Translations under genes and position numbers: made by a program | Part shown: one piece after another, positions 1 to 64,000 of the stretch | Position numbering within the stretch: position 1 is the stretch's first letter | Layout: the number at the start of each line of letters is the position of its first letter | The notes under the pieces: model-generated | Databases searched by the model: none | Seen by the model: only the letters and a program-made list of their open reading frames with translations | What the model was told of the DNA's origin: nothing | Assembly (NCBI GenBank): GCA_028753945.1 | Contig: JAPNXP010000011.1 | Coordinates: 496,001-560,000, forward strand | Reading direction: 5' to 3' | Length of the DNA: 64,000 nt | DNA from: Hexactinellida sp. DTS-2022 | Taxonomy: Eukaryota; Porifera; Hexactinellida

Positions 1-532
1 AGAATTCTTTATTGTGATTATAATATCAACAATAACTTGAATCGAAATAACACTGAATCTAATTGAATTATTCATAAATATTAAATATTAGTTATTCATC
101 GAAACCACGAAATAATTGCATAATTGAATATTAATGAATTTACGATTTTAGAAAGTTAAGGGTGAATTGTGGCAACTTTGAGCCTAATTCTCAGGAAAAT
201 GAGGACGGATTAAAAAGATCGTGAAGAGCTATCAGTTGCAAAATACTTTTCTGATACTAATGATTCTAAAAATTTTCTTGTTATTGCATTTATTTTCTTG
301 TGGGACAAAAAAAGCTAAAAGTCCCGTTAAAAATTTTCTCAAGTCGAAATTGAAAAATCAGGCCACGAAGTGCACATTAATCAACAACCAGACACCTATT
401 CTGAAAATCTCAGAGCTCTAGTACTTATGGTTTAGCCTGGGGAGGCGACACGGAGAAAAAAAAAAAAAAAAAAACATCCAAGGCACTAAGACCAATACTG
501 GGCCACTATACTATAGTATAGTCGGCACAGTA

Positions 533-657
533 AAAAATCCAAAATTGCAGCTGTGCCGACGCATGTTCCTTTTGTGGCACTATATTTGGTGGTGGTTTAT
601 TGATAGTGCCTCCAAAGGAACACGCTGTCGGCACAGCTGCAATTTTGGATTTTTTTC
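533..657. mobile_element. ~125-bp hairpin MITE (AATCCAAAATTGCAG family), first of many
   Basis: Near-perfect inverted repeat over its whole length. The outer arms are AATCCAAAATTGCAGCTGTG and its complement; the inner arms contain GCATGTTCCTTTGGTGGCAC and a diverged complement around a short loop. Other copies are at about 2426-2557, 5670-5791, 7090-7212, 8603-8731, 10520-10640, 12360-12482, 13580-13705, 15003-15122, 20655-20779 and 59131-59257, with fragments at 15503-15530 and 47453-47480. Most are a fixed part of the array module. The single copies show it also moves independently. I could not define a clear target duplication because the flanks are A/T runs. Confidence 0.8.
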
Positions 658-1951
658 GCCATGTCATGAACGCCTCATAGTGTTTAGTCTCATTTAACAA
701 GTTGTACGGGACAAAGGAACCATTGTTGATTTTAAATTATTTCTATCTTGAACCATCTTGGGTTTAATGCCATTCATTCATTATGTATAGATAATAAATG
801 ATATAAATAGTTAATTATTTCAGCAATGTGAGTTGAGTTGAGTTAAGTAAACAAATTTCCAATTTAATTTAATTTGCTTTAATCCATTGAATATTAATAT
901 ACTGTTTAAAATTGGAAATCAGCATACTTGTTTACTTAGAATGACAAAAGGGATCTAGTTTATATTCCTATTATAACCCCCTATCACTCTAATACAATTC
1001 GACCACCAAACACGCACACAGACGAATAGTCATTTAATAGATATTCCATTTCATTAATCCATTGTTTGTATATCAGTCATCGTTTTAAAATTGAAATCAG
1101 CATACTCGCTTACTTTGAATGACATATGGGATTAAGTTTATATTTCCATTATACGTAAATGCTTTATAAACCCCCCCCCTTACACTCTAATACATTTCGG
1201 GCACCAAGCACACAAATAGACAAATATTTATACAAATAGATATCCCATCTCATTAATCCATTGTTTGAATATCAGAAATCGTTCTGAAATTGAATAACTG
1301 TTGAGTGAACTTGAATTTTCATATAGGAGAAAACTTTAATACAACTATTGTATTAGAAATCGATTTATATACTACTGAATCAAATTGAATTATTCATATA
1401 AATAGAATAAATTATTGTAACTATGATATCAGAAATAGATTTGTATAGTAATAGCTATTGAATGTAAATTAGTTATTCATATATACTAGAATTCTTTATT
1501 GTGATTATAATATCAACAATAACTTGAATCGAAATAACACTGAATCTAATTGAATTATTCATAAATATTAAATAGTAGTTATTCATCGAAACCACGAAAT
1601 AATTGCATAATTGAATATTAATGAATTTACGATTTTAGAAAGTTAAGGGTCAATTGTGGCAACTTTGAGCCTAATTCTCAGGAAAATGAGGACGGATTAA
1701 AAAGATCGTGAAGAGCTATCAGTTGCAAAATACTTTTCTGATACTAATGATTCTAAAAATTTTCTTGTTATTGCATTTATTTTCTTGTGGGACAAAAAAA
1801 GCTAAAAGTCCCGTTAAAAAATTTCACAAGTCGAAATTGAAAAATCAGGCCACGAAGTGCACATTAATCAACAACCAGACACCTATTCTGAAAATCTCAG
1901 AGCTCTAGCACTTATGGTTTAGCCTGGGGAGGCGACACGGAGAAAAAAAAA
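533..1951 (+). repeat. Array module, plus copy
   Basis: Begins with a hairpin MITE (533-657), ends in the A-run after GGCGACACGGAG. It is close to a reverse-complement duplicate of 5792-7212, including the homopolymer C run near 1172. Positions 1-470 are the tail end of a preceding plus copy cut by the window edge. A short partial copy (about 2018-2360) repeats only the last 340 bp. Confidence 0.85.
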
Positions 1952-2425
1952 AACAAACAAACCAAAGCACTAAGACCAATACTGGGCCACTATACTATAG
2001 TATAGTCGGCACAGTAATATTAATGAATTTACGATTTTAGAAAGTTAAGGGTCAATTGTGGCAACTTTGAGCCTAATTCTCAGGAAAATGAGGACGGATT
2101 AAAAAGATCGTGAAGAGCTATCAGTTGCAAAATACTTTTCTGATACTAATGATTCTAAAAATTTTCTTGTTATTGCATTTATTTTCTTGTGGGACAAAAA
2201 AAGCTAAAAGTCCCGTTAAAAAATTTCACAAGTCGAAATTGAAAAATCAGGCCACGAAGTGCACATTAATCAACAACCAGACACCTATTCTGAAAATCTC
2301 AGAGCTCTAGCACTTATGGTTTAGCCTGGGGAGGCGACACGGAGAAAAAAAAAAAAAAAAAAAATCCAAGGCACTAAGACCAATACTGGGCCACTATACT
2401 ATAGTATAGTCGGCACAGTAAAAAA

Positions 2426-4002
2426 AATCCAAAATTGCAGCTGTGCCGACGCATGTTCCTTTGGTGGCACTATATTTTGGTGGTGGTCTATTGATAGTGC
2501 CTCCAATGGAACATGCTGTTGACACAGATTGCAATTTTGGATTTTTTTCGCCATGTCATGAACGTCACATGGTGTTTACACCCATTTATCAATTTGTTAC
2601 GGGACAAAGGAACGTTTGATAAATTTTCATGCTTCTTTCTATCTTAAACCATCTTGAGTTTAAGTTTATATTCCATTATAAATGCGTTTTAGACCCCCCT
2701 AACACTCTAATACAATTCGGGCACCAGTTATTACGGGACAAAGGATTGATTGATAAATTGGAATTTTGTTTTTATCTTAAACCATTTTGCTTTTAATGCC
2801 ATTCATTCATTATGTATAGAAAATAAATGATATAAATAGTTAATTATTTTAGCAATGTTATCCACTGTGAGTTGAGTTAATAAGTAAACAAATTCCCAAT
2901 TTAATTTAATTTGCTTTAATCCATTGAATATTAATATACTGTTAAAAATTGGAAATCAGCATACTTGTTTACTTAGAATGACAAAAGGGATTGAGTTTAT
3001 ATTCCCATTATAAATGCGTTTATAACCCCCCCTATCACTCTAATACAATTCGGGGACCAAACACGCACACAGACGAATAATCATTTAATAGATATTCCAT
3101 TTCATTAATCCATTGTTTGTATATCAGTCATCGCTTTAAAATTGAAATCAGCATACTCGCTTACTTTGAATGACATATGGGATTAAGTTTATATTTCCAC
3201 TATAAATGCTTTATACCCCCTTACACTCTAATACATTTCGGGCACCAAGCACACACATAGACAAATACTTATACAAATAGATATTCCATCTCATTAATCC
3301 ATTGTTTGAATATCAGAAATCGTTCTGAAATTGAATAACTGTTGAGTGGAATTGAATTTTCAAATAGGAGAAAACTTTAATACAACTACGTATTAGAAAT
3401 CGATTTATATAGTAGCAGCTATTGAATCAAATTGAATTATTCATATAAATAGAATACTTTATTGTAACTATGATATCAGGATTCAGAAATTGATTTGTAT
3501 AGTAATAGCTATTGAATGTAAATTAGTTATTCATATATACAAGAATTTTTTGTTGTAATTATGATATCAACAATAACTTGAATCGAAATAACACTGAATC
3601 TAATTGAATTATTCATAAATAGTAGTTATTCATCGAAACCACGAAATAATTGCATAATTGAATATTAATTAAATTTCTATTTTAGAAAGTTAAGGGTGAA
3701 TTGTGGCAACTTTGAGCCGAATTCTCAGGAAAATGAGGACGGATTAAAAAAATCGTGAAGAGCTATCAGTTGCAAAATACTTTTTTGATACTAATGATTC
3801 AAAAAAATTTTTTGTTATTGCATTTATTTTCTTGAGGGACAAAAAAAGCTAAAAGTCCCGTTAAAAATTTTCCCAAGTCGAAATTGAAAAATCAGGCCAC
3901 GAAGTGCACATTAATCAACAACCAGACACCTATCCTGAAAATCTCAGAGCTCTAGCACTTATGGTTTAGCCTGGGGAGGCGACACGGAGAAAAAAAAAAA
4001 AA
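2426..4002 (+). repeat. Array module, plus copy
   Basis: Starts with the hairpin MITE at about 2426-2557 and ends in the A-run near 3990-4002. Positions 2560-2600 preserve the unoccupied version of the target site used by the 267-bp element inserted in three minus copies (8315, 10229, 12073) and by the hAT-like element at 9826. Confidence 0.8.
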
Positions 4003-4019
4003 AACAAACCAAAGCACTA

Positions 4020-4345
4020 AGACCAATACTGGGCCACTATACTATAGTATAGTCGGCACAGTAAAAATCCAAGGCACTAAGACCAATACTGGGCCACTAT
4101 ACTATAGTATAGTCGGCACAGTAAAAACAAACGAATATTCGTTCGTTTAGAGTCTTTAGACCCTAATTACTGTGCCGACTATACTATAGTATAGTGGCCC
4201 AGTATTGGTCTTAGTGCCTTGGATGTTTTTTACTGTGCCGACTATACTATAGTATAGTGGCCCAGTATTGGTCTTAGTGCTTTGGTTTGTTTGTTTTTAC
4301 TGTGCCGACTATACTATAGTATAGTGGCCCAGTATTGGTCTTAGT
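4020..4345. repeat. Cluster of 50-bp palindromic units at the inversion point
   Basis: Five copies of a unit reading CACTAAGACCAATACTGG, then GCCACTATACTATAGTATAG, then TCGGCACAGTA. The core ACTATACTATAGTATAGT is a perfect 18-bp palindrome. The first two copies are plus-oriented and the next three minus-oriented, with the reversal inside the AACGAATATTCGTTCGTTTA segment at about 4128-4150. This is where the whole module array changes direction. Further copies lie near 497-531, 1972-2019, 2384-2425, 7218-7405 (three), 18421-18530 (two) and a diverged one at 58149-58200. Confidence 0.85.
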
Positions 4346-4361
4346 GCTTTGGTTTGTTTGT

Positions 4362-5791
4362 TTTTTTTTTTCTCCGTGTCGCCTCCCCAGGCTAAACCAT
4401 AAGTGCTAGAGCTCTGAGATTTTCAGGATAGGTGTCTGGTTGTTGATTAATGTGCACTTCGTGGCCTGATTTTTCAATTTTGACTTGGGAAAATTTTTAA
4501 CGGGACTTTTAGTTTTTTTTGTCCCACAAGAAAATAAATGCAATAACAAAAATTTTTTTTGAATCATTAGTATGAGAAAAGTATTTTGCAACTGATAGCT
4601 CTTCACGATTTTTTTAATCCGTCCTCATTTTCCTGAGAATTAGGCTCAAAGTTGCCACAATTGACCCTTAACTTTCTAAAATCGTAAATTCATTAATATT
4701 CAATTATGCAATTATTTCGTGGTTTCGATGAATAACTACTATTTAATATTTATGAATAATTCAATTAGATTCAGTGTTATTTCGATTCAAGTTATTGTTG
4801 ATATTATAATCACAATAAAGAATTCTAGTATATATGAATAACTAATTTACATTCAATAGCTATTACTATACAAATTTATTTCTGATATCATAGTTACAAT
4901 AATTTATTCTATTTATATGAATAATTCAATTTGATTCATTAGTATATAAATCGATTTCTAATACAATAGTTGTATTAAAGTTTTCTCCTATATGAAAATT
5001 CAATTTCACTCAACAGTTATTCAATTTCAGAACGATTTCTGATATTCAAACAATGGATTAATGAGATGGGATATCTATTTGTATAAATATTTGTCTATTT
5101 GTGTGCTTGGTGCCCGAAATGTATTAGAGTGTAAGGGGGGGGGGGGGGGGGGGGTTATAAATCATTTACGTATAATGGAAATATAAACTTAATCCCATAT
5201 GTCATTCAAAGTAAGCGAGTATGCTGATTTCAATTTTAAAACGATGACTGATATACAAACAATGGATTAATGAAATGGAATATCTATTAAATGACTATTC
5301 GTCTGTGTGCGTGTTTGGTGGTCGAATTGGATTAGAGTGATAGGGGGTTATAATAGGAATATAAACTAGATCCCTTTTGTCATTCTAAGTAAACAAGTAT
5401 GCTGATTTCCAATTTTAAACAGTATATTAATATTCAATGGATTAAAGCAAATTAAATTAAATTGGAAATTTGTTTACTTAACTCAACTCAACTCACATTG
5501 CTAAAATAATTAACTATTTATATCATTTATTATCTATACATAATGAATGAATGGCATTAAACCCAAGATGGTTCAAGATAGAAATAATTTAAAATCAACA
5601 ATGGTTCCTTTGTCCCGTACAACTTGTTAAATGAGACTAAACACTATGAGGTGTTCATGACATGGCGAAAAAAATCCAAAATTGCAGCTGTGCCACAAGC
5701 GTGTTCCTTTGGAGGCACTATCAATAAACCACCACCAAAATATAGTGCCACAAAAGAACATGCGTCGGCACAGCTGCAATTTTGGATTTTT
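4362..5791 (-). repeat. Array module, minus copy
   Basis: Full-length minus copy from the T-run through the hairpin element at about 5670-5791. It carries an unusually long G run (about 5137-5152) where sister copies have 7-10 G, typical of homopolymer slippage or assembly uncertainty. Confidence 0.85.
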
Positions 5792-7212
5792 TTTTTTTTT
5801 CTCCGTGTCGCCTCCCCAGGCTAAACCATAAGTGCTAGAGCTCTGAGATTTTCAGAATAGGTGTCTGGTTGTTGATTAATGTGCACTTCGTGGCCTGATT
5901 TTTCAATTTCGACTTGTGAAATTTTTTAACGGGACTTTTAGCTTTTTTTGTCCCACAAGAAAATAAATGCAATAACAAGAAAATTTTTAGAATCATTAGT
6001 ATCAGAAAAGTATTTTGCAACTGATAGCTCTTCACGATCTTTTTAATCCGTCCTCATTTTCCTGAGAATTAGGCTCAAAGTTGCCACAATTGACCCTTAA
6101 CTTTCTAAAATCGTAAATTCATTAATATTCAATTATGCAATTATTTCGTGGTTTCGATGAATAACTACTATTTAATATTTATGAATAATTCAATTAGATT
6201 CAGTGTTATTTCGATTCAAGTTATTGTTGATATTATAATCACAATAAAGAATTCTAGTATATATGAATAACTAATTTACATTCAATAGCTATTACTATAC
6301 AAATCTATTTCTGATATCATAGTTACAATAATTTATTCTATTTATATGAATAATTCAATTTGATTCAGTAGTATATAAATCGATTTCTAATACAATAGTT
6401 GTATTAAAGTTTTCTCCTATATGAAAATTCAATTTCACTCAACAGTTATTCAATTTCAGAACGATTTCTGATATTCAAACAATGGATTAATGAGATGGGA
6501 TATCTATTTGTATAAATATTTGTCTATTTGTGTGCTTGGTGCCCGAAATGTATTAGAGTGTAAGGGGGGGGGGTTTATAAAGCATTTACGTATAATGGAA
6601 ATATAAACTTAATCCCATATGTCATTCAAAGTAAGCGAGTATGCTGATTTCAATTTTAAAACGATGACTGATATACAAACAATGGATTAATGAAATGGAA
6701 TATCTATTAAATGACTATTCGTCTGTGTGCGTGTTTGGTGGTCGAATTGTATTAGAGTGATAGGGGGTTATAATAGGAATATAAACTAGATCCCTTTTGT
6801 CATTCTAAGTAAACAAGTATGCTGATTTCCAATTTTAAACAGTATATTAATATTCAATGGATTAAAGCAAATTAAATTAAATTGGAAATTTGTTTACTTA
6901 ACTCAACTCAACTCACATTGCTGAAATAATTAACTATTTATATCATTTATTATCTATACATAATGAATGAATGGCATTAAACCCAAGATGGTTCAAGATA
7001 GAAATAATTTAAAATCAACAATGGTTCCTTTGTCCCGTACAACTTGTTAAATGAGACTAAACACTATGAGGTGTTCATGACATGGCGAAAAAAATCCAAA
7101 ATTGCAGCTGTGCCACAAGCGTGTTCCTTTGGAGGCACTATCAATAAACCACCACCAAAATATAGTGCCACAAAAGGAACATGCGTCGGCACAGCTGCAA
7201 TTTTGGATTTTT
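5792..7212 (-). repeat. Array module, minus copy
   Basis: Nearly identical to the preceding minus copy and, inverted, to 533-1951. It ends in the hairpin element at about 7090-7212 and is followed by three further 50-bp palindromic units (7218-7405). Confidence 0.85.
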
Positions 7213-7406
7213 TTTTTTACTGTGCCGACTATACTATAGTATAGTGGCCCAGTATTGGTCTTAGTGCTTTGGTTTGTTTTTACTGTGCCGACTATACTAT
7301 AGTATAGTGGCCCAGTATTGGTCTTAGTGCCTTGGATGTTTTTTTTTTTACTGTGCCGACTATACTATAGTATAGTGGCCCAGTATTGGTCTTAGTGCTT
7401 TGGTTT

Positions 7407-8731
7407 GTTTTTTTCTCCGTGTCGCCTCCCCAGGCTAAACCATAAGTGCTAGAGCTCTGAGATTTTCAGGATAGGTGTCTGGTTGTTGATTAATGTGCAC
7501 TTCGTGGCCTGATTTTTCAATTTCGACTTGGCAAAATTTTTAACGGGACTTTTAGCTTTTTTTGTCTCATAGGAAAATAAAAGCAATAATAAGAAAAATT
7601 TTAGAATCATTAGTATCAGAAAAGTATTTTGCAACTGATAGCTCTTCACGATTTTTTAAATCCGCCCTCATTTCCTGAGAATTAGGCTCAAAGTTGCCAC
7701 AATTCACCCTTAACTTTCTAAAATAGAAATTTAATTAATATTCAATTATGCAATTATTTCGTGGTTTCGATGAATAACTACTATTTATGAATAATTCAAT
7801 TAGATTCAGTGTTATTTCGATTCAAGTTATTGTTGATATTATAATCACAATAAAGAATTCTAGTATATATGAATAATTAATTTACATTCAATAGCTATTA
7901 CTATACAAATCAATTTCTGATATCATAGTTACAATAAAGTATTATATTGTAAATGAATAATTCAATTTGATTCAATAGCTGCTACTATATAAATAGATTT
8001 CTAATACATAGTTCTATTAAAGTTTTCTCCTATATGAAAATTCAATTTCACTCAACAGTTATTCAATTTCAGAACGATTTCTGATATTCAAACAATGGAT
8101 TAATGAGATGGAATATCTATTTGTATAAATATTTGTCTATGTGCGTGTTTGGTGCCCGAATTGTATTAGAGTGATAGGGGGGGGTCTAAAACGCATATAT
8201 AATGAAAATATAAACTTAAACTCAAGATGGTCTAAGATAGAAAGAAGCATGAAATTTATCAAACGTTCCTTTGTCCCGTAACAAATTGATAAATGGGTGT
8301 AAACACCATGTGACCAGGGGCGGATCCAGGGGGCCTGGGCCCACCCTTCAAAAATGAAATTGACTGAAATTTAGCTGAAAATGACAAAATAATTAAGAAA
8401 CTTCAGCCTCAAGTTTGAATTATGGCTCATTATAAAGAAATTAGCGTTTAAAATGACTTCTGAGTGTATATAACCCAAAGAAAATCTGGGGGATTACCCC
8501 CCATACCCCCTTATAAGTTGCTCACTACGCTCGCATTATTTCTTGAGCCCCCCCTTTTCAACATGTCTGGATCTGCCAATGGTGACGTTCAAGACATGGC
8601 GAAAAAAATCCAAAATTGCAGCTGTGCGACAGCATGTTGCATTGGAGGCACTATCAATAGACCACCACCAAAATATAGTGCCACAAAAGGAACATGTGTC
8701 GGCACAGCTGCAATTTTGGATTTTTTTTTTT
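7407..8731 (-). repeat. Array module, minus copy with a 267-bp insertion
   Basis: Minus copy belonging to a slightly different subfamily: the middle section about 6600-7080 of the previous module is missing and replaced by a shortened version. It holds the TIR element 8315-8581 and ends in the hairpin at about 8603-8731. Confidence 0.8.
8315..8581. mobile_element. hAT-like MITE (CAGGGGCGGATCCAG family), GTGAC target duplication
   Basis: 267-bp element with terminal inverted repeats CAGGGGCGGATCCAG (left) and the complement of CATTGGCAGATCCAG (right). It is flanked on both sides by the 5-bp duplication GTGAC (8310-8314 and 8582-8586). The empty site is seen in another module at about 2560-2585 (complement of ACACCATGTGACGTTCATGA). 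The CAG-initial TIR suggests the hAT superfamily, but the duplication is 5 bp rather than the usual 8. Internally there are no coding remnants. Confidence 0.8.
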
Positions 8732-9825
8732 TTTTGTTTTTTTTTTTTCTCCGTGTCGCCTCCCCAGGCTAAACCATAAGTACTAGAGCTCTGAGATTTT
8801 CAGGATAGGTGTCTGGTTGTTGATTAATGTGCACTTCGTGGCCTGATTTTTCAATTTCGACTTGGGAAATTTTTTAACGGGACTTTCAGCTTTTTTTGTC
8901 CCATAAGAAAATAAAAGCAATAACAAGAAAAAATTTCGAATCATTAGTATCAGAAAAGTATTTTGCAACTGATAGCTCTTCACGATTTTTTTAATCCGCC
9001 CTCATTTTCCTGAGAATTAGGCTCAAAGTTGCCACAATTCACCCTTAACTTTCTAAAATAGAAATTTAATTAATATTCAATTATGCAATTATTTCGTGGT
9101 TTCGATGAATAACTACTATTTATGAATAATTCAATTAGATTCAGTGTTATTTCGATTCAAGTTATTGTTGATATCATAATTACAATAAAAAATTCTTGTA
9201 TATATGAATAACTAATTTACATTCAATAGCTATTACTATACAAATCAATTTCTGATATCATAGTTACAATAAAGTATTCTATTTATATGAATAATTCAAT
9301 TTGATTCGATAGCTGCTACTATATAAATTGATTTCTTAGTTGTATTGAAGTTTTATCCTATATGAAAATTCAATTTCACTCAACAGTTATTCAATTTCAG
9401 AACGATTTCTGATATTCAAACAATGGATTAATGAGATGGAATATCTATTTGTATAAATATTTGTCTATGTGTGTGCTTCGTGCCCGAAATGTATTAGAGT
9501 ATAAGGGGGGGTTTATAACGCATTAATAATGGAAATATAAACTTAATCCCATATGTCATTCTAAGTAAGCGAGTATGCTGATTTCAATTTTAAAACGATG
9601 ACTGATATACAAACAATGGATTAATGAATTGGTATATCTATTAAATGACTATTCGTCTGTGTGCGTGTTTGGTGCCCGAAATTGTATTAGAGTGATAGGG
9701 GGGTCTAAAACGCATGTATAGTGAAAATATAAACTTAAACTCAAGATGGTTTAAGATAGAAAGAAGCATGAAATTTATCAAACGTTCCTTTGTCCCGTAA
9801 CAAATTGACAAATGGGTGTAAACAC

Positions 9826-10212
9826 TAGGGCTGAAACGAATATACCGAATATTCGTTCGAAATGATTGAACGAATATTCGTTCGTTACAAAACGAATATT
9901 CGTTTGGACGAATATTAGATAGAAACAGATATTCGTTGACTAATTTTGGACAACAACAAGACTTTTGTATAGCTTGGAGATATCGTAAATATAAATTCCT
10001 ACCTAAACTAGCTGATTATTAGTTAACTTGTGCATAATACACTTTGTAACTATTATTATACCATTGTAACATTATGAAAAACCTATTTTCCAATGTATTT
10101 TGTCTCTAGAAATTGATTTAATGCTTAGTCATGCAAACGAACGAATATTCGAATATTCGTTCGTTTATAAAAAGGTTCGTTCGTTACATTTCGAATATTC
10201 GTTTCAGCCCTA
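9826..10212. mobile_element. hAT-like MITE with exact 8-bp target duplication GTAAACAC
   Basis: TIRs TAGGGCTGAAACGAATA and TATTCGTTTCAGCCCTA bound a 387-bp element. The flanks are GTAAACAC at 9818-9825 and again at 10213-10220, while sister modules have a single copy of GTAAACAC at this place. Subterminal regions are dense in the palindrome GAATATTC combined with GTTCG, probably transposase-binding motifs. It is absent from every other module, so it inserted after the array formed or in one lineage only. Confidence 0.9.
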
Positions 10213-10228
10213 GTAAACACCATGTGAC

Positions 10229-10496
10229 CAGGGGCGGATCCAGGGGGCCTGGGCCCACCCTTCAAAAATGAAATTGACTGAAATTTAGCTGAAAATGACA
10301 AAATAATTGAGAAACTTCAGCCTCAAGTTTGAATTATGGCTCATTATAAAGAAATTAGCGTTTAAAATGACTTCTGAGTGTATATAACCCAAAGAAAATC
10401 TGGGGGGGTTACCCCCCATACCCCCTTATAAGTTGCTCACTACGCTCGCATTATTTCTTGAGCCCCCCCTTTTCAACATGTCTAGATCTGCCACTG
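10229..10496. mobile_element. hAT-like MITE (CAGGGGCGGATCCAG family), second copy
   Basis: Same family and same insertion point as 8315-8581, flanked by GTGAC (10224-10228) and the one-base variant GTAAC (10497-10501). A shared target site in three modules means the element was copied along with the module rather than inserted three times. Confidence 0.8.
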
Positions 10497-11626
10497 GTAA
10501 CGTTCATGACATGGCGAAAAAAATCCCAAATTGCAGCCTGTGTCGACAGCATGTTCCATTAGAGGCACTATCAATAGACCACCACCAAAATATAGTGCCA
10601 CAAAAGGAACATGCGTCGGCACAGGATGCAATTTTGGATTTTTTTTTTTTTCTCCGTGTCGCCTCCCCAGGCTAAACCATAAGTGCTAGAGCTCTGAGAT
10701 TTTCAGGATAGGTGTCTGGTTGTTGATTAATGTGCACTTCGTGGCCTGATTTTTCAATTTCGACTTGTGAAAATTTTTAACGGGACTTTTAGCTTTTTTT
10801 GTCCCACAAGAAAATAAATGCAATAACAAGAAATTTTTTTGAATCATTAGTATCAGAAAAGTATTTTGCAACTGATAGCTCTTCACGATCTTTTTAATCC
10901 GTCCTCATTTTCCTGAGAATTAGGCTCAAAGTTGCCACAATTCACCCTTAACTTTCTAAAATCGTAAATTCATTAATATTCAATTATGCAATTATTTCGT
11001 GGTTTCGATGAATAACTACTATTTATGAATAATTCAATTGATTCAGTGTTATTTCGGTTCAAGTTATTGTTGATATTATAATCACAATAAAGAATTCTAG
11101 TATATATGAATAATTAATTTACATTCAATAGCTATTACTATACAAATCAATTTCTGATATCATAGTTACAATAAGTGTTATGTTGCAAATGAATAATTCA
11201 ATTTGATTCAATAGCTGCTACTATATAAATCGATTTCTAATACATAGTTGTATTAAAGTTTTCTCCTATATGAAAATTCAATTTAACTCAACAGTTATTC
11301 AATTTAACTCAACAGTTATTCAATTTCAGAACGATTTCTGATATTCAAACAATGGATTAATGAGATGGGATTTCTATTTGTTTAAATATTTGTCTATGTG
11401 TGTGCTTGGTGCCCGAAATGTATTAGAGTGTAAGGGGGGGTTTATAACGCATTTATAATGGGAATATAAACTTAATAACTTTTGTCATTCTAAGTGAACA
11501 AGTATGCTGATTTCAATTTCAAAACGATAACTGATATATAAACAATGGATTATTGAGATGGAATTCTAGTTTATGACTATTCGTTTGTGTTCTTGTTTGG
11601 TGCCCGAATTGTATTAGAGTGATAGG

Positions 11627-11940
11627 CAGGGTTGCCGTGGGTATGGGAATTCCCATGGGGATCCCCATACCCATGGGAATGGGAATGGGAATCAGATTTT
11701 CCCCTGTGGGAAAACCCCATAGGAATCCCCATGGGATATTCGAACATAGTTTCATTAGGTCATCCTTAATTAATATAGGCTTTACTATTGATACGAATCT
11801 GCTTTAGTAATTAAATTCGTTTTTATGTATATATTATACTCCCCTATTCAGTTTGAATAACCCATGAGGATTCCTTATGGGGATTCCCACAGGATTCCTA
11901 TGGGAATGGGACCGGAAATTTTATCTCCAAGGCAACCGTG
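11627..11940. mobile_element. hAT-like MITE with 8-bp duplication GTGATAGG and GGGAAT repeats
   Basis: TIRs CAGGGTTGCCGTGGG and the complement of CACGGTTGCCTTGG, flanked by GTGATAGG at 11619-11626 and at 11941-11948. The interior is rich in short palindromes built from GGGAAT, CCCATGGG and GGGGATCCCC. These give rise to spurious Gly-Met-Ile-Pro reading frames on both strands, which are not genes. Confidence 0.9.
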
Positions 11941-12072
11941 GTGATAGGGGGGTCTTCTAATGGAAATATAAACTTAAACTCAAGATGGTTTAAGATAGAA
12001 AGAAGCATGAAATTTATCAAACGTTCCTTTGTCCCGTAACAAATTGATAAATGGGTGTAAACACCATGTGAC

Positions 12073-12339
12073 CAGGGGCGGATCCAGGGGGCCTGGGCCC
12101 ACCCTTCACTAATGAAATTGACTGAAATTTAGCTGAAAATGACAAAATAATTAAGAAACTTCAGCCTCAAGTTTGAATTATGGCTCATTATAAAGAAATT
12201 AGCGTTTAAAATGACTTCTGAGTGTATATAACCCAAAGAAAATCTGGGGGGTTACCCCCCATACCCCCTTATAAGTTGCTCACTACGCTCGCATTATTTC
12301 TTGAGCCCCCCCATTTCAACATGTCTGGATCTGCCACTG
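12073..12339. mobile_element. hAT-like MITE (CAGGGGCGGATCCAG family), third copy
   Basis: Flanked by GTGAC at 12068-12072 and 12340-12344. Same site and almost the same length as the copies at 8315 and 10229. Confidence 0.8.
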
Positions 12340-12484
12340 GTGACGTTCAAGACATGGCGAAAAAAATCCAAAATTGCAGCTGTGCGACAGCATGTTGCAT
12401 TGGAGGCACTATTATAGACAACCACCAAAATATAGTGCCACCAAAGGAACATGCGTCGGCACAGGCTGCAATTTTGGATTTTTT

Positions 12485-13705
12485 TTTTTCGATTCAAGTT
12501 ATTGTTGATATTATAATCACAATAAAGAATTCTAGTATATATGAATAACTAATTTACATTCAATAGCTATTACTATACAAATCTATTTCTGATATCATAG
12601 TTACAATAATTTATTCTATTTATATGAATAATTCAATTTGATTCATTAGTATATAAATCGATTTCTAATACAATAGTTGTATTAAAGTTTTCTCCTATAT
12701 GAAAATTCATTTTCTCTCAACAGTTATTCAATTTCAGAACGAATTCTGATATTCAAACAATGGATTAATGAGATGGAATGTCTATTTGTATAATTATTTG
12801 TCTATGTATGTGCATGGTGCCCGAAATGTATTAGATGTACGGGGGGTTTATAACGCATTTATTTCAAGTTGTAATAATTATATCGATTCAACTTGTGAGA
12901 TCGAGTAGGCTTCGATTTTCTAATTGAAAATTATTATTATACATTCCATAACAACGACAAATTATGTGAATTATTTACTTCTTCAAGAATACTCTTAAAC
13001 AATACTAATATACTGACGTAATTAATTATAATTAACTCAGTCTATAATTGACATAATATTATATAGATGCTTCAAATTTGTTTATTAGGGATTATCGAGT
13101 GTGCGGAATTGAAATTTGGTTCCAAATTAATTTACTTAGTAAATTCAAGTTTACATTGCAATTGGTGTTAAATTATTAACAATATATATAAATATTTATA
13201 CTAATTTGCTAAATGGCATTAATCTCGGAGATGATGCAAGATAGAAACAAACTTACAATTTATCAATTGATCCTTATGCCACATAAAACCTCTACAAATG
13301 TGACTTGACACCTTGAGGTGATGATGACATCGTTAAAAAAATGTGTTTTTACAATTTTGGTAATTATATATTTCGAATGGGTTGGTTGGTGGTGGGTGAT
13401 CACCCAACACGCACATAAAAAATGCTGAGTCATCGCCTCTTTTTTTCTACTGAAAATTGAATATCTTTTAAATGAAGTGAGCTAAAATGAAACTTCCAAC
13501 TCACTAAGGGTCGTTACATCCCGAAACACCTTTCTGAATTAATTTAACACCTTCATAGTGATGATGACATGTCGAAAAAAAATCCAAAATTGCAGCTGTG
13601 CAGACAGCATGTTCCATTGGAGGCACTATTAATAAACCACCACCAAAATATAGTGCCACCAAAGGAACATGCGTCGGCACAGGCTGCAATTTTGGTTTTT
13701 ATTTT
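12485..13705 (-). repeat. Truncated, rearranged module
   Basis: 12485-12850 is the middle of a module joined at GATTCAAGTTATTGTTGATA. 12860-13230 is AT-rich sequence not seen elsewhere in the window. 13230-13570 is a diverged relative of the module (shared with 58420-59130), followed by a hairpin element at about 13580-13705. This looks like the oldest part of the array. Confidence 0.6.
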
Positions 13706-15123
13706 TCTCCGTGTCGCCTCCCCAGGCTAAACCTTAAGTGCTTGAGCTCTGAGATTTTCAGGATAGGTGTCTGGTTGTTGATTAATGTGCACTTCGTGGC
13801 CTGATTTTTCAATTTTGACTTGGGAAAATTTTTAACGGGACTTTTAGCTTTTTTTGTCCCACAGGAAAATAAATGCAATAACAAGAAAAAATTTATAATC
13901 ATTAGCATCAGAAAAGTATTTTGAAACTGATAGCTCTTTACGATTTTATTAATCCGTCCTCATTTTCCTGAGAATTAGGCTCAAAGTTGCCACAATTCAC
14001 CCTTAACTTTCTAAAATCGTAAATTCATTTATATTCAATTATGCAATTATTTCGTGGTTTCGATGAATAACTATATTTATGAATAATTCAATTAGATTCA
14101 GTGTTATTTCGATTCAAGGTATTGTTGATATTATAATCACAATAAAGAATTCTATTATATATGAATAATTAATTTACATTCAATAGCTATTACTATACAA
14201 ATCTATTTCTGATATCATAGTTACAATAAGTTATTATATTGTAAATGAATAATTCAATTTGATTCAATAGCTGCTACTATATAAATCGATTTCTAATACA
14301 TAGTTGTATTAAAGTTTTCTCCTATATGAAAATTCATTTTCACTCAACAATTATTCAATTTCAGAACGATTTCTGATATTCAAACAATGGATTAATGAGA
14401 TGGAATATCTATTTGTATAAATATTTGTCTATGTGTGTGCTTGGTGCCCGAAATGTATCAGAGTGTAAGGGGGGTTTATAACGCATATATAATGGAAATA
14501 TAAACTTAATCCTATTATTATTATGTCATTCAAAGTAAACGAGTATGCTGATTTCAATTTTAAAAAGATTACTGATATACAAACAATGGATTAATGAAAT
14601 TGAATATCTATTAAATGACTATTCGACTGTGTGCGTGTTTGGTGCCCGAATTGTATTAGAGTGATAGGGGGTTATAATGGGAATATAAACTTAATCCCTT
14701 TTGTATTCGAAGTAAACAAGTATGCTGATTTCCAATTTTTAACAGTGTATTAATATTCAATGGATTAAAGCAAATTAAATTAAATTGGGAATTTATTTAC
14801 TTAACTCAACTCACAGTGGATAACATTGCTAAAATAATTAACTAAATAATATAATTTATTATCAATACATAATGAATGAATAGCATTAAACTCAAGATGG
14901 TTCTAGATAGAAATACACTTCAAATTCAACAATCGTTCCTTTGTCCCGTAACAACTTGTTAAATGAGTCTCAACACCATGAGGCGTTCATGACATGGTGA
15001 AAAAAAATCCAAAATTGCAGCTGTGCGACAGCATGTTCCATTGGAGGCACTATCAATAGACCACCACCAAAATATAGTGCCACCAAAGGAACATGCGTCG
15101 GCACAGCTGCAATTTTGGATTTT
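13706..15123 (-). repeat. Last array module, minus copy
   Basis: Starts with CTCCGTGTCGCCTCCCCAG, contains the usual sections, and ends in a well-preserved hairpin element at about 15003-15122. The array stops there and the sequence becomes ordinary intergenic DNA with TA-flanked MITEs. Confidence 0.8.
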
Positions 15124-15559
15124 ATTTATGTCTAAATTTCATTTCTGAACTTATGGGTCTTTTAGAATTGAATCTATCTATCTGAAAGTTATTATTTAGT
15201 AATTACCAGTAAATTGACAATTATTATTATCTGATATGGAATCTGCTAGTTAGTAACATAAATAAAAATAAAAATAATAAAAATAATAAAAATAACATCA
15301 AAGTTATCAATATACGTATACTAGAACCTCGTTAGTATGAACACCAAGGGACCGTCTAAATATGTTCGTATTATCCTGAAATTCGTATTAACGGAGTCAC
15401 TTGCATGCATGTGTATAGGCTAGGTGAATAAATCTTGTTCGCATCTATTGAACAGAGTCAATTCAAGGATTTGTTAAAGGGGGTTGTCAGTATATAAATA
15501 AAATCTAAAATTACAGCTGTGCAGACAACAGGCCACACATAATGACAAATCCACCCTAA

Positions 15560-15781
15560 TCTCACTAAATATTATTGTCATTACTTTTATCATAACTGTA
15601 TTACCTTTTGACTAGAGGCCTTTATACACTTTTTTGCTTAGTAATTAGTATAGTTCTAGTATTACAACAACATAATAGTTTTGTTATAAATTTCGAATAA
15701 TTTCTCGATATTGTTTGCGGCCTGAGGAAAATTTTGTTAAGATTTTGTGGCCTGATATAAATGAAAGTTTGTGGAACCCTG
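15560..15781. mobile_element. hAT-like MITE fragment (CAGGGTTCC family)
   Basis: Ends in GTTTGTGGAACCCTG, and its last ~200 bp match 58745-58951, including GTTTGCGGCCTGAGGAAAAT. The left end is not intact. A fragment of the hairpin family lies just before it (about 15503-15530). Confidence 0.55.
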
Positions 15782-15897
15782 TATTAAGCGGTGTCGACTA
15801 TATTTCAGTATAATTAATAGAACTATAAATTGATTATCTTGCCGTGCTTTTGTACAATATATGAATTTAGGTATATAAGTGTACTCGGTAATACATA

Positions 15898-16077
15898 CAG
15901 TATAGCCTCGTTAGTACGAATACCAACGGACGGTAAAATTTGTTCGTTTTATCAGTTCGTATTAATCGGAGTAATACCCATTGAATAGCCATTGTAGGGA
16001 CTTTATTTTGTGGAACTGTTGTTCGTCTTATCCGGAAATTCGTATTAACCGTGTTCGTAACTAACGAGGTTCTACTG
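15898..16077. mobile_element. TA-flanked MITE (CTCGTTAGTACGAA family)
   Basis: TIRs ACAGTATAGCCTCGTTAGTA and the complement TACTACTGTA-type right end (ACTAACGAGGTTCTACTGTA), bounded by TA. About 180 bp, no coding capacity. Decayed relatives lie near 15315-15410, 27990-28112, 36332-36432, 36943-37105, 43008-43075, 43990-44160 and 63222. TIRs starting CAGT with TA duplication fit the Tc1/mariner-pogo group. Confidence 0.7.
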
Positions 16078-16199
16078 TAGCTAGTATCTCTCGGGAAGTG
16101 TCATACGAAATAATTTAAAGCAGTTTTTCTAATTAATTTAATAAATCAAGAATTGAAGCTAACAAGTAAAATACTAGAATAAAATACATACATTATTAA

Positions 16200-16690
16200 T
16201 TAAATTACTTCATCTTTTATAATAATAATATTTGGATCTGGCGGCGCTAGAAGATAAAAGAAAATAATGTTAACTTTACGAGACTAAGTATAACAAATAG
16301 GAAATAATTGTTTGTGGTTAAATTTGTAATGCAAATTACCTGATAACATTGCTGCTATCACTTTTAGCAGTTCTGCCTTCTTAAGTTTATTCGGATCTTT
16401 ATATTCGACGTCCTTAGGCCATCTCTCTGGACAATGTGGGGAATGCCACACGCATTTCCCCACACTTGATCCTGCAGAATATATAATATAATCATCAAAT
16501 AGAATTTGGAATAAATGTTTGGGTATTTAATTCTAATAATATGGGCATATTTAGTTTATCAGTCAAAAATTAATTAAGTAGTTTTAATTGAATTATTAAA
16601 GAATTGATGAATTAAATTAATGAACTTACTTTGCGAAATGCAAACAAGTTCCCTCAGATATTGCCGCAGTTCTTTCACAGTAGTGAGCAT
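16200..16690 (-). CDS. Small three-exon gene, 79 residues, left arm of an inverted gene pair
   Basis: I do not recognise this protein. The exons are 16690-16630, 16471-16340 and 16246-16200 (minus strand), with introns GTAAGT...CTGCAG and GTAATT...TTCTAG. Joined, they give an uninterrupted 79-residue frame starting MLTTVKELRQYLRELVCIS and ending IIIIKDEVI. The middle exon carries KCVWHSPHCPERWPKD followed by a KKAELLKVIAAML helix, so a compact helical domain with a Cys/His cluster is plausible. A TATAAATAG box lies at about 16806-16816 on the minus strand, roughly 120 bp before the ATG. The gene is duplicated in inverted orientation at 17.8-20.35 kb. IKDE near the end resembles a SUMO acceptor site, which is only suggestive. 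The splice consensus plus the open frame make it likely real; transcription is untested. Confidence 0.55.
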
Positions 16691-17010
16691 GGTTTGATTT
16701 ACTGCTGAGTATGATTGATTTGACTTTATGATCTTTCTGTAGTGTAATTGATTTGACTTTTATTGATTTGCTGCTGTAGTTTGATTGAATTGACTTACAC
16801 TCTCGTCCTATTTATAGTTTTCTTGAAGGTAACTTGTCAATCGTTCGTTTGGTATAAATAGAGGCTCTGCTGTAACTTTTTTAGAAATCTAGCTTTGTCT
16901 TTGCAATACTCCGAATACTGATGAGTATTGAGGTATTGCAAAGGCTAACTATGTGGGAATGCGGCTGTATTGCAATTGCTAATGTGATGCATTGTCAATG
17001 CAGCTGTACT
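16275..17010. repeat. Left arm of a ~0.7-kb inverted repeat carrying the small gene
   Basis: Reverse-complement match to 17783-18420, covering exons 1 and 2, intron 1, the TATA region and about 300 bp of upstream sequence. The arms are diverged (substitutions and indels), so this is an old duplication, unlike the 1-15 kb array. The arms are separated by about 770 bp. Confidence 0.8.
16893..16936. promoter_or_regulatory. Long dyad in the shared upstream region
   Basis: TTTGCAATAC and GTATTGCAAAG flank the inner dyad AATACTGATGAGTATT, giving nested inverted repeats. The same dyad is conserved in the right arm at about 17848-17895. Nearby, ATTGCAAT-type octamers recur several times (16960-17075), so this resembles a conserved upstream regulatory block rather than coding sequence. 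Confidence 0.4.
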
Positions 17011-17379
17011 GAGAATGTTGCTATATCGCAGATACTTTGTGTGCAAATGCTGCCGTATTGCAATGTTCGTTCTTTTTGTTTATTGTTTCTTGTTGTTATA
17101 TTTTCTTGTTGAAATCAAGTTAATATTAATAGGAAATACAAGTTACCACCAACTCAATTCAGTAATCTAAGTTGGCACAATAATAGTACTGAAAATAAGG
17201 ATTTTTGCTAGAATTTTTCACATATAATTGTTATATTTATACTACTTTTATGCAATATATTCGGTAGCTGAAGTGGAGTCAAGTTAACACAAATTTGTGA
17301 CATCTAGCTGAAAGATTCGACAGTAATGGAGCAGATAATTTAGTGCATGTATAATATTATTCTGTTTCGATTTTATATT

Positions 17380-17765
17380 TATCTCTATATATTAATTAAG
17401 AGCACAATTGTTGTCTGTTTGTTTGTCCTGAATTAATAGGAAATACCATATGCTCTAGAAATCTGAAATTTGCAAGCGGGGATAATTTTACACGCTGACA
17501 ACGTTCTAATTGTTTTCTAAACGAAATAACGGGATTATGAGTTCATAAAGGCATATATTGGGAATAACTCTCAGTTTGTATCCGATTCGCTGACAATTTT
17601 AGATGGCAAGACTTCATGAAATGAGACACGCGACCTATTTATGGGTTTATGGCGTCACGTAGGAACTAATTTGGAATGATCTCTCACAATTTTGATTCAG
17701 TCGTTACAAAATTTAGTCACATTTAAAATACAAACTGCTTGCCCGCGCTACGCGCGTTCTTACAA
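17380..17765. mobile_element. Helitron-like non-autonomous element (tentative)
   Basis: The left end reads TCTATATATTAATTAAG followed shortly by TTGTCTGTTTGTTTGTC. The right end has the short G/C-rich hairpin GCCCGCGCTACGCGCG before TTCTTAC. Both features are typical of non-autonomous Helitrons, but a clean CTRR terminus is not visible. It occupies the spacer between the two inverted gene copies. Confidence 0.35.
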
Positions 17766-17782
17766 CTCAGCCAGCAAAGGGC

Positions 17783-18420
17783 AGTACAGCTGCATTGACA
17801 ATGCATCACATTAGCAATTGCAATACAGCCGCATTCCCACATAGTTAGCCTTTGCAATACCTCAATACTCATCAGTATTCGCAGTATTGCAAAGACAAAG
17901 CTAGATTTCTAAAAAAGTTAAAGCAGAGCCTCTATTTATACCAAACGAACGATTGACAAGTTACCTTCAAGAACACTATAAATAGGACGAGTGTGTAAGT
18001 CAAATCAAATCAATTAAAGTCACATGTTTACTACAGTGAAAGAACTGCGGCGTCATTTGAGGGAACTTGTGTGCATTTCTCAAAGTAAGTTCATTAATTT
18101 AATTCATCAATTCTTTAAAATAATTCAATTAAAACTACTTAATTAATTTTTGACTGATAAACTAAATATGCCCATATTAGAATTAAATACCCAAGCATTT
18201 ATTCCAATTCTATTTGATGATTATATAATATATTCAGCAGGATCAAGTGTGGGGAAATGCATTTGGCATTCCCAAACTCCAGAGAGATGGCCGAAGGATA
18301 TCACATTGGATCCCGAACAAACTAAAAAAGTCTCGATTAATTGCAGTGATAACATCAATGCAGGTAATTCGTATAACAAATTTAACCACAAACAATTATT
18401 TCCTATTTGTTATACTTATT
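17783..18420. repeat. Right arm of the inverted repeat
   Basis: Reverse-complement of 16275-17010 with exon 1, intron 1 and exon 2 of the small gene. Homology stops abruptly at about 18420, where two 50-bp palindromic units and then the 21-bp minisatellite begin. Confidence 0.8.
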
Positions 18421-20352
18421 ACTGTGCCGACTATACTATAGTATAGTGGCCCAGTATTGGTCTTAGTGCTTTGGTATATTATTATTACTGTGCCGACTAT
18501 ACTATAGTATAGTGGCCCAGTATTGGAATCACTGCCTTTATTATTCGTGAAATTGGATTTCTTGTTCGTGAAATTGGATTTCTTGTTCGAGAAATTGCAT
18601 TTCTTGTTCGTGAAATTGGATTTCTTGTTCGTGAAATTGGATTTCTTGTTCGTGAAATTGGATTTCTTGTTCACGAAATTGGATTTCTTGTTCGAGAAAT
18701 TGGATTTCTTGTTCGAGAAATTGCATTTCTTGTTCGAGAAATTGGATTTCTTGTTCGTGAAATTGGATTTCTTATTCGTGAAATTGGATTTCTTGTTCGA
18801 GAAATTGGATTTCTTGTTCATGAAATTGGATTTCTTGTTCATGAAATTGGATTTCTTGTTCGTGAAATTGGATTTCTTGTTCGAGAAATTGGATTTCTTG
18901 TTCGAGAAATTGCATTTCTTGTTCGTGAAATTGGATTTCTTGTTCGAGAAATTGGATTTCTTGTTCGAGAAATTGGATTTCTTGTTTTCGAAATTGCATT
19001 TCTTGTTCGAGAAATTGGATTTCTTGTTCGTGAAATTGGATTTCTTATTCGTGAAATTGCATTTCTTGTTCGAGAAATTGGATTTCTTGTTCATGAAATT
19101 GGATTTCTTGTTCATGAAATTGGATTTCTTGTTCGTGAAATTGGATTTCTTATTCGTGAAATTGGATTTCTTGTTCGAGAAATTGCATTTCTTTTTCGAG
19201 AAATTGGATTTCTTGTTCGAGAAATTGGATTTCTTGTTTACGAAATTGCATTTCTTGTTCGAGAAATTGGATTTCTTGTTCGTGAAATTGGATTGCTTAT
19301 TCGTGAAATTGCATTTCTTGTTCGAGAAATTGGATTTCTTGTTCATGAAATTGGATTTCTTGTTCATGAAATTGGATTTCTTGTTCGTGAAATTGGATTT
19401 CTTGTTCGAGAAATTGGATTTCTTGTTCACGAAATTGCATTTCTTGTTCGAGAAATTGGATTTCTTGTTCGAGAAATTGCATTTCTTGTTCGTGAAATTG
19501 GATTTCTTGTTCGAGAAATTGGATTTCTTGTTCATGAAATTGGATTTCTTGTTCGAGAAATTGGATTTCTTGTTCGAGAAATTGCATTTCTTGTTCGTGA
19601 AATTGGATTTCTTGTTCGAGAAATTGGATTTCTTGTTCATGAAATTGGATTTCTTGTTCATGAAATTGGATTTCTTGTTCGTGAAATTGGATTTCTTGTT
19701 CGAGAAATTGCATTTCTTGTTCGAGAAATTGGATTTCTTGTTCGAGAAATTGCATTTCTTGTTCGTGAAATTGGATTCCTTGTTCACGAAATTGCATTTC
19801 TTGTTCGAGAAATTGGATTTCTTGTTCGAGAAATTGCATTTCTTGTTCGTGAAATTGGATTTCTTGTTCGAGAAATTGGATTTCTTGTTCATGAAATTGG
19901 ATTTCTTGTTCGTGAAATTGGATTTCTTGTTCGTGAAATTGCATTTCTTGTTCGAGAAATTGGATTTCTTGTTCATGAAATTGGATTTCTTGTTCGTGAA
20001 ATTGGATTTCTTGTTCGAGAAATTGGATTTCTTGTTCGTGAAATTGGATTTCTTGTTCGTGAAATTGGATTTCTTGGTCTTGAATTGGATTTCTTGTTCT
20101 TGAAATTGAATTTCTTGGTCTTGCATCGGATTCTTTGTCCTTCTAATATGTTTGCCCTGTATGCATAAAATTGCAGAGCGGAGTAGTGCAAAAGGGAGGT
20201 TTGTGCGCAGCCAACAAACTGTCCGGCTGTCTAGACAATTGTTGAAAATGTTTGCTGTATGTCCCATTCCGCCACAAGCAGAGAATACTAAAGGTGTGAA
20301 AGATGACTTTTCAACTTCAACACCGTTGTTGATATTTTCTACGCTTCTCTAG
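18024..20352 (+). CDS. Diverged second copy of the small gene, minisatellite in intron 2 (tentative)
   Basis: Exon 1 (18024-18084) and exon 2 (18241-18363) match the left-arm gene: MFTTVKELRRHLRELVCIS and a KCIWHSQTPERWPKD motif, with GTAAGT and CAG splice sites conserved. The C-terminal half of exon 2 is diverged from its sister. A third exon is possible at 20177-20352 (acceptor TTGCAG), which keeps the phase and adds 58 residues (start ERSSAKGRFVRSQQ) for a 119-residue product; that exon does not resemble the left-copy exon 3. If so, the minisatellite is intronic. A TATAAATAG box at 17973-17982 is only about 45 bp before the ATG. Could equally be a decaying copy. Confidence 0.35.
18421..18537. 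repeat. Two 50-bp palindromic units
   Basis: Two copies of the ACTGTGCCGACTATACTATA unit (minus sense) in tandem, directly before the minisatellite. They share the unit of the 1-15 kb array and the inversion-point cluster. Confidence 0.85.
18543..20110. repeat. 21-bp minisatellite, about 75 units
   Basis: Tandem unit TTGTTCGTGAAATTGGATTTC. Variation is confined mainly to two places: TTC followed by GTG, GAG, ATG or ACG, and GGAT versus GCAT. The length is a multiple of three, so five of the six frames have no stop and give repetitive reading frames up to 623 codons on the minus strand; I do not regard these as genes. Each unit contains the dyad TTCnnGAA and the inverted repeat GAAAT-TGG-ATTTC. 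Unit variants recur in blocks (an E-M-M-V order in one frame), so there is a higher-order repeat of roughly 11-13 units. The right edge degrades through GTCTTGAATTGG variants to about 20140. Confidence 0.95.
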
Positions 20353-20654
20353 CTCTTGAGATCTAGAAACCTTGGATAGTCGGCGGGATCCTTATATCCT
20401 TATATCATAGATTGCTTTTTCAAATCGACCCCCCAAAAACCCACGAGAAGATAATATATCAAGTCTTGCAGTATCATCATCATGATACTATATCAAGTAT
20501 ACTATATCTATATCAATATCAAGATATATCAAGTCTTGCGGTATCATCTACTACATCCGATCGTAACTTACTTTACTGAGCAATTCATTCACTGAGCAAT
20601 TCATTAGTAATAAATACTCAATTCTGACACATAGTAAAAAAGAATAATCATAAA

Positions 20655-20779
20655 AATCCAAAATTGCAGCCTGTGCCGACGCATGTTCCTTTGGTGGCAC
20701 TATATTTTGTTGGTTGGTTTATTGATAGTGCCTCCAATGGAACATGCTGTCGGCACAGGCTGCAATTTTGGATTTTTTT
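20655..20779. mobile_element. Solo hairpin MITE (AATCCAAAATTGCAG family)
   Basis: Stand-alone copy of the hairpin element that ends every module of the 1-15 kb array. Arms AATCCAAAATTGCAGCCTGT and complement. Shows the element is not restricted to the array. The rest of 20353-21125 is AT-rich with no recognisable gene. Confidence 0.85.
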
Positions 20780-21125
20780 CTACTTACAAGTTACAATAAT
20801 AGCTAATTTTTATCAATTAATTAACTAGAAGTAAAACAGAATAAAACAGAAATTTAAATTGTTGTTTAGAAAAAGCACATTTAGTTTGTATACACGTACT
20901 ACGTAATTACCATGGAGTTATAAATTGGTGTTAAGTACTGGAACCTAGTATAGTACAGGTAATTTTTACATTCAATAAAAATAATTAGTTCGGTTTATAT
21001 GAATGAGTCTATTCCACACATATCTCTCACGAACTTCTTGAATGAAAACTGCAAACCGATAGAGAGCAAGTTAAGGAGGATATTTCTAAGCACTATCTAA
21101 CACAAGGTATTCTGGGAGTATAATA

Positions 21126-21490
21126 CAGTCAGGTTCTTTTTATATGAACATTCAAGGGACCAAATATTGTATTCATAATAGAGAGACTTCATAATAAGCG
21201 AACTCAACTTTTAATACAAACCCTATGTAAGTTGTAAATTGGGACCATAGGGCTTGTTCATAATAAAAAAGATGTGACAGGCTCACATTGTTTATAAAGT
21301 CAGGTCTCTTTATTATGAACAAGATTTCGTCTGCTTAATATGAAGATTTTTTATTATGAACAAATCCTATGGTCCCAATTTAACAACTTACATAGGGTTT
21401 GTATTAAGTTGAGTTCGCTTATTATGAAGTCTCTCTATTATGAACACAATTTTTGGTCCCTTGAACGTTCATAATAAAAGAACCTGACTG
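21126..21490. mobile_element. TA-flanked MITE (CAGTCAGGTTCTTTT family) just upstream of a start codon
   Basis: TIRs CAGTCAGGTTCTTTTTAT and the complement of GAACCTGACTG, flanked by TA. The element is largely self-complementary (CCTATGGTCCCAATTTAACA occurs in both senses). It ends 16 bp before the ATG at 21507. Relatives: 24170-24908, 34574-34741, 40638-40771, 52330-52441, 56357-56548 and 59387-59588, plus a degraded one at 31260-31545. Confidence 0.8.
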
Positions 21491-21506
21491 TAATACGAAT
21501 CATAGC

Positions 21507-24500
21507 ATGCTACATAGCACCTGTGGCTGTCCCTCCATGAGGCTGAATGAGACCACTGCAGATGAGCCTCGTAGCTTAGAGGATTTCATGAAAAAATGCA
21601 TTCTCCTGAAACCAAAGCTAGACTCACGCTACTTCCTTGAATTAGGAGATAATCCATTCCATAAACTATACCGTGGCACTAACCAGGACATTGTCCTAAC
21701 CAAGTATGCACACCAGTCCTCCTCACTGAGCATTGAGGAGTGGGGTGGAGTTGAAATAGGGACACAAATAGAGAATCTTCTCCCATCAATGGGACCTCCT
21801 ACACCTATTTTAACAGGTAAATAGCTTATACAGGGCCGTAGCCACTGGTCAGGTTGGTCAGGTTTCAACCTGACCACTTTTAGTTGGTTGGACAGGTTAA
21901 CCTAAACCCTTGGCCCTGTTGGTACTGTATCCAGCCCGGTCTAACCTGACCACTTTTAATTGGTGGCTACGGCACTGTTATAGTACAGGAGTACATTTGT
22001 TAGAAATTTATCTATTTTAACAGGAATTTCCTATTAAACAAATGTTATAATAGGTAAACAAGTATGCTGATTTCGAATTTCGCATTTATAAATTTCTAAT
22101 ATGAATATTTGTTGTTGTTGTTTACACAAAATAGGTAAACAAATTAATGAAATTCAAAATCAACCTAGAAGTTAGCTTTCGACGGGTATTATAGGTAAAC
22201 AAGTATGCTGAACACGAATTTCGCGTTTATAAATTTATATCATTAATATTTGTTGTTGTTGTTTACACAAGTAGATAAACAAATTAATGAAAATTCAATT
22301 TCAACCTAGAAGTTAGCTTCTGACGGGTATTATTGGTAAACAAGTTAAAACTATGGAAAATGGTAGAAAGGGTTTTATATAACATCCACTACCATTTTTC
22401 ATGATAGCAATTGTGAGGAGTAAGGCCGCATAGCGGCCGTTAACTTGAGGTGCGTAGCACCGATCCGTCGCAAAGCGACCGAGACTGAAGGGCTCGTATT
22501 TATATAAATCTACATTATGCGAAGATGAAATCATGGATTTTTAATTTTTTTGAAGCATAATATTCAAGCATTGAAGTGATAACTTATTAGTTAATTAAAT
22601 ACAACTTTAGTTTTTTACAAAACCCTAAATTTCAAAAATGGCCCTTAAATAACATAATATCAAAGTATAAATACTCCATGTGAATTTGTGTAGTGGATAA
22701 ACTCTTAGCATTAATTAGAATAGAAATACACGTACTAGCTATTTCCACATTTACCATTTTGCGGCATTATGAATTATGCTAATTCAAGAACTTGACTTAA
22801 TAATATTTAATATTACTGTTACGCTATAGAGTCCCAGTCTCTACGAAATGACAACATAAACTTATTACTGCTGATAAGCTCTGACAGCGAACATTCAGAC
22901 AGAGACACGGTTCTAGGCTTACCCTTCACGGAGAGACAGGAGTGTGAGGATGAAGTGAAGGAGAGTTTGACTCAAGCTTTCATTCGCAACGAGTCATTCT
23001 CTAGTATTGAGAAGACACCGCCTTTGCTTATTAGATCAGGTATAGTCCATACCTGCCAACCGTACAGGGATTTTGACCATTTTGGCTGGACCGTACAGGT
23101 ATTTTTAACTAGGGAAATATTATTGATTGTGAGTTCAGATTTTTCCCATACTAAAAGCCCAGGATTACTTTCTAAAGGTCAATTTCAAAGCTTGGGAAAA
23201 ACTGACCTTTCTCAGTGCCTGAATACACATACTGAAAAACTGAACTCTACTAGAGCTGAGCTCTAAATAAGTAATTTGTTAATAATATAGATATATTCCT
23301 GTTTTGGTGTCGTTTGTACTTGTGGTTACCCCAGGTCACCATTCTTCCCAGGCTTTCATCCAGACAAAAATTTCTGCGCGCCTAGATTTAGTTTGAGCTC
23401 GTTCATTTTTTATTTTGTACGCCTAGTTTGCACATTTGTATTAAGTCTATGGGAGCATCTCTCGATATTCTACGCCTAGACCCCATCTTTGTACGCCTAG
23501 ATTAAAATCCATTCAAATTACGCTCCTTTAGGAGCTCCCAATACGCCTGGATAACACCCTGATTCTCCAATATCTTATTATTACTCTTGTATTACAGATG
23601 AACTGAATCTCAGTACAAACAAATTGACGGAAAACCAACAAACTCAAGACTCAGACAGTTTCTTCAATAGCCGGGACACAATGCTATTTCAATACACGCA
23701 ACAGATGCAAATGCAGTCTCAATCAAAATCATCTCCTATTATAATACAAGATGAGACCGCATTAGTTTATATGGGCCCATCTAACAGTCTACACTCTAGT
23801 GTTATAATAGGTAGATTGTATTGTAATGTTAATTTAAGAAGATGGTATATTCGTATATAAATTATATGAATCAGTGGCATACCCAAGTTATGTTTTCAAG
23901 TGTGCATGCTGTAGAAATAAGATAACATTACTTTTCACAAATATTTATTTTTGAACCTTAAATAACTTTCTGGGTATACTTTTGACATGAGTATTTATTG
24001 TATTGTTGACTAAATTAATTATTTACTTTGTCAACATGATTCATTTCCCCGATACTTTATGATTTTTCGTTTAATTTGAACAATCTATCTGTTCTTAATT
24101 TAACAATTCCCTAGCACTTGTAAATCCCAGTTTGTATATATAATAAGCAGGCTAGCTGTATTTGTAATACAGTCAGGTCTGCTTATTATGAACAAGATTT
24201 CGTATGCTTAATATGAAGATTTTTTATTATGAACAACCAGAGATGCAGCGGTCCGGAAATTTCATGGACCGGACCGGACCGTCATGATTTTTTCTGGACA
24301 GTCCGGACCGGTCCAGACCGTATGATCAAAATATTGGATCGGTCTGGACCGGTCCAGACCGATGAACCGGTCCAGACCGATGAACCGGTCCAGACCGATG
24401 AACCGGTCCAGACCGATGAACCGGTCCAGACCGATGTACTGGTCCAGACAGTTATATCCCTTATTTGGACCGTTACAGACCGCAAAGTAGGGTGGATAAT

Positions 24501-25799
24501 TATATCCACTTGTGTTTATAAGATACTTATTACTTATGTGCTTGTAAACAATGGGTAATAACGGATTTGAGCCCGATCGCTTGTCCAATCTAGGATGAGT
24601 CCAGACCGATGAACGGTCCAGACTCCAGACCGATGAACGGTCCAGACCGTTATATCGTTAATTTGGACCGGTCCAGACCGCACTTGAAAACAAGCAGACC
24701 GGACCGACCTGAGACCGGTCGGTCCGGTCCGGTCCCGGTCTGGACCGCAGTCCGGTCCAGACCGCTGCATCTCTGTGAACAACCCTACGGTCCCAATTTA
24801 ACAACTTACATAGGGGTTGTATTAAGTTGAGTTCGCTTATTATGAAGTCTCTCTATTATGAACACAATTTTTGGTCCCTTGAATGTTCATAATAAAAGAA
24901 CCTGACTGTATTAATATTGTATGTCTGTTTAGAGTCTCCAAACACTGACACAGACGAGAGCTACTCCAGCATTGAGTCAGATAGCCCTACACTATCTTCA
25001 CAGCATTCAGTATGCTTTACTTTAGTACAGTCAACTTCCGTTATAAGCGGAGTTGTTATAAGCGAGTTCGATCTTAAAAGAGTTCATACCAAAGCTGATT
25101 TCGTTATAACCGGAGTTCGTTATAACCGCAGTTCGTTATAAGTTATAACCGGATTAAAATCAATAGTTTATAGTCTATATGAGAAATAAATGATTCCTTA
25201 TATCCATTTCGTTAATCATGTAATGAGATAGAAGGATTTCCGGACCATTGAGCGACTTCGTTATAAGCAGGTACTTCGTTATATCCGACTTGGTTATAAC
25301 GGGAATTTTCTGTAGTATTCGTTTCATTGTGACTATAACATGTAACGCAGATAATTACCGTATTTATTCGAATAGTAGCCTAGGCGATTATTGTTTTTAG
25401 GCCATTTTCTAACCAAAAAATTTGTGACTTTTCGAGAATATCACATGTAGATACAATTTATTTAGTATAGTCGGTTGATAATCGTATTGGGACTAATATT
25501 AGATAAAGAAATTTACTCAGGGTACCGATAGTAAATTTATATTTGCTAATTTGGGGGGCTATTATTGATTCGAATAAGGGCTACTAATAGAGTATATACG
25601 GTATTCGTATATATAATTTTATCGATCGACTCTCTGCTTCTAGGCTGGCAGCAACCTGATCACTGGAGAGACTGCAACAGACCTACACACAGAGCACAAT
25701 GCAATTAGTATTGGAAATCGGACTTGTCCTGACTTTAAACCTAAGCGAATTAAATTAACTAAAACATTACCAGAAGAAAAAGGGATTATAACACATATA

Positions 25800-25832
<33 letters not shown>

Positions 25833-27371
25833 AATACTCACAAACTAATAACCGATGTATTCAAGAGACCCAAACCATGGACTGTCCAAGAAGAACAATT
25901 GCTCGTTATCGGAGTAAACAAGTATGGGTTACGTTGGAATAAAATACACACAGATTATAATTTCTCTTCTTCTCGAACTCCGGTTGCACTCTGCACTAAA
26001 TATCATGCCCTCAAGAAAAATGGGAAATATTCTAAATATTTACGCGAATTTCGCAAGAATGCTGGATACAAGTCTCATGAACAATCAAAACCGGAAGAAT
26101 ATAATTCTGATAAGGTATACAGTCAACTCCGTTTAATAGAGACACTTCGGGACCCTGTGAAATTTTTACCCGATTAAGCGGAGAAACCGATTAACCGGTG
26201 GCTCTATTAAGCGGAGTTGACTGTACTTAGTTTTATTCCTATAACCAGAGATGGCCTGCAATGTTTATTTTATCTAAATTATTTAAACACTCAGTCCCTC
26301 CAAGATACCTCAAAAGTCTTTATTTAATATTTGAAACCTGTTCCAGCTCTCCTCTAATCTGTAACATCTTCTACATTGTTTATACATATTATTCAGATAT
26401 AAACTAAATCTGTTTAAATTAACATTATAAACAAACGAGTGCTTATTTGAAACTTGGACCAGGGCACAGGTGTGGACGTTTTAGGAATTCTAGTATTTAC
26501 TATTTGGGAGAAGTATATTAGGAAGCTTGAATTTTGTTTGAAACTTGTTTTTAGTGTACTCGTCCTCGAAATTTTAAATTTCAAAATAGGTGTGATAGAA
26601 GATAGGAATTACTTATATATCGACCAATATATAATATAATATCAGGCAATGAGAAGATCAATTTTCTTAGCATCATAATTTCCTTGCGAAGCAAGGTTTT
26701 TATATTGAAAATTTGTTGACCGATATTTGAGTAAGCCTTTTAAGATAATACTATTCCTAATTACACTCCAATCCGCTTAATAGAGTCACCTCGGGAGTCC
26801 GGCAGGGTAGTAAATTATTTTTATCTCAAATCAAATCAAATCAAATCATTTTAGACTTCAAATCAAATCAAATATTTGAATTTCAAATAATTTCATATCA
26901 AATCAAATCAAATATTTGAAATATTAGAAATTTTCTGTTCCTTTAATTATTAGCAAGTTCTGTTAGCAACATGTTTGTGACTTACTATTGCCTACTCGAG
27001 TTTATTAACAGTTTGTTTTATTCCAGGTACCTATTGATGAAATACGTTCAGCTATTCCTCGTGAAACAACTACAAACAGTAACGCACTTAAAGCTACATC
27101 AGATAGGTTGACTAATCCCGCCAATTCGGAAGAAAGAAGATCGCGAAGACTCCGCAACAGATCTACGCCCGAGTATAAATGGTGGACGTGGACTAAGAAT
27201 GAGATTAACAATCTCATGAGAGGTCATGAGCTGTTTGGGAACGATTGGGATGCTATTTTGAAGAATTACTCTTTTAGTCCACGCAGAAATATCTGGTCAC
27301 TGATTAACAAGTACTATCAGACCTTAAAGAGGTCAGGAGATAGTTTTTACAATGATATACAAGACCCATAG
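21507..27371 (+). CDS. Six-exon protein with two SANT/Myb domains, 541 residues
   Basis: Exons 21507-21816, 22830-23039, 23598-23810, 24933-25009, 25644-26114 and 27027-27371. All junctions are GT-AG and all phases fit, giving one 541-residue frame. The N-terminal ~300 residues are acidic and low complexity (SSDSEHSD; DTDESYSSIESDSP). Exon 5 encodes a Gln run of about a dozen CAA codons and then a SANT/Myb repeat (RPKPWTVQEEQLLVIGVNK with the later W in LRWNKI). Exon 6 encodes a second SANT/Myb repeat (WWTWTKNEINNLMRGHELFG, then NDWDAI), followed by a short tail. Such proteins bind DNA or chromatin; the WT-EE opening recalls telomere-repeat-type Myb domains, but I cannot assign an orthologue. 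Further 5' exons cannot be excluded. Every intron contains MITEs. Confidence 0.75.
21831..21977. mobile_element. hAT-like MITE (CAGGGCCGTAGCCAC family), TTATA duplication
   Basis: 147 bp in intron 1 of the SANT gene. TIRs CAGGGCCGTAGCCAC and GTGGCTACGGCACTG, flanked by TTATA on both sides (21826-21830, 21978-21982). A second copy lies at 30524-30649. Confidence 0.85.
22050..22335 (+). repeat. Two tandem ~145-bp units in intron 1
   Basis: Two copies of a unit starting GGTAAACAAGTATGCTGA and containing TTGTTGTTGTTTACACAA and CCTAGAAGTTAGCTT. The phrase AAACAAGTATGCTGATTTC is shared with the modules of the 1-15 kb array, and inverted with 28330-28420 and 58330-58420. Confidence 0.7.
22424..22479. 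other. Three consecutive perfect short hairpins
   Basis: Three inverted repeats with three-base loops follow each other: GGCCGC-ATA-GCGGCC (22424-22438), GGTGC-GTA-GCACC (22449-22461) and GTCGC-AAA-GCGAC (22467-22479). The local GC content is far above that of the surroundings. A partly related G/C-rich block is found inverted at 28225-28270 and a single GAGACC-GTA-GGTCTC hairpin at about 55879-55893. Confidence 0.75.
24170..24908. mobile_element. TA-flanked MITE interrupted by a hAT-like element
   Basis: Outer element of the CAGTCAGG family, bounded by TA, with the 538-bp element 24238-24775 nested inside it. It ends 24 bp before the exon at 24933, so the polypyrimidine/acceptor region of that intron is next to transposon sequence. 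Confidence 0.8.
24238..24775. mobile_element. hAT-like element rich in GGTCCAGACC, duplication TGAACAAC
   Basis: TIRs CAGAGATGCAGCGGTCC and the complement GACCGCTGCATCTCTG, with the 8-bp duplication TGAACAAC at 24230-24237 and 24776-24783. The interior carries about five tandem 18-bp units (GATGAACCGGTCCAGACC) and many scattered GGTCC/GGACC motifs in both orientations. The repeat produces a spurious DEPVQT reading frame. Confidence 0.9.
25028..25312. mobile_element. TA-flanked MITE (GTTATAAGCGGAGTT family) just after a splice donor
   Basis: TIRs CAGTCAACTTCCGTTATAAG and the complement of GGTTATAACGGGAATTTTCTG, bounded by TA. It lies 18 bp downstream of the exon-4 donor (25010). Relatives at 37463-37617 and, truncated, at 44815-44945. 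Confidence 0.75.
25358..25601. mobile_element. TA-flanked MITE (CCGTATTTATTCGAATA family)
   Basis: Ends CCGTATTTATTCGAATAG and the complement of GAATAAGGGCTACTAATAG...ACGG, flanked by TA, within intron 4 of the SANT gene. Partial relatives near 44944-45140 and 47274-47310. Confidence 0.6.
26120..26223. mobile_element. TA-flanked MITE (CTCCGCTTAATAGAG family) inside a splice donor region
   Basis: 104-bp element with TIRs CAGTCAACTCCGTTTAATAG and the complement of CTATTAAGCGGAGTTGACTG. It begins only 6 bp into the intron, so the exon-5 donor reads AAG|GTATACAG with the A/C from the transposon. Relatives: 45337-45438, 56770-56954, 56985-57171 and an end fragment at 56740-56759. Confidence 0.85.
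26826..26925. repeat. AAATC-type short tandem repeat
   Basis: Imperfect runs of CAAAT and AAATC alternating with AATATTTGAA, in intron 5 of the SANT gene. Simple sequence, no evidence of function. Confidence 0.6.
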
Positions 27372-29176
27372 TTCCTTCCATCTAAATGACTACTATTTGG
27401 TTTGATTCGTAATTACATACACTGTGATCATTTGATAAGAATACCATAACTGTATCTTGTATAGATACACCCCTGAGTCTAGAGAATGTTTATTACCGTT
27501 ACCACTTTCCAGATGTATTGTTTAGAGACTAAACAATCTCTATAAACGATATTACACAAATGAACTGTATTTTTTGTAATTCACTATACCTGGCATAGGT
27601 TACTAGGAGGCAAATGCCTTTAGGTGTTTGAATCTCAAATATGGTAGACACTACGTAATATGGTTAATTAAAGTTCGAGAAGCGACCTTTTTTTCGTTAG
27701 TGTTATTGGACAAGTACAGACACAGCAAAACATGTATACGTACTAAATGTAATTATTTTCTTTAAATATAAGGGCATCGGATAGACACCCAGGCATAGAG
27801 CCAACTTACCTGTTTAGTTTTTATTTGAAGAGTTTTGTAAAGTTAGTAAAGCAAAAAAAACTTTCAACTATTCTTACTTATAACTACTGAGTAACTCAAT
27901 ATTATGGTTATATTTCAATTCATTGTTATCAGATATTAGGTAATTGACTTTACTTACAATCCAACTTTTTCTGAAACTTAGTAACGGTTAGTATTAAATT
28001 CCGGTATAATAAGAATACTATTCAAAGACTTTTCAATACGCATGATATAAATTAATACGAATAGCGCAATTTGACGATCACCTGGTGTTCGTACTAATGG
28101 CCTTCTACTATATTACGTACAGTACATAGAATAGTTAAATTAATTTCAATTGATGAATAGTTTTTGTTTGCAATTTAGTCAGGAATCATTGCTATTCAAA
28201 TCGTGGAAATTATATATGGCTAACCCTTCGGTCTCGTTTAACGGCCGCTATGCGGTCTTACTCCTCACCCTTTCCTTCATATGGAGGATGTTATATAGTA
28301 CATGACATTTTCCATAGTTTTAACTTATTTAACAAGAATACCCGTAGAAAGCTAACTTCTATGTTGATTTTGAATTTTCATTAATATGTTTACCTATTTG
28401 TGTAACGGTTTCTGATCTCCCATTACATTAATACAATCTGGACAAACACACAAAGAACAATCGAGTTTAAACATGTTTACATTATGAATTGTTTAAACAA
28501 TTCATAATGTTTTGTAAAGCACTCAGTTTAAATGCAAACTCCATATGTTGTAGTCTTCAATCTTTGATTTCTGATAATATTGTTGAGGTAATATGTAGTA
28601 CTATTTTCTCATGTCATTCAGTTCTTCAGTTCTTCTACTTTGCATTGTTAATTGTGTTGTTTAAGTGCTGCATTCGGTGATAAGTGTCTAAATTATATCT
28701 TAGATCATTTAAGTTTTAATTATTTTATATCGTAAATATTATTATTTTTGAAAATACATTATTATTGAACATACATGCGGGTTTCACCAAAATAAATTAT
28801 AATTTTCCAAATTTATTTTATAATAAATGAAAATTTATTTGTTTAAAAAAGAATATTGCTTGTTCACTTATTCTAAATATGTCCTAATATCTTCTATAAT
28901 TTTCCTTGTATCAATAGAATTCTTAACTAAGATATTACTCCTATAATCATTTTAATAAGATGGGACATCACGAGCAGTTAAGGTCTGATTACAGATTACT
29001 AAATATTATTATTTTACTTTAGCAAAATACATATTACAAATATTAATAATGTAATCATTTAATTAAGGAGTTTTCTTTAGAAATATATTTTTGAAACTTA
29101 ATACGACAAGTGCAAATATTGTAGGTACAAAAGACTTAATTTTGATAGAATCAATAATTTGGTGTAACTTAATAAT
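27372..29176. other. Intergenic region
   Basis: Between the SANT gene and the seven-pass gene. Apart from the candidate RNA element it holds a decayed CTCGTTAGTACGAA-type MITE (about 27990-28112) and an inverted relative of the intron-1 hairpin and TTTACCTATT block (28200-28440). No further gene seen. Confidence 0.6.
27770..27925 (-). ncRNA. Dispersed 155-bp element with donor plus hairpin, candidate spliced-leader-type RNA
   Basis: Homologous to 56180-56331. On the minus strand both copies read CTAAACAG|GTAAGTTGGCTCT, a perfect 5' splice donor, followed within 20 bases by the stem GGGTGTC-TATCC-GATGCCC. This donor-to-hairpin block is the best-conserved part, while the sequence upstream of the donor has many indels. 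No terminal inverted repeats, no tail and no coding frame are seen. Small exon, donor and hairpin are the layout of an SL RNA. A clear Sm site was not found. On the plus strand the same block reads ACTTACCTG, as in the 5' end of U1, so a U1-like RNA or a SINE-like repeat is an alternative. Confidence 0.35.
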
Positions 29177-30319
29177 ATGATTATAGTTGAAATAATTGTT
29201 GCTGCATTTGGTAGTATAGTTTTCTTTATTCAAATATTTCTGCTCATTGTTTGGATTATTGTATTATTCAAGAATTCACTCCAGTTAAGAAAGACTGTGA
29301 AATACTCTGTTTCATCATTTCTCAATCAAGGTGATATTTTAAAAGCTTTGAATGTGAAGTTGGAATATCGTAAGTCTCTTTTCTTGCTTGCAATTGTATC
29401 ATTCGAGTTAATTTCGTCATTTCTTGGTAGCTTTTCTTGCAATGAAATTCTTATCAAACAGATTAATGATTTGAGTAAATACGAACGTACTTCGCATTTT
29501 CCCAATATTACAAATAACTCTAATTTTGTTGAAAAACACAAAATTAGTTTCTTGCACCACCTGAATTTCGACCATAGCATATATCGAGTTATATATGCAT
29601 CATTTGCAATACAACATATCCTTGTATTATCGCCTGTTTACATTCTAATGTCATACTATGCAATGATTATTAAGAACTCCCTAAGCTACAATGTAACTAT
29701 GAAGTCTGTGGATTTAGCTCGTGAACAAAAGAAACTCATAATTTTTTCGTTTGCTTTGAGTATTATTTTGATAATACCTTTGGTAAGTGTAAAATTATTC
29801 ATTTTATATGAATTCATCCAATTCGTTGTCTCCATCGTACAATTAATTATAACTTTCCACTATTCAAATAAACTGGTTTGTGTATTCAAATGGAAGATTT
29901 TGGACACCAAAATTGCTTTTGGTATTGATAATTATCTATTTAAATCTTATACGAAAAATCTAAAGAAATTCAAATGTTATGTTATTTTATATAAAATCGT
30001 TGTTACTTCTTCCTGTCTACTAATCACCATTTTCGCTCTCAAAAATATAGTTTTGATTATGAGACCATCTGAATTGCATCGTTTATATGGACTGAACTTG
30101 AAATTATTTCTACCAGAAGTTTATGATATTAGCTTGTTTTATATACACCGTTACCTTTTAATAATCCAGCAAATATGTCTAATCTTGTATTTCACCTTCC
30201 TATTCATATTGAATTTGGCGACTATCCCTTACTTGCTGTCAAGAATGAACTTCAGGTGTCTCTTTAAATTTCTTAGATTCTCTTCTAATAAAGATCTGAC
30301 AGAACAGCTTTTGAGTTAA
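29177..30319 (+). CDS. Seven-pass membrane protein, single exon, 380 residues
   Basis: Unrecognised family. Seven hydrophobic stretches are visible: about residues 4-32, 64-88, 134-160, 188-212, 214-234, 275-303 and 328-356. A hydrophilic loop with NIT and NNS sequons (about 113-118) separates the first pair from the rest, suggesting an extracellular loop. The C-terminal tail is short and basic. The length equals that of the minus-strand protein at 59801, and both share a charged stretch leading into a SSCLL/GSCLL helix. This one is therefore probably a distant member of the same family. A chemoreceptor-like or orphan GPCR-like role is possible but unsupported by motifs such as DRY or NPxxY. 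The ATG lies in an AT-rich context and no introns are needed. Confidence 0.75.
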   Translation: MIIVEIIVAAFGSIVFFIQIFLLIVWIIVLFKNSLQLRKTVKYSVSSFLNQGDILKALNVKLEYRKSLFLLAIVSFELISSFLGSFSCNEILIKQINDLSKYERTSHFPNITNNSNFVEKHKISFLHHLNFDHSIYRVIYASFAIQHILVLSPVYILMSYYAMIIKNSLSYNVTMKSVDLAREQKKLIIFSFALSIILIIPLVSVKLFILYEFIQFVVSIVQLIITFHYSNKLVCVFKWKILDTKIAFGIDNYLFKSYTKNLKKFKCYVILYKIVVTSSCLLITIFALKNIVLIMRPSELHRLYGLNLKLFLPEVYDISLFYIHRYLLIIQQICLILYFTFLFILNLATIPYLLSRMNFRCLFKFLRFSSNKDLTEQLLS

Positions 30320-30523
30320 TAACTATACTTTGCTTTTATTTATACTTTGCTATTACTACCATAATGTGAAATTTTGTACTTATTTCTGTTTTATAATTAA
30401 AACTTTTTATTTGACAAATTTAATTCTGGGTACATTAAATGGGAGACTATGAGCACATATTTAAAGGCAGGGTAATGGGTCTGTTCAAATGTTACGTAAC
30501 GCTTTCGGGTTGTGAGCAAAATG

Positions 30524-30649
30524 CAGGGCCGTAGCCACCAAAATCAAAGTGGTCAGGTTAATCTGGCCAACCTAACGAGTGGTGCCATATTGGTAAAATT
30601 CATCAACCAAAAGTGGTCCGGTTGAAACCTGACCTGTGCTACGGTCCTG
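30524..30649. mobile_element. hAT-like MITE (CAGGGCCGTAGCCAC family), AAATG duplication
   Basis: 126-bp copy with ends CAGGGCCGTAGCCACC and TGTGCTACGGTCCTG, flanked by AAATG at 30519-30523 and 30650-30654. Same family as 21831-21977, again with a 5-bp duplication. Confidence 0.85.
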
Positions 30650-30664
30650 AAATGTGATCCCCCA

Positions 30665-32519
30665 ACCAGTGTATTATACAACCATTTGTAAACACGCTCC
30701 TAATCCTGGTCTAATCCAATTTCCATACGCCTAAATCACAAGTTAATGTTACGGTATAGGAGAGCATTCCAAATTTTCGCGCTCCTAAATTCAAATTTTC
30801 CCAAAATCATGCTCCAAAAGGAGCGTCTCGCGCTCCTGGTTAATACCTTGCCCCCAACATCCCTGACCCTAGAATCAACGCCTATTCAGTTCTACCTGCC
30901 TCTTACTCCACTGCAGCGCTAGACAAATTAGGTGTTTTAATTAAAGCTAAACTATTCCACCATAAATTGTGGATTATTTGACTTTGTGTAGATTCTATTT
31001 TCGTTACATTATTTGTTATGAATATATTTGTGTTGATTTACGGCATCAGTGGTTTGTTAACCAGGCCATTCTTTATTATTTAGACATCAGAAAAAGTGAG
31101 GTGAAGGCTTAATTAGCCACCATTATAATTCATTTTGTCTTGCACTGCTCCTCTGATGCAATTAGTATTGATATACTCTTCCATTAGCATATACAATTAT
31201 AGATCCATTGTACAAAGTATAGTTACAGGACTTTACAATGGGGTCTAAACAACATATCGTTTGTTTAACTTTAATATGAAAACCGTTATATTATGAACAA
31301 ACCGTATGCTCCCAATTTAACTTAATTAAAAGTTACGTAATGCATCCAAGGTGGGGGGGTCAACCAATGTGTGACAGACTATCCTTTTGTATTACAAAAT
31401 GCTCCGAAAAAAATTGACATAGAGAGGGGCCCAGAGGGGTGTATAGTTCTTGGATTTTGCGTTGCATAAGTTTTAATTTAGATGACTTTCTCCCTACTAT
31501 GAACACAATTTGGCCCATTGAATGTTCACAATACAAGAACCACAATCTTTCTAATAGTCCACCAGTGGGCAATTGGCCCAAAGTGGACCATTAGAGAATA
31601 TGGACTATTACAGATATATAAATAGTTGATTTGGACAATTAGAGAGAACAGACTGTAGTTAGCAAAGCAATCAGCTCATAACAACGCACACAATAATATT
31701 CTCTTGTTTGGTATATCCATGGTTCATAAATTGATATAATGCATTAAATATCAAAAGCTTCATAAATCAACAAACCTTTTATTTATTAGACTTCGCAATT
31801 AATTATCCCACAAGTTAATTGGGTTATCCGCTTAATTGGTTCAATATTTCACATTTATGAATCGGAATTACAATTTGTCTTACAATATTTTCGATTAATT
31901 AATTAATTAATTATGTAGTCAAAACACTCGATCCAAGATGACCCAATTGAGCAGTGTTTACCTTATCTTATGATGTCTTTTAAATTAATTACAGTATTTC
32001 TCATTATTTAATACCAACAGTCAAAATGTGTTCGCCTTATCCGAATTTATAAGGTTTAAAAGAGGCTGAAATCTACGTATAAACCGGGTTTCTTATTTAC
32101 TTTGTTCGTAGAGGCTTCTCTACTCTGTTAATTTGTTATTTGTTATTACTTTACCCTGAATACTACTCAAAATGCAATTATCACAATAATGTTTGTACTA
32201 AAACGCTGACCCTATCAACATTCAATATACTTGTCACTAAGGCATAATGGATTATAGTTTGTATGCACTGACACGCTACTATTATACAGTATTCTCAATC
32301 TAATCATTATACCATTATATTCGTAATGCAATCACTTTATTATAAAATATTCAAATATTATCAAATCTCCAGCTGATTATATTGCAACATCTCTAACAAC
32401 CAATTTCAGAGTTGACCGCAGTTACTATTGAAACGAACTAACCACTTCGCTTCCAATTACAAGACTGCCTATAAATAGCAATAATAGATAACCTACTCGT
32501 TATTATATTCTCTGACATT
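30665..32519. other. Intergenic region with repeat remnants
   Basis: 30668-30860 is a G/C-richer repeat (CGCTCCTAATCCTGGTCTAAT) related to 23370-23570, 44625-44815 and 45715-45765. 31260-31545 is a worn CAGTCAGG-family MITE. 31545-31662 matches 51812-51935 (GTCCACCAGTGGG ... TTAGAGAGAACAGACTGTA), another TA-flanked family. The last 800 bp before the RhoGAP gene show no gene. Confidence 0.6.
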
Positions 32520-34334
32520 ATGACACAAACAGATATTCATTTCTTATCAAACCTATCCTCTGAACAACTGAGTGAGTTGCAAAAGCTTGCGACACGCAGG
32601 CTCAAGTCAATGGGAATCGGCGGCGGACATATCCCAACTCCAAAACAAGTTGTGTCATCCAAATCCGCTTTCAAACGTTTGACTATTCGCAGGAACAAAT
32701 CCGGTGCTGCATTTAGTGACAGAGTGAGGGAGAGCACGCTCGCGGTTTCGCGAGTATTCGGCCGTCCTCTTAGGAAGATTGCTACTGTATCAGTTGACCC
32801 CTCACTCCTTGACGACGCATCTGTATTCGAGGAATGGCTAATTAACGACAATCAGGATATACTATCCGATTCAGATTCACCTTCCCCTTTCATAAGAAGC
32901 ACACCATTACGTCGCTCCTGTCCCGGCAGATACCGCGAGTACAACTCGCTACACCGCCGCCCGCAAGCGGAATCCACATTCTCAATCCCAGATTTAGACT
33001 ATGTAAGCGAGACAGGCAAACCCGGTGCTAATATCCCATGTTTCGTTCTTGAGGCGACGCGACACTTAGTAGCATGTGGCCTCCGAACTGAAGGCGTGTT
33101 CCGTAAGTCGGGGAGCCATCTGCGAATGCGACAGCTGCGTGAACAATGGGAGACTGGTTTGCTGTCTGATTTTATCGGTGGAGACAGAATGGTGCTCACA
33201 GGGCATTATAGGTTCAGTATTGAGTTACATAGGACACATGATATAGCAGGTCTGTTAAAGGAGTTCTTAAGAGAACTGCCTCAACCTCTTCTAACAAGGG
33301 AATTACTGCCGCTATTCATTTCTATATCACGATGTCCTTCTAAATGTGTTCCATCAGCCCTGCGATATCTCGTGTGTCTCTTACCAGATAGGAATCGTAT
33401 TATTCTACAGTTATTGCTGCTATTATGTAGACTCGTGTTGAGACATAGCATTGATAATAAAATGGATGCTCACTCATTAGCAACCGTACTGGCACCTGGA
33501 ATTCTACCGAACCTAACTAACCAAAAGGAATATACACTAACAAGTGTATCAGTAGTTAGACAGTTAATAGAAATATCAAACGAACTGTTCCAAATACCAT
33601 CAGCTGACTGGTCAATCACACAAACTCTACTTTGTCTACAAACAAAGGACAGACCTACATTTTCTGACTCACTACGATTACCAACTCATGAAGGAAGAGA
33701 GAATATTTCCCCGCTAGCCTTATCTTGCTATGTGCCTACTTATTCATCAAAACAGGAATCTATACCAACATCACCTGATATTCGTGAGGAACCAGTTAAT
33801 ATAGAATTCGGTCAGAAAGTTAAACGGTTTTTCAAACGAGCTCTACACAGTCCATTTGACTCCCCTACTTCTCTACCTAAGCTAAAACTCGGTAGAATAC
33901 CCAGCCCTACTCCAGTAGAGATTAATAACCCTAGAGAGAGGTCTCAATCCCATGCAGAGTTAGTACAAGAGTTATCAAACCGATCTCCTATACACTGCGA
34001 TATAAGACACGCAACTGCTCCTTCTATTCTATTCCGTGCTGCGACTGAAAACACTATGAGACACACGTATAATATAATACCCACAAAACAACAGTTTGTT
34101 ATAAGACCCATACCAAGTCCTGATATAGGTCCTTCTCCTAGAATCCTTGTAGATCCCATTGATACTCACCTGGATTCCAAACAACACTTTTCACGATACG
34201 CGACACATTTGAAACCACTTAACACTTCACAAAGCGATAATATTTGCTATCGTTATAGAAGCAATTCTAACCAATCAGTTACTCAGATGTTTGAAACTAA
34301 ATTTAGAACAGTTTTAAATTCTCCACAGCTCTAA
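32520..34334 (+). CDS. RhoGAP domain protein (ARHGAP11-like), 604 residues
   Basis: A GTPase-activating protein for Rho-family GTPases, expected in the cytoplasm or cortex. Residues about 165-355 form a RhoGAP domain. The arginine-finger motif EGVFRKSGSHLR places the catalytic Arg at about residue 195; DIAGLLKEFLRELPQPLL (241-258) and NKMDAHSLATVLAPGILP (313-330) are the other signature blocks. Before the domain, VSRVFGRPLRKI (75-86) resembles the FG-PL segment preceding the GAP domain in ARHGAP11A. About 20 extra residues lie between the finger and DIAGLL. The C-terminal 250 residues are Ser/Pro-rich and presumably disordered. One exon. Closest family named from motif memory, so ARHGAP19 or ARHGAP6 relatives remain possible. 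Confidence 0.9.
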   Translation: MTQTDIHFLSNLSSEQLSELQKLATRRLKSMGIGGGHIPTPKQVVSSKSAFKRLTIRRNKSGAAFSDRVRESTLAVSRVFGRPLRKIATVSVDPSLLDDASVFEEWLINDNQDILSDSDSPSPFIRSTPLRRSCPGRYREYNSLHRRPQAESTFSIPDLDYVSETGKPGANIPCFVLEATRHLVACGLRTEGVFRKSGSHLRMRQLREQWETGLLSDFIGGDRMVLTGHYRFSIELHRTHDIAGLLKEFLRELPQPLLTRELLPLFISISRCPSKCVPSALRYLVCLLPDRNRIILQLLLLLCRLVLRHSIDNKMDAHSLATVLAPGILPNLTNQKEYTLTSVSVVRQLIEISNELFQIPSADWSITQTLLCLQTKDRPTFSDSLRLPTHEGRENISPLALSCYVPTYSSKQESIPTSPDIREEPVNIEFGQKVKRFFKRALHSPFDSPTSLPKLKLGRIPSPTPVEINNPRERSQSHAELVQELSNRSPIHCDIRHATAPSILFRAATENTMRHTYNIIPTKQQFVIRPIPSPDIGPSPRILVDPIDTHLDSKQHFSRYATHLKPLNTSQSDNICYRYRSNSNQSVTQMFETKFRTVLNSPQL

Positions 34335-37300
34335 ACTCACTTATGTATAACATGGTTCTGGTTTTATACTTTAGTTTTATATCTGTATATGCTTTTATTT
34401 TAGACTTCACATACCATTCTCTTATTCCGTTGTCAGGTTGTGAAGGTACTCTTATTTGATGCTATTAAATATCTTACAAATAAAAAGTTTGGCAATTTAT
34501 TTAATGTTTATTTGGGTACCAGATGTTATTCTTCAAAAATAACTCAAAAAGAGTAACAATAACTTAGGTATAGTCAGGTTCTTTTTTTTATGAAATGTGA
34601 GCAAATTTTGTGTTCAGAATTGAGAGGCTTCAATTTAATACGAACCTTGGTAAGTTGTTAAATGGGGACCATAGGGCTTGTTCATATAAATTACAAGATT
34701 TTTATTTATTTAGCAGACGAAATAGGCAGACCTGACTGTATATCCATTTTCAGGTATTTATCAATGGAAATCCAGGGAAAAAATACATTTTGATGAGTAA
34801 ATTTGGGTAATGGGGCTTACTTATATATCTGTCAACGTCTTTTCAATATAGAAACTTGGTCGTGCAAAGCTTAATTTTTTATCAGAAAAATGACCTTTTT
34901 GCCAGTGACTGAAAACTACATCAGAAATATCTTGGCCGTTATATAAGTAATTCCTTCTTAATAATACTATATTACTTTTGTACTTTCACCTATTTAACAT
35001 TCTTATTACATTGTCTAATATTATTCAATAGATTTGTTAGTCGATAACTGGTTTGTATTATGGATTCTCTATTGTTAATTCTATTGGCACATATTCGATG
35101 TGGACAAGAATTGATATAATGCATTAATGTTAGCAGTACTCAGTTTCTAAACTACTGACATTCTCTATTGAAAGAGTTAAAAGACATCTGTCATTCTATT
35201 CAGGGTATTCTAGTACTCTGGAGTTAATATATCTATAATGGCAAGCTCTACATTCCATACTCGCAATATGGTTGCTAGGAGATGTGATACCATATTTCTC
35301 CTTTTATCTCGATTTATCCAATTATTATTAGATTAATCGAGACGCATTTTCCAGACATTTTAAAGTGTTGTTAAAGAATTAGAGTTCTTATGTACCGGAG
35401 GTTTCCTAGATTCCTAATAAAAGCATTGATCCGATTTGCTACAAACAATTTCTGATAATTATTGATTAAATTACTATTTAATCGTTTTAGTTATTTAGTG
35501 AACGAAATAATTATTTCATTTAATCATAATAACTTATAAATACTATGTGTAAAGCCATAAAGCCACAATTCAGTAATGACTAATGTAATTTCGGAAACTA
35601 AAATTCCGAATAATTAGATCCCTAATCGTTTCATTTGAATACATATAAAGTTGTCCTGTATTTTAAGTTATCACCAAAGAATACCAAAATTCAGTTAATG
35701 GTTAATGTTAATAATACTGCATAATTTTCAAAAACTAATAATGAATTTTTGGGGTCTTAACTGGTTTTTCTTTAATTCAATTAAAATATTATTTACATTT
35801 TTTCATCATGACATCTTCCAACAACGAAAACAAAATATTTTGAAAATAATGTTACAGTATATTTTGCGCCGCTAAAAACGTTGAGTTTATCCATTCATAT
35901 AATTGTTTGTATTATTCTACCTATCCCTACGACAAACATAAAACTATGGAATGTGTTATTGTATGTGTATAGCTATATAGTACGTATACGTAACTCTTTT
36001 GTATCTTTTGTTAATAAAATAAAATAATAGAGACAATGTGTATTACAATAATGTATAGGATTCATTAATTCGATCGATCAGATGTATAGGATTCTATTGA
36101 ACAATTATTTGACATTATATTAACACATTTCTAAGCAACTGTTAAGTTGCTTGGGAATTATGTCTGATTCTTTGTTGAAACAATAGAGTTATGACCTCTA
36201 AATTAAACTGATTCAATTTTGGAATATAGTATACAGGTGGAAACACAATTCAAAACACCTGTATAATATATTGTTATAGAATTCCCCTATATATATTTCA
36301 ATATTGTATTCATTTGTTGTATCAAATCCAGTTAATGAATAGCAGGGGACCATCGAAATGTATTCGTATTATTCGGAAGTTCGTATTACACTTGTATGCA
36401 TTTTCATAGACAAGGGGAATTATACTCCTTAACAGATATTTCGCTTTATTCGTGTACGTACAACGAAAGTTTATTAATAAGTCAATCAAATTACAACTTG
36501 TAAGAAACAAGTAAGCAAAAAGCGATAAATATACTACACCACTGAATCCATTTATTTATTATTTCGCAAGTCTTTACTTTCTACATTTTGCAATCAAATC
36601 TATTTTGCTTATAATACGAATCAAATCCATTTTGCTTATAATATGATTAATCGTTTTATTAATATACACAGCATGGTTATTTTATAGATAAGGTCATTAC
36701 CATATGTTTTGGTTTGAACTGTATATTTCAAGTTGTACTTTCTCCTTGAAAATCAGGATTGATCATATAACATATTTATTCATTATCTACCGCAAATGGT
36801 TAGTTTACGTCTACAGTATTATAATACAGAGGTAATTATAACAATGTATAATTAATATGTGTTTGGTAATTAGAGGATAATTTGATTGAACTTTGAGTAA
36901 TTTCCCCTTTGGGGTAAATTAACATCTTAATTACGGTAGACTCTTTAATAATACGAACACTGATAAGGTGACATATCGGTTAAGGAGTACAAGGTTTAAT
37001 TTCCCTTGTCTATGTAAATGCATACAATTGTAATACGAAATTCCGATTAATACGAAATACGGATAAACGAACAAATTTCGACGGTTCATAGTGTCCGTAC
37101 AAGCCTAAAATTACCAAGATTCTGTGGGGAATTAAATACACTAGGCACAAAATTTAATTGTGATTAACACAAGCATTTATTTAAACACAATCTACTACTC
37201 TGATACAGGGGATAGATAATGGCTTAGGTCCGAACAATACAATTATACTTAGTTAGTTAGTTGTGAATTTGATTAATCTACAAAAGGAAAGTATTTAATT

Positions 37301-38611
37301 TACAAAAATGGCAGCAAAAATATTTAAAACACGTATGGCACTAAATTTATTGGAATACCTTTGAACAATGGATAGTTTAAATGGCAACACGGAAAATAAT
37401 TCGACTTTCGTTTATTATTATTGGACAATGGATTATGGACATATTTGAGAATGGTCGAACTACAGTGAGCGCTCGTTATAACGAAGTGCTTGGGACAAAT
37501 AAATTCCTTCGTTATGTCCAGATATTCGTTATATGCAGATAATAATTGATGCATTTAACGCTCTGGGGGAATTCTCCTTTTCGTTATATCCGACTTGATT
37601 ATAACGGGAGTTCACTGTATTTATAATTTTGGTTATTCAAACCATTTCTTCATACTGTGGAGTACTTTACTATAATGGGTAATTAACAAATAGTATGTAT
37701 TAACTATTAAGGAATTAAGCTATATAATATACGCACCTTTCTGGCCTTTACCCACAATGAACATAGTATAATAATAGATGCAGTCAGGAGACATCAAAAT
37801 TTTGTACGCTTGTCTAAAAAGGATAAGAGTTTTAATGTACTGGCATGTTGTATATCTTAATTCAAATTTAAATAAATGTTAATATAAAGCAATGTGCTAA
37901 CACCACCAGCATAATTTCAGGTAAACAAGAAGGGGTCTGAAACTGAAACTGAGAGTTAATTCACTTTCAATTGAAAGAGAAAGTGAAAATGGATTTTTCT
38001 GTTTTTACCTTTTTACCCCTTTTACCCCATAGCAGTCGCATTTTGCACGTAATTTGCTTGCTAATTCGCGAATTTGCTATTAGAGGAATATAACTGACAT
38101 TAATTAAATGCTCGCTTGGGGACTGAAAGTGACTAGCCATTAGGCAACACTGTAATATAAATTCAGTAGCCTTAGAGTCGAAGCTAGCTCCCGTAGTATT
38201 TATGAATCTTTAAATTAGATTCGAATATTGTTGCGGATGTCGACGATAACAGTATGAATTTATTGGATATTTATAGAGAATTCGGGATTTAGATTAATAG
38301 GGAAGAATGCCTAAGGCCCTAAGCCATGTGCAAAAGAGAATCAAAATGCATTTATGTGAAAAACAGAAGATTTTATTGCGAACAATAAGATTCTATCGAA
38401 CAGGAATTATCTGATTAAGTTGGATTTGTCTGAAACTAACTTATATTGACCTCACAGCGCCGGTTACAATTTCCAATTGATATTTAATAAGTTTTGTTTC
38501 ATATTAAAACTTTGGTATACTATTGATAAAACGAACAAAAATATTTATTTAATTTATTTACAATTACAAAAAGTTTCTGTTAATAGATGCAAAAAAATTA
38601 CAAAAAAGCAT
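34335..38611. other. Long intergenic region, AT-rich, MITE remnants
   Basis: Holds a CAGTCAGG-family MITE (34574-34741), two decayed CTCGTTAGTACGAA-type elements (36332-36432, 36943-37105) and a TA-flanked GTTATAACGAAGTGC element (37463-37617, CAGTGAGCGCTCGTTATAAC). Also a GAAACTGAAACT block at 37939-37950 next to the dyad TTTCAATTGAAA (see findings). Otherwise no gene, RNA or array that I can support. Confidence 0.6.
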
Positions 38612-39847
38612 TTAGAAATATTGCAAACAATGCATTTCCTTTGAGTTTACCACTACTATATGGTAGTTTTGTGTAATGACAACACCTCTAGGTCCGTTAA
38701 TAGTATCTGGACTGTTTTTTGAGGAACCTTCGAAACTCTTGAGTACATCTCCTTTCTGATTGTATACTCTCATTATTGAGCTAGTAGATGCAGTTAGAAT
38801 AATATTGTTGTCGGGATCTAAGTTAAAAAACCAGGGTTCAATGATAGATTCTTTCGGATTAAAGAGGCTCAATAGTGTACCTGTGTATGAAAACTTTTGT
38901 AAGAAATTCCTTCTAAATTTAAAGAGGAGATATATACCATCTGGCTGTGCTTTTACATACTGAATTCCTATCCTGCATTCTTCAGTTTTATCGTATACAG
39001 TTTGTACTATCAGCTCTTGAGTAACATTTAATGATTCATCGATTAAATGTAGAATCTGATGTTTATAATCTCCTCCATATAGCGTGTCTTTATAGAAATC
39101 GAAACCTCCAATGAAAAAACTAAAAACTGTTTCAGCTAAAATAGTTCCATCTACTTTGTTTAATCTCAAAATAACATCGGTTTTAACTACAACATACAGA
39201 GATTCCCCTCCCACAGCTAACTTACGTGGGCCTTTAAATCTATAGTTAACAAATCTCTTTTCATAAATTCCGTTTTTATTATAGACTTGAATATCTGAAT
39301 TGTGATAATCTGCGGTATATATCTTGTCATTTGTGAAATCAACCGCGATATCGCAGGGGAAATTGAACATGTTTTCTTGTTTCCCTTTGCTACCATTTGT
39401 CCAGATGGGGTAATTCAAAAACACATAAGGATTATGCGATATACTCATACTAGGAATATCAACATCATTCCAATAAATTTCAATTGTTGGCATCTTTATG
39501 AAAACAGTTATTTCTATTTTCCTGAATAAATAGTCAACGATTGACTGTATTGGTGTGCAGTTAATTGGTTGACATAAAAATGAAGATATCCGGGAAAATA
39601 CAAATTCTATAACATCTCTTGTCTCAATTAATTCCTTAATACACTTGAGTAGTTCTTCTTCAATTCTATCAATTTTGAATAAAATATCCAAACAAGATTC
39701 TAACAGTTGGATTGTTATATCTTCAGACTTCGAAACAGCTTTAAATATGCTATCTTTTATTTGTTCATTTCTAACTTTTACTTTTTCAAACTCCATTTGA
39801 TATGTACCCGAGCTAGGGATAGAAGATATATGAAATTTGCTTTTCAT
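38612..39847 (-). CDS. NHL-type beta-propeller protein with N-terminal helix, 411 residues
   Basis: The first ATG in frame is at 39847; a slightly longer frame starts with TTG and was not used. Residues about 10-110 are strongly helical and charged (KVKVRNEQIKDSIFKAV; RIEEELLKCIKELIETRDVI), probably a coiled coil. From about residue 140 NHL-like blades follow: PCDIAVDFTNDKIYTADYHN then IQVYNKNG, FKGPRKLAVGGESLYVV, and finally GPRGVVITQNYHIVVVNS. This resembles the tail of TRIM-NHL proteins but without a RING or B-box. NHL propellers bind proteins or RNA; the role here is unknown. Single exon. A further member of this style probably starts at 63844. Confidence 0.75.
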   Translation of the reverse strand: MKSKFHISSIPSSGTYQMEFEKVKVRNEQIKDSIFKAVSKSEDITIQLLESCLDILFKIDRIEEELLKCIKELIETRDVIEFVFSRISSFLCQPINCTPIQSIVDYLFRKIEITVFIKMPTIEIYWNDVDIPSMSISHNPYVFLNYPIWTNGSKGKQENMFNFPCDIAVDFTNDKIYTADYHNSDIQVYNKNGIYEKRFVNYRFKGPRKLAVGGESLYVVVKTDVILRLNKVDGTILAETVFSFFIGGFDFYKDTLYGGDYKHQILHLIDESLNVTQELIVQTVYDKTEECRIGIQYVKAQPDGIYLLFKFRRNFLQKFSYTGTLLSLFNPKESIIEPWFFNLDPDNNIILTASTSSIMRVYNQKGDVLKSFEGSSKNSPDTINGPRGVVITQNYHIVVVNSKEMHCLQYF

Positions 39848-40814
39848 ATTCAAGATTGTAATTCTCTCTTCTCCAATCTATTATTCTTAATTATATCATT
39901 ATTCTCACTCACTGTACCTACTCCATAATTCATCTATACAGATTATAAAGTTGATAACATGTATTATGTTTCCTAATTAATTAGCTTCATCGCACTGGTT
40001 TAATTGGTTGCGCTCAGACAAGTAAAGGGAGGAAGTTTTATTTATTATTTTTATGTCTATGGCATTCTATTGCGCAATGATTAGTTAATATTTCAGGATC
40101 AATTTGATTATTTTATAATTCTCATTCAGCAATTGAATATTCCGTCATTCTCTTGTTAATATTGGATGCCATTCCAACTTTCCTTTGTTGTAAGGCGGGT
40201 TTATAGCGCTTTCACTAGTATAAAAACTTTTATTAGGAATAGCTGGAGTTTCGACTGTTATTCCCAATCTTGTGTTTATCTGGAATGAACTTATTTCTCT
40301 GCATTTTATGCGTGAATTCCTATTCTAATTCTTATTGCATTACATGATATGGGCAAAATTTAATCCCTTTGCGACCGCCCTGAAATTCTTTGTCTGGGGA
40401 ATTTTCCGATATTACCGATATTTTTCAATATTTACGAATTTTAACTAGAGGAGTTATTAGATTCAGAATCTTATTTTGCTTTTAAGGATTAAGAGGGAAC
40501 AAAATATAATAATTTAATCAAATTCTTAATACATTCCTTTTGATACATACGGTCATAAACTTCAACCTTTACCCATTCGTATATACTATAGCAATCACAG
40601 TCAATTTTAATCTCATTATTTGAAATTTTTATTAATGTTCAAGGACTATGGTCCTAATTAACAGTACATAGGGTTTGTATTAATTATTTTGCGTTCGCTT
40701 ATTATGAAGTCTCTCTATTATGAACACAATTGTTATTCCCTTGAATGTTCATAATCAATAACCTGACTCTAGTTTCCAGTATTTCCCTACAGCTGACCCA
40801 GGTTTTATTATACA
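39848..40814. other. Divergent intergenic region
   Basis: Upstream of both the minus-strand NHL gene and the plus-strand propeller gene. The last 170 bp contain half of a CAGTCAGG-family MITE (40638-40771) ending about 43 bp before the ATG at 40815. Pyrimidine-AG sequences (CCCTACAG, GACCCAG) precede that ATG and could serve as 3' splice sites. Confidence 0.5.
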
Positions 40815-41639
40815 ATGGATATAAAACCTATTTTCCACTCATTTCCTCCAATATCAACAGAGGTTAATAAGAAACTGAGAGCTCAGGAAATAACAGTTGA
40901 CTATTCAAAGGAGCTCCTATTTATACTCGAAGAGAACAGACATGTGATACACACATTCAATAAACAGTTGATCCATATCAATCAATTCACATTGCCATTC
41001 CTTATAGAATATATCACAGCAGCGCCAAGTGCTAATCTCTTATTTATAAAGTGTATTATATCAAGACAGGTTTATCTCCAAGTTATAGATATGTTCAATG
41101 GTTCTATGATTACCAGATGGTTATTTCCTGTGCAATACATTAGTATTGCTTGTGATCTTACACTCAGTTTATACACCTGTGATTCCTTCGCTTCTCGTAT
41201 TAAAATATTTAACGTGTTTGAACCTGATAACTCATTTATCTTATCACCTAATACATTCCGATTGACTCCTTGGGTTGTCAAGCTAGGTCCAGATAACCAG
41301 TCATTGTTAGTTCAAAACTTAGAACCTACACACTTTATACAGGTATATGATCTATTGGGAAATCTATTGAAATATTTCTCTCACAAATCGAATGAATTCG
41401 TTGGAGCTGCATATACTTCTGCTAGCATTAATTCTGTCATTGTTTGTAGTACTCGTCAGCATGAGATTCATATTAGAAACAAACAAGAAAATAAAATGAT
41501 TAAACTTGGGGGATTTGGTGACGAAATAGGTTTATTTATCCGTCCTTTCTCTATTACATATTTCCCCCCTGGCTTGTATATCATCTGTAGTGACTCTAAA
41601 TCTTATCCCATTCAGTATATTTACATTAACCAGTTATAA
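40815..41639 (+). CDS. Beta-propeller (NHL-like) protein, 274 residues
   Basis: Weakly conserved propeller. Blade-like repeats of YSKELLFILEENRHVIHTF and VVKLGPDNQSLLVQNL, VIVCSTRQHEIHIRNK type run through the sequence, and the end IRPFSITYFPPGLYIICSD matches the closing strand pattern of NHL proteins. It lacks the helical N-terminus of 38612-39847. Its stop codon is followed by only 9 bp before the ATG of FOXRED1 on the same strand, so the two may share a promoter or a pre-mRNA. Function unknown. Confidence 0.6.
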   Translation: MDIKPIFHSFPPISTEVNKKLRAQEITVDYSKELLFILEENRHVIHTFNKQLIHINQFTLPFLIEYITAAPSANLLFIKCIISRQVYLQVIDMFNGSMITRWLFPVQYISIACDLTLSLYTCDSFASRIKIFNVFEPDNSFILSPNTFRLTPWVVKLGPDNQSLLVQNLEPTHFIQVYDLLGNLLKYFSHKSNEFVGAAYTSASINSVIVCSTRQHEIHIRNKQENKMIKLGGFGDEIGLFIRPFSITYFPPGLYIICSDSKSYPIQYIYINQL

Positions 41640-41648
41640 CTTACTAGC
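41640..41648 (+). promoter_or_regulatory. 9-bp intercistronic gap with possible 3' splice site
   Basis: Sequence ATAACTTACTAG-CATG spans the upstream stop and downstream start. CTTACTAG directly before the ATG would suit a (trans-)splice acceptor. No room exists for a separate promoter or terminator between the two frames. Confidence 0.35.
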
Positions 41649-42899
41649 ATGTATATATACAAAAGACTGCCAATTAATAATATCCTTATACACTCTATTA
41701 TACGGGGCATACACTATGATGTAGCTATTATAGGCGGAGGCATAATGGGATTATCTTCTGCTTACTTTCTCACCAAACGATTACCTTCTTCTAGTATCTG
41801 TGTACTAGAACGTGACGTCACATACTCGCTAGCCTCTACACCTCGGTCACTAGGCTCTATTCGACAACAGTTTAGTTTGCCAGAGAATATACAGCTGTCC
41901 TCCTACTCGTTTGGGTTCCTTAGAGATATAAACAGACATCTTAAGGTGAATGAGCCTATTGATATCGGTCTGGTAGAGGGAGGATATTGTTTTCTAGCCA
42001 CTAAACAGGGCCGACAGATTCTATTAGAGAATAATGCCATACAAATAGAGAATGGAGCCGAAGTAGAATTGATTGAATCTTCGCAATTAAAGGAACGGTT
42101 TCCTTGGATTAACACAGAGGGTATAAGCTTAGCATCTCTCGGAGTTGGTAAGGAAGGCTGGTTTGATCCTTGGTTGCTTCTCAATGCTTTTAGGAATAAA
42201 CTAACTAGTTTAGCTGTTAATATCATAAACGGTGACGTCATTAAGATTGAGTCTAATGGGAATATCATCAGTGGAGTTGTATTTAGATCGAATGGCGTAA
42301 ATTCTCATATTACCTGTTCTCATTTGGTCACGGCAACAGGTGCTTGGTCTGATTCAATAGTTAAACTTATAAATCCAGATCTCAGTGTTCCTATTCGACC
42401 TAGAAAGAGATGTGTGTTTGTATTTAAGTGTAAGGATATCCCAGATGCTAACTACCCCATGCTAATAGACAGCTCTGGGGTATACAGTAGAAGAGAGGGT
42501 ACAAAAGATACATTTATTTGTGGTAAGAGTCCAAATCCAGACGAGGATCCTGACACATTTGATATTGAGGTTGATTATAAAATGTTTGATAGAGATATAT
42601 GGCATGCGCTCGCGTATAGGGTACCAGCATTTGAGGCCATTAAGGTAGTAAGTGCGTGGGCAGGTACATATGAGTATAACACTTTCGATCAGAATGGTAT
42701 AATAGGCAGACATGACGTGTTTAATAACCTGTGTATGGTGGGAGGTTTCAGTGGTCACGGTATACAGCAGAGCCCTGGCGTTGGTAGAGCCGTTAGTGAG
42801 ATTGTATTGGATGGAGAGTCACATTCTATCGACGTGAAGAGAATGGGATGGGATAGAGTGAGAGATAATAAGCCTATCAAAGAAAGGAACATAATTTGA
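41649..42899 (+). CDS. FOXRED1, FAD-dependent oxidoreductase, complex I assembly factor
   Basis: Full-length FOXRED1 homologue of 416 residues (human about 486). It is a DAO-fold flavoprotein of mitochondria needed for assembly of respiratory complex I. The N-terminal 22 residues are basic and hydrophobic, compatible with a mitochondrial targeting peptide. The FAD-binding beta-alpha-beta motif is DVAIIGGGIMGLSSAY (24-39), followed by ERDVTYSLAST, QQFSLPENIQLS, FPWINTEGISLAS, EGWFDPW, a PRKRCVFV block, SAWAGTYEYNTFDQNG and the C-terminal GFSGHGIQQSPGVGRAVSE, all typical of the family. The sequence ends ERNII, close to the vertebrate end. One exon. It follows the propeller gene by 9 bp. Confidence 0.95.
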   Translation: MYIYKRLPINNILIHSIIRGIHYDVAIIGGGIMGLSSAYFLTKRLPSSSICVLERDVTYSLASTPRSLGSIRQQFSLPENIQLSSYSFGFLRDINRHLKVNEPIDIGLVEGGYCFLATKQGRQILLENNAIQIENGAEVELIESSQLKERFPWINTEGISLASLGVGKEGWFDPWLLLNAFRNKLTSLAVNIINGDVIKIESNGNIISGVVFRSNGVNSHITCSHLVTATGAWSDSIVKLINPDLSVPIRPRKRCVFVFKCKDIPDANYPMLIDSSGVYSRREGTKDTFICGKSPNPDEDPDTFDIEVDYKMFDRDIWHALAYRVPAFEAIKVVSAWAGTYEYNTFDQNGIIGRHDVFNNLCMVGGFSGHGIQQSPGVGRAVSEIVLDGESHSIDVKRMGWDRVRDNKPIKERNII

Positions 42900-43107
42900 T
42901 CTGTATAGATCTGTGTTTATCTTGTGAATTGAGTATTTAATCCCTTATAAATAGTTGTATATTAGTTTAATTAATAATTAAAATACTAATTTTAGTTGCT
43001 AGTTTCCATTGATTACAACACTTTTCAATGCAGATTACACCGGTTAATACGAATTCCTGATAAGGCGAACAAGGGGGACACTGAGTTAAATTTTTTTCCC
43101 AAATTTG

Positions 43108-43362
43108 TAGGTGACCAGAGGATTTTGGGCCAAAACCTGGACATTTCTCAAAATTTCGACAAAAATCCTGGACAATCCTGGACAGAGGTTATACAAAACT
43201 GGACACTATTAGTTAATGTGAACGAATCGAAGACAATTGGATGATAATAAAAAATAACTGCAAAAAAAAACCTGGACAATTTAGAAAATTACTGGACATC
43301 GCACAATAATTGTAAGCAAACTGGACTGTCTAGGCTAAAACCTGGACAATGGTCACCCTACG
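43108..43362. mobile_element. hAT-like MITE (GGTGACCA / TGGTCACCCTA family)
   Basis: Ends TAGGTGACCAGAGG and AATGGTCACCCTA with several internal CCTGGACA motifs in both orientations. Inserted in a remnant of the CTCGTTAGTACGAA-type MITE (about 43008-43090). The target duplication is not clear. Confidence 0.5.
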
Positions 43363-43410
43363 AATATGAGAAAGTTCAAATAGCCATTAATTTACTCTTT
43401 AATTAATTAA

Positions 43411-43556
43411 TTTAGTTATCCACCGATCATCGGCGTTTGTATTAAATAACCTTGCTAGTTTCTACCGATGGTGTTTTTTATATAAAACATAAAAAAACAA
43501 TCGGTAGAAAGTAGCGAGGTTTTTAATACAAACGCCGATGATCGGTGGATAAGTAA
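43411..43556. mobile_element. 146-bp hairpin element with long flanking repeat
   Basis: Extended inverted repeat: GTTATCCACCGATCATCGGC left and its complement right, arms of about 60 bp with an AT loop. It is flanked by ACTCTTTAATTAATTAA (43394-43410) and ACTCTTAATTAATTAA (43557-43572), an unusually long target duplication if it is one. It ends 38 bp before the ATG at 43595. Confidence 0.6.
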
Positions 43557-43594
43557 ACTCTTAATTAATTAACGCTGACCTAACTAGCTTAGCA

Positions 43595-45270
43595 ATGAGT
43601 GGTAAGATAGACGCTAAAGCCTTCAATGAAAGCAAGCGTAGCATGCCTCGGTCTATGTTGGAGGGTCCCGTTATTCTGTCTAAGAACTCGGATGGTGAAA
43701 TGATAGAGCAGAGAATAGACCCGGAATGGACCTCGTACATGAATAGACGCAGCTACATAGCTCCAAAGATTAAGGCTTGTTTTCATAAATTCTGTCAAAT
43801 TTTTCAAAAACTAGCAAAAAAATTATGGCTTGTTTTCACTAAATTCTGTAAATTTTTCAAAATTAGTTAAAAAATTAAAAAAATACTTGTTTTCACTAAA
43901 TTCTGTCAAATTTTTCAAAAATTAACAAAAATTATGATTATTTTCAGTGTAAACTTGTCGACAAATTATTTAAGACAACTATTGTCTACTTTCTAAGAAC
44001 CTCGTTGGCACGAACACTGGAAATTCCGGTTAAATGCGAACTCTATTTCAGTCCACTTCAAAGCCTTACAATGCAAATTATATTGGTTAATACGAATTCC
44101 TTATAAGGCGAACGCATGATCACGGTCGCCTGGTGTTCGTACTAACAAGGTTCTACCTGTATGTTTATAAATTTTAATATACGTATTATTAAATTATTTC
44201 CTTATCCCCAAAATATTTTTTCCAAAATCCCTTGAATATCCATGGTTATTCTCTAACTATGTTAGGTTGGTGTTCTCTCCTACGACATGGATGAGAGCGG
44301 GGAACCAATACCAACCCCGCTGTTCCCAGATGCTCATCACCCTCTCTCCTACTGCTACAGACTCAGGTAGGGTGGGGGGAATACCGTACAGTGAACCTCA
44401 CAAATTAGGTGGTTTGGTGGCGTTCGGTCTTATTTAAGCCACCAAATTTTGCCTTTGTTAGCCACCATCAAAATTTCATTTGTCGAGCACTGCAGTACAG
44501 TAAACTGGTTCAGTGTGGTTTCAGAAAAGGCAATACGCAGGTTGGAGGATACAACACTTTTTCAACACATAAATAAATACAATATAACTTCGGTATCACG
44601 CAAAAATCTCGTACAGTGAACTCTCGTTCAGGTTTCATCCTGGCGTGCGCGACGCGCATCCAGGCGAGAAATTTTAAAGGAAATTTTTCTAGGCGCGCGA
44701 TAATCGAGAGATGCTCCCATAGACGTAATGAAATTGAGTATTTTAGTCGCGTGTAAGCGAGCTCAAACTTAATCTAGGCCCGCAGAAAATTTTGCCTGGA
44801 CGAAACCTGCTCTCGTTATAACGAAATTCATGGGATCTGTAAATCCCTTCGTTATATCCGGATATTCGTTATAACCTCGGATAATAATTATGCATTTAGT
44901 GCTCTGGGGGAAATCTCCATTTCGTTATAAGTTTACTGTTTATTATTTACTGTATTTACTCGAATAATCGCCCCCTAGCGGTTTAAAATTCAGAATTGCG
45001 AATACACATCTAAGTAGGTAACAAGGAAAATCCGGGAATAAATCATCTTACAACACATAACTTAAGTACTTGAAGGGAATAGAAATTAGTAGCTCAACTC
45101 AAATAATAGAGCACCTGAGGAGGCTAAAAACAATAGCCTAAGTTGTATGAAGGGCCGTTCAAACGTTACCAACCAATGTGTGATAGACCATCCTTTGTAT
45201 TACAAAATGGTCCAAAAAGCGTGTTAATTTCCTGTAATTCTGCGTTACTTAACGTTTGAACGGTCATCCA

Positions 45271-45309
<39 letters not shown>

Positions 45310-46720
45310 TTGTCATTCCAAAATCAAAATCAATTACAGTCAACTCCGCTTAATAGAGCTACCGGTTAATCGGTTTCTCCGCTCAATCGGGTCAAAACAA
45401 CCTGGTCTCGAGGTGGCTCTATTAAGGGAAGTTAACTGTAAATCATCATGTTTCACTTCCTGAACAGATTTGACCAGAGCGATTGGGAGCCCAGAGTATA
45501 CTGTGTAGGAATTCCCTGCGATGATGACGTAGTTATATTCTCAGATGTGCTACCAGATAAGACCTGGGCAGAACTCAGGAAGGAATCCTCTGATCTGCGG
45601 AATCTGAATAGACAGTTCCCTCTCATTAACTATAGACTGCGTATCAGAGAGAAACGAGATCCAGAGAAGCTATTCCAGGCAAGCAAGGCTTAACCGTTAT
45701 GAGCAGTGTATTATACAGCCGTTTGTAAATACGCTCCTAATCCTGGTCTGATCAATTTTCATCCTGGATAATTCCTTGGTTATAAGGCTACGTTACGATT
45801 CGATTTCTCGCCACGGTTAACCGGTTAATGGCCCTTCCTACTCAATACAAATACCGTAGATTAATAAATATATAGATAGATAGATAGATAGACAAACAGT
45901 AGAACTCTGTTATAACGTACCCCCTCAGGTATAGAAAATAAGGACGTCCTAACCGAGGTACCCTGAAATTCATTCTGCTTTATACTTGATTAAAAACAGA
46001 TACTAAGCCGAAGTACGTACTAACCCAGGTACGTAATAACCGACTACTACTGTATAATCTATATTTCTTTTAACAAAATTCTAACAAAAATTCAGATAAT
46101 ATACATCTTATATCTTCTAACAAATTTTCTAACAAAATTCAGATAATTTTTTTATTTTACACCAGTGGTTCCCAACTTGGATTCTCAAAATTTGTATTAG
46201 GGTCAATGGGAGGGAGTCCACAGAATGTCTAATATATTTGCTATAGGTGGCCCACAGTTGTCAGTTGAAATAGGTTGGGAATAGTTAATAATATCTTCAA
46301 CCGTTAACTGATATTATCAACGGTTAACCGATTCCAACTTTGTTGCAGGAATACAACGAAGCGAAGAGAAAGAAAGAAATTGAAATCGAACTTAAAGTTC
46401 AACAAACGGATATGGATGACTCATTATTCACTGCACCTATTGTTGTTAAGAAATCAATAGAAAAGAATCCTAATTTAAGAAATCCACGGACTATAAAACA
46501 GTTACCTACACTCCCTATCAAGAACATTAGAACACCAAAATCTCACGATTATAGACAGAACAAACCTGCGGTTACTAAAAAGAAGAAAGTTAAGAAAGAT
46601 AATAAAGAGTATACGCCGGAAGAGAGAATATATTTTGAGATACACGGTTGTAGCTATGAACAGTATATAGAAAGGAAACAGAAGGAAATTAGGAAGAAAT
46701 TAGGTGTTACTGATCATTGA
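43595..46720 (+). CDS. Unrecognised four-exon gene, 287 residues, two apparent GC-AG introns
   Basis: Exons 43595-43774, 44266-44366, 45468-45678 and 46349-46720, all in phase, giving 287 residues. Intron 1 starts AAG|GCTTGT and intron 3 starts CAG|GCAAGC, i.e. GC donors; intron 2 is GT-AG. The second GC site matches the known GC-AG consensus well, the first only weakly. The protein starts MSGKIDAKAFNESKR, has a central folded-looking part (WEPRVYCVGIPCDDDVVIF; TWAELRKESSDLRNL) and a very basic C-terminus (KKKKVKKDNKEYTPEERIYF, then EQYIERKQKEIRKKLG). The basic helical tail suggests nucleic-acid or cytoskeletal binding, but I recognise no family. The intron-1 donor is followed by three ~55-bp tandem repeats. 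Confidence 0.6.
43775..43930 (+). repeat. Three tandem ~55-bp units at an exon-intron border
   Basis: Units read GCTTGTTTTCA, AATTCTGTCAAATTTTTCA, then a short A-rich spacer; at 43775, 43827 and about 43888. They start exactly at the exon-1 boundary of the four-exon gene, so duplication of the intron start may have produced its odd GC donor. Confidence 0.7.
45270..45310. repeat. AAT trinucleotide microsatellite
   Basis: About 13 units of AAT/ATA in intron 2 of the four-exon gene. Close by, a short GATA run occurs at 45871-45893. Confidence 0.9.
45337..45438. mobile_element. TA-flanked MITE (CTCCGCTTAATAGAG family) before an acceptor
   Basis: TIRs CAGTCAACTCCGCTTAATAG and the complement of TATTAAGGGAAGTTAACTG, bounded by TA. 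Ends 29 bp before exon 3 at 45468. Confidence 0.8.
45897..46052. mobile_element. TA-flanked MITE (ACTCTGTTATAACGTACC family)
   Basis: Ends CAGTAGAACTCTGTTATAAC and the complement of GTAATAACCGACTACTACTG, flanked on the right by TA. Located in intron 3 of the four-exon gene. A partial relative lies at about 57901-58049 (CGGTTATGACGTACC). Confidence 0.6.
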
Positions 46721-47552
46721 TTTTATTATTTGAAATATTTCTGGTGATAATATATTTTTTAAACAATTAATTATTATTTCTACTAAGGTACCGTATTTAT
46801 TATTTACCCCAAATTTACCCTCGAATTTTTTTGGAATCGAAAAACTATATTTAGATGGATTTAGGATTTTAATGCTTCTTAGGGATCCGAAATTTCCTAA
46901 ATCCATGTAATTACACTTCAGTTAACACTAATGTTATTACTTTTATCATAGTATAATCATACAAATGCCTTTTATTGATTTGCAGGGGCCTTATTCACCA
47001 ACACTATTAAATTCAACAAGTTTAATTAACACAACTGTATCTCATCTACCTTACGCTACCTAATAGCTAATGTCGTAACCATTCTGCCATCAATGCTTGT
47101 TCCTACCTAACTTGTATGAGTTGGAATTGTTGCACTTAGAAGACGCACAGTGGTATTATGATATCCCCAGCAGTTTCGAGAATTATTATTAATTAAACCT
47201 ATAAATTTAGGCGCTAATGCTTTACCCGCGTGAAATTCTGACAATGTGTAAATTGAATTTCACTGTGCCGATTACTACAGTATTTCCCCGAATAAGCGCC
47301 GGGTGAAAAATGGCATTTGTATGATATAATTATTACCATTAGTTGATAACTGAAGTGTAGTTATATTGATTAGTAAATTTCTGTATGTTTACTGTCGCTG
47401 AGAACCGTTAGATTTCCTGGATTTTTTTTCAAAAAATTCTATGTTAGTCATTAAAAAATCTAAAATTCAAGCTGTGCCAAAAAGCACTTATTCGTGGAAA
47501 TACAGACTTCTAATTTATTCTATTTATAAGTTTGAATCGCCTAGCCATTTCT
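46721..47552. other. Intergenic region
   Basis: AT-rich. Contains half a CGAATAAGCGCC-type MITE end (47274-47310) and a fragment of the hairpin MITE (47453-47480, AAATCTAAAATTCAAGCTGT) about 75 bp before the EGF gene. No gene seen. Confidence 0.6.
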
Positions 47553-50500
47553 ATGCACCAATCAATTCCCTTGCTTCTGCTCCTATTATTCCCTATTACA
47601 AATGCATTCACTGCAGTATGTGGAGCCGATTGCATTTGCGAACCGAGCTACATAACATGTAGGGGATCTACTATAACAGAAGTTCCAACTAACTTAACTG
47701 GTGTTAACCTGGGTAATATTCTCAATTTCTATTGCAGTACGTGTGATATTGGAACTCTGAAGGCGAATTCCTTTGCAGGATACACGTCGTTATTGTATAT
47801 TTCAATACAGTATTCAGGTTTAATTGATATTGAACCAGATGCATTTGCAGATGTAGCGAATCAATTAACTTATCTAGATTTATCAGATAATGCGATTGTG
47901 ACAATAAAATCGTTTTATTTCACGGGATTAAGTTCGGTTAATACCTTGGAACTACAATCAAATTTAATCTCAGAATTAGAAGATGGTTCTTTCGATGATT
48001 TAACTTCTTTAGCTAATCTCCTTATTGGTAATAACAAACTTTCCTATCTTCCTGATTCAATCTTTTCTACCACGGCTATTACACAATTCGATATCACCAA
48101 CAATTATTTATACCAACTAACAAACAAACCATTTCCTACAGGCGTTACTTTCACAACTTTATATTTTAGTAACAATAATATTGCAAGAATAAACTCAAAT
48201 GTTTCCACTATTTTCACAAACGCAGGTCGAGTTTTATTGAATGACAATCCTATAATTTGCGATTGTTATATTCTACATTTAAAAGCAGCTATTATAGCTG
48301 ATCCATCCACGTATGGCGACACAAGTTTCTCTGCTACAAAGTGTGGTTATCCGGCTACTTTAGACGGTACCAAAATAAGCGAAGCTAATATATTTTCGGG
48401 TGGTTGTTTCGATTTGTGTCTCAACATAGATTGTGACATTAATGCCACTTGTACCGTAGAATCTGAATGGCCAGTTTGTACTTGTAATTCTGGGTTTGTT
48501 GGTAATGGATTCGTATGCACTGATCTTTGTAACGGATGTTTTGGTGTCGCATTTTGTGCCTACAATTCGTCTTCTATGAATTCATCTTGTGTTTGTCCTT
48601 TGGGTTACCAACTCGATAATACAGGAAAAAACTGCTCAGAATTAAACGAATGTATTACGAACCCTTGTCCCATTAATTCTACTTGTATGGATTTAATCGC
48701 AGACTTTAATTGTGAATGCAACGCTGGATATTCATTGGTTACTAATCCGAGTTTGGATTGTGTTGATATTGATGAGTGTAGTGATTCCATGTTGTATAAC
48801 TGTAGTTATAATTCCGAATGTGTGAATACTCATGGTGCATACTTATGTGAATGTAACTTTGGTTATGAAATGGTTGGTATGGAATGTACGGATATAAACG
48901 AGTGTCTAAATGTGTCACTTTATGACTGTCAGTTTGATTCCACTTGTCAGAATATCCCTAGTAACTACACTTGTGAATGCAATGTTGGATTCTATGAAAG
49001 TTCCCCCAATTTATGTGCGGATTTTGATGAGTGTTCCAACATAACAATCTGTTCTAGCAACTCACACTGTAATAACACTATAGGGTCATACTTTTGTGAA
49101 TGTAACCTTGGTTATGAGGACAGCAGTGGGGAATGCATTGACATAAATGAGTGTCTAGACTTGTCAATTTATGACTGTCAGCCAAACTCCACTTGTCAGA
49201 ATTTAATTGGCAATTATACCTGTGAATGTAACACTGGATTGTTTGAAAGTTCCCCCCATTTTTGTGGCGATTTTAACGAGTGTTCATTCAATGCCACAAT
49301 TTGTTCTGACAACTCACATTGTAATAACACTATAGGGTCATACATCTGTGAATGTGATTCTGGTTACGAAGACGGTACATTGGAATGTACGGATATAAAC
49401 GAGTGTCTAAATATGGCACTGTTTGACTGCCAATCTGACTCCACTTGTCGGAATTTAGTTGGTAATTACACTTGTGAATGCAATACCGGATTTGTAGAGA
49501 ATTCCCCCCAAATCTGTGACGACATAAATGAGTGTATTTCCACTCCTAACATTTGTCCCAATAATAACATCACACACTGTAACAACACCATAGGTTCCTA
49601 TTCATGTTCCTGTTTACCTGGATTCACTCTTGACTCCCCTCACTCCTGTGAAGATATTGACGAGTGCACTGGCACCAACTACTGTGAGCATAACTGCACT
49701 AACACAATAGGTTCCTATTCATGTTCCTGTTTACCTGGATTCACTCTTGATCCCCCTCATTCCTGTGAAGATATTGACGAGTGCACTGGCACCAACTACT
49801 GTGAACATAACTGCACTAACACAGTAGGTTCCTATTCATGTTCCTGTTTACCTGGATTCACTCTTGACCCCCCTCACTCCTGTGAAGATATTGACGAGTG
49901 CACTGGCACCAACTACTGTGAGCATAACTGCACTAACACAGTAGGTTCCTATTCATGTTCCTGTTTACCTGGATTCACTCTTGACCCCCCTCACTCCTGT
50001 GAAGATATTGACGAGTGCACTGGCACCAACTACTGTGAACATAACTGCACTAACACAATAGGTTCCTATTCGTGTTCCTGTTTACCAGGATTCACTCTTG
50101 ACCCCCCTCACTCCTGTGAAGATATTGACGAGTGCACTGGCACCAACTACTGTGAGCATAACTGTACTAACACAGTAGGTTCCTATACATGTTCCTGTTT
50201 ACCTGGATTCACTCTTGACCCCCCTCACTCCTGTGAAGATATTGACGAGTGCACTGGCACCAACTACTGTGAACATAACTGCACTAACACCATAGGTTCC
50301 TATTCGTGTTCCTGTTTACCAGGATTCACTCTTGACCCCCCTCACTCCTGTGAAGATATTGACGAGTGCACTGGCACCAACTACTGTGAACATAACTGCA
50401 CTAACACAATAGGTTCCTATTCGTGTTCCTGTTTACCTGGATTCACTCTTGACCCCCCTCACTCCTGTGAAGATATTGACGAGTGCACTGGAACCAACTA

Positions 50501-51485
50501 CTGTGAGCATAACTGTACTAACACAGTAGGTTCCTATTCATGTTCCTGTTTACCTGGATTCACTCTTGACCCCCCTCACTCCTGTGAAGATATTGACGAG
50601 TGCACTGGCACCAACTACTGTGAGCATAACTGCACTAACACAGTAGGTTCCTATTCATGTTCCTGTTTACCTGGATTCACTCTTGACCCCCCTCACTCTT
50701 GTGAAGATATTGACGAGTGCACTGGCACCAACTACTGTGAGCATAACTGTACTAACACCATAGGTTCCTATTCATGTTCCTGTTTACCTGGATTCACTCT
50801 TAACCCCCCTCACTCCTGTGAAGATATTAACGAGTGCACTGGCACCAACTACTGTGAACATAACTGCACTAACACAGTAGGTTCCTATTCATGTTCCTGT
50901 TTACCTGGATTCACTCTTGACCCCCCTCACTCCTGTGAAGATATTGACGAGTGCACTGGCACCAACTACTGTGAACATAACTGCACTAACACCATAGGTT
51001 CCTATTCGTGTTCCTGTTTACCTGGATTCACTCTTGACCCCCCTCACTCCTGTGAAGATATTGACGAGTGCACTGGAACCAACTACTGTGAGCATAACTG
51101 TACTAACACCATAGGTTCCTATTCATGTTCCTGTTTACCTGGATTCACTCTTGACCCCCCTCACTCCTGTGAAGATATTAACGAGTGCACTGGAACCAAC
51201 TACTGTGAGCATAACTGCACTAACACAGTAGGTTCCTATTCATGTTCCTGTTTACCTGGATTCACTCTTGACCCCCCTCACTCCTGTGAAGATATTGACG
51301 AGTGCACTGGCACCAACTACTGTGAGCATAACTGCACTAACACAGTAGGTTCCTATACATGTTCCTGTTTACCTGGATTCACTATACTACCTGGTTTACT
51401 CCCCTGTATCTCTTCCGGAGTAAGTCAGCTTACTTATTCGATACCTTTCGGTATATTCTGTTTATTGCTTTTCTCACTCCTTTAG
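47553..51485 (+). CDS. LRR plus 25-EGF surface protein, single exon, 1310 residues
   Basis: Secreted or membrane-anchored adhesion/receptor-type protein. The first ATG is at 47553; upstream TTG in the same frame was rejected. Signal peptide MHQSIPLLLLLLFPITNA. A cysteine-rich LRR N-cap (CGADCICEPSYITC) is followed by about six leucine-rich repeats (NQLTYLDLSDNAI; VNTLELQSNLISEL) and an LRR C-cap (NDNPIICDCYILHL). Then come about ten diverged EGF domains, several calcium-binding (DIDEC / DINEC), and 15 nearly identical 39-residue calcium-binding EGFs (49653-51382; unit DIDECTGTNYCEHNCTNT, then GSYSCSCLPGF). Each unit keeps an NCT sequon and the NTxGSYxC hydroxylation context. The end is a short hydrophobic stretch (IPFGIFCLLLFSLL), more like a GPI-anchor signal than a full membrane helix with a tail. 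Confidence 0.9.
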   Translation: MHQSIPLLLLLLFPITNAFTAVCGADCICEPSYITCRGSTITEVPTNLTGVNLGNILNFYCSTCDIGTLKANSFAGYTSLLYISIQYSGLIDIEPDAFADVANQLTYLDLSDNAIVTIKSFYFTGLSSVNTLELQSNLISELEDGSFDDLTSLANLLIGNNKLSYLPDSIFSTTAITQFDITNNYLYQLTNKPFPTGVTFTTLYFSNNNIARINSNVSTIFTNAGRVLLNDNPIICDCYILHLKAAIIADPSTYGDTSFSATKCGYPATLDGTKISEANIFSGGCFDLCLNIDCDINATCTVESEWPVCTCNSGFVGNGFVCTDLCNGCFGVAFCAYNSSSMNSSCVCPLGYQLDNTGKNCSELNECITNPCPINSTCMDLIADFNCECNAGYSLVTNPSLDCVDIDECSDSMLYNCSYNSECVNTHGAYLCECNFGYEMVGMECTDINECLNVSLYDCQFDSTCQNIPSNYTCECNVGFYESSPNLCADFDECSNITICSSNSHCNNTIGSYFCECNLGYEDSSGECIDINECLDLSIYDCQPNSTCQNLIGNYTCECNTGLFESSPHFCGDFNECSFNATICSDNSHCNNTIGSYICECDSGYEDGTLECTDINECLNMALFDCQSDSTCRNLVGNYTCECNTGFVENSPQICDDINECISTPNICPNNNITHCNNTIGSYSCSCLPGFTLDSPHSCEDIDECTGTNYCEHNCTNTIGSYSCSCLPGFTLDPPHSCEDIDECTGTNYCEHNCTNTVGSYSCSCLPGFTLDPPHSCEDIDECTGTNYCEHNCTNTVGSYSCSCLPGFTLDPPHSCEDIDECTGTNYCEHNCTNTIGSYSCSCLPGFTLDPPHSCEDIDECTGTNYCEHNCTNTVGSYTCSCLPGFTLDPPHSCEDIDECTGTNYCEHNCTNTIGSYSCSCLPGFTLDPPHSCEDIDECTGTNYCEHNCTNTIGSYSCSCLPGFTLDPPHSCEDIDECTGTNYCEHNCTNTVGSYSCSCLPGFTLDPPHSCEDIDECTGTNYCEHNCTNTVGSYSCSCLPGFTLDPPHSCEDIDECTGTNYCEHNCTNTIGSYSCSCLPGFTLNPPHSCEDINECTGTNYCEHNCTNTVGSYSCSCLPGFTLDPPHSCEDIDECTGTNYCEHNCTNTIGSYSCSCLPGFTLDPPHSCEDIDECTGTNYCEHNCTNTIGSYSCSCLPGFTLDPPHSCEDINECTGTNYCEHNCTNTVGSYSCSCLPGFTLDPPHSCEDIDECTGTNYCEHNCTNTVGSYTCSCLPGFTILPGLLPCISSGVSQLTYSIPFGIFCLLLFSLL
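49653..51382 (+). repeat. 117-bp tandem array encoding 15 calcium-binding EGFs
   Basis: Fifteen units in frame within the LRR-EGF gene; the last diverges after LPGFT. Differences are few: mainly TI/TV before GSY, S/T before C, and DIDE/DINE. Variants are scattered rather than graded, as expected for unequal exchange and gene conversion. The ten EGFs upstream are far more diverged, and two of them form an older duplicated pair (INECL... / F-ECS...). Confidence 0.95.
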
Positions 51486-51811
51486 GATTTTACTGTACAT
51501 GTCAGAATTGCTACCTTTATTAGTGGTACCGTGGTTTTATGAATTATGCGCGAATATTTTTAGAATTGTATCTTGTTTCGCTAGTATGTATAGTTGTATA
51601 TTTTCGTGATACGTTTTATGACTCCATTATTGGTTTTATCTGTACTTTTCTTTTGACTGAATTGTTGTATGATATTTTGACCCATCGTTTTATTTTATTT
51701 ATTATTTTTAATATCTGAATATTCTGTAACACAATACGACATGCAATATATGATGTTGTCAATCAATTGATTTTATAGACATTTATTACCAAAAAAATTA
51801 CACTCGGTTCT

Positions 51812-51935
51812 CTCTAAAAGTCCACCAGTGGGAAAAGGCCTAAAGTGGACTATTAGAGAATATGGACTATTACAGATATATGAATAGTTGATTTGGACAA
51901 GGAAGTAAGTGGACAATTAGAGAGAACAGACTGTA
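51812..51935. mobile_element. TA-flanked MITE (AGTCCACCAGTGGG family)
   Basis: GGTTCTCTCTAAAAGTCCAC on the left and TTAGAGAGAACAGACTGTA on the right. Matches 31545-31662. Also in 51486-52818: a truncated CAGTCAGG-family MITE (about 52330-52441). The remainder is AT-rich with no gene. Confidence 0.6.
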
Positions 51936-52818
51936 TGCGTTTATCTTGGATTTTCTTGGCCGGCACATTTAGAGAATTTTTTTAATTGCAACCTGAAGGT
52001 GTCAGTGATAATACATAATCGGTATAATTCAATGATGAGACATAATTTGAAGGAGGTAAATATGTACGGTCCCCAAACAGAGATTTATCCAGGAATTTCT
52101 ATGGACAAAAATCTTGTCAGAGACCTGGCACCAAATTAAGTACCAACCCGGCACTTAAATGGAACTACACTGCAAGCACATTTGCTCCTCAACCGATGGC
52201 TGGCTGGCACTTAAAGTGCCATCCAGGTGCCTAGATAAACCCTTGATAGGAATCTCCCGGGCCATATACTGTTTCTGGGTAAAATTGGTTTCTCATGCAT
52301 AGGCATGATGTGTTCCTGGCATCATTGTACTTAATACAAACATATGTAAGTTGTTAAATTGGGACCATAGGGCTTGTTCACAATAAAAAGATCTTCATAT
52401 TAAGCAGACGAAATCTGGTTCACAATAAGCAGACCTGACTGTATTCATAAGTATTATTAAACATAGAACAAATTACAAATAGAACGTGAAATATTTTATT
52501 GCATAACTAGATAAATAATATTAAATCAGTAAAATTAGTTCGTTTCCACAATAAATCGATCAAAATATGTAATTTATCTGCAGCTAACTTAGACCATGAA
52601 TTATTTGGCCTAATTACTTTGTTTATAACAATACTATTTTATAATTAAATTTTAGAAAACTAACAAATTACTTATTATCTGACTTCCTTTTTAGATGAAC
52701 CACAGAATCTCTATTAAATTGAATTAATCGAGCATTTATTTATCAGTTATCTTGATTCTGTCCCTATCAATATGCTATTATTAACAGTTAATGTCCACAC
52801 AAGTTAAACTATCCGAAA

Positions 52819-54351
52819 ATGTTGAGTTATACCATAGATATTTTCAAATACTTATGTGTGCGCATTATGACACGAAGATATGTGAAATGTTTGTTTGTTT
52901 TTGTTTTTGTTTATTTTCTATTCAGTGCTCTCGCTAAAGTGAACCTCCATAGAGAAAAACGTACACAAAAGGCAATAAAATATTTGTTTAAACAAGGATT
53001 ACAGTTATTTTCAGCTCAAGAATATTTACCTCAAATTCCTGATACTACATTCAAAAATTATATTGACATTCCACTAGAATTAGAATCACAGTTACAAACA
53101 CAATTAATCAACTCTATTTATGAAAGTATACAAAATGTGAAAGGAATTATTTACATTCTAGAAAGTTCCTATCTTTCTGACCCAATAGAAGGTTTTCGTA
53201 GATTCATTAGTCTACAAAGATTAGTTACTTCAATGGGTCTACTAACAGTATTACCACAAGTAGATAATGGTTATTATTTCACTTTAAACTGTACATATAG
53301 GAGTGCACGTGTTCGTAATAGTTTACCAATTAACACGTATTTTAATATTGAAAAGTTACAACATATTATGACGTCATACAACCTAATGCCATTCATATCA
53401 CGTGGGATTGCTAAAAATAGAATTTTACCGATTCTAACAATTGTATTTTTTGTATACGATGAAGAAATTGTTGAAGTTCCTAATACACCTTTGAAAAGTG
53501 GAATAAACCCAACATTGCATGAGGAATATTCGTATTACCATCGAGACACAATTTTAAAACAATCCTATACAACAGATTGTGCTTATTATTTGAGAAGCTT
53601 GTCAAATTGTATTTTAAATCAGTTGATCGAATTGAATGGTTTTGAGTATCATATTTCGCATATATTATGTGTAGATGCGATGCAACCAACCACTTTAGAA
53701 AATTTCTTCACCGAATTAAGGTTTGTTAATAATGGTAATAATACAATTGTGTTTATAAATTGGAAAGGCTACCAAGATTCAACACATATCAAAACGGAAT
53801 CGAAACTAACTTTAAGTCACCCTATACATGATCACATTCTTATCATTCCTTTGTCTCACTTGGTAACCGAGGCAACAGAGCATTACCTCAGTACACTTTG
53901 GTATTCGTATTATTCATATTTAACAGCTGTTATTGATTTGAAGACATTATTAGATTTGAAACTTGAATTAAGCACACACGATTTCAATATTTGTATGGAC
54001 AAACTCTACTTTATTATACGTTACGTTAACCATGGATATTACCGACTCATAGTAACAAATGCTTTCCATCCATTTTCACTAGAATTTGATAATTATTCAA
54101 AGAACAGTTTGTTCGAGTTAATATGGGACAGATTTTCCCAAGGATACACTCCAATGGTATCTTCTCATGATGATTTATTCCCAGGAATCAGTGATTACGG
54201 ACTGTCTTATCTTGTAGATGTTAACTTAGTTCGGTATAGTGGTACTACAATAATATTGAGTAGTAAATCTAGATCTAGGTCTATGTATTCATATTTTTAT
54301 GATAATCATGTAAATGATTTCTCTGTAACTTTTCAGGAATTTAGATGTTGA
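52819..54351 (+). CDS. Type II membrane protein, O-fucosyltransferase-like (tentative), 510 residues
   Basis: A short cytoplasmic N-terminus is followed by one hydrophobic anchor (about residues 23-40, KCLFVFVFVYFLFSALA) and a large luminal part with an NCT sequon (about residue 156). The layout of a Golgi/ER glycosyltransferase. Segments with the rhythm of GDP-fucose protein O-fucosyltransferases are EGFRRFISLQRLVTSMGLLT-VLP, PINTYFNIEKLQHIM and, near the end, GLSYLVDVNLVRYSGTTIIL followed by SRSRS (in that family the ER-L-x-S-F region). The diagnostic GG-x-NQ motif is not obvious, so this is a weak assignment. Met17 (52867) is an alternative start. The neighbouring EGF protein would be a logical substrate class, but this is only proximity. 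Confidence 0.6.
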   Translation: MLSYTIDIFKYLCVRIMTRRYVKCLFVFVFVYFLFSALAKVNLHREKRTQKAIKYLFKQGLQLFSAQEYLPQIPDTTFKNYIDIPLELESQLQTQLINSIYESIQNVKGIIYILESSYLSDPIEGFRRFISLQRLVTSMGLLTVLPQVDNGYYFTLNCTYRSARVRNSLPINTYFNIEKLQHIMTSYNLMPFISRGIAKNRILPILTIVFFVYDEEIVEVPNTPLKSGINPTLHEEYSYYHRDTILKQSYTTDCAYYLRSLSNCILNQLIELNGFEYHISHILCVDAMQPTTLENFFTELRFVNNGNNTIVFINWKGYQDSTHIKTESKLTLSHPIHDHILIIPLSHLVTEATEHYLSTLWYSYYSYLTAVIDLKTLLDLKLELSTHDFNICMDKLYFIIRYVNHGYYRLIVTNAFHPFSLEFDNYSKNSLFELIWDRFSQGYTPMVSSHDDLFPGISDYGLSYLVDVNLVRYSGTTIILSSKSRSRSMYSYFYDNHVNDFSVTFQEFRC

Positions 54352-54538
54352 ATTATTAATTATTTACATCCAAATTGATGTGTTTTACTGTTTAATTTAT
54401 GTTATTGTTGGCCGATAAATGATTAATTCCGATAATTTGAGGTATAAACTCGTAGATATTTTATAACTAATTTTAATAATTAACATAATCTCCGTTTAAC
54501 AGTTCAAATTCAGAAAATTTTTCTCCCTTCCAGTAAAA

Positions 54539-55230
54539 TGGCTAAAAAGATAATATTTGAATGTAATTCATGCAATACTTTGTCTCTAATACAAGAGGGA
54601 GAAATGCCAACATGTAGTTTGGATATACAGTAGAAGCTCGCAAATCGGGGCACCTTGGCGTTTCTGAAATATGCCCCACTTTGGGAGAGTGCCCGGTTTG
54701 CGAGCTTATCTACAAAGCTAAATATACAAATATGAAAACAAAGTAACAAATCAATCAAAAAGAGTGCCCCGGTTTGCGAGCTTTGCCCCGGTTCGAGAGC
54801 GGAATTTATATATGATAAAACCAAATTCGGAAGTAACTGCCCCGGTTTGCGAGCTTCTACTGTACCATTATGCCGCTTCTATAGTTGGTGACTTAAATGT
54901 GTCCCCAAATATCTGTGTGATCACGAAAATTATTGGTGCGGCCCTGCAAAGATATTTCCCTTCATAATCTAGCGGAGTATTTAATTGACTTTGTCCATAA
55001 GGTGCGGCCTATATGGGAAATCAAGTTCTATGTTGTTTTACATATTGATTCTGACTACCCTGGACATCGCTATCTTATCAGTTACATCAATAAAAATGTG
55101 AAAGCCCTTGGAAAATCTGAAACTAAGAAAGTGGATTCAATTCCTCGACCTTCCCCTAAACATGTTTATAGCATGAAAAATAGAGTGGATGCCGGTTATA
55201 AGCATATCGTCGAAAACTGCACTTAATGTG
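54539..55230 (+). pseudogene. Possible decayed gene split by a MITE
   Basis: ATGGCTAAAAAGATAATATT opens a short frame with a CxxC pair (ECNSCNTL) that runs into a TA-flanked element at 54628-54862. After the element, protein-like sequence resumes in shifting frames: GDLNVSPNICVITKIIGAAL and LAEYLIDFVHKVRPIWEIKF then YVVLHIDSDYPGHRYLISYI. In-frame stops and a frame change prevent a single open frame. No family recognised. It may be a pseudogene or contain introns that I could not place. Confidence 0.3.
54628..54862. mobile_element. TA-flanked MITE (AGCTCGCAAATCGGGGC family)
   Basis: TIRs CAGTAGAAGCTCGCAAATCG and the complement of CGGTTTGCGAGCTTCTACTG, bounded by TA. 235 bp with internal copies of GCCCGGTTTGCGAGCTT in the same sense. 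It interrupts the reading frame that starts at 54539. Confidence 0.85.
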
Positions 55231-55480
55231 CTTATAACCGACATCTACTGTACCATACGGAATTGCAATTATATAGTAAATTTGAATTATTTGTTAATTC
55301 TACTCAATTTCCTAATAGACATGGATCAGAACAAGATGTTACTTTTCTCATTAAAATGTTTTAACTTTTAATTATGCATACATGTAATTCTAAAATTTTC
55401 ATAAATGTAATACGTAGAGTTCCTCAAAGGGCTACGAATTGATCATTCAAAGTATGTATGACTCTTTCTTTTGTGTGATA

Positions 55481-55672
55481 ATGTCTTCTGGAAATGACAA
55501 GGGGGTGAATTTATCTTTGCAAACAACAAGCCAATCGAAAAGGAGAATACGTTTAGAGATTTCCCCTCGTTATTTCAAAGAACTAGCATTGAAACAGATA
55601 ATATTTAATAAATATTTATTTTCCAATCTTCTCTATGAACGTCCCAGACTCCCAGTAACAAGTGGTGCATAA
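55481..55672 (+). CDS. Small basic hypothetical protein, 63 residues
   Basis: Opens at ATG 55481 (MSSGNDKGVNLSLQTTS) and ends ERPRLPVTSGA. An alternative ATG at 55454 adds nine residues. Composition and codon use look protein-like (SKRRIRLEISPRYFKELALK), with a basic amphipathic middle. No family recognised, and it could be the last exon of a longer gene. Confidence 0.3.
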   Translation: MSSGNDKGVNLSLQTTSQSKRRIRLEISPRYFKELALKQIIFNKYLFSNLLYERPRLPVTSGA

Positions 55673-56179
55673 GCTTGGTTGTACCTGATGAATCTGTTTT
55701 GTCATACATTAGCTGCTTCTACGACATAAAACTGTCCCCTTAGTTGATATATTTATTAATTTTATTTGGATTCTAATCTTCTTTCGTATGTTTCAAATCG
55801 AGTTGGCTTTATTATGAGCAATTTCTGGTCCCTTGAAATGAATGTTCTTAATAAAAGAACTGGCCTTTGTATATGGCGCGACCGAGACCGTAGGTCTCGT
55901 TGGCTATATTTCAATTTCGCACACTCGATAACCCCTAATAAACAAATAATTAAAAGCATCTATATATACAAGACTGAACATAAGCCTACTCTATAATTAT
56001 AGAGTATGGACGGAATCAATTACGTTAATATATTAAGTGTAAGAGTATTCTTGCAGAAGAAATATAATCAGATAATGTGTCGTTGACTATAAAATAAAAG
56101 ACTTGACAATAAGAAGAGTTTGGGAGATAGCATAACAAGTAGTGCGGTATCGTTAATAATATAATAATTTAGTTTTATT

Positions 56180-56331
56180 ATAAGGGCATCGGATAGACAC
56201 CCAAGGCATAGAGCCAACTTACCTGTTTAGTTTTATTGAAGTTTGTGTAAAGTTTAAGTAAAGCAAAATTTATTTCCAACTATTCTTACTTATAACTACT
56301 GAGTAACTCAATATTGTGGTTCTATTATAAT
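56180..56331 (-). ncRNA. Second copy of the donor-plus-hairpin element
   Basis: Partner of 27770-27925. On the minus strand: CTAAACAG|GTAAGTTGGCTCT (last exon base 56223), then the same GGGTGTC-TATCC-GATGCCC stem. The first 45 bp after the donor differ from the other copy by a single T insertion, whereas the other side has several indels. See the first copy for interpretation. Confidence 0.35.
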
Positions 56332-56356
56332 TCATGGTTTTTAGTTAATGGATGTA

Positions 56357-56548
56357 CAGCCAGGTTCATTTATGATGAACATTCAAGGGACCAAAAAATG
56401 TGTTTATAAGAGAGACTTCATAATAAGCGAACTCAACTTAATACAAACCCTATGTAAGTTACTAAATTGGGACCGTAGGGTTTGTTCATAATAAAAAATC
56501 TTCATATTAAGCAGACGAAATCTTGTTCATAATAAGCAGACCTGACTG
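56357..56548. mobile_element. TA-flanked MITE (CAGTCAGG family)
   Basis: Ends CAGCCAGGTTCATTTATGAT and the complement of AGCAGACCTGACTG, bounded by TA. Full-length small member. Confidence 0.8.
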
Positions 56549-56739
56549 TATTTACAATGCAATCAATTAAATTGGAAATATAAACCATTATTTGTATACA
56601 TACCTGCCTCATCGGTTGATAACCATTACCTTTGAGGCGAACGTCAAAAATGTATAAACATAAAAATTGTTCTAATTAATTAACTAATTAATTAATTAAA
56701 ATACACTATCATCTATACTTTTGGAAACATCTTTATATT

Positions 56740-57171
56740 TTATTAAGCGGAGTCGACTGTATATATATATCAGTCAACTCCGCTTAATAGAGCCACCGGT
56801 TAATCGGTTTCTCCGCTTAATTGGGTCAAAATTTCACAGGATTTATAGGACAGAATTACATTTTGGCTTACAATATTTTCGGTTAATCGGTTTCTCCGCT
56901 TAATCGGGTCAAAACAACCTGGACCGAGGTGGCTTTATTAAGCGGAGTCGACTGTATTTATAATTTTATATATATTTATATATACAGTCGACTCCGCTTA
57001 ATAGAGTCACCTCGGAACCAGTTTACTTTGACCCGATTAAGAGGAGAAATCTTTTAACCGAAAATATTTTGAGCCAAACTTTATTTCCGTCCCATAAATC
57101 CAGTGAAATTTTGACCCTGTTAAGCGGAGAAATCTATTAACCATATGGGCTATATTATGCGGAGTCGACTG
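56740..57171. mobile_element. Cluster of CTCCGCTTAATAGAG-family MITEs
   Basis: An end fragment (56740-56759) is followed by two complete copies, 56770-56954 and 56985-57171. Each has CAGTCRACTCCGCTTAATAG at one end and the complement at the other, with TA at the borders. They lie close together in AT repeats, suggesting repeated insertion into TATA-rich sequence. Confidence 0.8.
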
Positions 57172-57549
57172 TATACAAAGGTTAATTGTGTTTAATAAGT
57201 ACATTAATCTGAGTACACCCTCGCTAATCGAACAGAGGTGTTCAGATTTTTAAAAATTCCGTTCCGATTCGGATATCCTGTTTGGACTAGCTTGGGTGTA
57301 CTGTACTGTGTAAATAAATTATTGCTCCCTCAAACTGTATTCAGTGTATTATAATTAAATACGAATTATCAGTCAAATTTGACTAATTATACATTAATAT
57401 AAATTATATAATACTTTATTAATAATCTGAATTTCCCTAATTTGATATAATCTTGAACATGTAAAGTTGAATTTTCCCCAAACATATTTTAAACAGGATA
57501 TGTAATATTGAATAAGATATCTATAAATAGATTTTCAATGTTATTAGTA

Positions 57550-57726
57550 CAGTCGAAATCGGGTTTTTTTGACCCCCAAAATGCACGACAAAAGGAGGCA
57601 AAAAAACCCAATAAGCAAAAAACCCGATGGAAAACACATTAAGATATCACATTTTTGCACGACAAAAGGAGGCAAAAAAACCCAATAAGCAAAAAAACCA
57701 GTGGCAAAAAAACCCGATTTCGACTG
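57550..57726. mobile_element. TA-flanked MITE (GTCGAAATCGGGTTTTTT family)
   Basis: TIRs CAGTCGAAATCGGGTTTTTT and the complement, flanked by TA. Internal GCACGACAAAAGGAGGCAAA occurs twice (57585, 57657). Only complete copy in the window. Confidence 0.85.
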
Positions 57727-58148
57727 TATTTGCTATTTTAATTGCTTATAAATATTACAAATACTACAGTAATAATACTCTAGATTCATATTATAGGTAT
57801 TATATCATACTAATTACTATATTTAATTCCACGTTTCAAATTGCATGTAATACTAATTAAGGTCTAAGGACAATATTTTATCGATATAACTAATAACATG
57901 TAGTACCTTATAACTCGGTTATGACGTACCTGGGTTAGTACGTACTATTTTTTAACCAAGTTTATACATCAGTATGCATCTCTATTTAGGGAAAACTCAG
58001 TTAGTACATATACTGACTTTCCATTCCAGTATCAAAAACCAAGTTCTACTGTATTATCCTAGTGTGCGTATTATCCAAGTTTTCTACGTAGTAATACAGA
58101 AAATTGATCTTAAATTATTGCTAATAAGTTGTGTAGCGGAGATTTATG

Positions 58149-59257
58149 TTGCCGACTATTCTATAGTATAGTAGCCCATTATTGAAATGACTGCTTTGGT
58201 TAGTTGTTTATCCGTACCCCTCTACAAGACAGAGTTTTCTGAACTAAGAACTGAAATTTCAGGATAGGTGTCTCATGGGTTACAGATGTGCCTGGGATCA
58301 CGATTTTTGATTATATTTTTTTGTTGCTGTTTACAAAAATAGGTAGACAAATTTATCAAATTCAAAATCAACTTAGAAGTTAACTTTTGACGCATATACG
58401 TAATAGGTAAATAAGTATGCTGAGATGATATAAGAGATGATATAAGATAGAAACAAACTTTCAATTTATCAATTGATCCTAATGCCAGGTAACACCTCTA
58501 CAAATGGGTCTTAACACCTTGAGGTGATGATGACATCATCAAAAATGTTTTTACAATTTTGTCAACTTGATATTTCGAAAGTTTTGGTTGGTGTATAGCA
58601 GGGTTCCGCAAACTAGGTTTTTCAGGACGCATGCGGCCTGAAACAACCTTATGTGTGGCTTGATAGCCCAATGGAAATTTGTATCATGTGTGGGCCTGAG
58701 AGACATTTCTAATTTGCATCTGGCCTGTACACATATCACACTGATTTTGTTTATCATAACTGTATTACCTTTTGATTACCTTTTGACTAGAGTCCTTTAT
58801 GCACTTTTGCTTATAAATTAGTATAGTTCTAGTTTACAACAACATATTAGTTTAGTTATAAATTTCGAAAAATTTTCTCGATATTGTTTGCGGCCTGAGG
58901 AAAATTTTGTTAAGAATATGTGGCCTGTATAAATGAAAGTTTTCGGAACCCCGGCGTATAGTGATCAATTTACACGTACTGGAAAAATGAGCTATTATAC
59001 TAAGACTCAAATTAAAATAACTATGAAATGGAGCGAGCTAGAAAGGAAACTTCCAACTCAATTAGGGTGGTTGCCTTCCGAAATACCTTTCTGAAATGGT
59101 TTAACACCTTTATAGTGATATTGACAGACAAAAATCTAGAATTACAGCTGTGCCGACATCTTTTTCTTTTGGAGGCACTATTAATGCACCAACCACCAAA
59201 ATATAGTGCCTTCAAGTTCAAAGGAACATGCTGTCGACACAGCTATAATTTTATATT
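58149..59257. repeat. Diverged single relative of the 1-15 kb module
   Basis: Starts with a worn 50-bp palindromic unit (58149-58200), then shared phrases (CAGGATAGGTGTCT, AAGTATGCTGA, GATAGAAACAAACTTTCAAT) and ends in a hairpin MITE (59131-59257, arms AATCTAGAATTACAGCTGTG). It contains the hAT-like element 58599-58955. This copy probably represents the dispersed ancestor of the array. Confidence 0.6.
58599..58955. mobile_element. hAT-like MITE (CAGGGTTCC family)
   Basis: Left end CAGGGTTCCGCAAACTAGG, right end complement of CGGGGTTCCGAAAACTTTC; flanked by GTATAG at 58593-58598 and 58956-58961. The right half matches 15560-15781. Confidence 0.65.
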
Positions 59258-59386
59258 TTGTTTGTTTGAACATATGTTTGTTGATGTCAAAGTAAAAACA
59301 ATGCAAAAGGAATACTAAACCGATACAAACCAGAATATTTAGTCATTTTATATGTACAGAGAATAATTTATGGTAATTGAATTATA

Positions 59387-59588
59387 CAGTCAGGTCTGTT
59401 TATACTTTATAGTGAACGATTTTTCGTCTGCTTAACGTGAAAATCTGTTTATTATGAACAAGCCCTATGGTCCCAAATTAACAACTTACATAGGGTTCGC
59501 ATTTAGTTGAATTTGTTTATTATGAAGTCTGTCTATTATGAACACAATTTTTGGTCCCTTGAATGTTCATAGTAAAAGAACTTGATTG
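59387..59588. mobile_element. TA-flanked MITE (CAGTCAGG family)
   Basis: CAGTCAGGTCTGTTTATACT at left, GTAAAAGAACTTGATTG at right, with TA borders. It lies 200 bp beyond the 3' end of the minus-strand seven-pass gene. Confidence 0.75.
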
Positions 59589-59800
59589 TATACAGTACTT
59601 ACTGTGTTGGTGAGAATCATTTGCCAAATTGGATGACCCTATTAACATATAAATGTATATACTACTTATCCCAATAGAATAATAGTTACCCCATATTATT
59701 AAATCGCATAGTTTGTGTAACTTTTTAATACATTTATAAAACTATACATTACTGAAATGCCAAATACTAAAGAACTAAATTATACTAAATTAAGCATGTG

Positions 59801-60943
59801 TTACTTTCTATAATTAAGTTCATTGATTTGTATAATCCCTCTCTTCTTGATTCTAGAAGTTAATCCATTTTTTAATGCCATCAAAGATACCAAACAGTAT
59901 GGAACCAAAAGTAATCCGGTACCTATACTAACACAAAATAATTGTATAATGGAGAATGCCTTTCTGATTATAATAAATGTCGATTGATAGTTAGCTATAA
60001 ATGGAGTGATGTGTTCCAACTTTTCATTTAGAAATATTACTTGTATGTAATTATTGGGAGAGGAGAGGATCAGTGTAAATAGAGAAAATATACAAAGTGT
60101 TATTAAGCTGATAAAGTGGAAGAAAAATGATGCTTTCAATAAGCATGAACCTATTTTGAATTCATGGTAAGCCAATCTATAATATCTGACAACTGACAAA
60201 TGTTGATTTTCGTGTGTTTTAGCATCGAAATACCTTTTATACAACAGGCTACTGAGCTCTCCACTTGCATTAGAAAAGCATACAAATTCATAAGCGAAGT
60301 AGGCTATTAAGAGTATCCATTGGAATATAATCGTTTGTCTAATCATCCCAAGAAGGAAAATATAAATTAGAATTGCTGCAACGCGTTTGAATATTGCACA
60401 AAAATTGAATGTTAGATCTGGGAAAAAACTGTATTGCAGACATAGGTACTGTGTTAATACTCGGATAAGAGTGAAGAATAGTAGAACAATTGTAATTCCA
60501 CAATTCACAGCAAATCTGGTTAAAGTACTATTATTCAGAGCTGAATACAAAGTATTGGAAATGTCTAAAGACGGTGAAACACTTCTAATTGGAGTAAATA
60601 AACGTGGCAAATTCCTGCAAAATGAATACAACAATAACAAGAATATCATCACCCTTTCTATGCTACTTATCAGATACAGAAAAATATCCTTAATTATTTT
60701 ACTCTGGCTATTATTCATCATGATTTTCCAGATATGTAGACTTGTTGTATTTTTCAAATCTCTGATATATTTTTGACGTTTCCTTTCTTTTAAAATTCGC
60801 ATTAGTACATAAATTGACCAAATGAACGATAAGATACAAAATATTAACAAGGGTATGAATACAATACATATTGTTATAGAATCTAGCGTAGCAAATATCT
60901 TGTCAACATTGCTATTCGTTGAATTAGATTTGTTAGAAACCAT
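59801..60943 (-). CDS. Seven-pass membrane protein, tandem paralog 1, 380 residues
   Basis: Unrecognised family. The N-terminus is Asn/Ser-rich with NKS/NST sequons (SNKSNSTNSN), fitting an extracellular end, followed by seven hydrophobic segments: about residues 23-50, 80-108, 141-165, 186-210, 211-225, 258-288 and 325-356. The C-terminus is basic. It shares with its neighbour at 61650 the blocks LIRVLTQYLC, RQ/P-IIFQW, YFDA-HE-Q, GSCLL and SSPNN, followed by FLN-K-E. No DRY, NPxxY or channel-pore motif is visible, so a lineage-specific receptor-like family is the most that can be said. Single exon, 706 bp downstream of the paralog's stop on the same strand. Confidence 0.8.
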   Translation of the reverse strand: MVSNKSNSTNSNVDKIFATLDSITICIVFIPLLIFCILSFIWSIYVLMRILKERKRQKYIRDLKNTTSLHIWKIMMNNSQSKIIKDIFLYLISSIERVMIFLLLLYSFCRNLPRLFTPIRSVSPSLDISNTLYSALNNSTLTRFAVNCGITIVLLFFTLIRVLTQYLCLQYSFFPDLTFNFCAIFKRVAAILIYIFLLGMIRQTIIFQWILLIAYFAYEFVCFSNASGELSSLLYKRYFDAKTHENQHLSVVRYYRLAYHEFKIGSCLLKASFFFHFISLITLCIFSLFTLILSSPNNYIQVIFLNEKLEHITPFIANYQSTFIIIRKAFSIIQLFCVSIGTGLLLVPYCLVSLMALKNGLTSRIKKRGIIQINELNYRK

Positions 60944-61649
60944 TTTGTGCTAATTTAAGTTTCATTTATTATTTATTGTATTTATAAGTGATTATTCCGT
61001 TTAACTCATGAATTTGAGTACATTCACTAAGCTTCCATGATTTGGTCGGTTCATACTTTCCATACAAATTATTATAGCCATTAGGTCATACCATATTGCA
61101 CTATTATCATAAGGTCATTTAAACCTTGTATTCCTTTTGAAATAGATAATGTCAACGTGTTTAATCAAGTAATATTAGACTATTCAATACTCTATATTTT
61201 CTAATTTGCATTAAGCAAGGCAGAAAGGAAATTGTTTATGATTAACAAGTCCTAGGGGACAGTTGAGATTAAATACAATCTAGATATTAGTCAGGTATCA
61301 GACAATGGAATAGTTGCTATTACAGGAATGTAAGTCTGGGAAACGAATGTAATGAACTGTGTATAATCAATGGTCGTTTGTTATCTGCCTAATCTAATCA
61401 AATGCTAGCCATTATGTATTAATGCCACTAATAAAATAATATCGAAAAAGTTACGGTAACATAATTAAATAACTAGATCACCGTGGGGTCTGGGATTTTA
61501 ATATATAATAAAGAAGCAATTATTTACTTTATCATATAATAAACATGTAAATACATCTATACAAAATAATATATTCATGCAATCATTACAAAAAGGTATT
61601 TACAACATGCGAATAATAGTATAATAGTCATGATATACCAGTAAAAGGA
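60944..61649. other. Spacer between the two seven-pass paralogs
   Basis: AT-rich with no repeat or gene that I can recognise. It must contain the promoter of 59801-60943 (minus strand). Absence of MITEs here is unusual for this window. Confidence 0.6.
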
Positions 61650-62819
61650 TTAGTATCTAGTATACGCTTCATTCTGCTTGACGATTAAAGCTTGAATTAA
61701 GTCATGATTACGATAGTCATTCTTCTTACTAAATGCATTGGTTAATGCCCTAAATATGTTATTAAATGACACAAAAACATATGGTATCACCACCAAACTC
61801 CATCCAACAGTGAGAGACAGTAATTCTAGATTAGTGAAAGCAATCGCGAATATATTCAACTTTTCTTGATAATCTACTGGCAAAGAATTGAACTCTACTT
61901 TCTTATCATTTAGGAATAGAATCTGAAACCAATTATTGGGGGAAGATACGATTAACCAAATGAAGGAAAATATCGTAAAGGCTATCAAATCGAAGGCATG
62001 TATGAAAAATGCTGTTACCAAAATACATGAACCTACTCTATACTCAAAATATATTTTTTTGTAATGACTAACAATATGGTTGGGTTGATATTCGTGCTTG
62101 CTAGCATCAAAATACCGTATTTTTAGCGAGTAACTCAGTTGATTGCTTGATTTTGCGTAACATATAAATTCATATGTAAATATAATACAACCAATTGTCC
62201 ATTGAAAAATGATCAAAGGGCGAACTAACCCAATTAGAAAGAAGAATATTAACACTATAGTTGCACGTTTTAACATATTGCTATGAAATGATGTCTCAGG
62301 CTTGTAGTTATTGTTGTATTGTTGACATAGGTATTGAGTTAATGTTCTAATCAAAGTAATTTGTAGCATAAAAATTGTCACAATTGAGGTAATAACTAAT
62401 TTGCTTAAGAAATTACCACTCATCGTTGTATAGAGACAATTTGTGAGAGGAATTTTTGGCATATGCAGATCACCGGGTGTAAGAACGTTCCTTAAAACGG
62501 TAGAAATGATCGTAAAACTAATGGAAATCATCATCAACCATTCAATTGTACATATTGCTATGAAAAATTTGTTTTTTACTATTTTTCTTTCGCTATTTTT
62601 TTTCTGCATCAACCAGCTATCTCTTTGATTGGAATTTTCCATTTTGGACAGTTGCTTCAATTCCTTTTTCTCTTTTTCAAGCCTGAATATAAAATTAATC
62701 GCCCATATAAACGAGAGTATACCCAAGCAAAATACCACGCAATATATTACAATTGTGCAAATTATATTGACATATGAAGAGGCTGAATAAAAAATAATAA
62801 ATTCAGTCGAATTTGACAT
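61650..62819 (-). CDS. Seven-pass membrane protein, tandem paralog 2, 389 residues
   Basis: Paralog of 59801-60943 by shared motifs: TLIRTLTQYLCQQY, RPLIIFQW, IRYFDASKHEYQP, YRVGSCIL and IVSSPNNWFQILFLNDKK. Same N-out pattern, with an NST sequon at residue 3, seven hydrophobic segments and a longer charged tail (KKNDYRNHDLIQALIVKQNE). First cytoplasmic loop is very rich in Lys/Glu (EKEKKELKQL; KKNSERKIVKN). Amino-acid identity looks moderate, so the tandem duplication is not recent. Confidence 0.8.
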   Translation of the reverse strand: MSNSTEFIIFYSASSYVNIICTIVIYCVVFCLGILSFIWAINFIFRLEKEKKELKQLSKMENSNQRDSWLMQKKNSERKIVKNKFFIAICTIEWLMMISISFTIISTVLRNVLTPGDLHMPKIPLTNCLYTTMSGNFLSKLVITSIVTIFMLQITLIRTLTQYLCQQYNNNYKPETSFHSNMLKRATIVLIFFFLIGLVRPLIIFQWTIGCIIFTYEFICYAKSSNQLSYSLKIRYFDASKHEYQPNHIVSHYKKIYFEYRVGSCILVTAFFIHAFDLIAFTIFSFIWLIVSSPNNWFQILFLNDKKVEFNSLPVDYQEKLNIFAIAFTNLELLSLTVGWSLVVIPYVFVSFNNIFRALTNAFSKKNDYRNHDLIQALIVKQNEAYTRY

Positions 62820-63843
62820 CCTGTTCTTGCGAAAATGTTGTAAACTTTCTGAGAAACTATTTCGATTTAACTCAGTTCTATTATTTATACAAACTTAAGT
62901 TATACGGTAAGAGTTAATTAAACAGTATATTAATTAATTAACCTCTTAGCTAAATATAATAATATAATATTTATTTTAGGTATATATTTTTAAGAAATCT
63001 TTCATAATGAAATTTGGTATTGCGTAATATTATTATAAATTATTGTTAATCTTTGCTAAATATGAATATTTGTTGTAAAAATAGTAATATTACAAGATTG
63101 TTGAATTTTTCCCAATCACTTTAAAACGTTTTATATAAATTTATCATGCTGATGAAACAATTACCTAGTTGTAATAAATATACTTGGCTTAGGCTAGTAT
63201 GCATATAGCATTGAAATGCAGTATCACCTCGTTAGTATAAGGCATAATATTATATTATTTACTACCCTGATGGTGTCGTTATCTTCCAGTACTATTCAAT
63301 GTCTTATGAGCCTCTCAAATATATTTGTGTAACATCATTGCACCCAATTGGATTGCTCATATTTTTGTAAACAAATAAAGGACTTACAAAATTCAATTCG
63401 GACAAATGCATATGCCCCCAAGTAGAAATACCCTCGACTATTAGTCTAAAATAATTTAAATGCATATATTTTCTTGAATATACCAACCAATCAATCACTA
63501 TTCCAAAAAATGATCGACTCCCATTCACGGTATTACCGTATACAGGAATATAATTGAACACTCCTAAAGTCACGAAAGTAGGAATTGTGTATGCCTAAAG
63601 GTTAGGTTTGTATTATTCATTTGGGGCTTTCGGAAGTTTTCGCGCTCCTAAACGAAAAACATATCCCAATATACGCCTCTGTTCGCGTATGGCGTTGTCC
63701 TTGGATAAAACCCGCTCACATTGCCTAAGTGTATCTCGTATTATGTTATCAAACCATAACATACCATATATCTCTTCTGAAGTACAGAGTAATTTAGCCT
63801 TCTTTGCTGTTTGTGTGTTTGAGCATTTTCCTATCCTAGACTA
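62820..63843. other. Intergenic region
   Basis: AT-rich promoter-side DNA of the minus-strand gene. Contains a MITE end near 63222 (CAGTATCACCTCGTTAGTAT) and, at about 63640-63720, a fragment of the CGCTCCTAA-type repeat. No gene seen. Confidence 0.5.
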
Positions 63844-64000
63844 ATGGCCGCTAGAAATCCTGAGCCGGAAAATCCCGTAGACCCAATCGAGTTACATATC
63901 AACCACTTCTTCGACTGTATTATCAATTGTGTGAATGCAAGGAGAACGACTCTCCTAGAAACAGCATTGGATATAAGGAATGAAAAGAAAGATAGATTGG
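63844..64000 (+). CDS. N-terminus of a further protein, cut by window end
   Basis: Open from ATG 63844 to the end of the window with no stop (52 codons). It begins MAARNPEPENPVDPIELHIN, continues with HFFDCIINCVNARR and ends in a charged helix (LDIRNEKKDRL). A helical, probably coiled-coil N-terminus of this type resembles the first part of the NHL protein at 38612-39847, so a second coiled-coil/NHL protein is likely but unproven. Confidence 0.6.
   Translation, partial: MAARNPEPENPVDPIELHINHFFDCIINCVNARRTTLLETALDIRNEKKDRL

Follow-up and report, generated by a model that had tools for sequence, protein, structure and literature searches.

Candidate spliced-leader RNA genes in a glass sponge genome and their leader exons at the 5' ends of retrotransposons

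Spliced-leader (SL) trans-splicing in glass sponges was reportedly described by Douris et al. in 2010. Its occurrence in hexactinellid sponges, which was brought up when this DNA was read from its letters alone (hereafter the sequence-only reading), is indeed mentioned in print (PMC7986045). For the glass sponge Aphrocallistes vastus, the available text of PMC10282587 gives unmapped 5' ends of 41-45 bp (peak 44) on long cDNA reads, a leader motif of about 37 bp on 4% of the long reads, and many leader variants that are ascribed to read errors; in that text, no SL RNA genes, promoters or leader-tipped retroelements are described. A text search of the Oopsacas minuta genome paper turned up no mention of the process. 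Farther away, and as far as the available parts of the cited papers go, the SL RNAs of parasitic flatworms have no exact match to the canonical Sm motif and hold their donor in a hairpin, and at 597 discarded loci parts of leaders lie close to mobile elements, for the most part LTR and LINE; in the authors' words such loci "may" derive from retrotransposons that received the SL (PMC12582326). Dinoflagellate retrogenes carry leader relicts that were copied back at the 5' ends of messages and are stacked after several rounds, all mRNAs bearing one 22-nt leader (PMC6050394), and the SL RNA of Ciona has a non-standard Sm-like word, AGCUUUGG, close behind the donor, with a single 16-nt leader sequence and at least 670 gene copies (PMC7986045).

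Published work thus already covers SL trans-splicing in glass sponges as well as retroelements with leaders in flatworms, and the kind of system treated here is known. The likeness to A. vastus is one of length, the read ends there matching exons of 40-45 nt here, whereas its shorter motif and its variants put down to read errors, as given in the text available, differ from the 22 exon variants that we find in genes. With flatworms the sponge shares a non-canonical Sm motif and partial leaders at mobile elements, but flatworm leaders measure 31-36 bp and the exon here has no AUG at its end; the matching of individual insertions of one element to different SL genes gives direct support to the flatworm suggestion. 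As in dinoflagellates, the leader has been copied back into the genome and can be stacked, although only one locus with two leaders was seen here (L036) and a variety of exons stands against their one leader. Ciona likewise has a short RNA with a non-standard Sm-like word near the donor, but its single, far shorter leader and its gene number set it apart from the family described here. By text search, no paper was found that pairs the word CTAAACAG with "spliced leader".

Two gene copies and a genome-wide family

The window, that is the whole stretch of 64,000 nucleotides analysed here, holds two minus-strand units at 27770-27925 (copy 1) and about 56182-56335 (copy 2), each of which reads from 5' to 3' as an ACC element at -56, TATAAG near -30, an A/T-rich exon of 42-43 nt, the donor GTAAGTTGG, a mini-hairpin and a 3' hairpin (Table 1). 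The donor and the 7-bp stem GGGTGTC/GATGCCC named by the sequence-only reading are present in both. Its count of two copies is too low, as the donor-block pattern marks 27 loci in the genome, and its picture of a nearly invariant donor-hairpin block with the rest drifted is right in part as to the drift, whereas the exon ends, the upstream element and the spacing of that element are kept as well.

Table 1. Parts of the two candidate SL RNA genes in the window.
Feature	Window positions	Strand	Basis or remark
SL exon, copy 1 (43 nt, GCTTTAC...CTAAACAG)	27810..27852	-	from 2nd base 42/42 identical to leader on retrotransposons L033 and L034/L086
Splice donor GTAAGTTGG, copy 1, opens SL intron part	27801..27809	-	sequence
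GGC-UCUAU-GCC mini-hairpin, copy 1; sole candidate position of a degenerate Sm site	27792..27802	-	GGC/GCC kept in 25/25 aligned genes
3' hairpin GGGTGTC-TATCC-GATGCCC, copy 1	27772..27790	-	sequence
Upstream element TAACCATAATATTG, copy 1 (PSE-like, ACC at -56)	27897..27910	-	weight matrix
TTATAAG, copy 1, TATA-like, about -31 to -25	27877..27883	-	read by eye
SL exon, copy 2 (42 nt)	56223..56264	-	sequence
Splice donor GTAAGTTGG, copy 2	56214..56222	-	sequence
GGC-UCUAU-GCC mini-hairpin, copy 2	56205..56215	-	sequence
3' hairpin, copy 2	56184..56202	-	sequence
PSE-like element GAACCACAATATTG, copy 2 (ACC at -56)	56309..56322	-	weight matrix

The two copies are not a chance repeat: under a covariance model they score 102.8 and 101.1 bits, against 16.9 for the runner-up site in the window, although their own match follows by construction, both being among the 25 family members from which the model was built. 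Rfam at its gathering scores gave no match in the whole window and, on five gene loci, just two sub-threshold matches, both in L023 and away from the RNA; ARAGORN found no tRNA in the window. Elsewhere in the window, a long minus-strand frame (18396-20267) starts with what by eye resembles the C-terminal part of a retrotransposon treated below (L034) and continues as a minisatellite (repeated SNFxNKK), with several readings open, and an open frame of 1317 codons (47532-51485) holds, by eye, leucine-rich repeats together with numerous EGF-like repeats that are nearly identical, which fits an animal genome.

In the genome (112,398,167 bases, 18 contigs), a 156-base query gave at least 36 BLAST matches. 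Exon and intron part are present together at 28 of these loci, the donor word in 27 of them and absent from the degenerate L044. The pattern CAGGTAAGTTGG..GCCT..GG (reversed-pattern control: 0) returned 27 distinct loci (34 rows, seven loci twice), the same 27 as were picked out of the BLAST matches; as pattern and picking both demand the exact word CAGGTAAGTTGG, genes with an altered donor would escape and 27 is to be read as "at least". An 18-base word gave eight further matches that have two mismatches; one of them is a gene among the 27, and the others stay within the number given by the control (12). The genes have 22 distinct exons, all ending in CAG at their 3' end; ten lie within 300 kb around the window, and there are loose groups on contigs 2, 4, 5 and 16 and singles on contigs 1, 5 and 8. 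In the alignment of 25 genes, from which L044 and two genes lacking the 3' hairpin (L020, L043) were left out, the donor is identical throughout, the genes having been chosen by this word, and the block conserved across the family stops about 45 nt past it. One SL gene is split between L029 (C5:945111-945191) and L035 (C5:947913-947966), a gap of 2.7 kb separating its promoter part from its RNA part; by eye, the break sequences are reverse complements of each other, and a DNA transposon therefore seems to have inserted between the parts.

Several dispersed copies, some of them cut or interrupted (L020, L043, L029/L035), could also be expected of a SINE-like or MITE-like repeat in which a donor-like word occurs by chance. 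Yet 112 Mb hold only 27 block-bearing genes and, instead of hundreds of randomly diverged SINE-like copies, 27 genes with the exact donor and one degenerate copy were found; together with the exon-only copies described below, which break off at the donor boundary, where different sequences take over, this leaves such a repeat almost no credibility. The window copies are almost certainly SL RNA genes and belong to a family that numbers at least 27 in this genome.

RNA fold, Sm site and promoter

The motif GTAAGTTGGC-N5/6-GCC fits 26 of the 27 genes, and a 3' hairpin of 5-7 bp is possible in 25, other sequence starting before the hairpin in L020 and L043. Pairing of AACUU in the exon with AAGUU at the donor occurs in five of five minimum-energy folds and in one of five centroids. 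The five single folds are only mildly better than their shuffles (z -0.5 to -2.1), and none of the nine pairs of the consensus fold shows two-sided changes in the 25-gene alignment, both of which tell against an SL RNA. The weak point conceded by the sequence-only reading, the missing Sm site, is confirmed, with no canonical site (RAU4-6GR) in that alignment. The loop between GGC and GCC reads UCUAU, UUUAU, UCUUU or UCUAA (UUUUUU in L029, UUCUUU in L038) and sits where an Sm site is expected, before the last hairpin; U1, U4 and U5 of the same genome have AAUUUUU and U2 has a U-run. We suggest, with little confidence, that the GGC-UCUAU-GCC loop is a degenerate Sm site. Lack of a canonical site would not exclude an SL RNA, because those of flatworms and Ciona deviate too.

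A PSE-like element lies at -54 to -58 in 26 of the 27 SL genes. The exception is L029, whose promoter part is displaced by the insertion and which was left out of the weight matrix made from the other 26 (10 distinct sites). When applied to snRNA genes located with Rfam models (two for U1, two for U2, one each for U4 and U5), the matrix has its best site at -56 in U1, -56 in U2 and -57 in U5, an equally good site at -60 to -52 being found in 0.02-0.06% of up to 5000 random windows; in U4 the best site is at -21, with a second one, ACCACA, at -58. TATAAG or TATAA stands at a similar place in most copies (by eye, uncounted), and words like AAAAGAGA past the last hairpin of several SL genes, also seen by eye, recall U1, U2 and U5, most genes of the window cluster being without them. 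The SL genes thus carry a predicted promoter of snRNA type. The two U1 genes form a head-to-head pair (L045/L046, C7:726263-727447) with the same 90 bases upstream.

Leader exons at the ends of retrotransposons

Among the BLAST matches, six end where the exon ends, at query position 116; a further exon-only copy (L039) ends at 119. An exact exon pattern occurs at 22 places (control 0), 13 of which run into GTAAGTTGG and are genes while 9 run straight into other sequence; as this pattern fixes the exon ends by itself, the boundary is independently supported by the BLAST end points. The sequences that follow the nine exon-only copies are of seven kinds, or maybe six, the 5' ends of L034 and L039 being alike over a short stretch past the leader. 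Downstream of the leader and on the same strand, Pfam recognises an endonuclease over the cut-off in L033, L039 and L078 and a reverse transcriptase over the cut-off in L033, L034, L036 and L042; sub-threshold matches point to an endonuclease in L036 and to PHD fingers in L040 and L042. From the leader to the first tested frame there are 78 bases in L033, 20 in L040 and 0.8-1.4 kb in L034, L036, L039, L042 and L078; in L034 another open frame fills the gap, and in the others leader and frame presumably form parts of the same element. L041 and L033 are related at 90-92%. Near the leader of L077 there is no recognisable frame, and in a search for its parent the other 39 matches listed start at query base 85 or later, in a common repeat. 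Among four matches to the PHD-type element, searched for a leaderless copy, three keep the 5' end and all three have a leader.

L033 is flanked by identical direct repeats of 143 bases, with two bases between repeat and leader; the repeats (L033:3834-3976 and 7566-7708) are a target-site duplication, and the 3' end is rich in TTTTC. For a non-LTR retrotransposon, a target-site duplication of 143 bases is long. By eye, an extra G precedes the leader in four (L033, L039, L041, L042) of the eight exon-only copies that keep their 5' end whole, as might be left by a copied cap.

Template jumps of LINEs onto small nuclear RNAs are known, and this precedent raises the alternative that the exon was gained by a reverse transcriptase switching template onto the SL RNA rather than by splicing. 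Such a jump should begin at varying points of the SL RNA, frequently close to its 3' end, and should retain intron sequence, whereas none of the nine exon-only copies continues into GTAAGTTGG; with the shared and AG-bound junctions reported below, we hold template switching to be very improbable.

The leaders can be traced to individual SL genes. Those of L033 and L034 equal the exon of copy 1 with 0 edits over 42 bases, the next gene being 3 edits off, and behind the leader L033 and L034 have no DNA similarity among the matches listed. One edit separates the L036 leader from the copy 1 exon, the leader of L040, L041 and L042 from L010/L013/L016, and that of L077 from L027; L039 and L078 are 3 and 4 edits from their nearest gene, and the leader of L079 is only partly gene-like. 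No leader copy with the exact exon of copy 2 was seen.

Different insertions of one element could be compared in two families. The first 300 bases of the L034 element gave four matches that are 96-99% identical over 1.8 kb: L086 bears the copy 1 exon (42/42), L087 the exon of L022 (41/42), L088 that of L023 (42/43) and L089 a decayed leader, and in L086-L088 the junction falls on the identical base of the element, a shared position that argues against template switching. A search with the L041 element gave 15 matches, including L041 and L033, of which four start inside the element; the 11 copies whose 5' ends were read comprise L033, L041 and nine others, read in short stretches. Leader-like sequence precedes the junction in 9 of the 11, with a score that at most 3 of 1500 random windows taken from the 64-kb stretch reach, the junctions of L095 and L097 having been placed by hand in the scoring; in L091 and L098 the leader score is no better than chance. 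Four gene types are clear in this family (L009; L010/L013/L016; L022; L025/L026/L043), and L092, L093, L095, L096 and L097 give ties or weaker gene matches. In L095 the leader is joined ten bases further in and directly follows another AG, which is what the use of a second splice acceptor would give and speaks against template switching. L036 carries two leaders in tandem (L036:3999-4193); the outer differs from copy 1 by one edit, the inner agrees with L024 at 39 of 43 bases, and the pair records two rounds of trans-splicing and insertion. Ahead of the leaders, the flanks of 15 copies of both families (151-400 bases each) have nothing in common beyond chance (best E 0.052).

As the genomic DNA shows, different putative SL genes served the same acceptor on one retroelement, and the candidate leader exon was joined at its donor boundary to several different retrotransposon messages. 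Different leaders at one junction in one element point to trans-splicing followed by reverse transcription. An ordinary cis-spliced first exon of a protein-coding family, whose mature messages were copied back, would account equally for exon, donor and promoter-like element, but its conserved block would not be expected to end about 45 nt past the donor, and from fixed loci the same exon on different elements and different exons on one element are impossible, so that we give this explanation virtually no weight. The pattern likewise contradicts a SINE- or MITE-like repeat, and neither one captured exon that was inherited, nor template switching, nor cis-splicing produces it, which argues for trans-splicing of different SL RNAs. 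The repeat, template switching and the cis-spliced first exon were all rejected. The leader exons at the 5' ends of non-LTR retrotransposons are, in all likelihood, a fossil record of trans-splicing onto messages. What the sequence-only reading had proposed to look for, unrelated messages that begin with the exon, is accordingly found in fossil form, on retrotransposon insertions in genomic DNA, and its proposal of an SL RNA gains support from both the exact-donor family and the exon joined at the donor boundary.

A proposed route and its meaning

We propose that an SL gene would be transcribed from its snRNA-type promoter into a short RNA of roughly 85-95 nt, in which AACUU of the exon may pair with AAGUU of the donor and so hold the donor in the manner of U1 snRNA, the 3' hairpin would form the end and a degenerate Sm site may lie within the GGC-UCUAU-GCC loop. 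The spliceosome would then join the 5' exon of 40-45 nt, via the donor CAG/GTAAGT, to AG acceptors of other RNAs, and where a leader-tipped retrotransposon message is reverse transcribed the leader would be kept in the genome. Host messages presumably receive the leader as well; in the genomic DNA no leader-bearing host gene was found.

The tip of the retrotransposon might itself be replaceable, the AG of a copied leader acting as a new 3' acceptor so that a fresh leader, from whichever SL gene is active, would be swapped in at each round of transcription. We regard this as conceivable but rather unlikely. In its favour, the 15 flanks in the L034 and L033 families have nothing in common, so that no shared element sequence bringing its own acceptor came to light there, but it is made less likely by the branch-point-like TACTAAC, which is present in just 4 of the 27 gene exons, and the stacked leaders of L036 speak against it, as replacement cannot have been the sole outcome.

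No published match between individual insertions of one element and different SL genes was found, in literature represented mostly by titles and the openings of abstracts. Whether SL trans-splicing is ancient in animals or has had many origins is an open question, in which early-branching animals, of which this may be one, weigh heavily. With SL genes available from DNA, complete with a promoter-like element, 22 variants of the exon and evidence that they were used, relatives can be searched gene by gene, and the tips of retroelements offer a way to show trans-splicing, and which SL genes were active, in a genome without RNA data.
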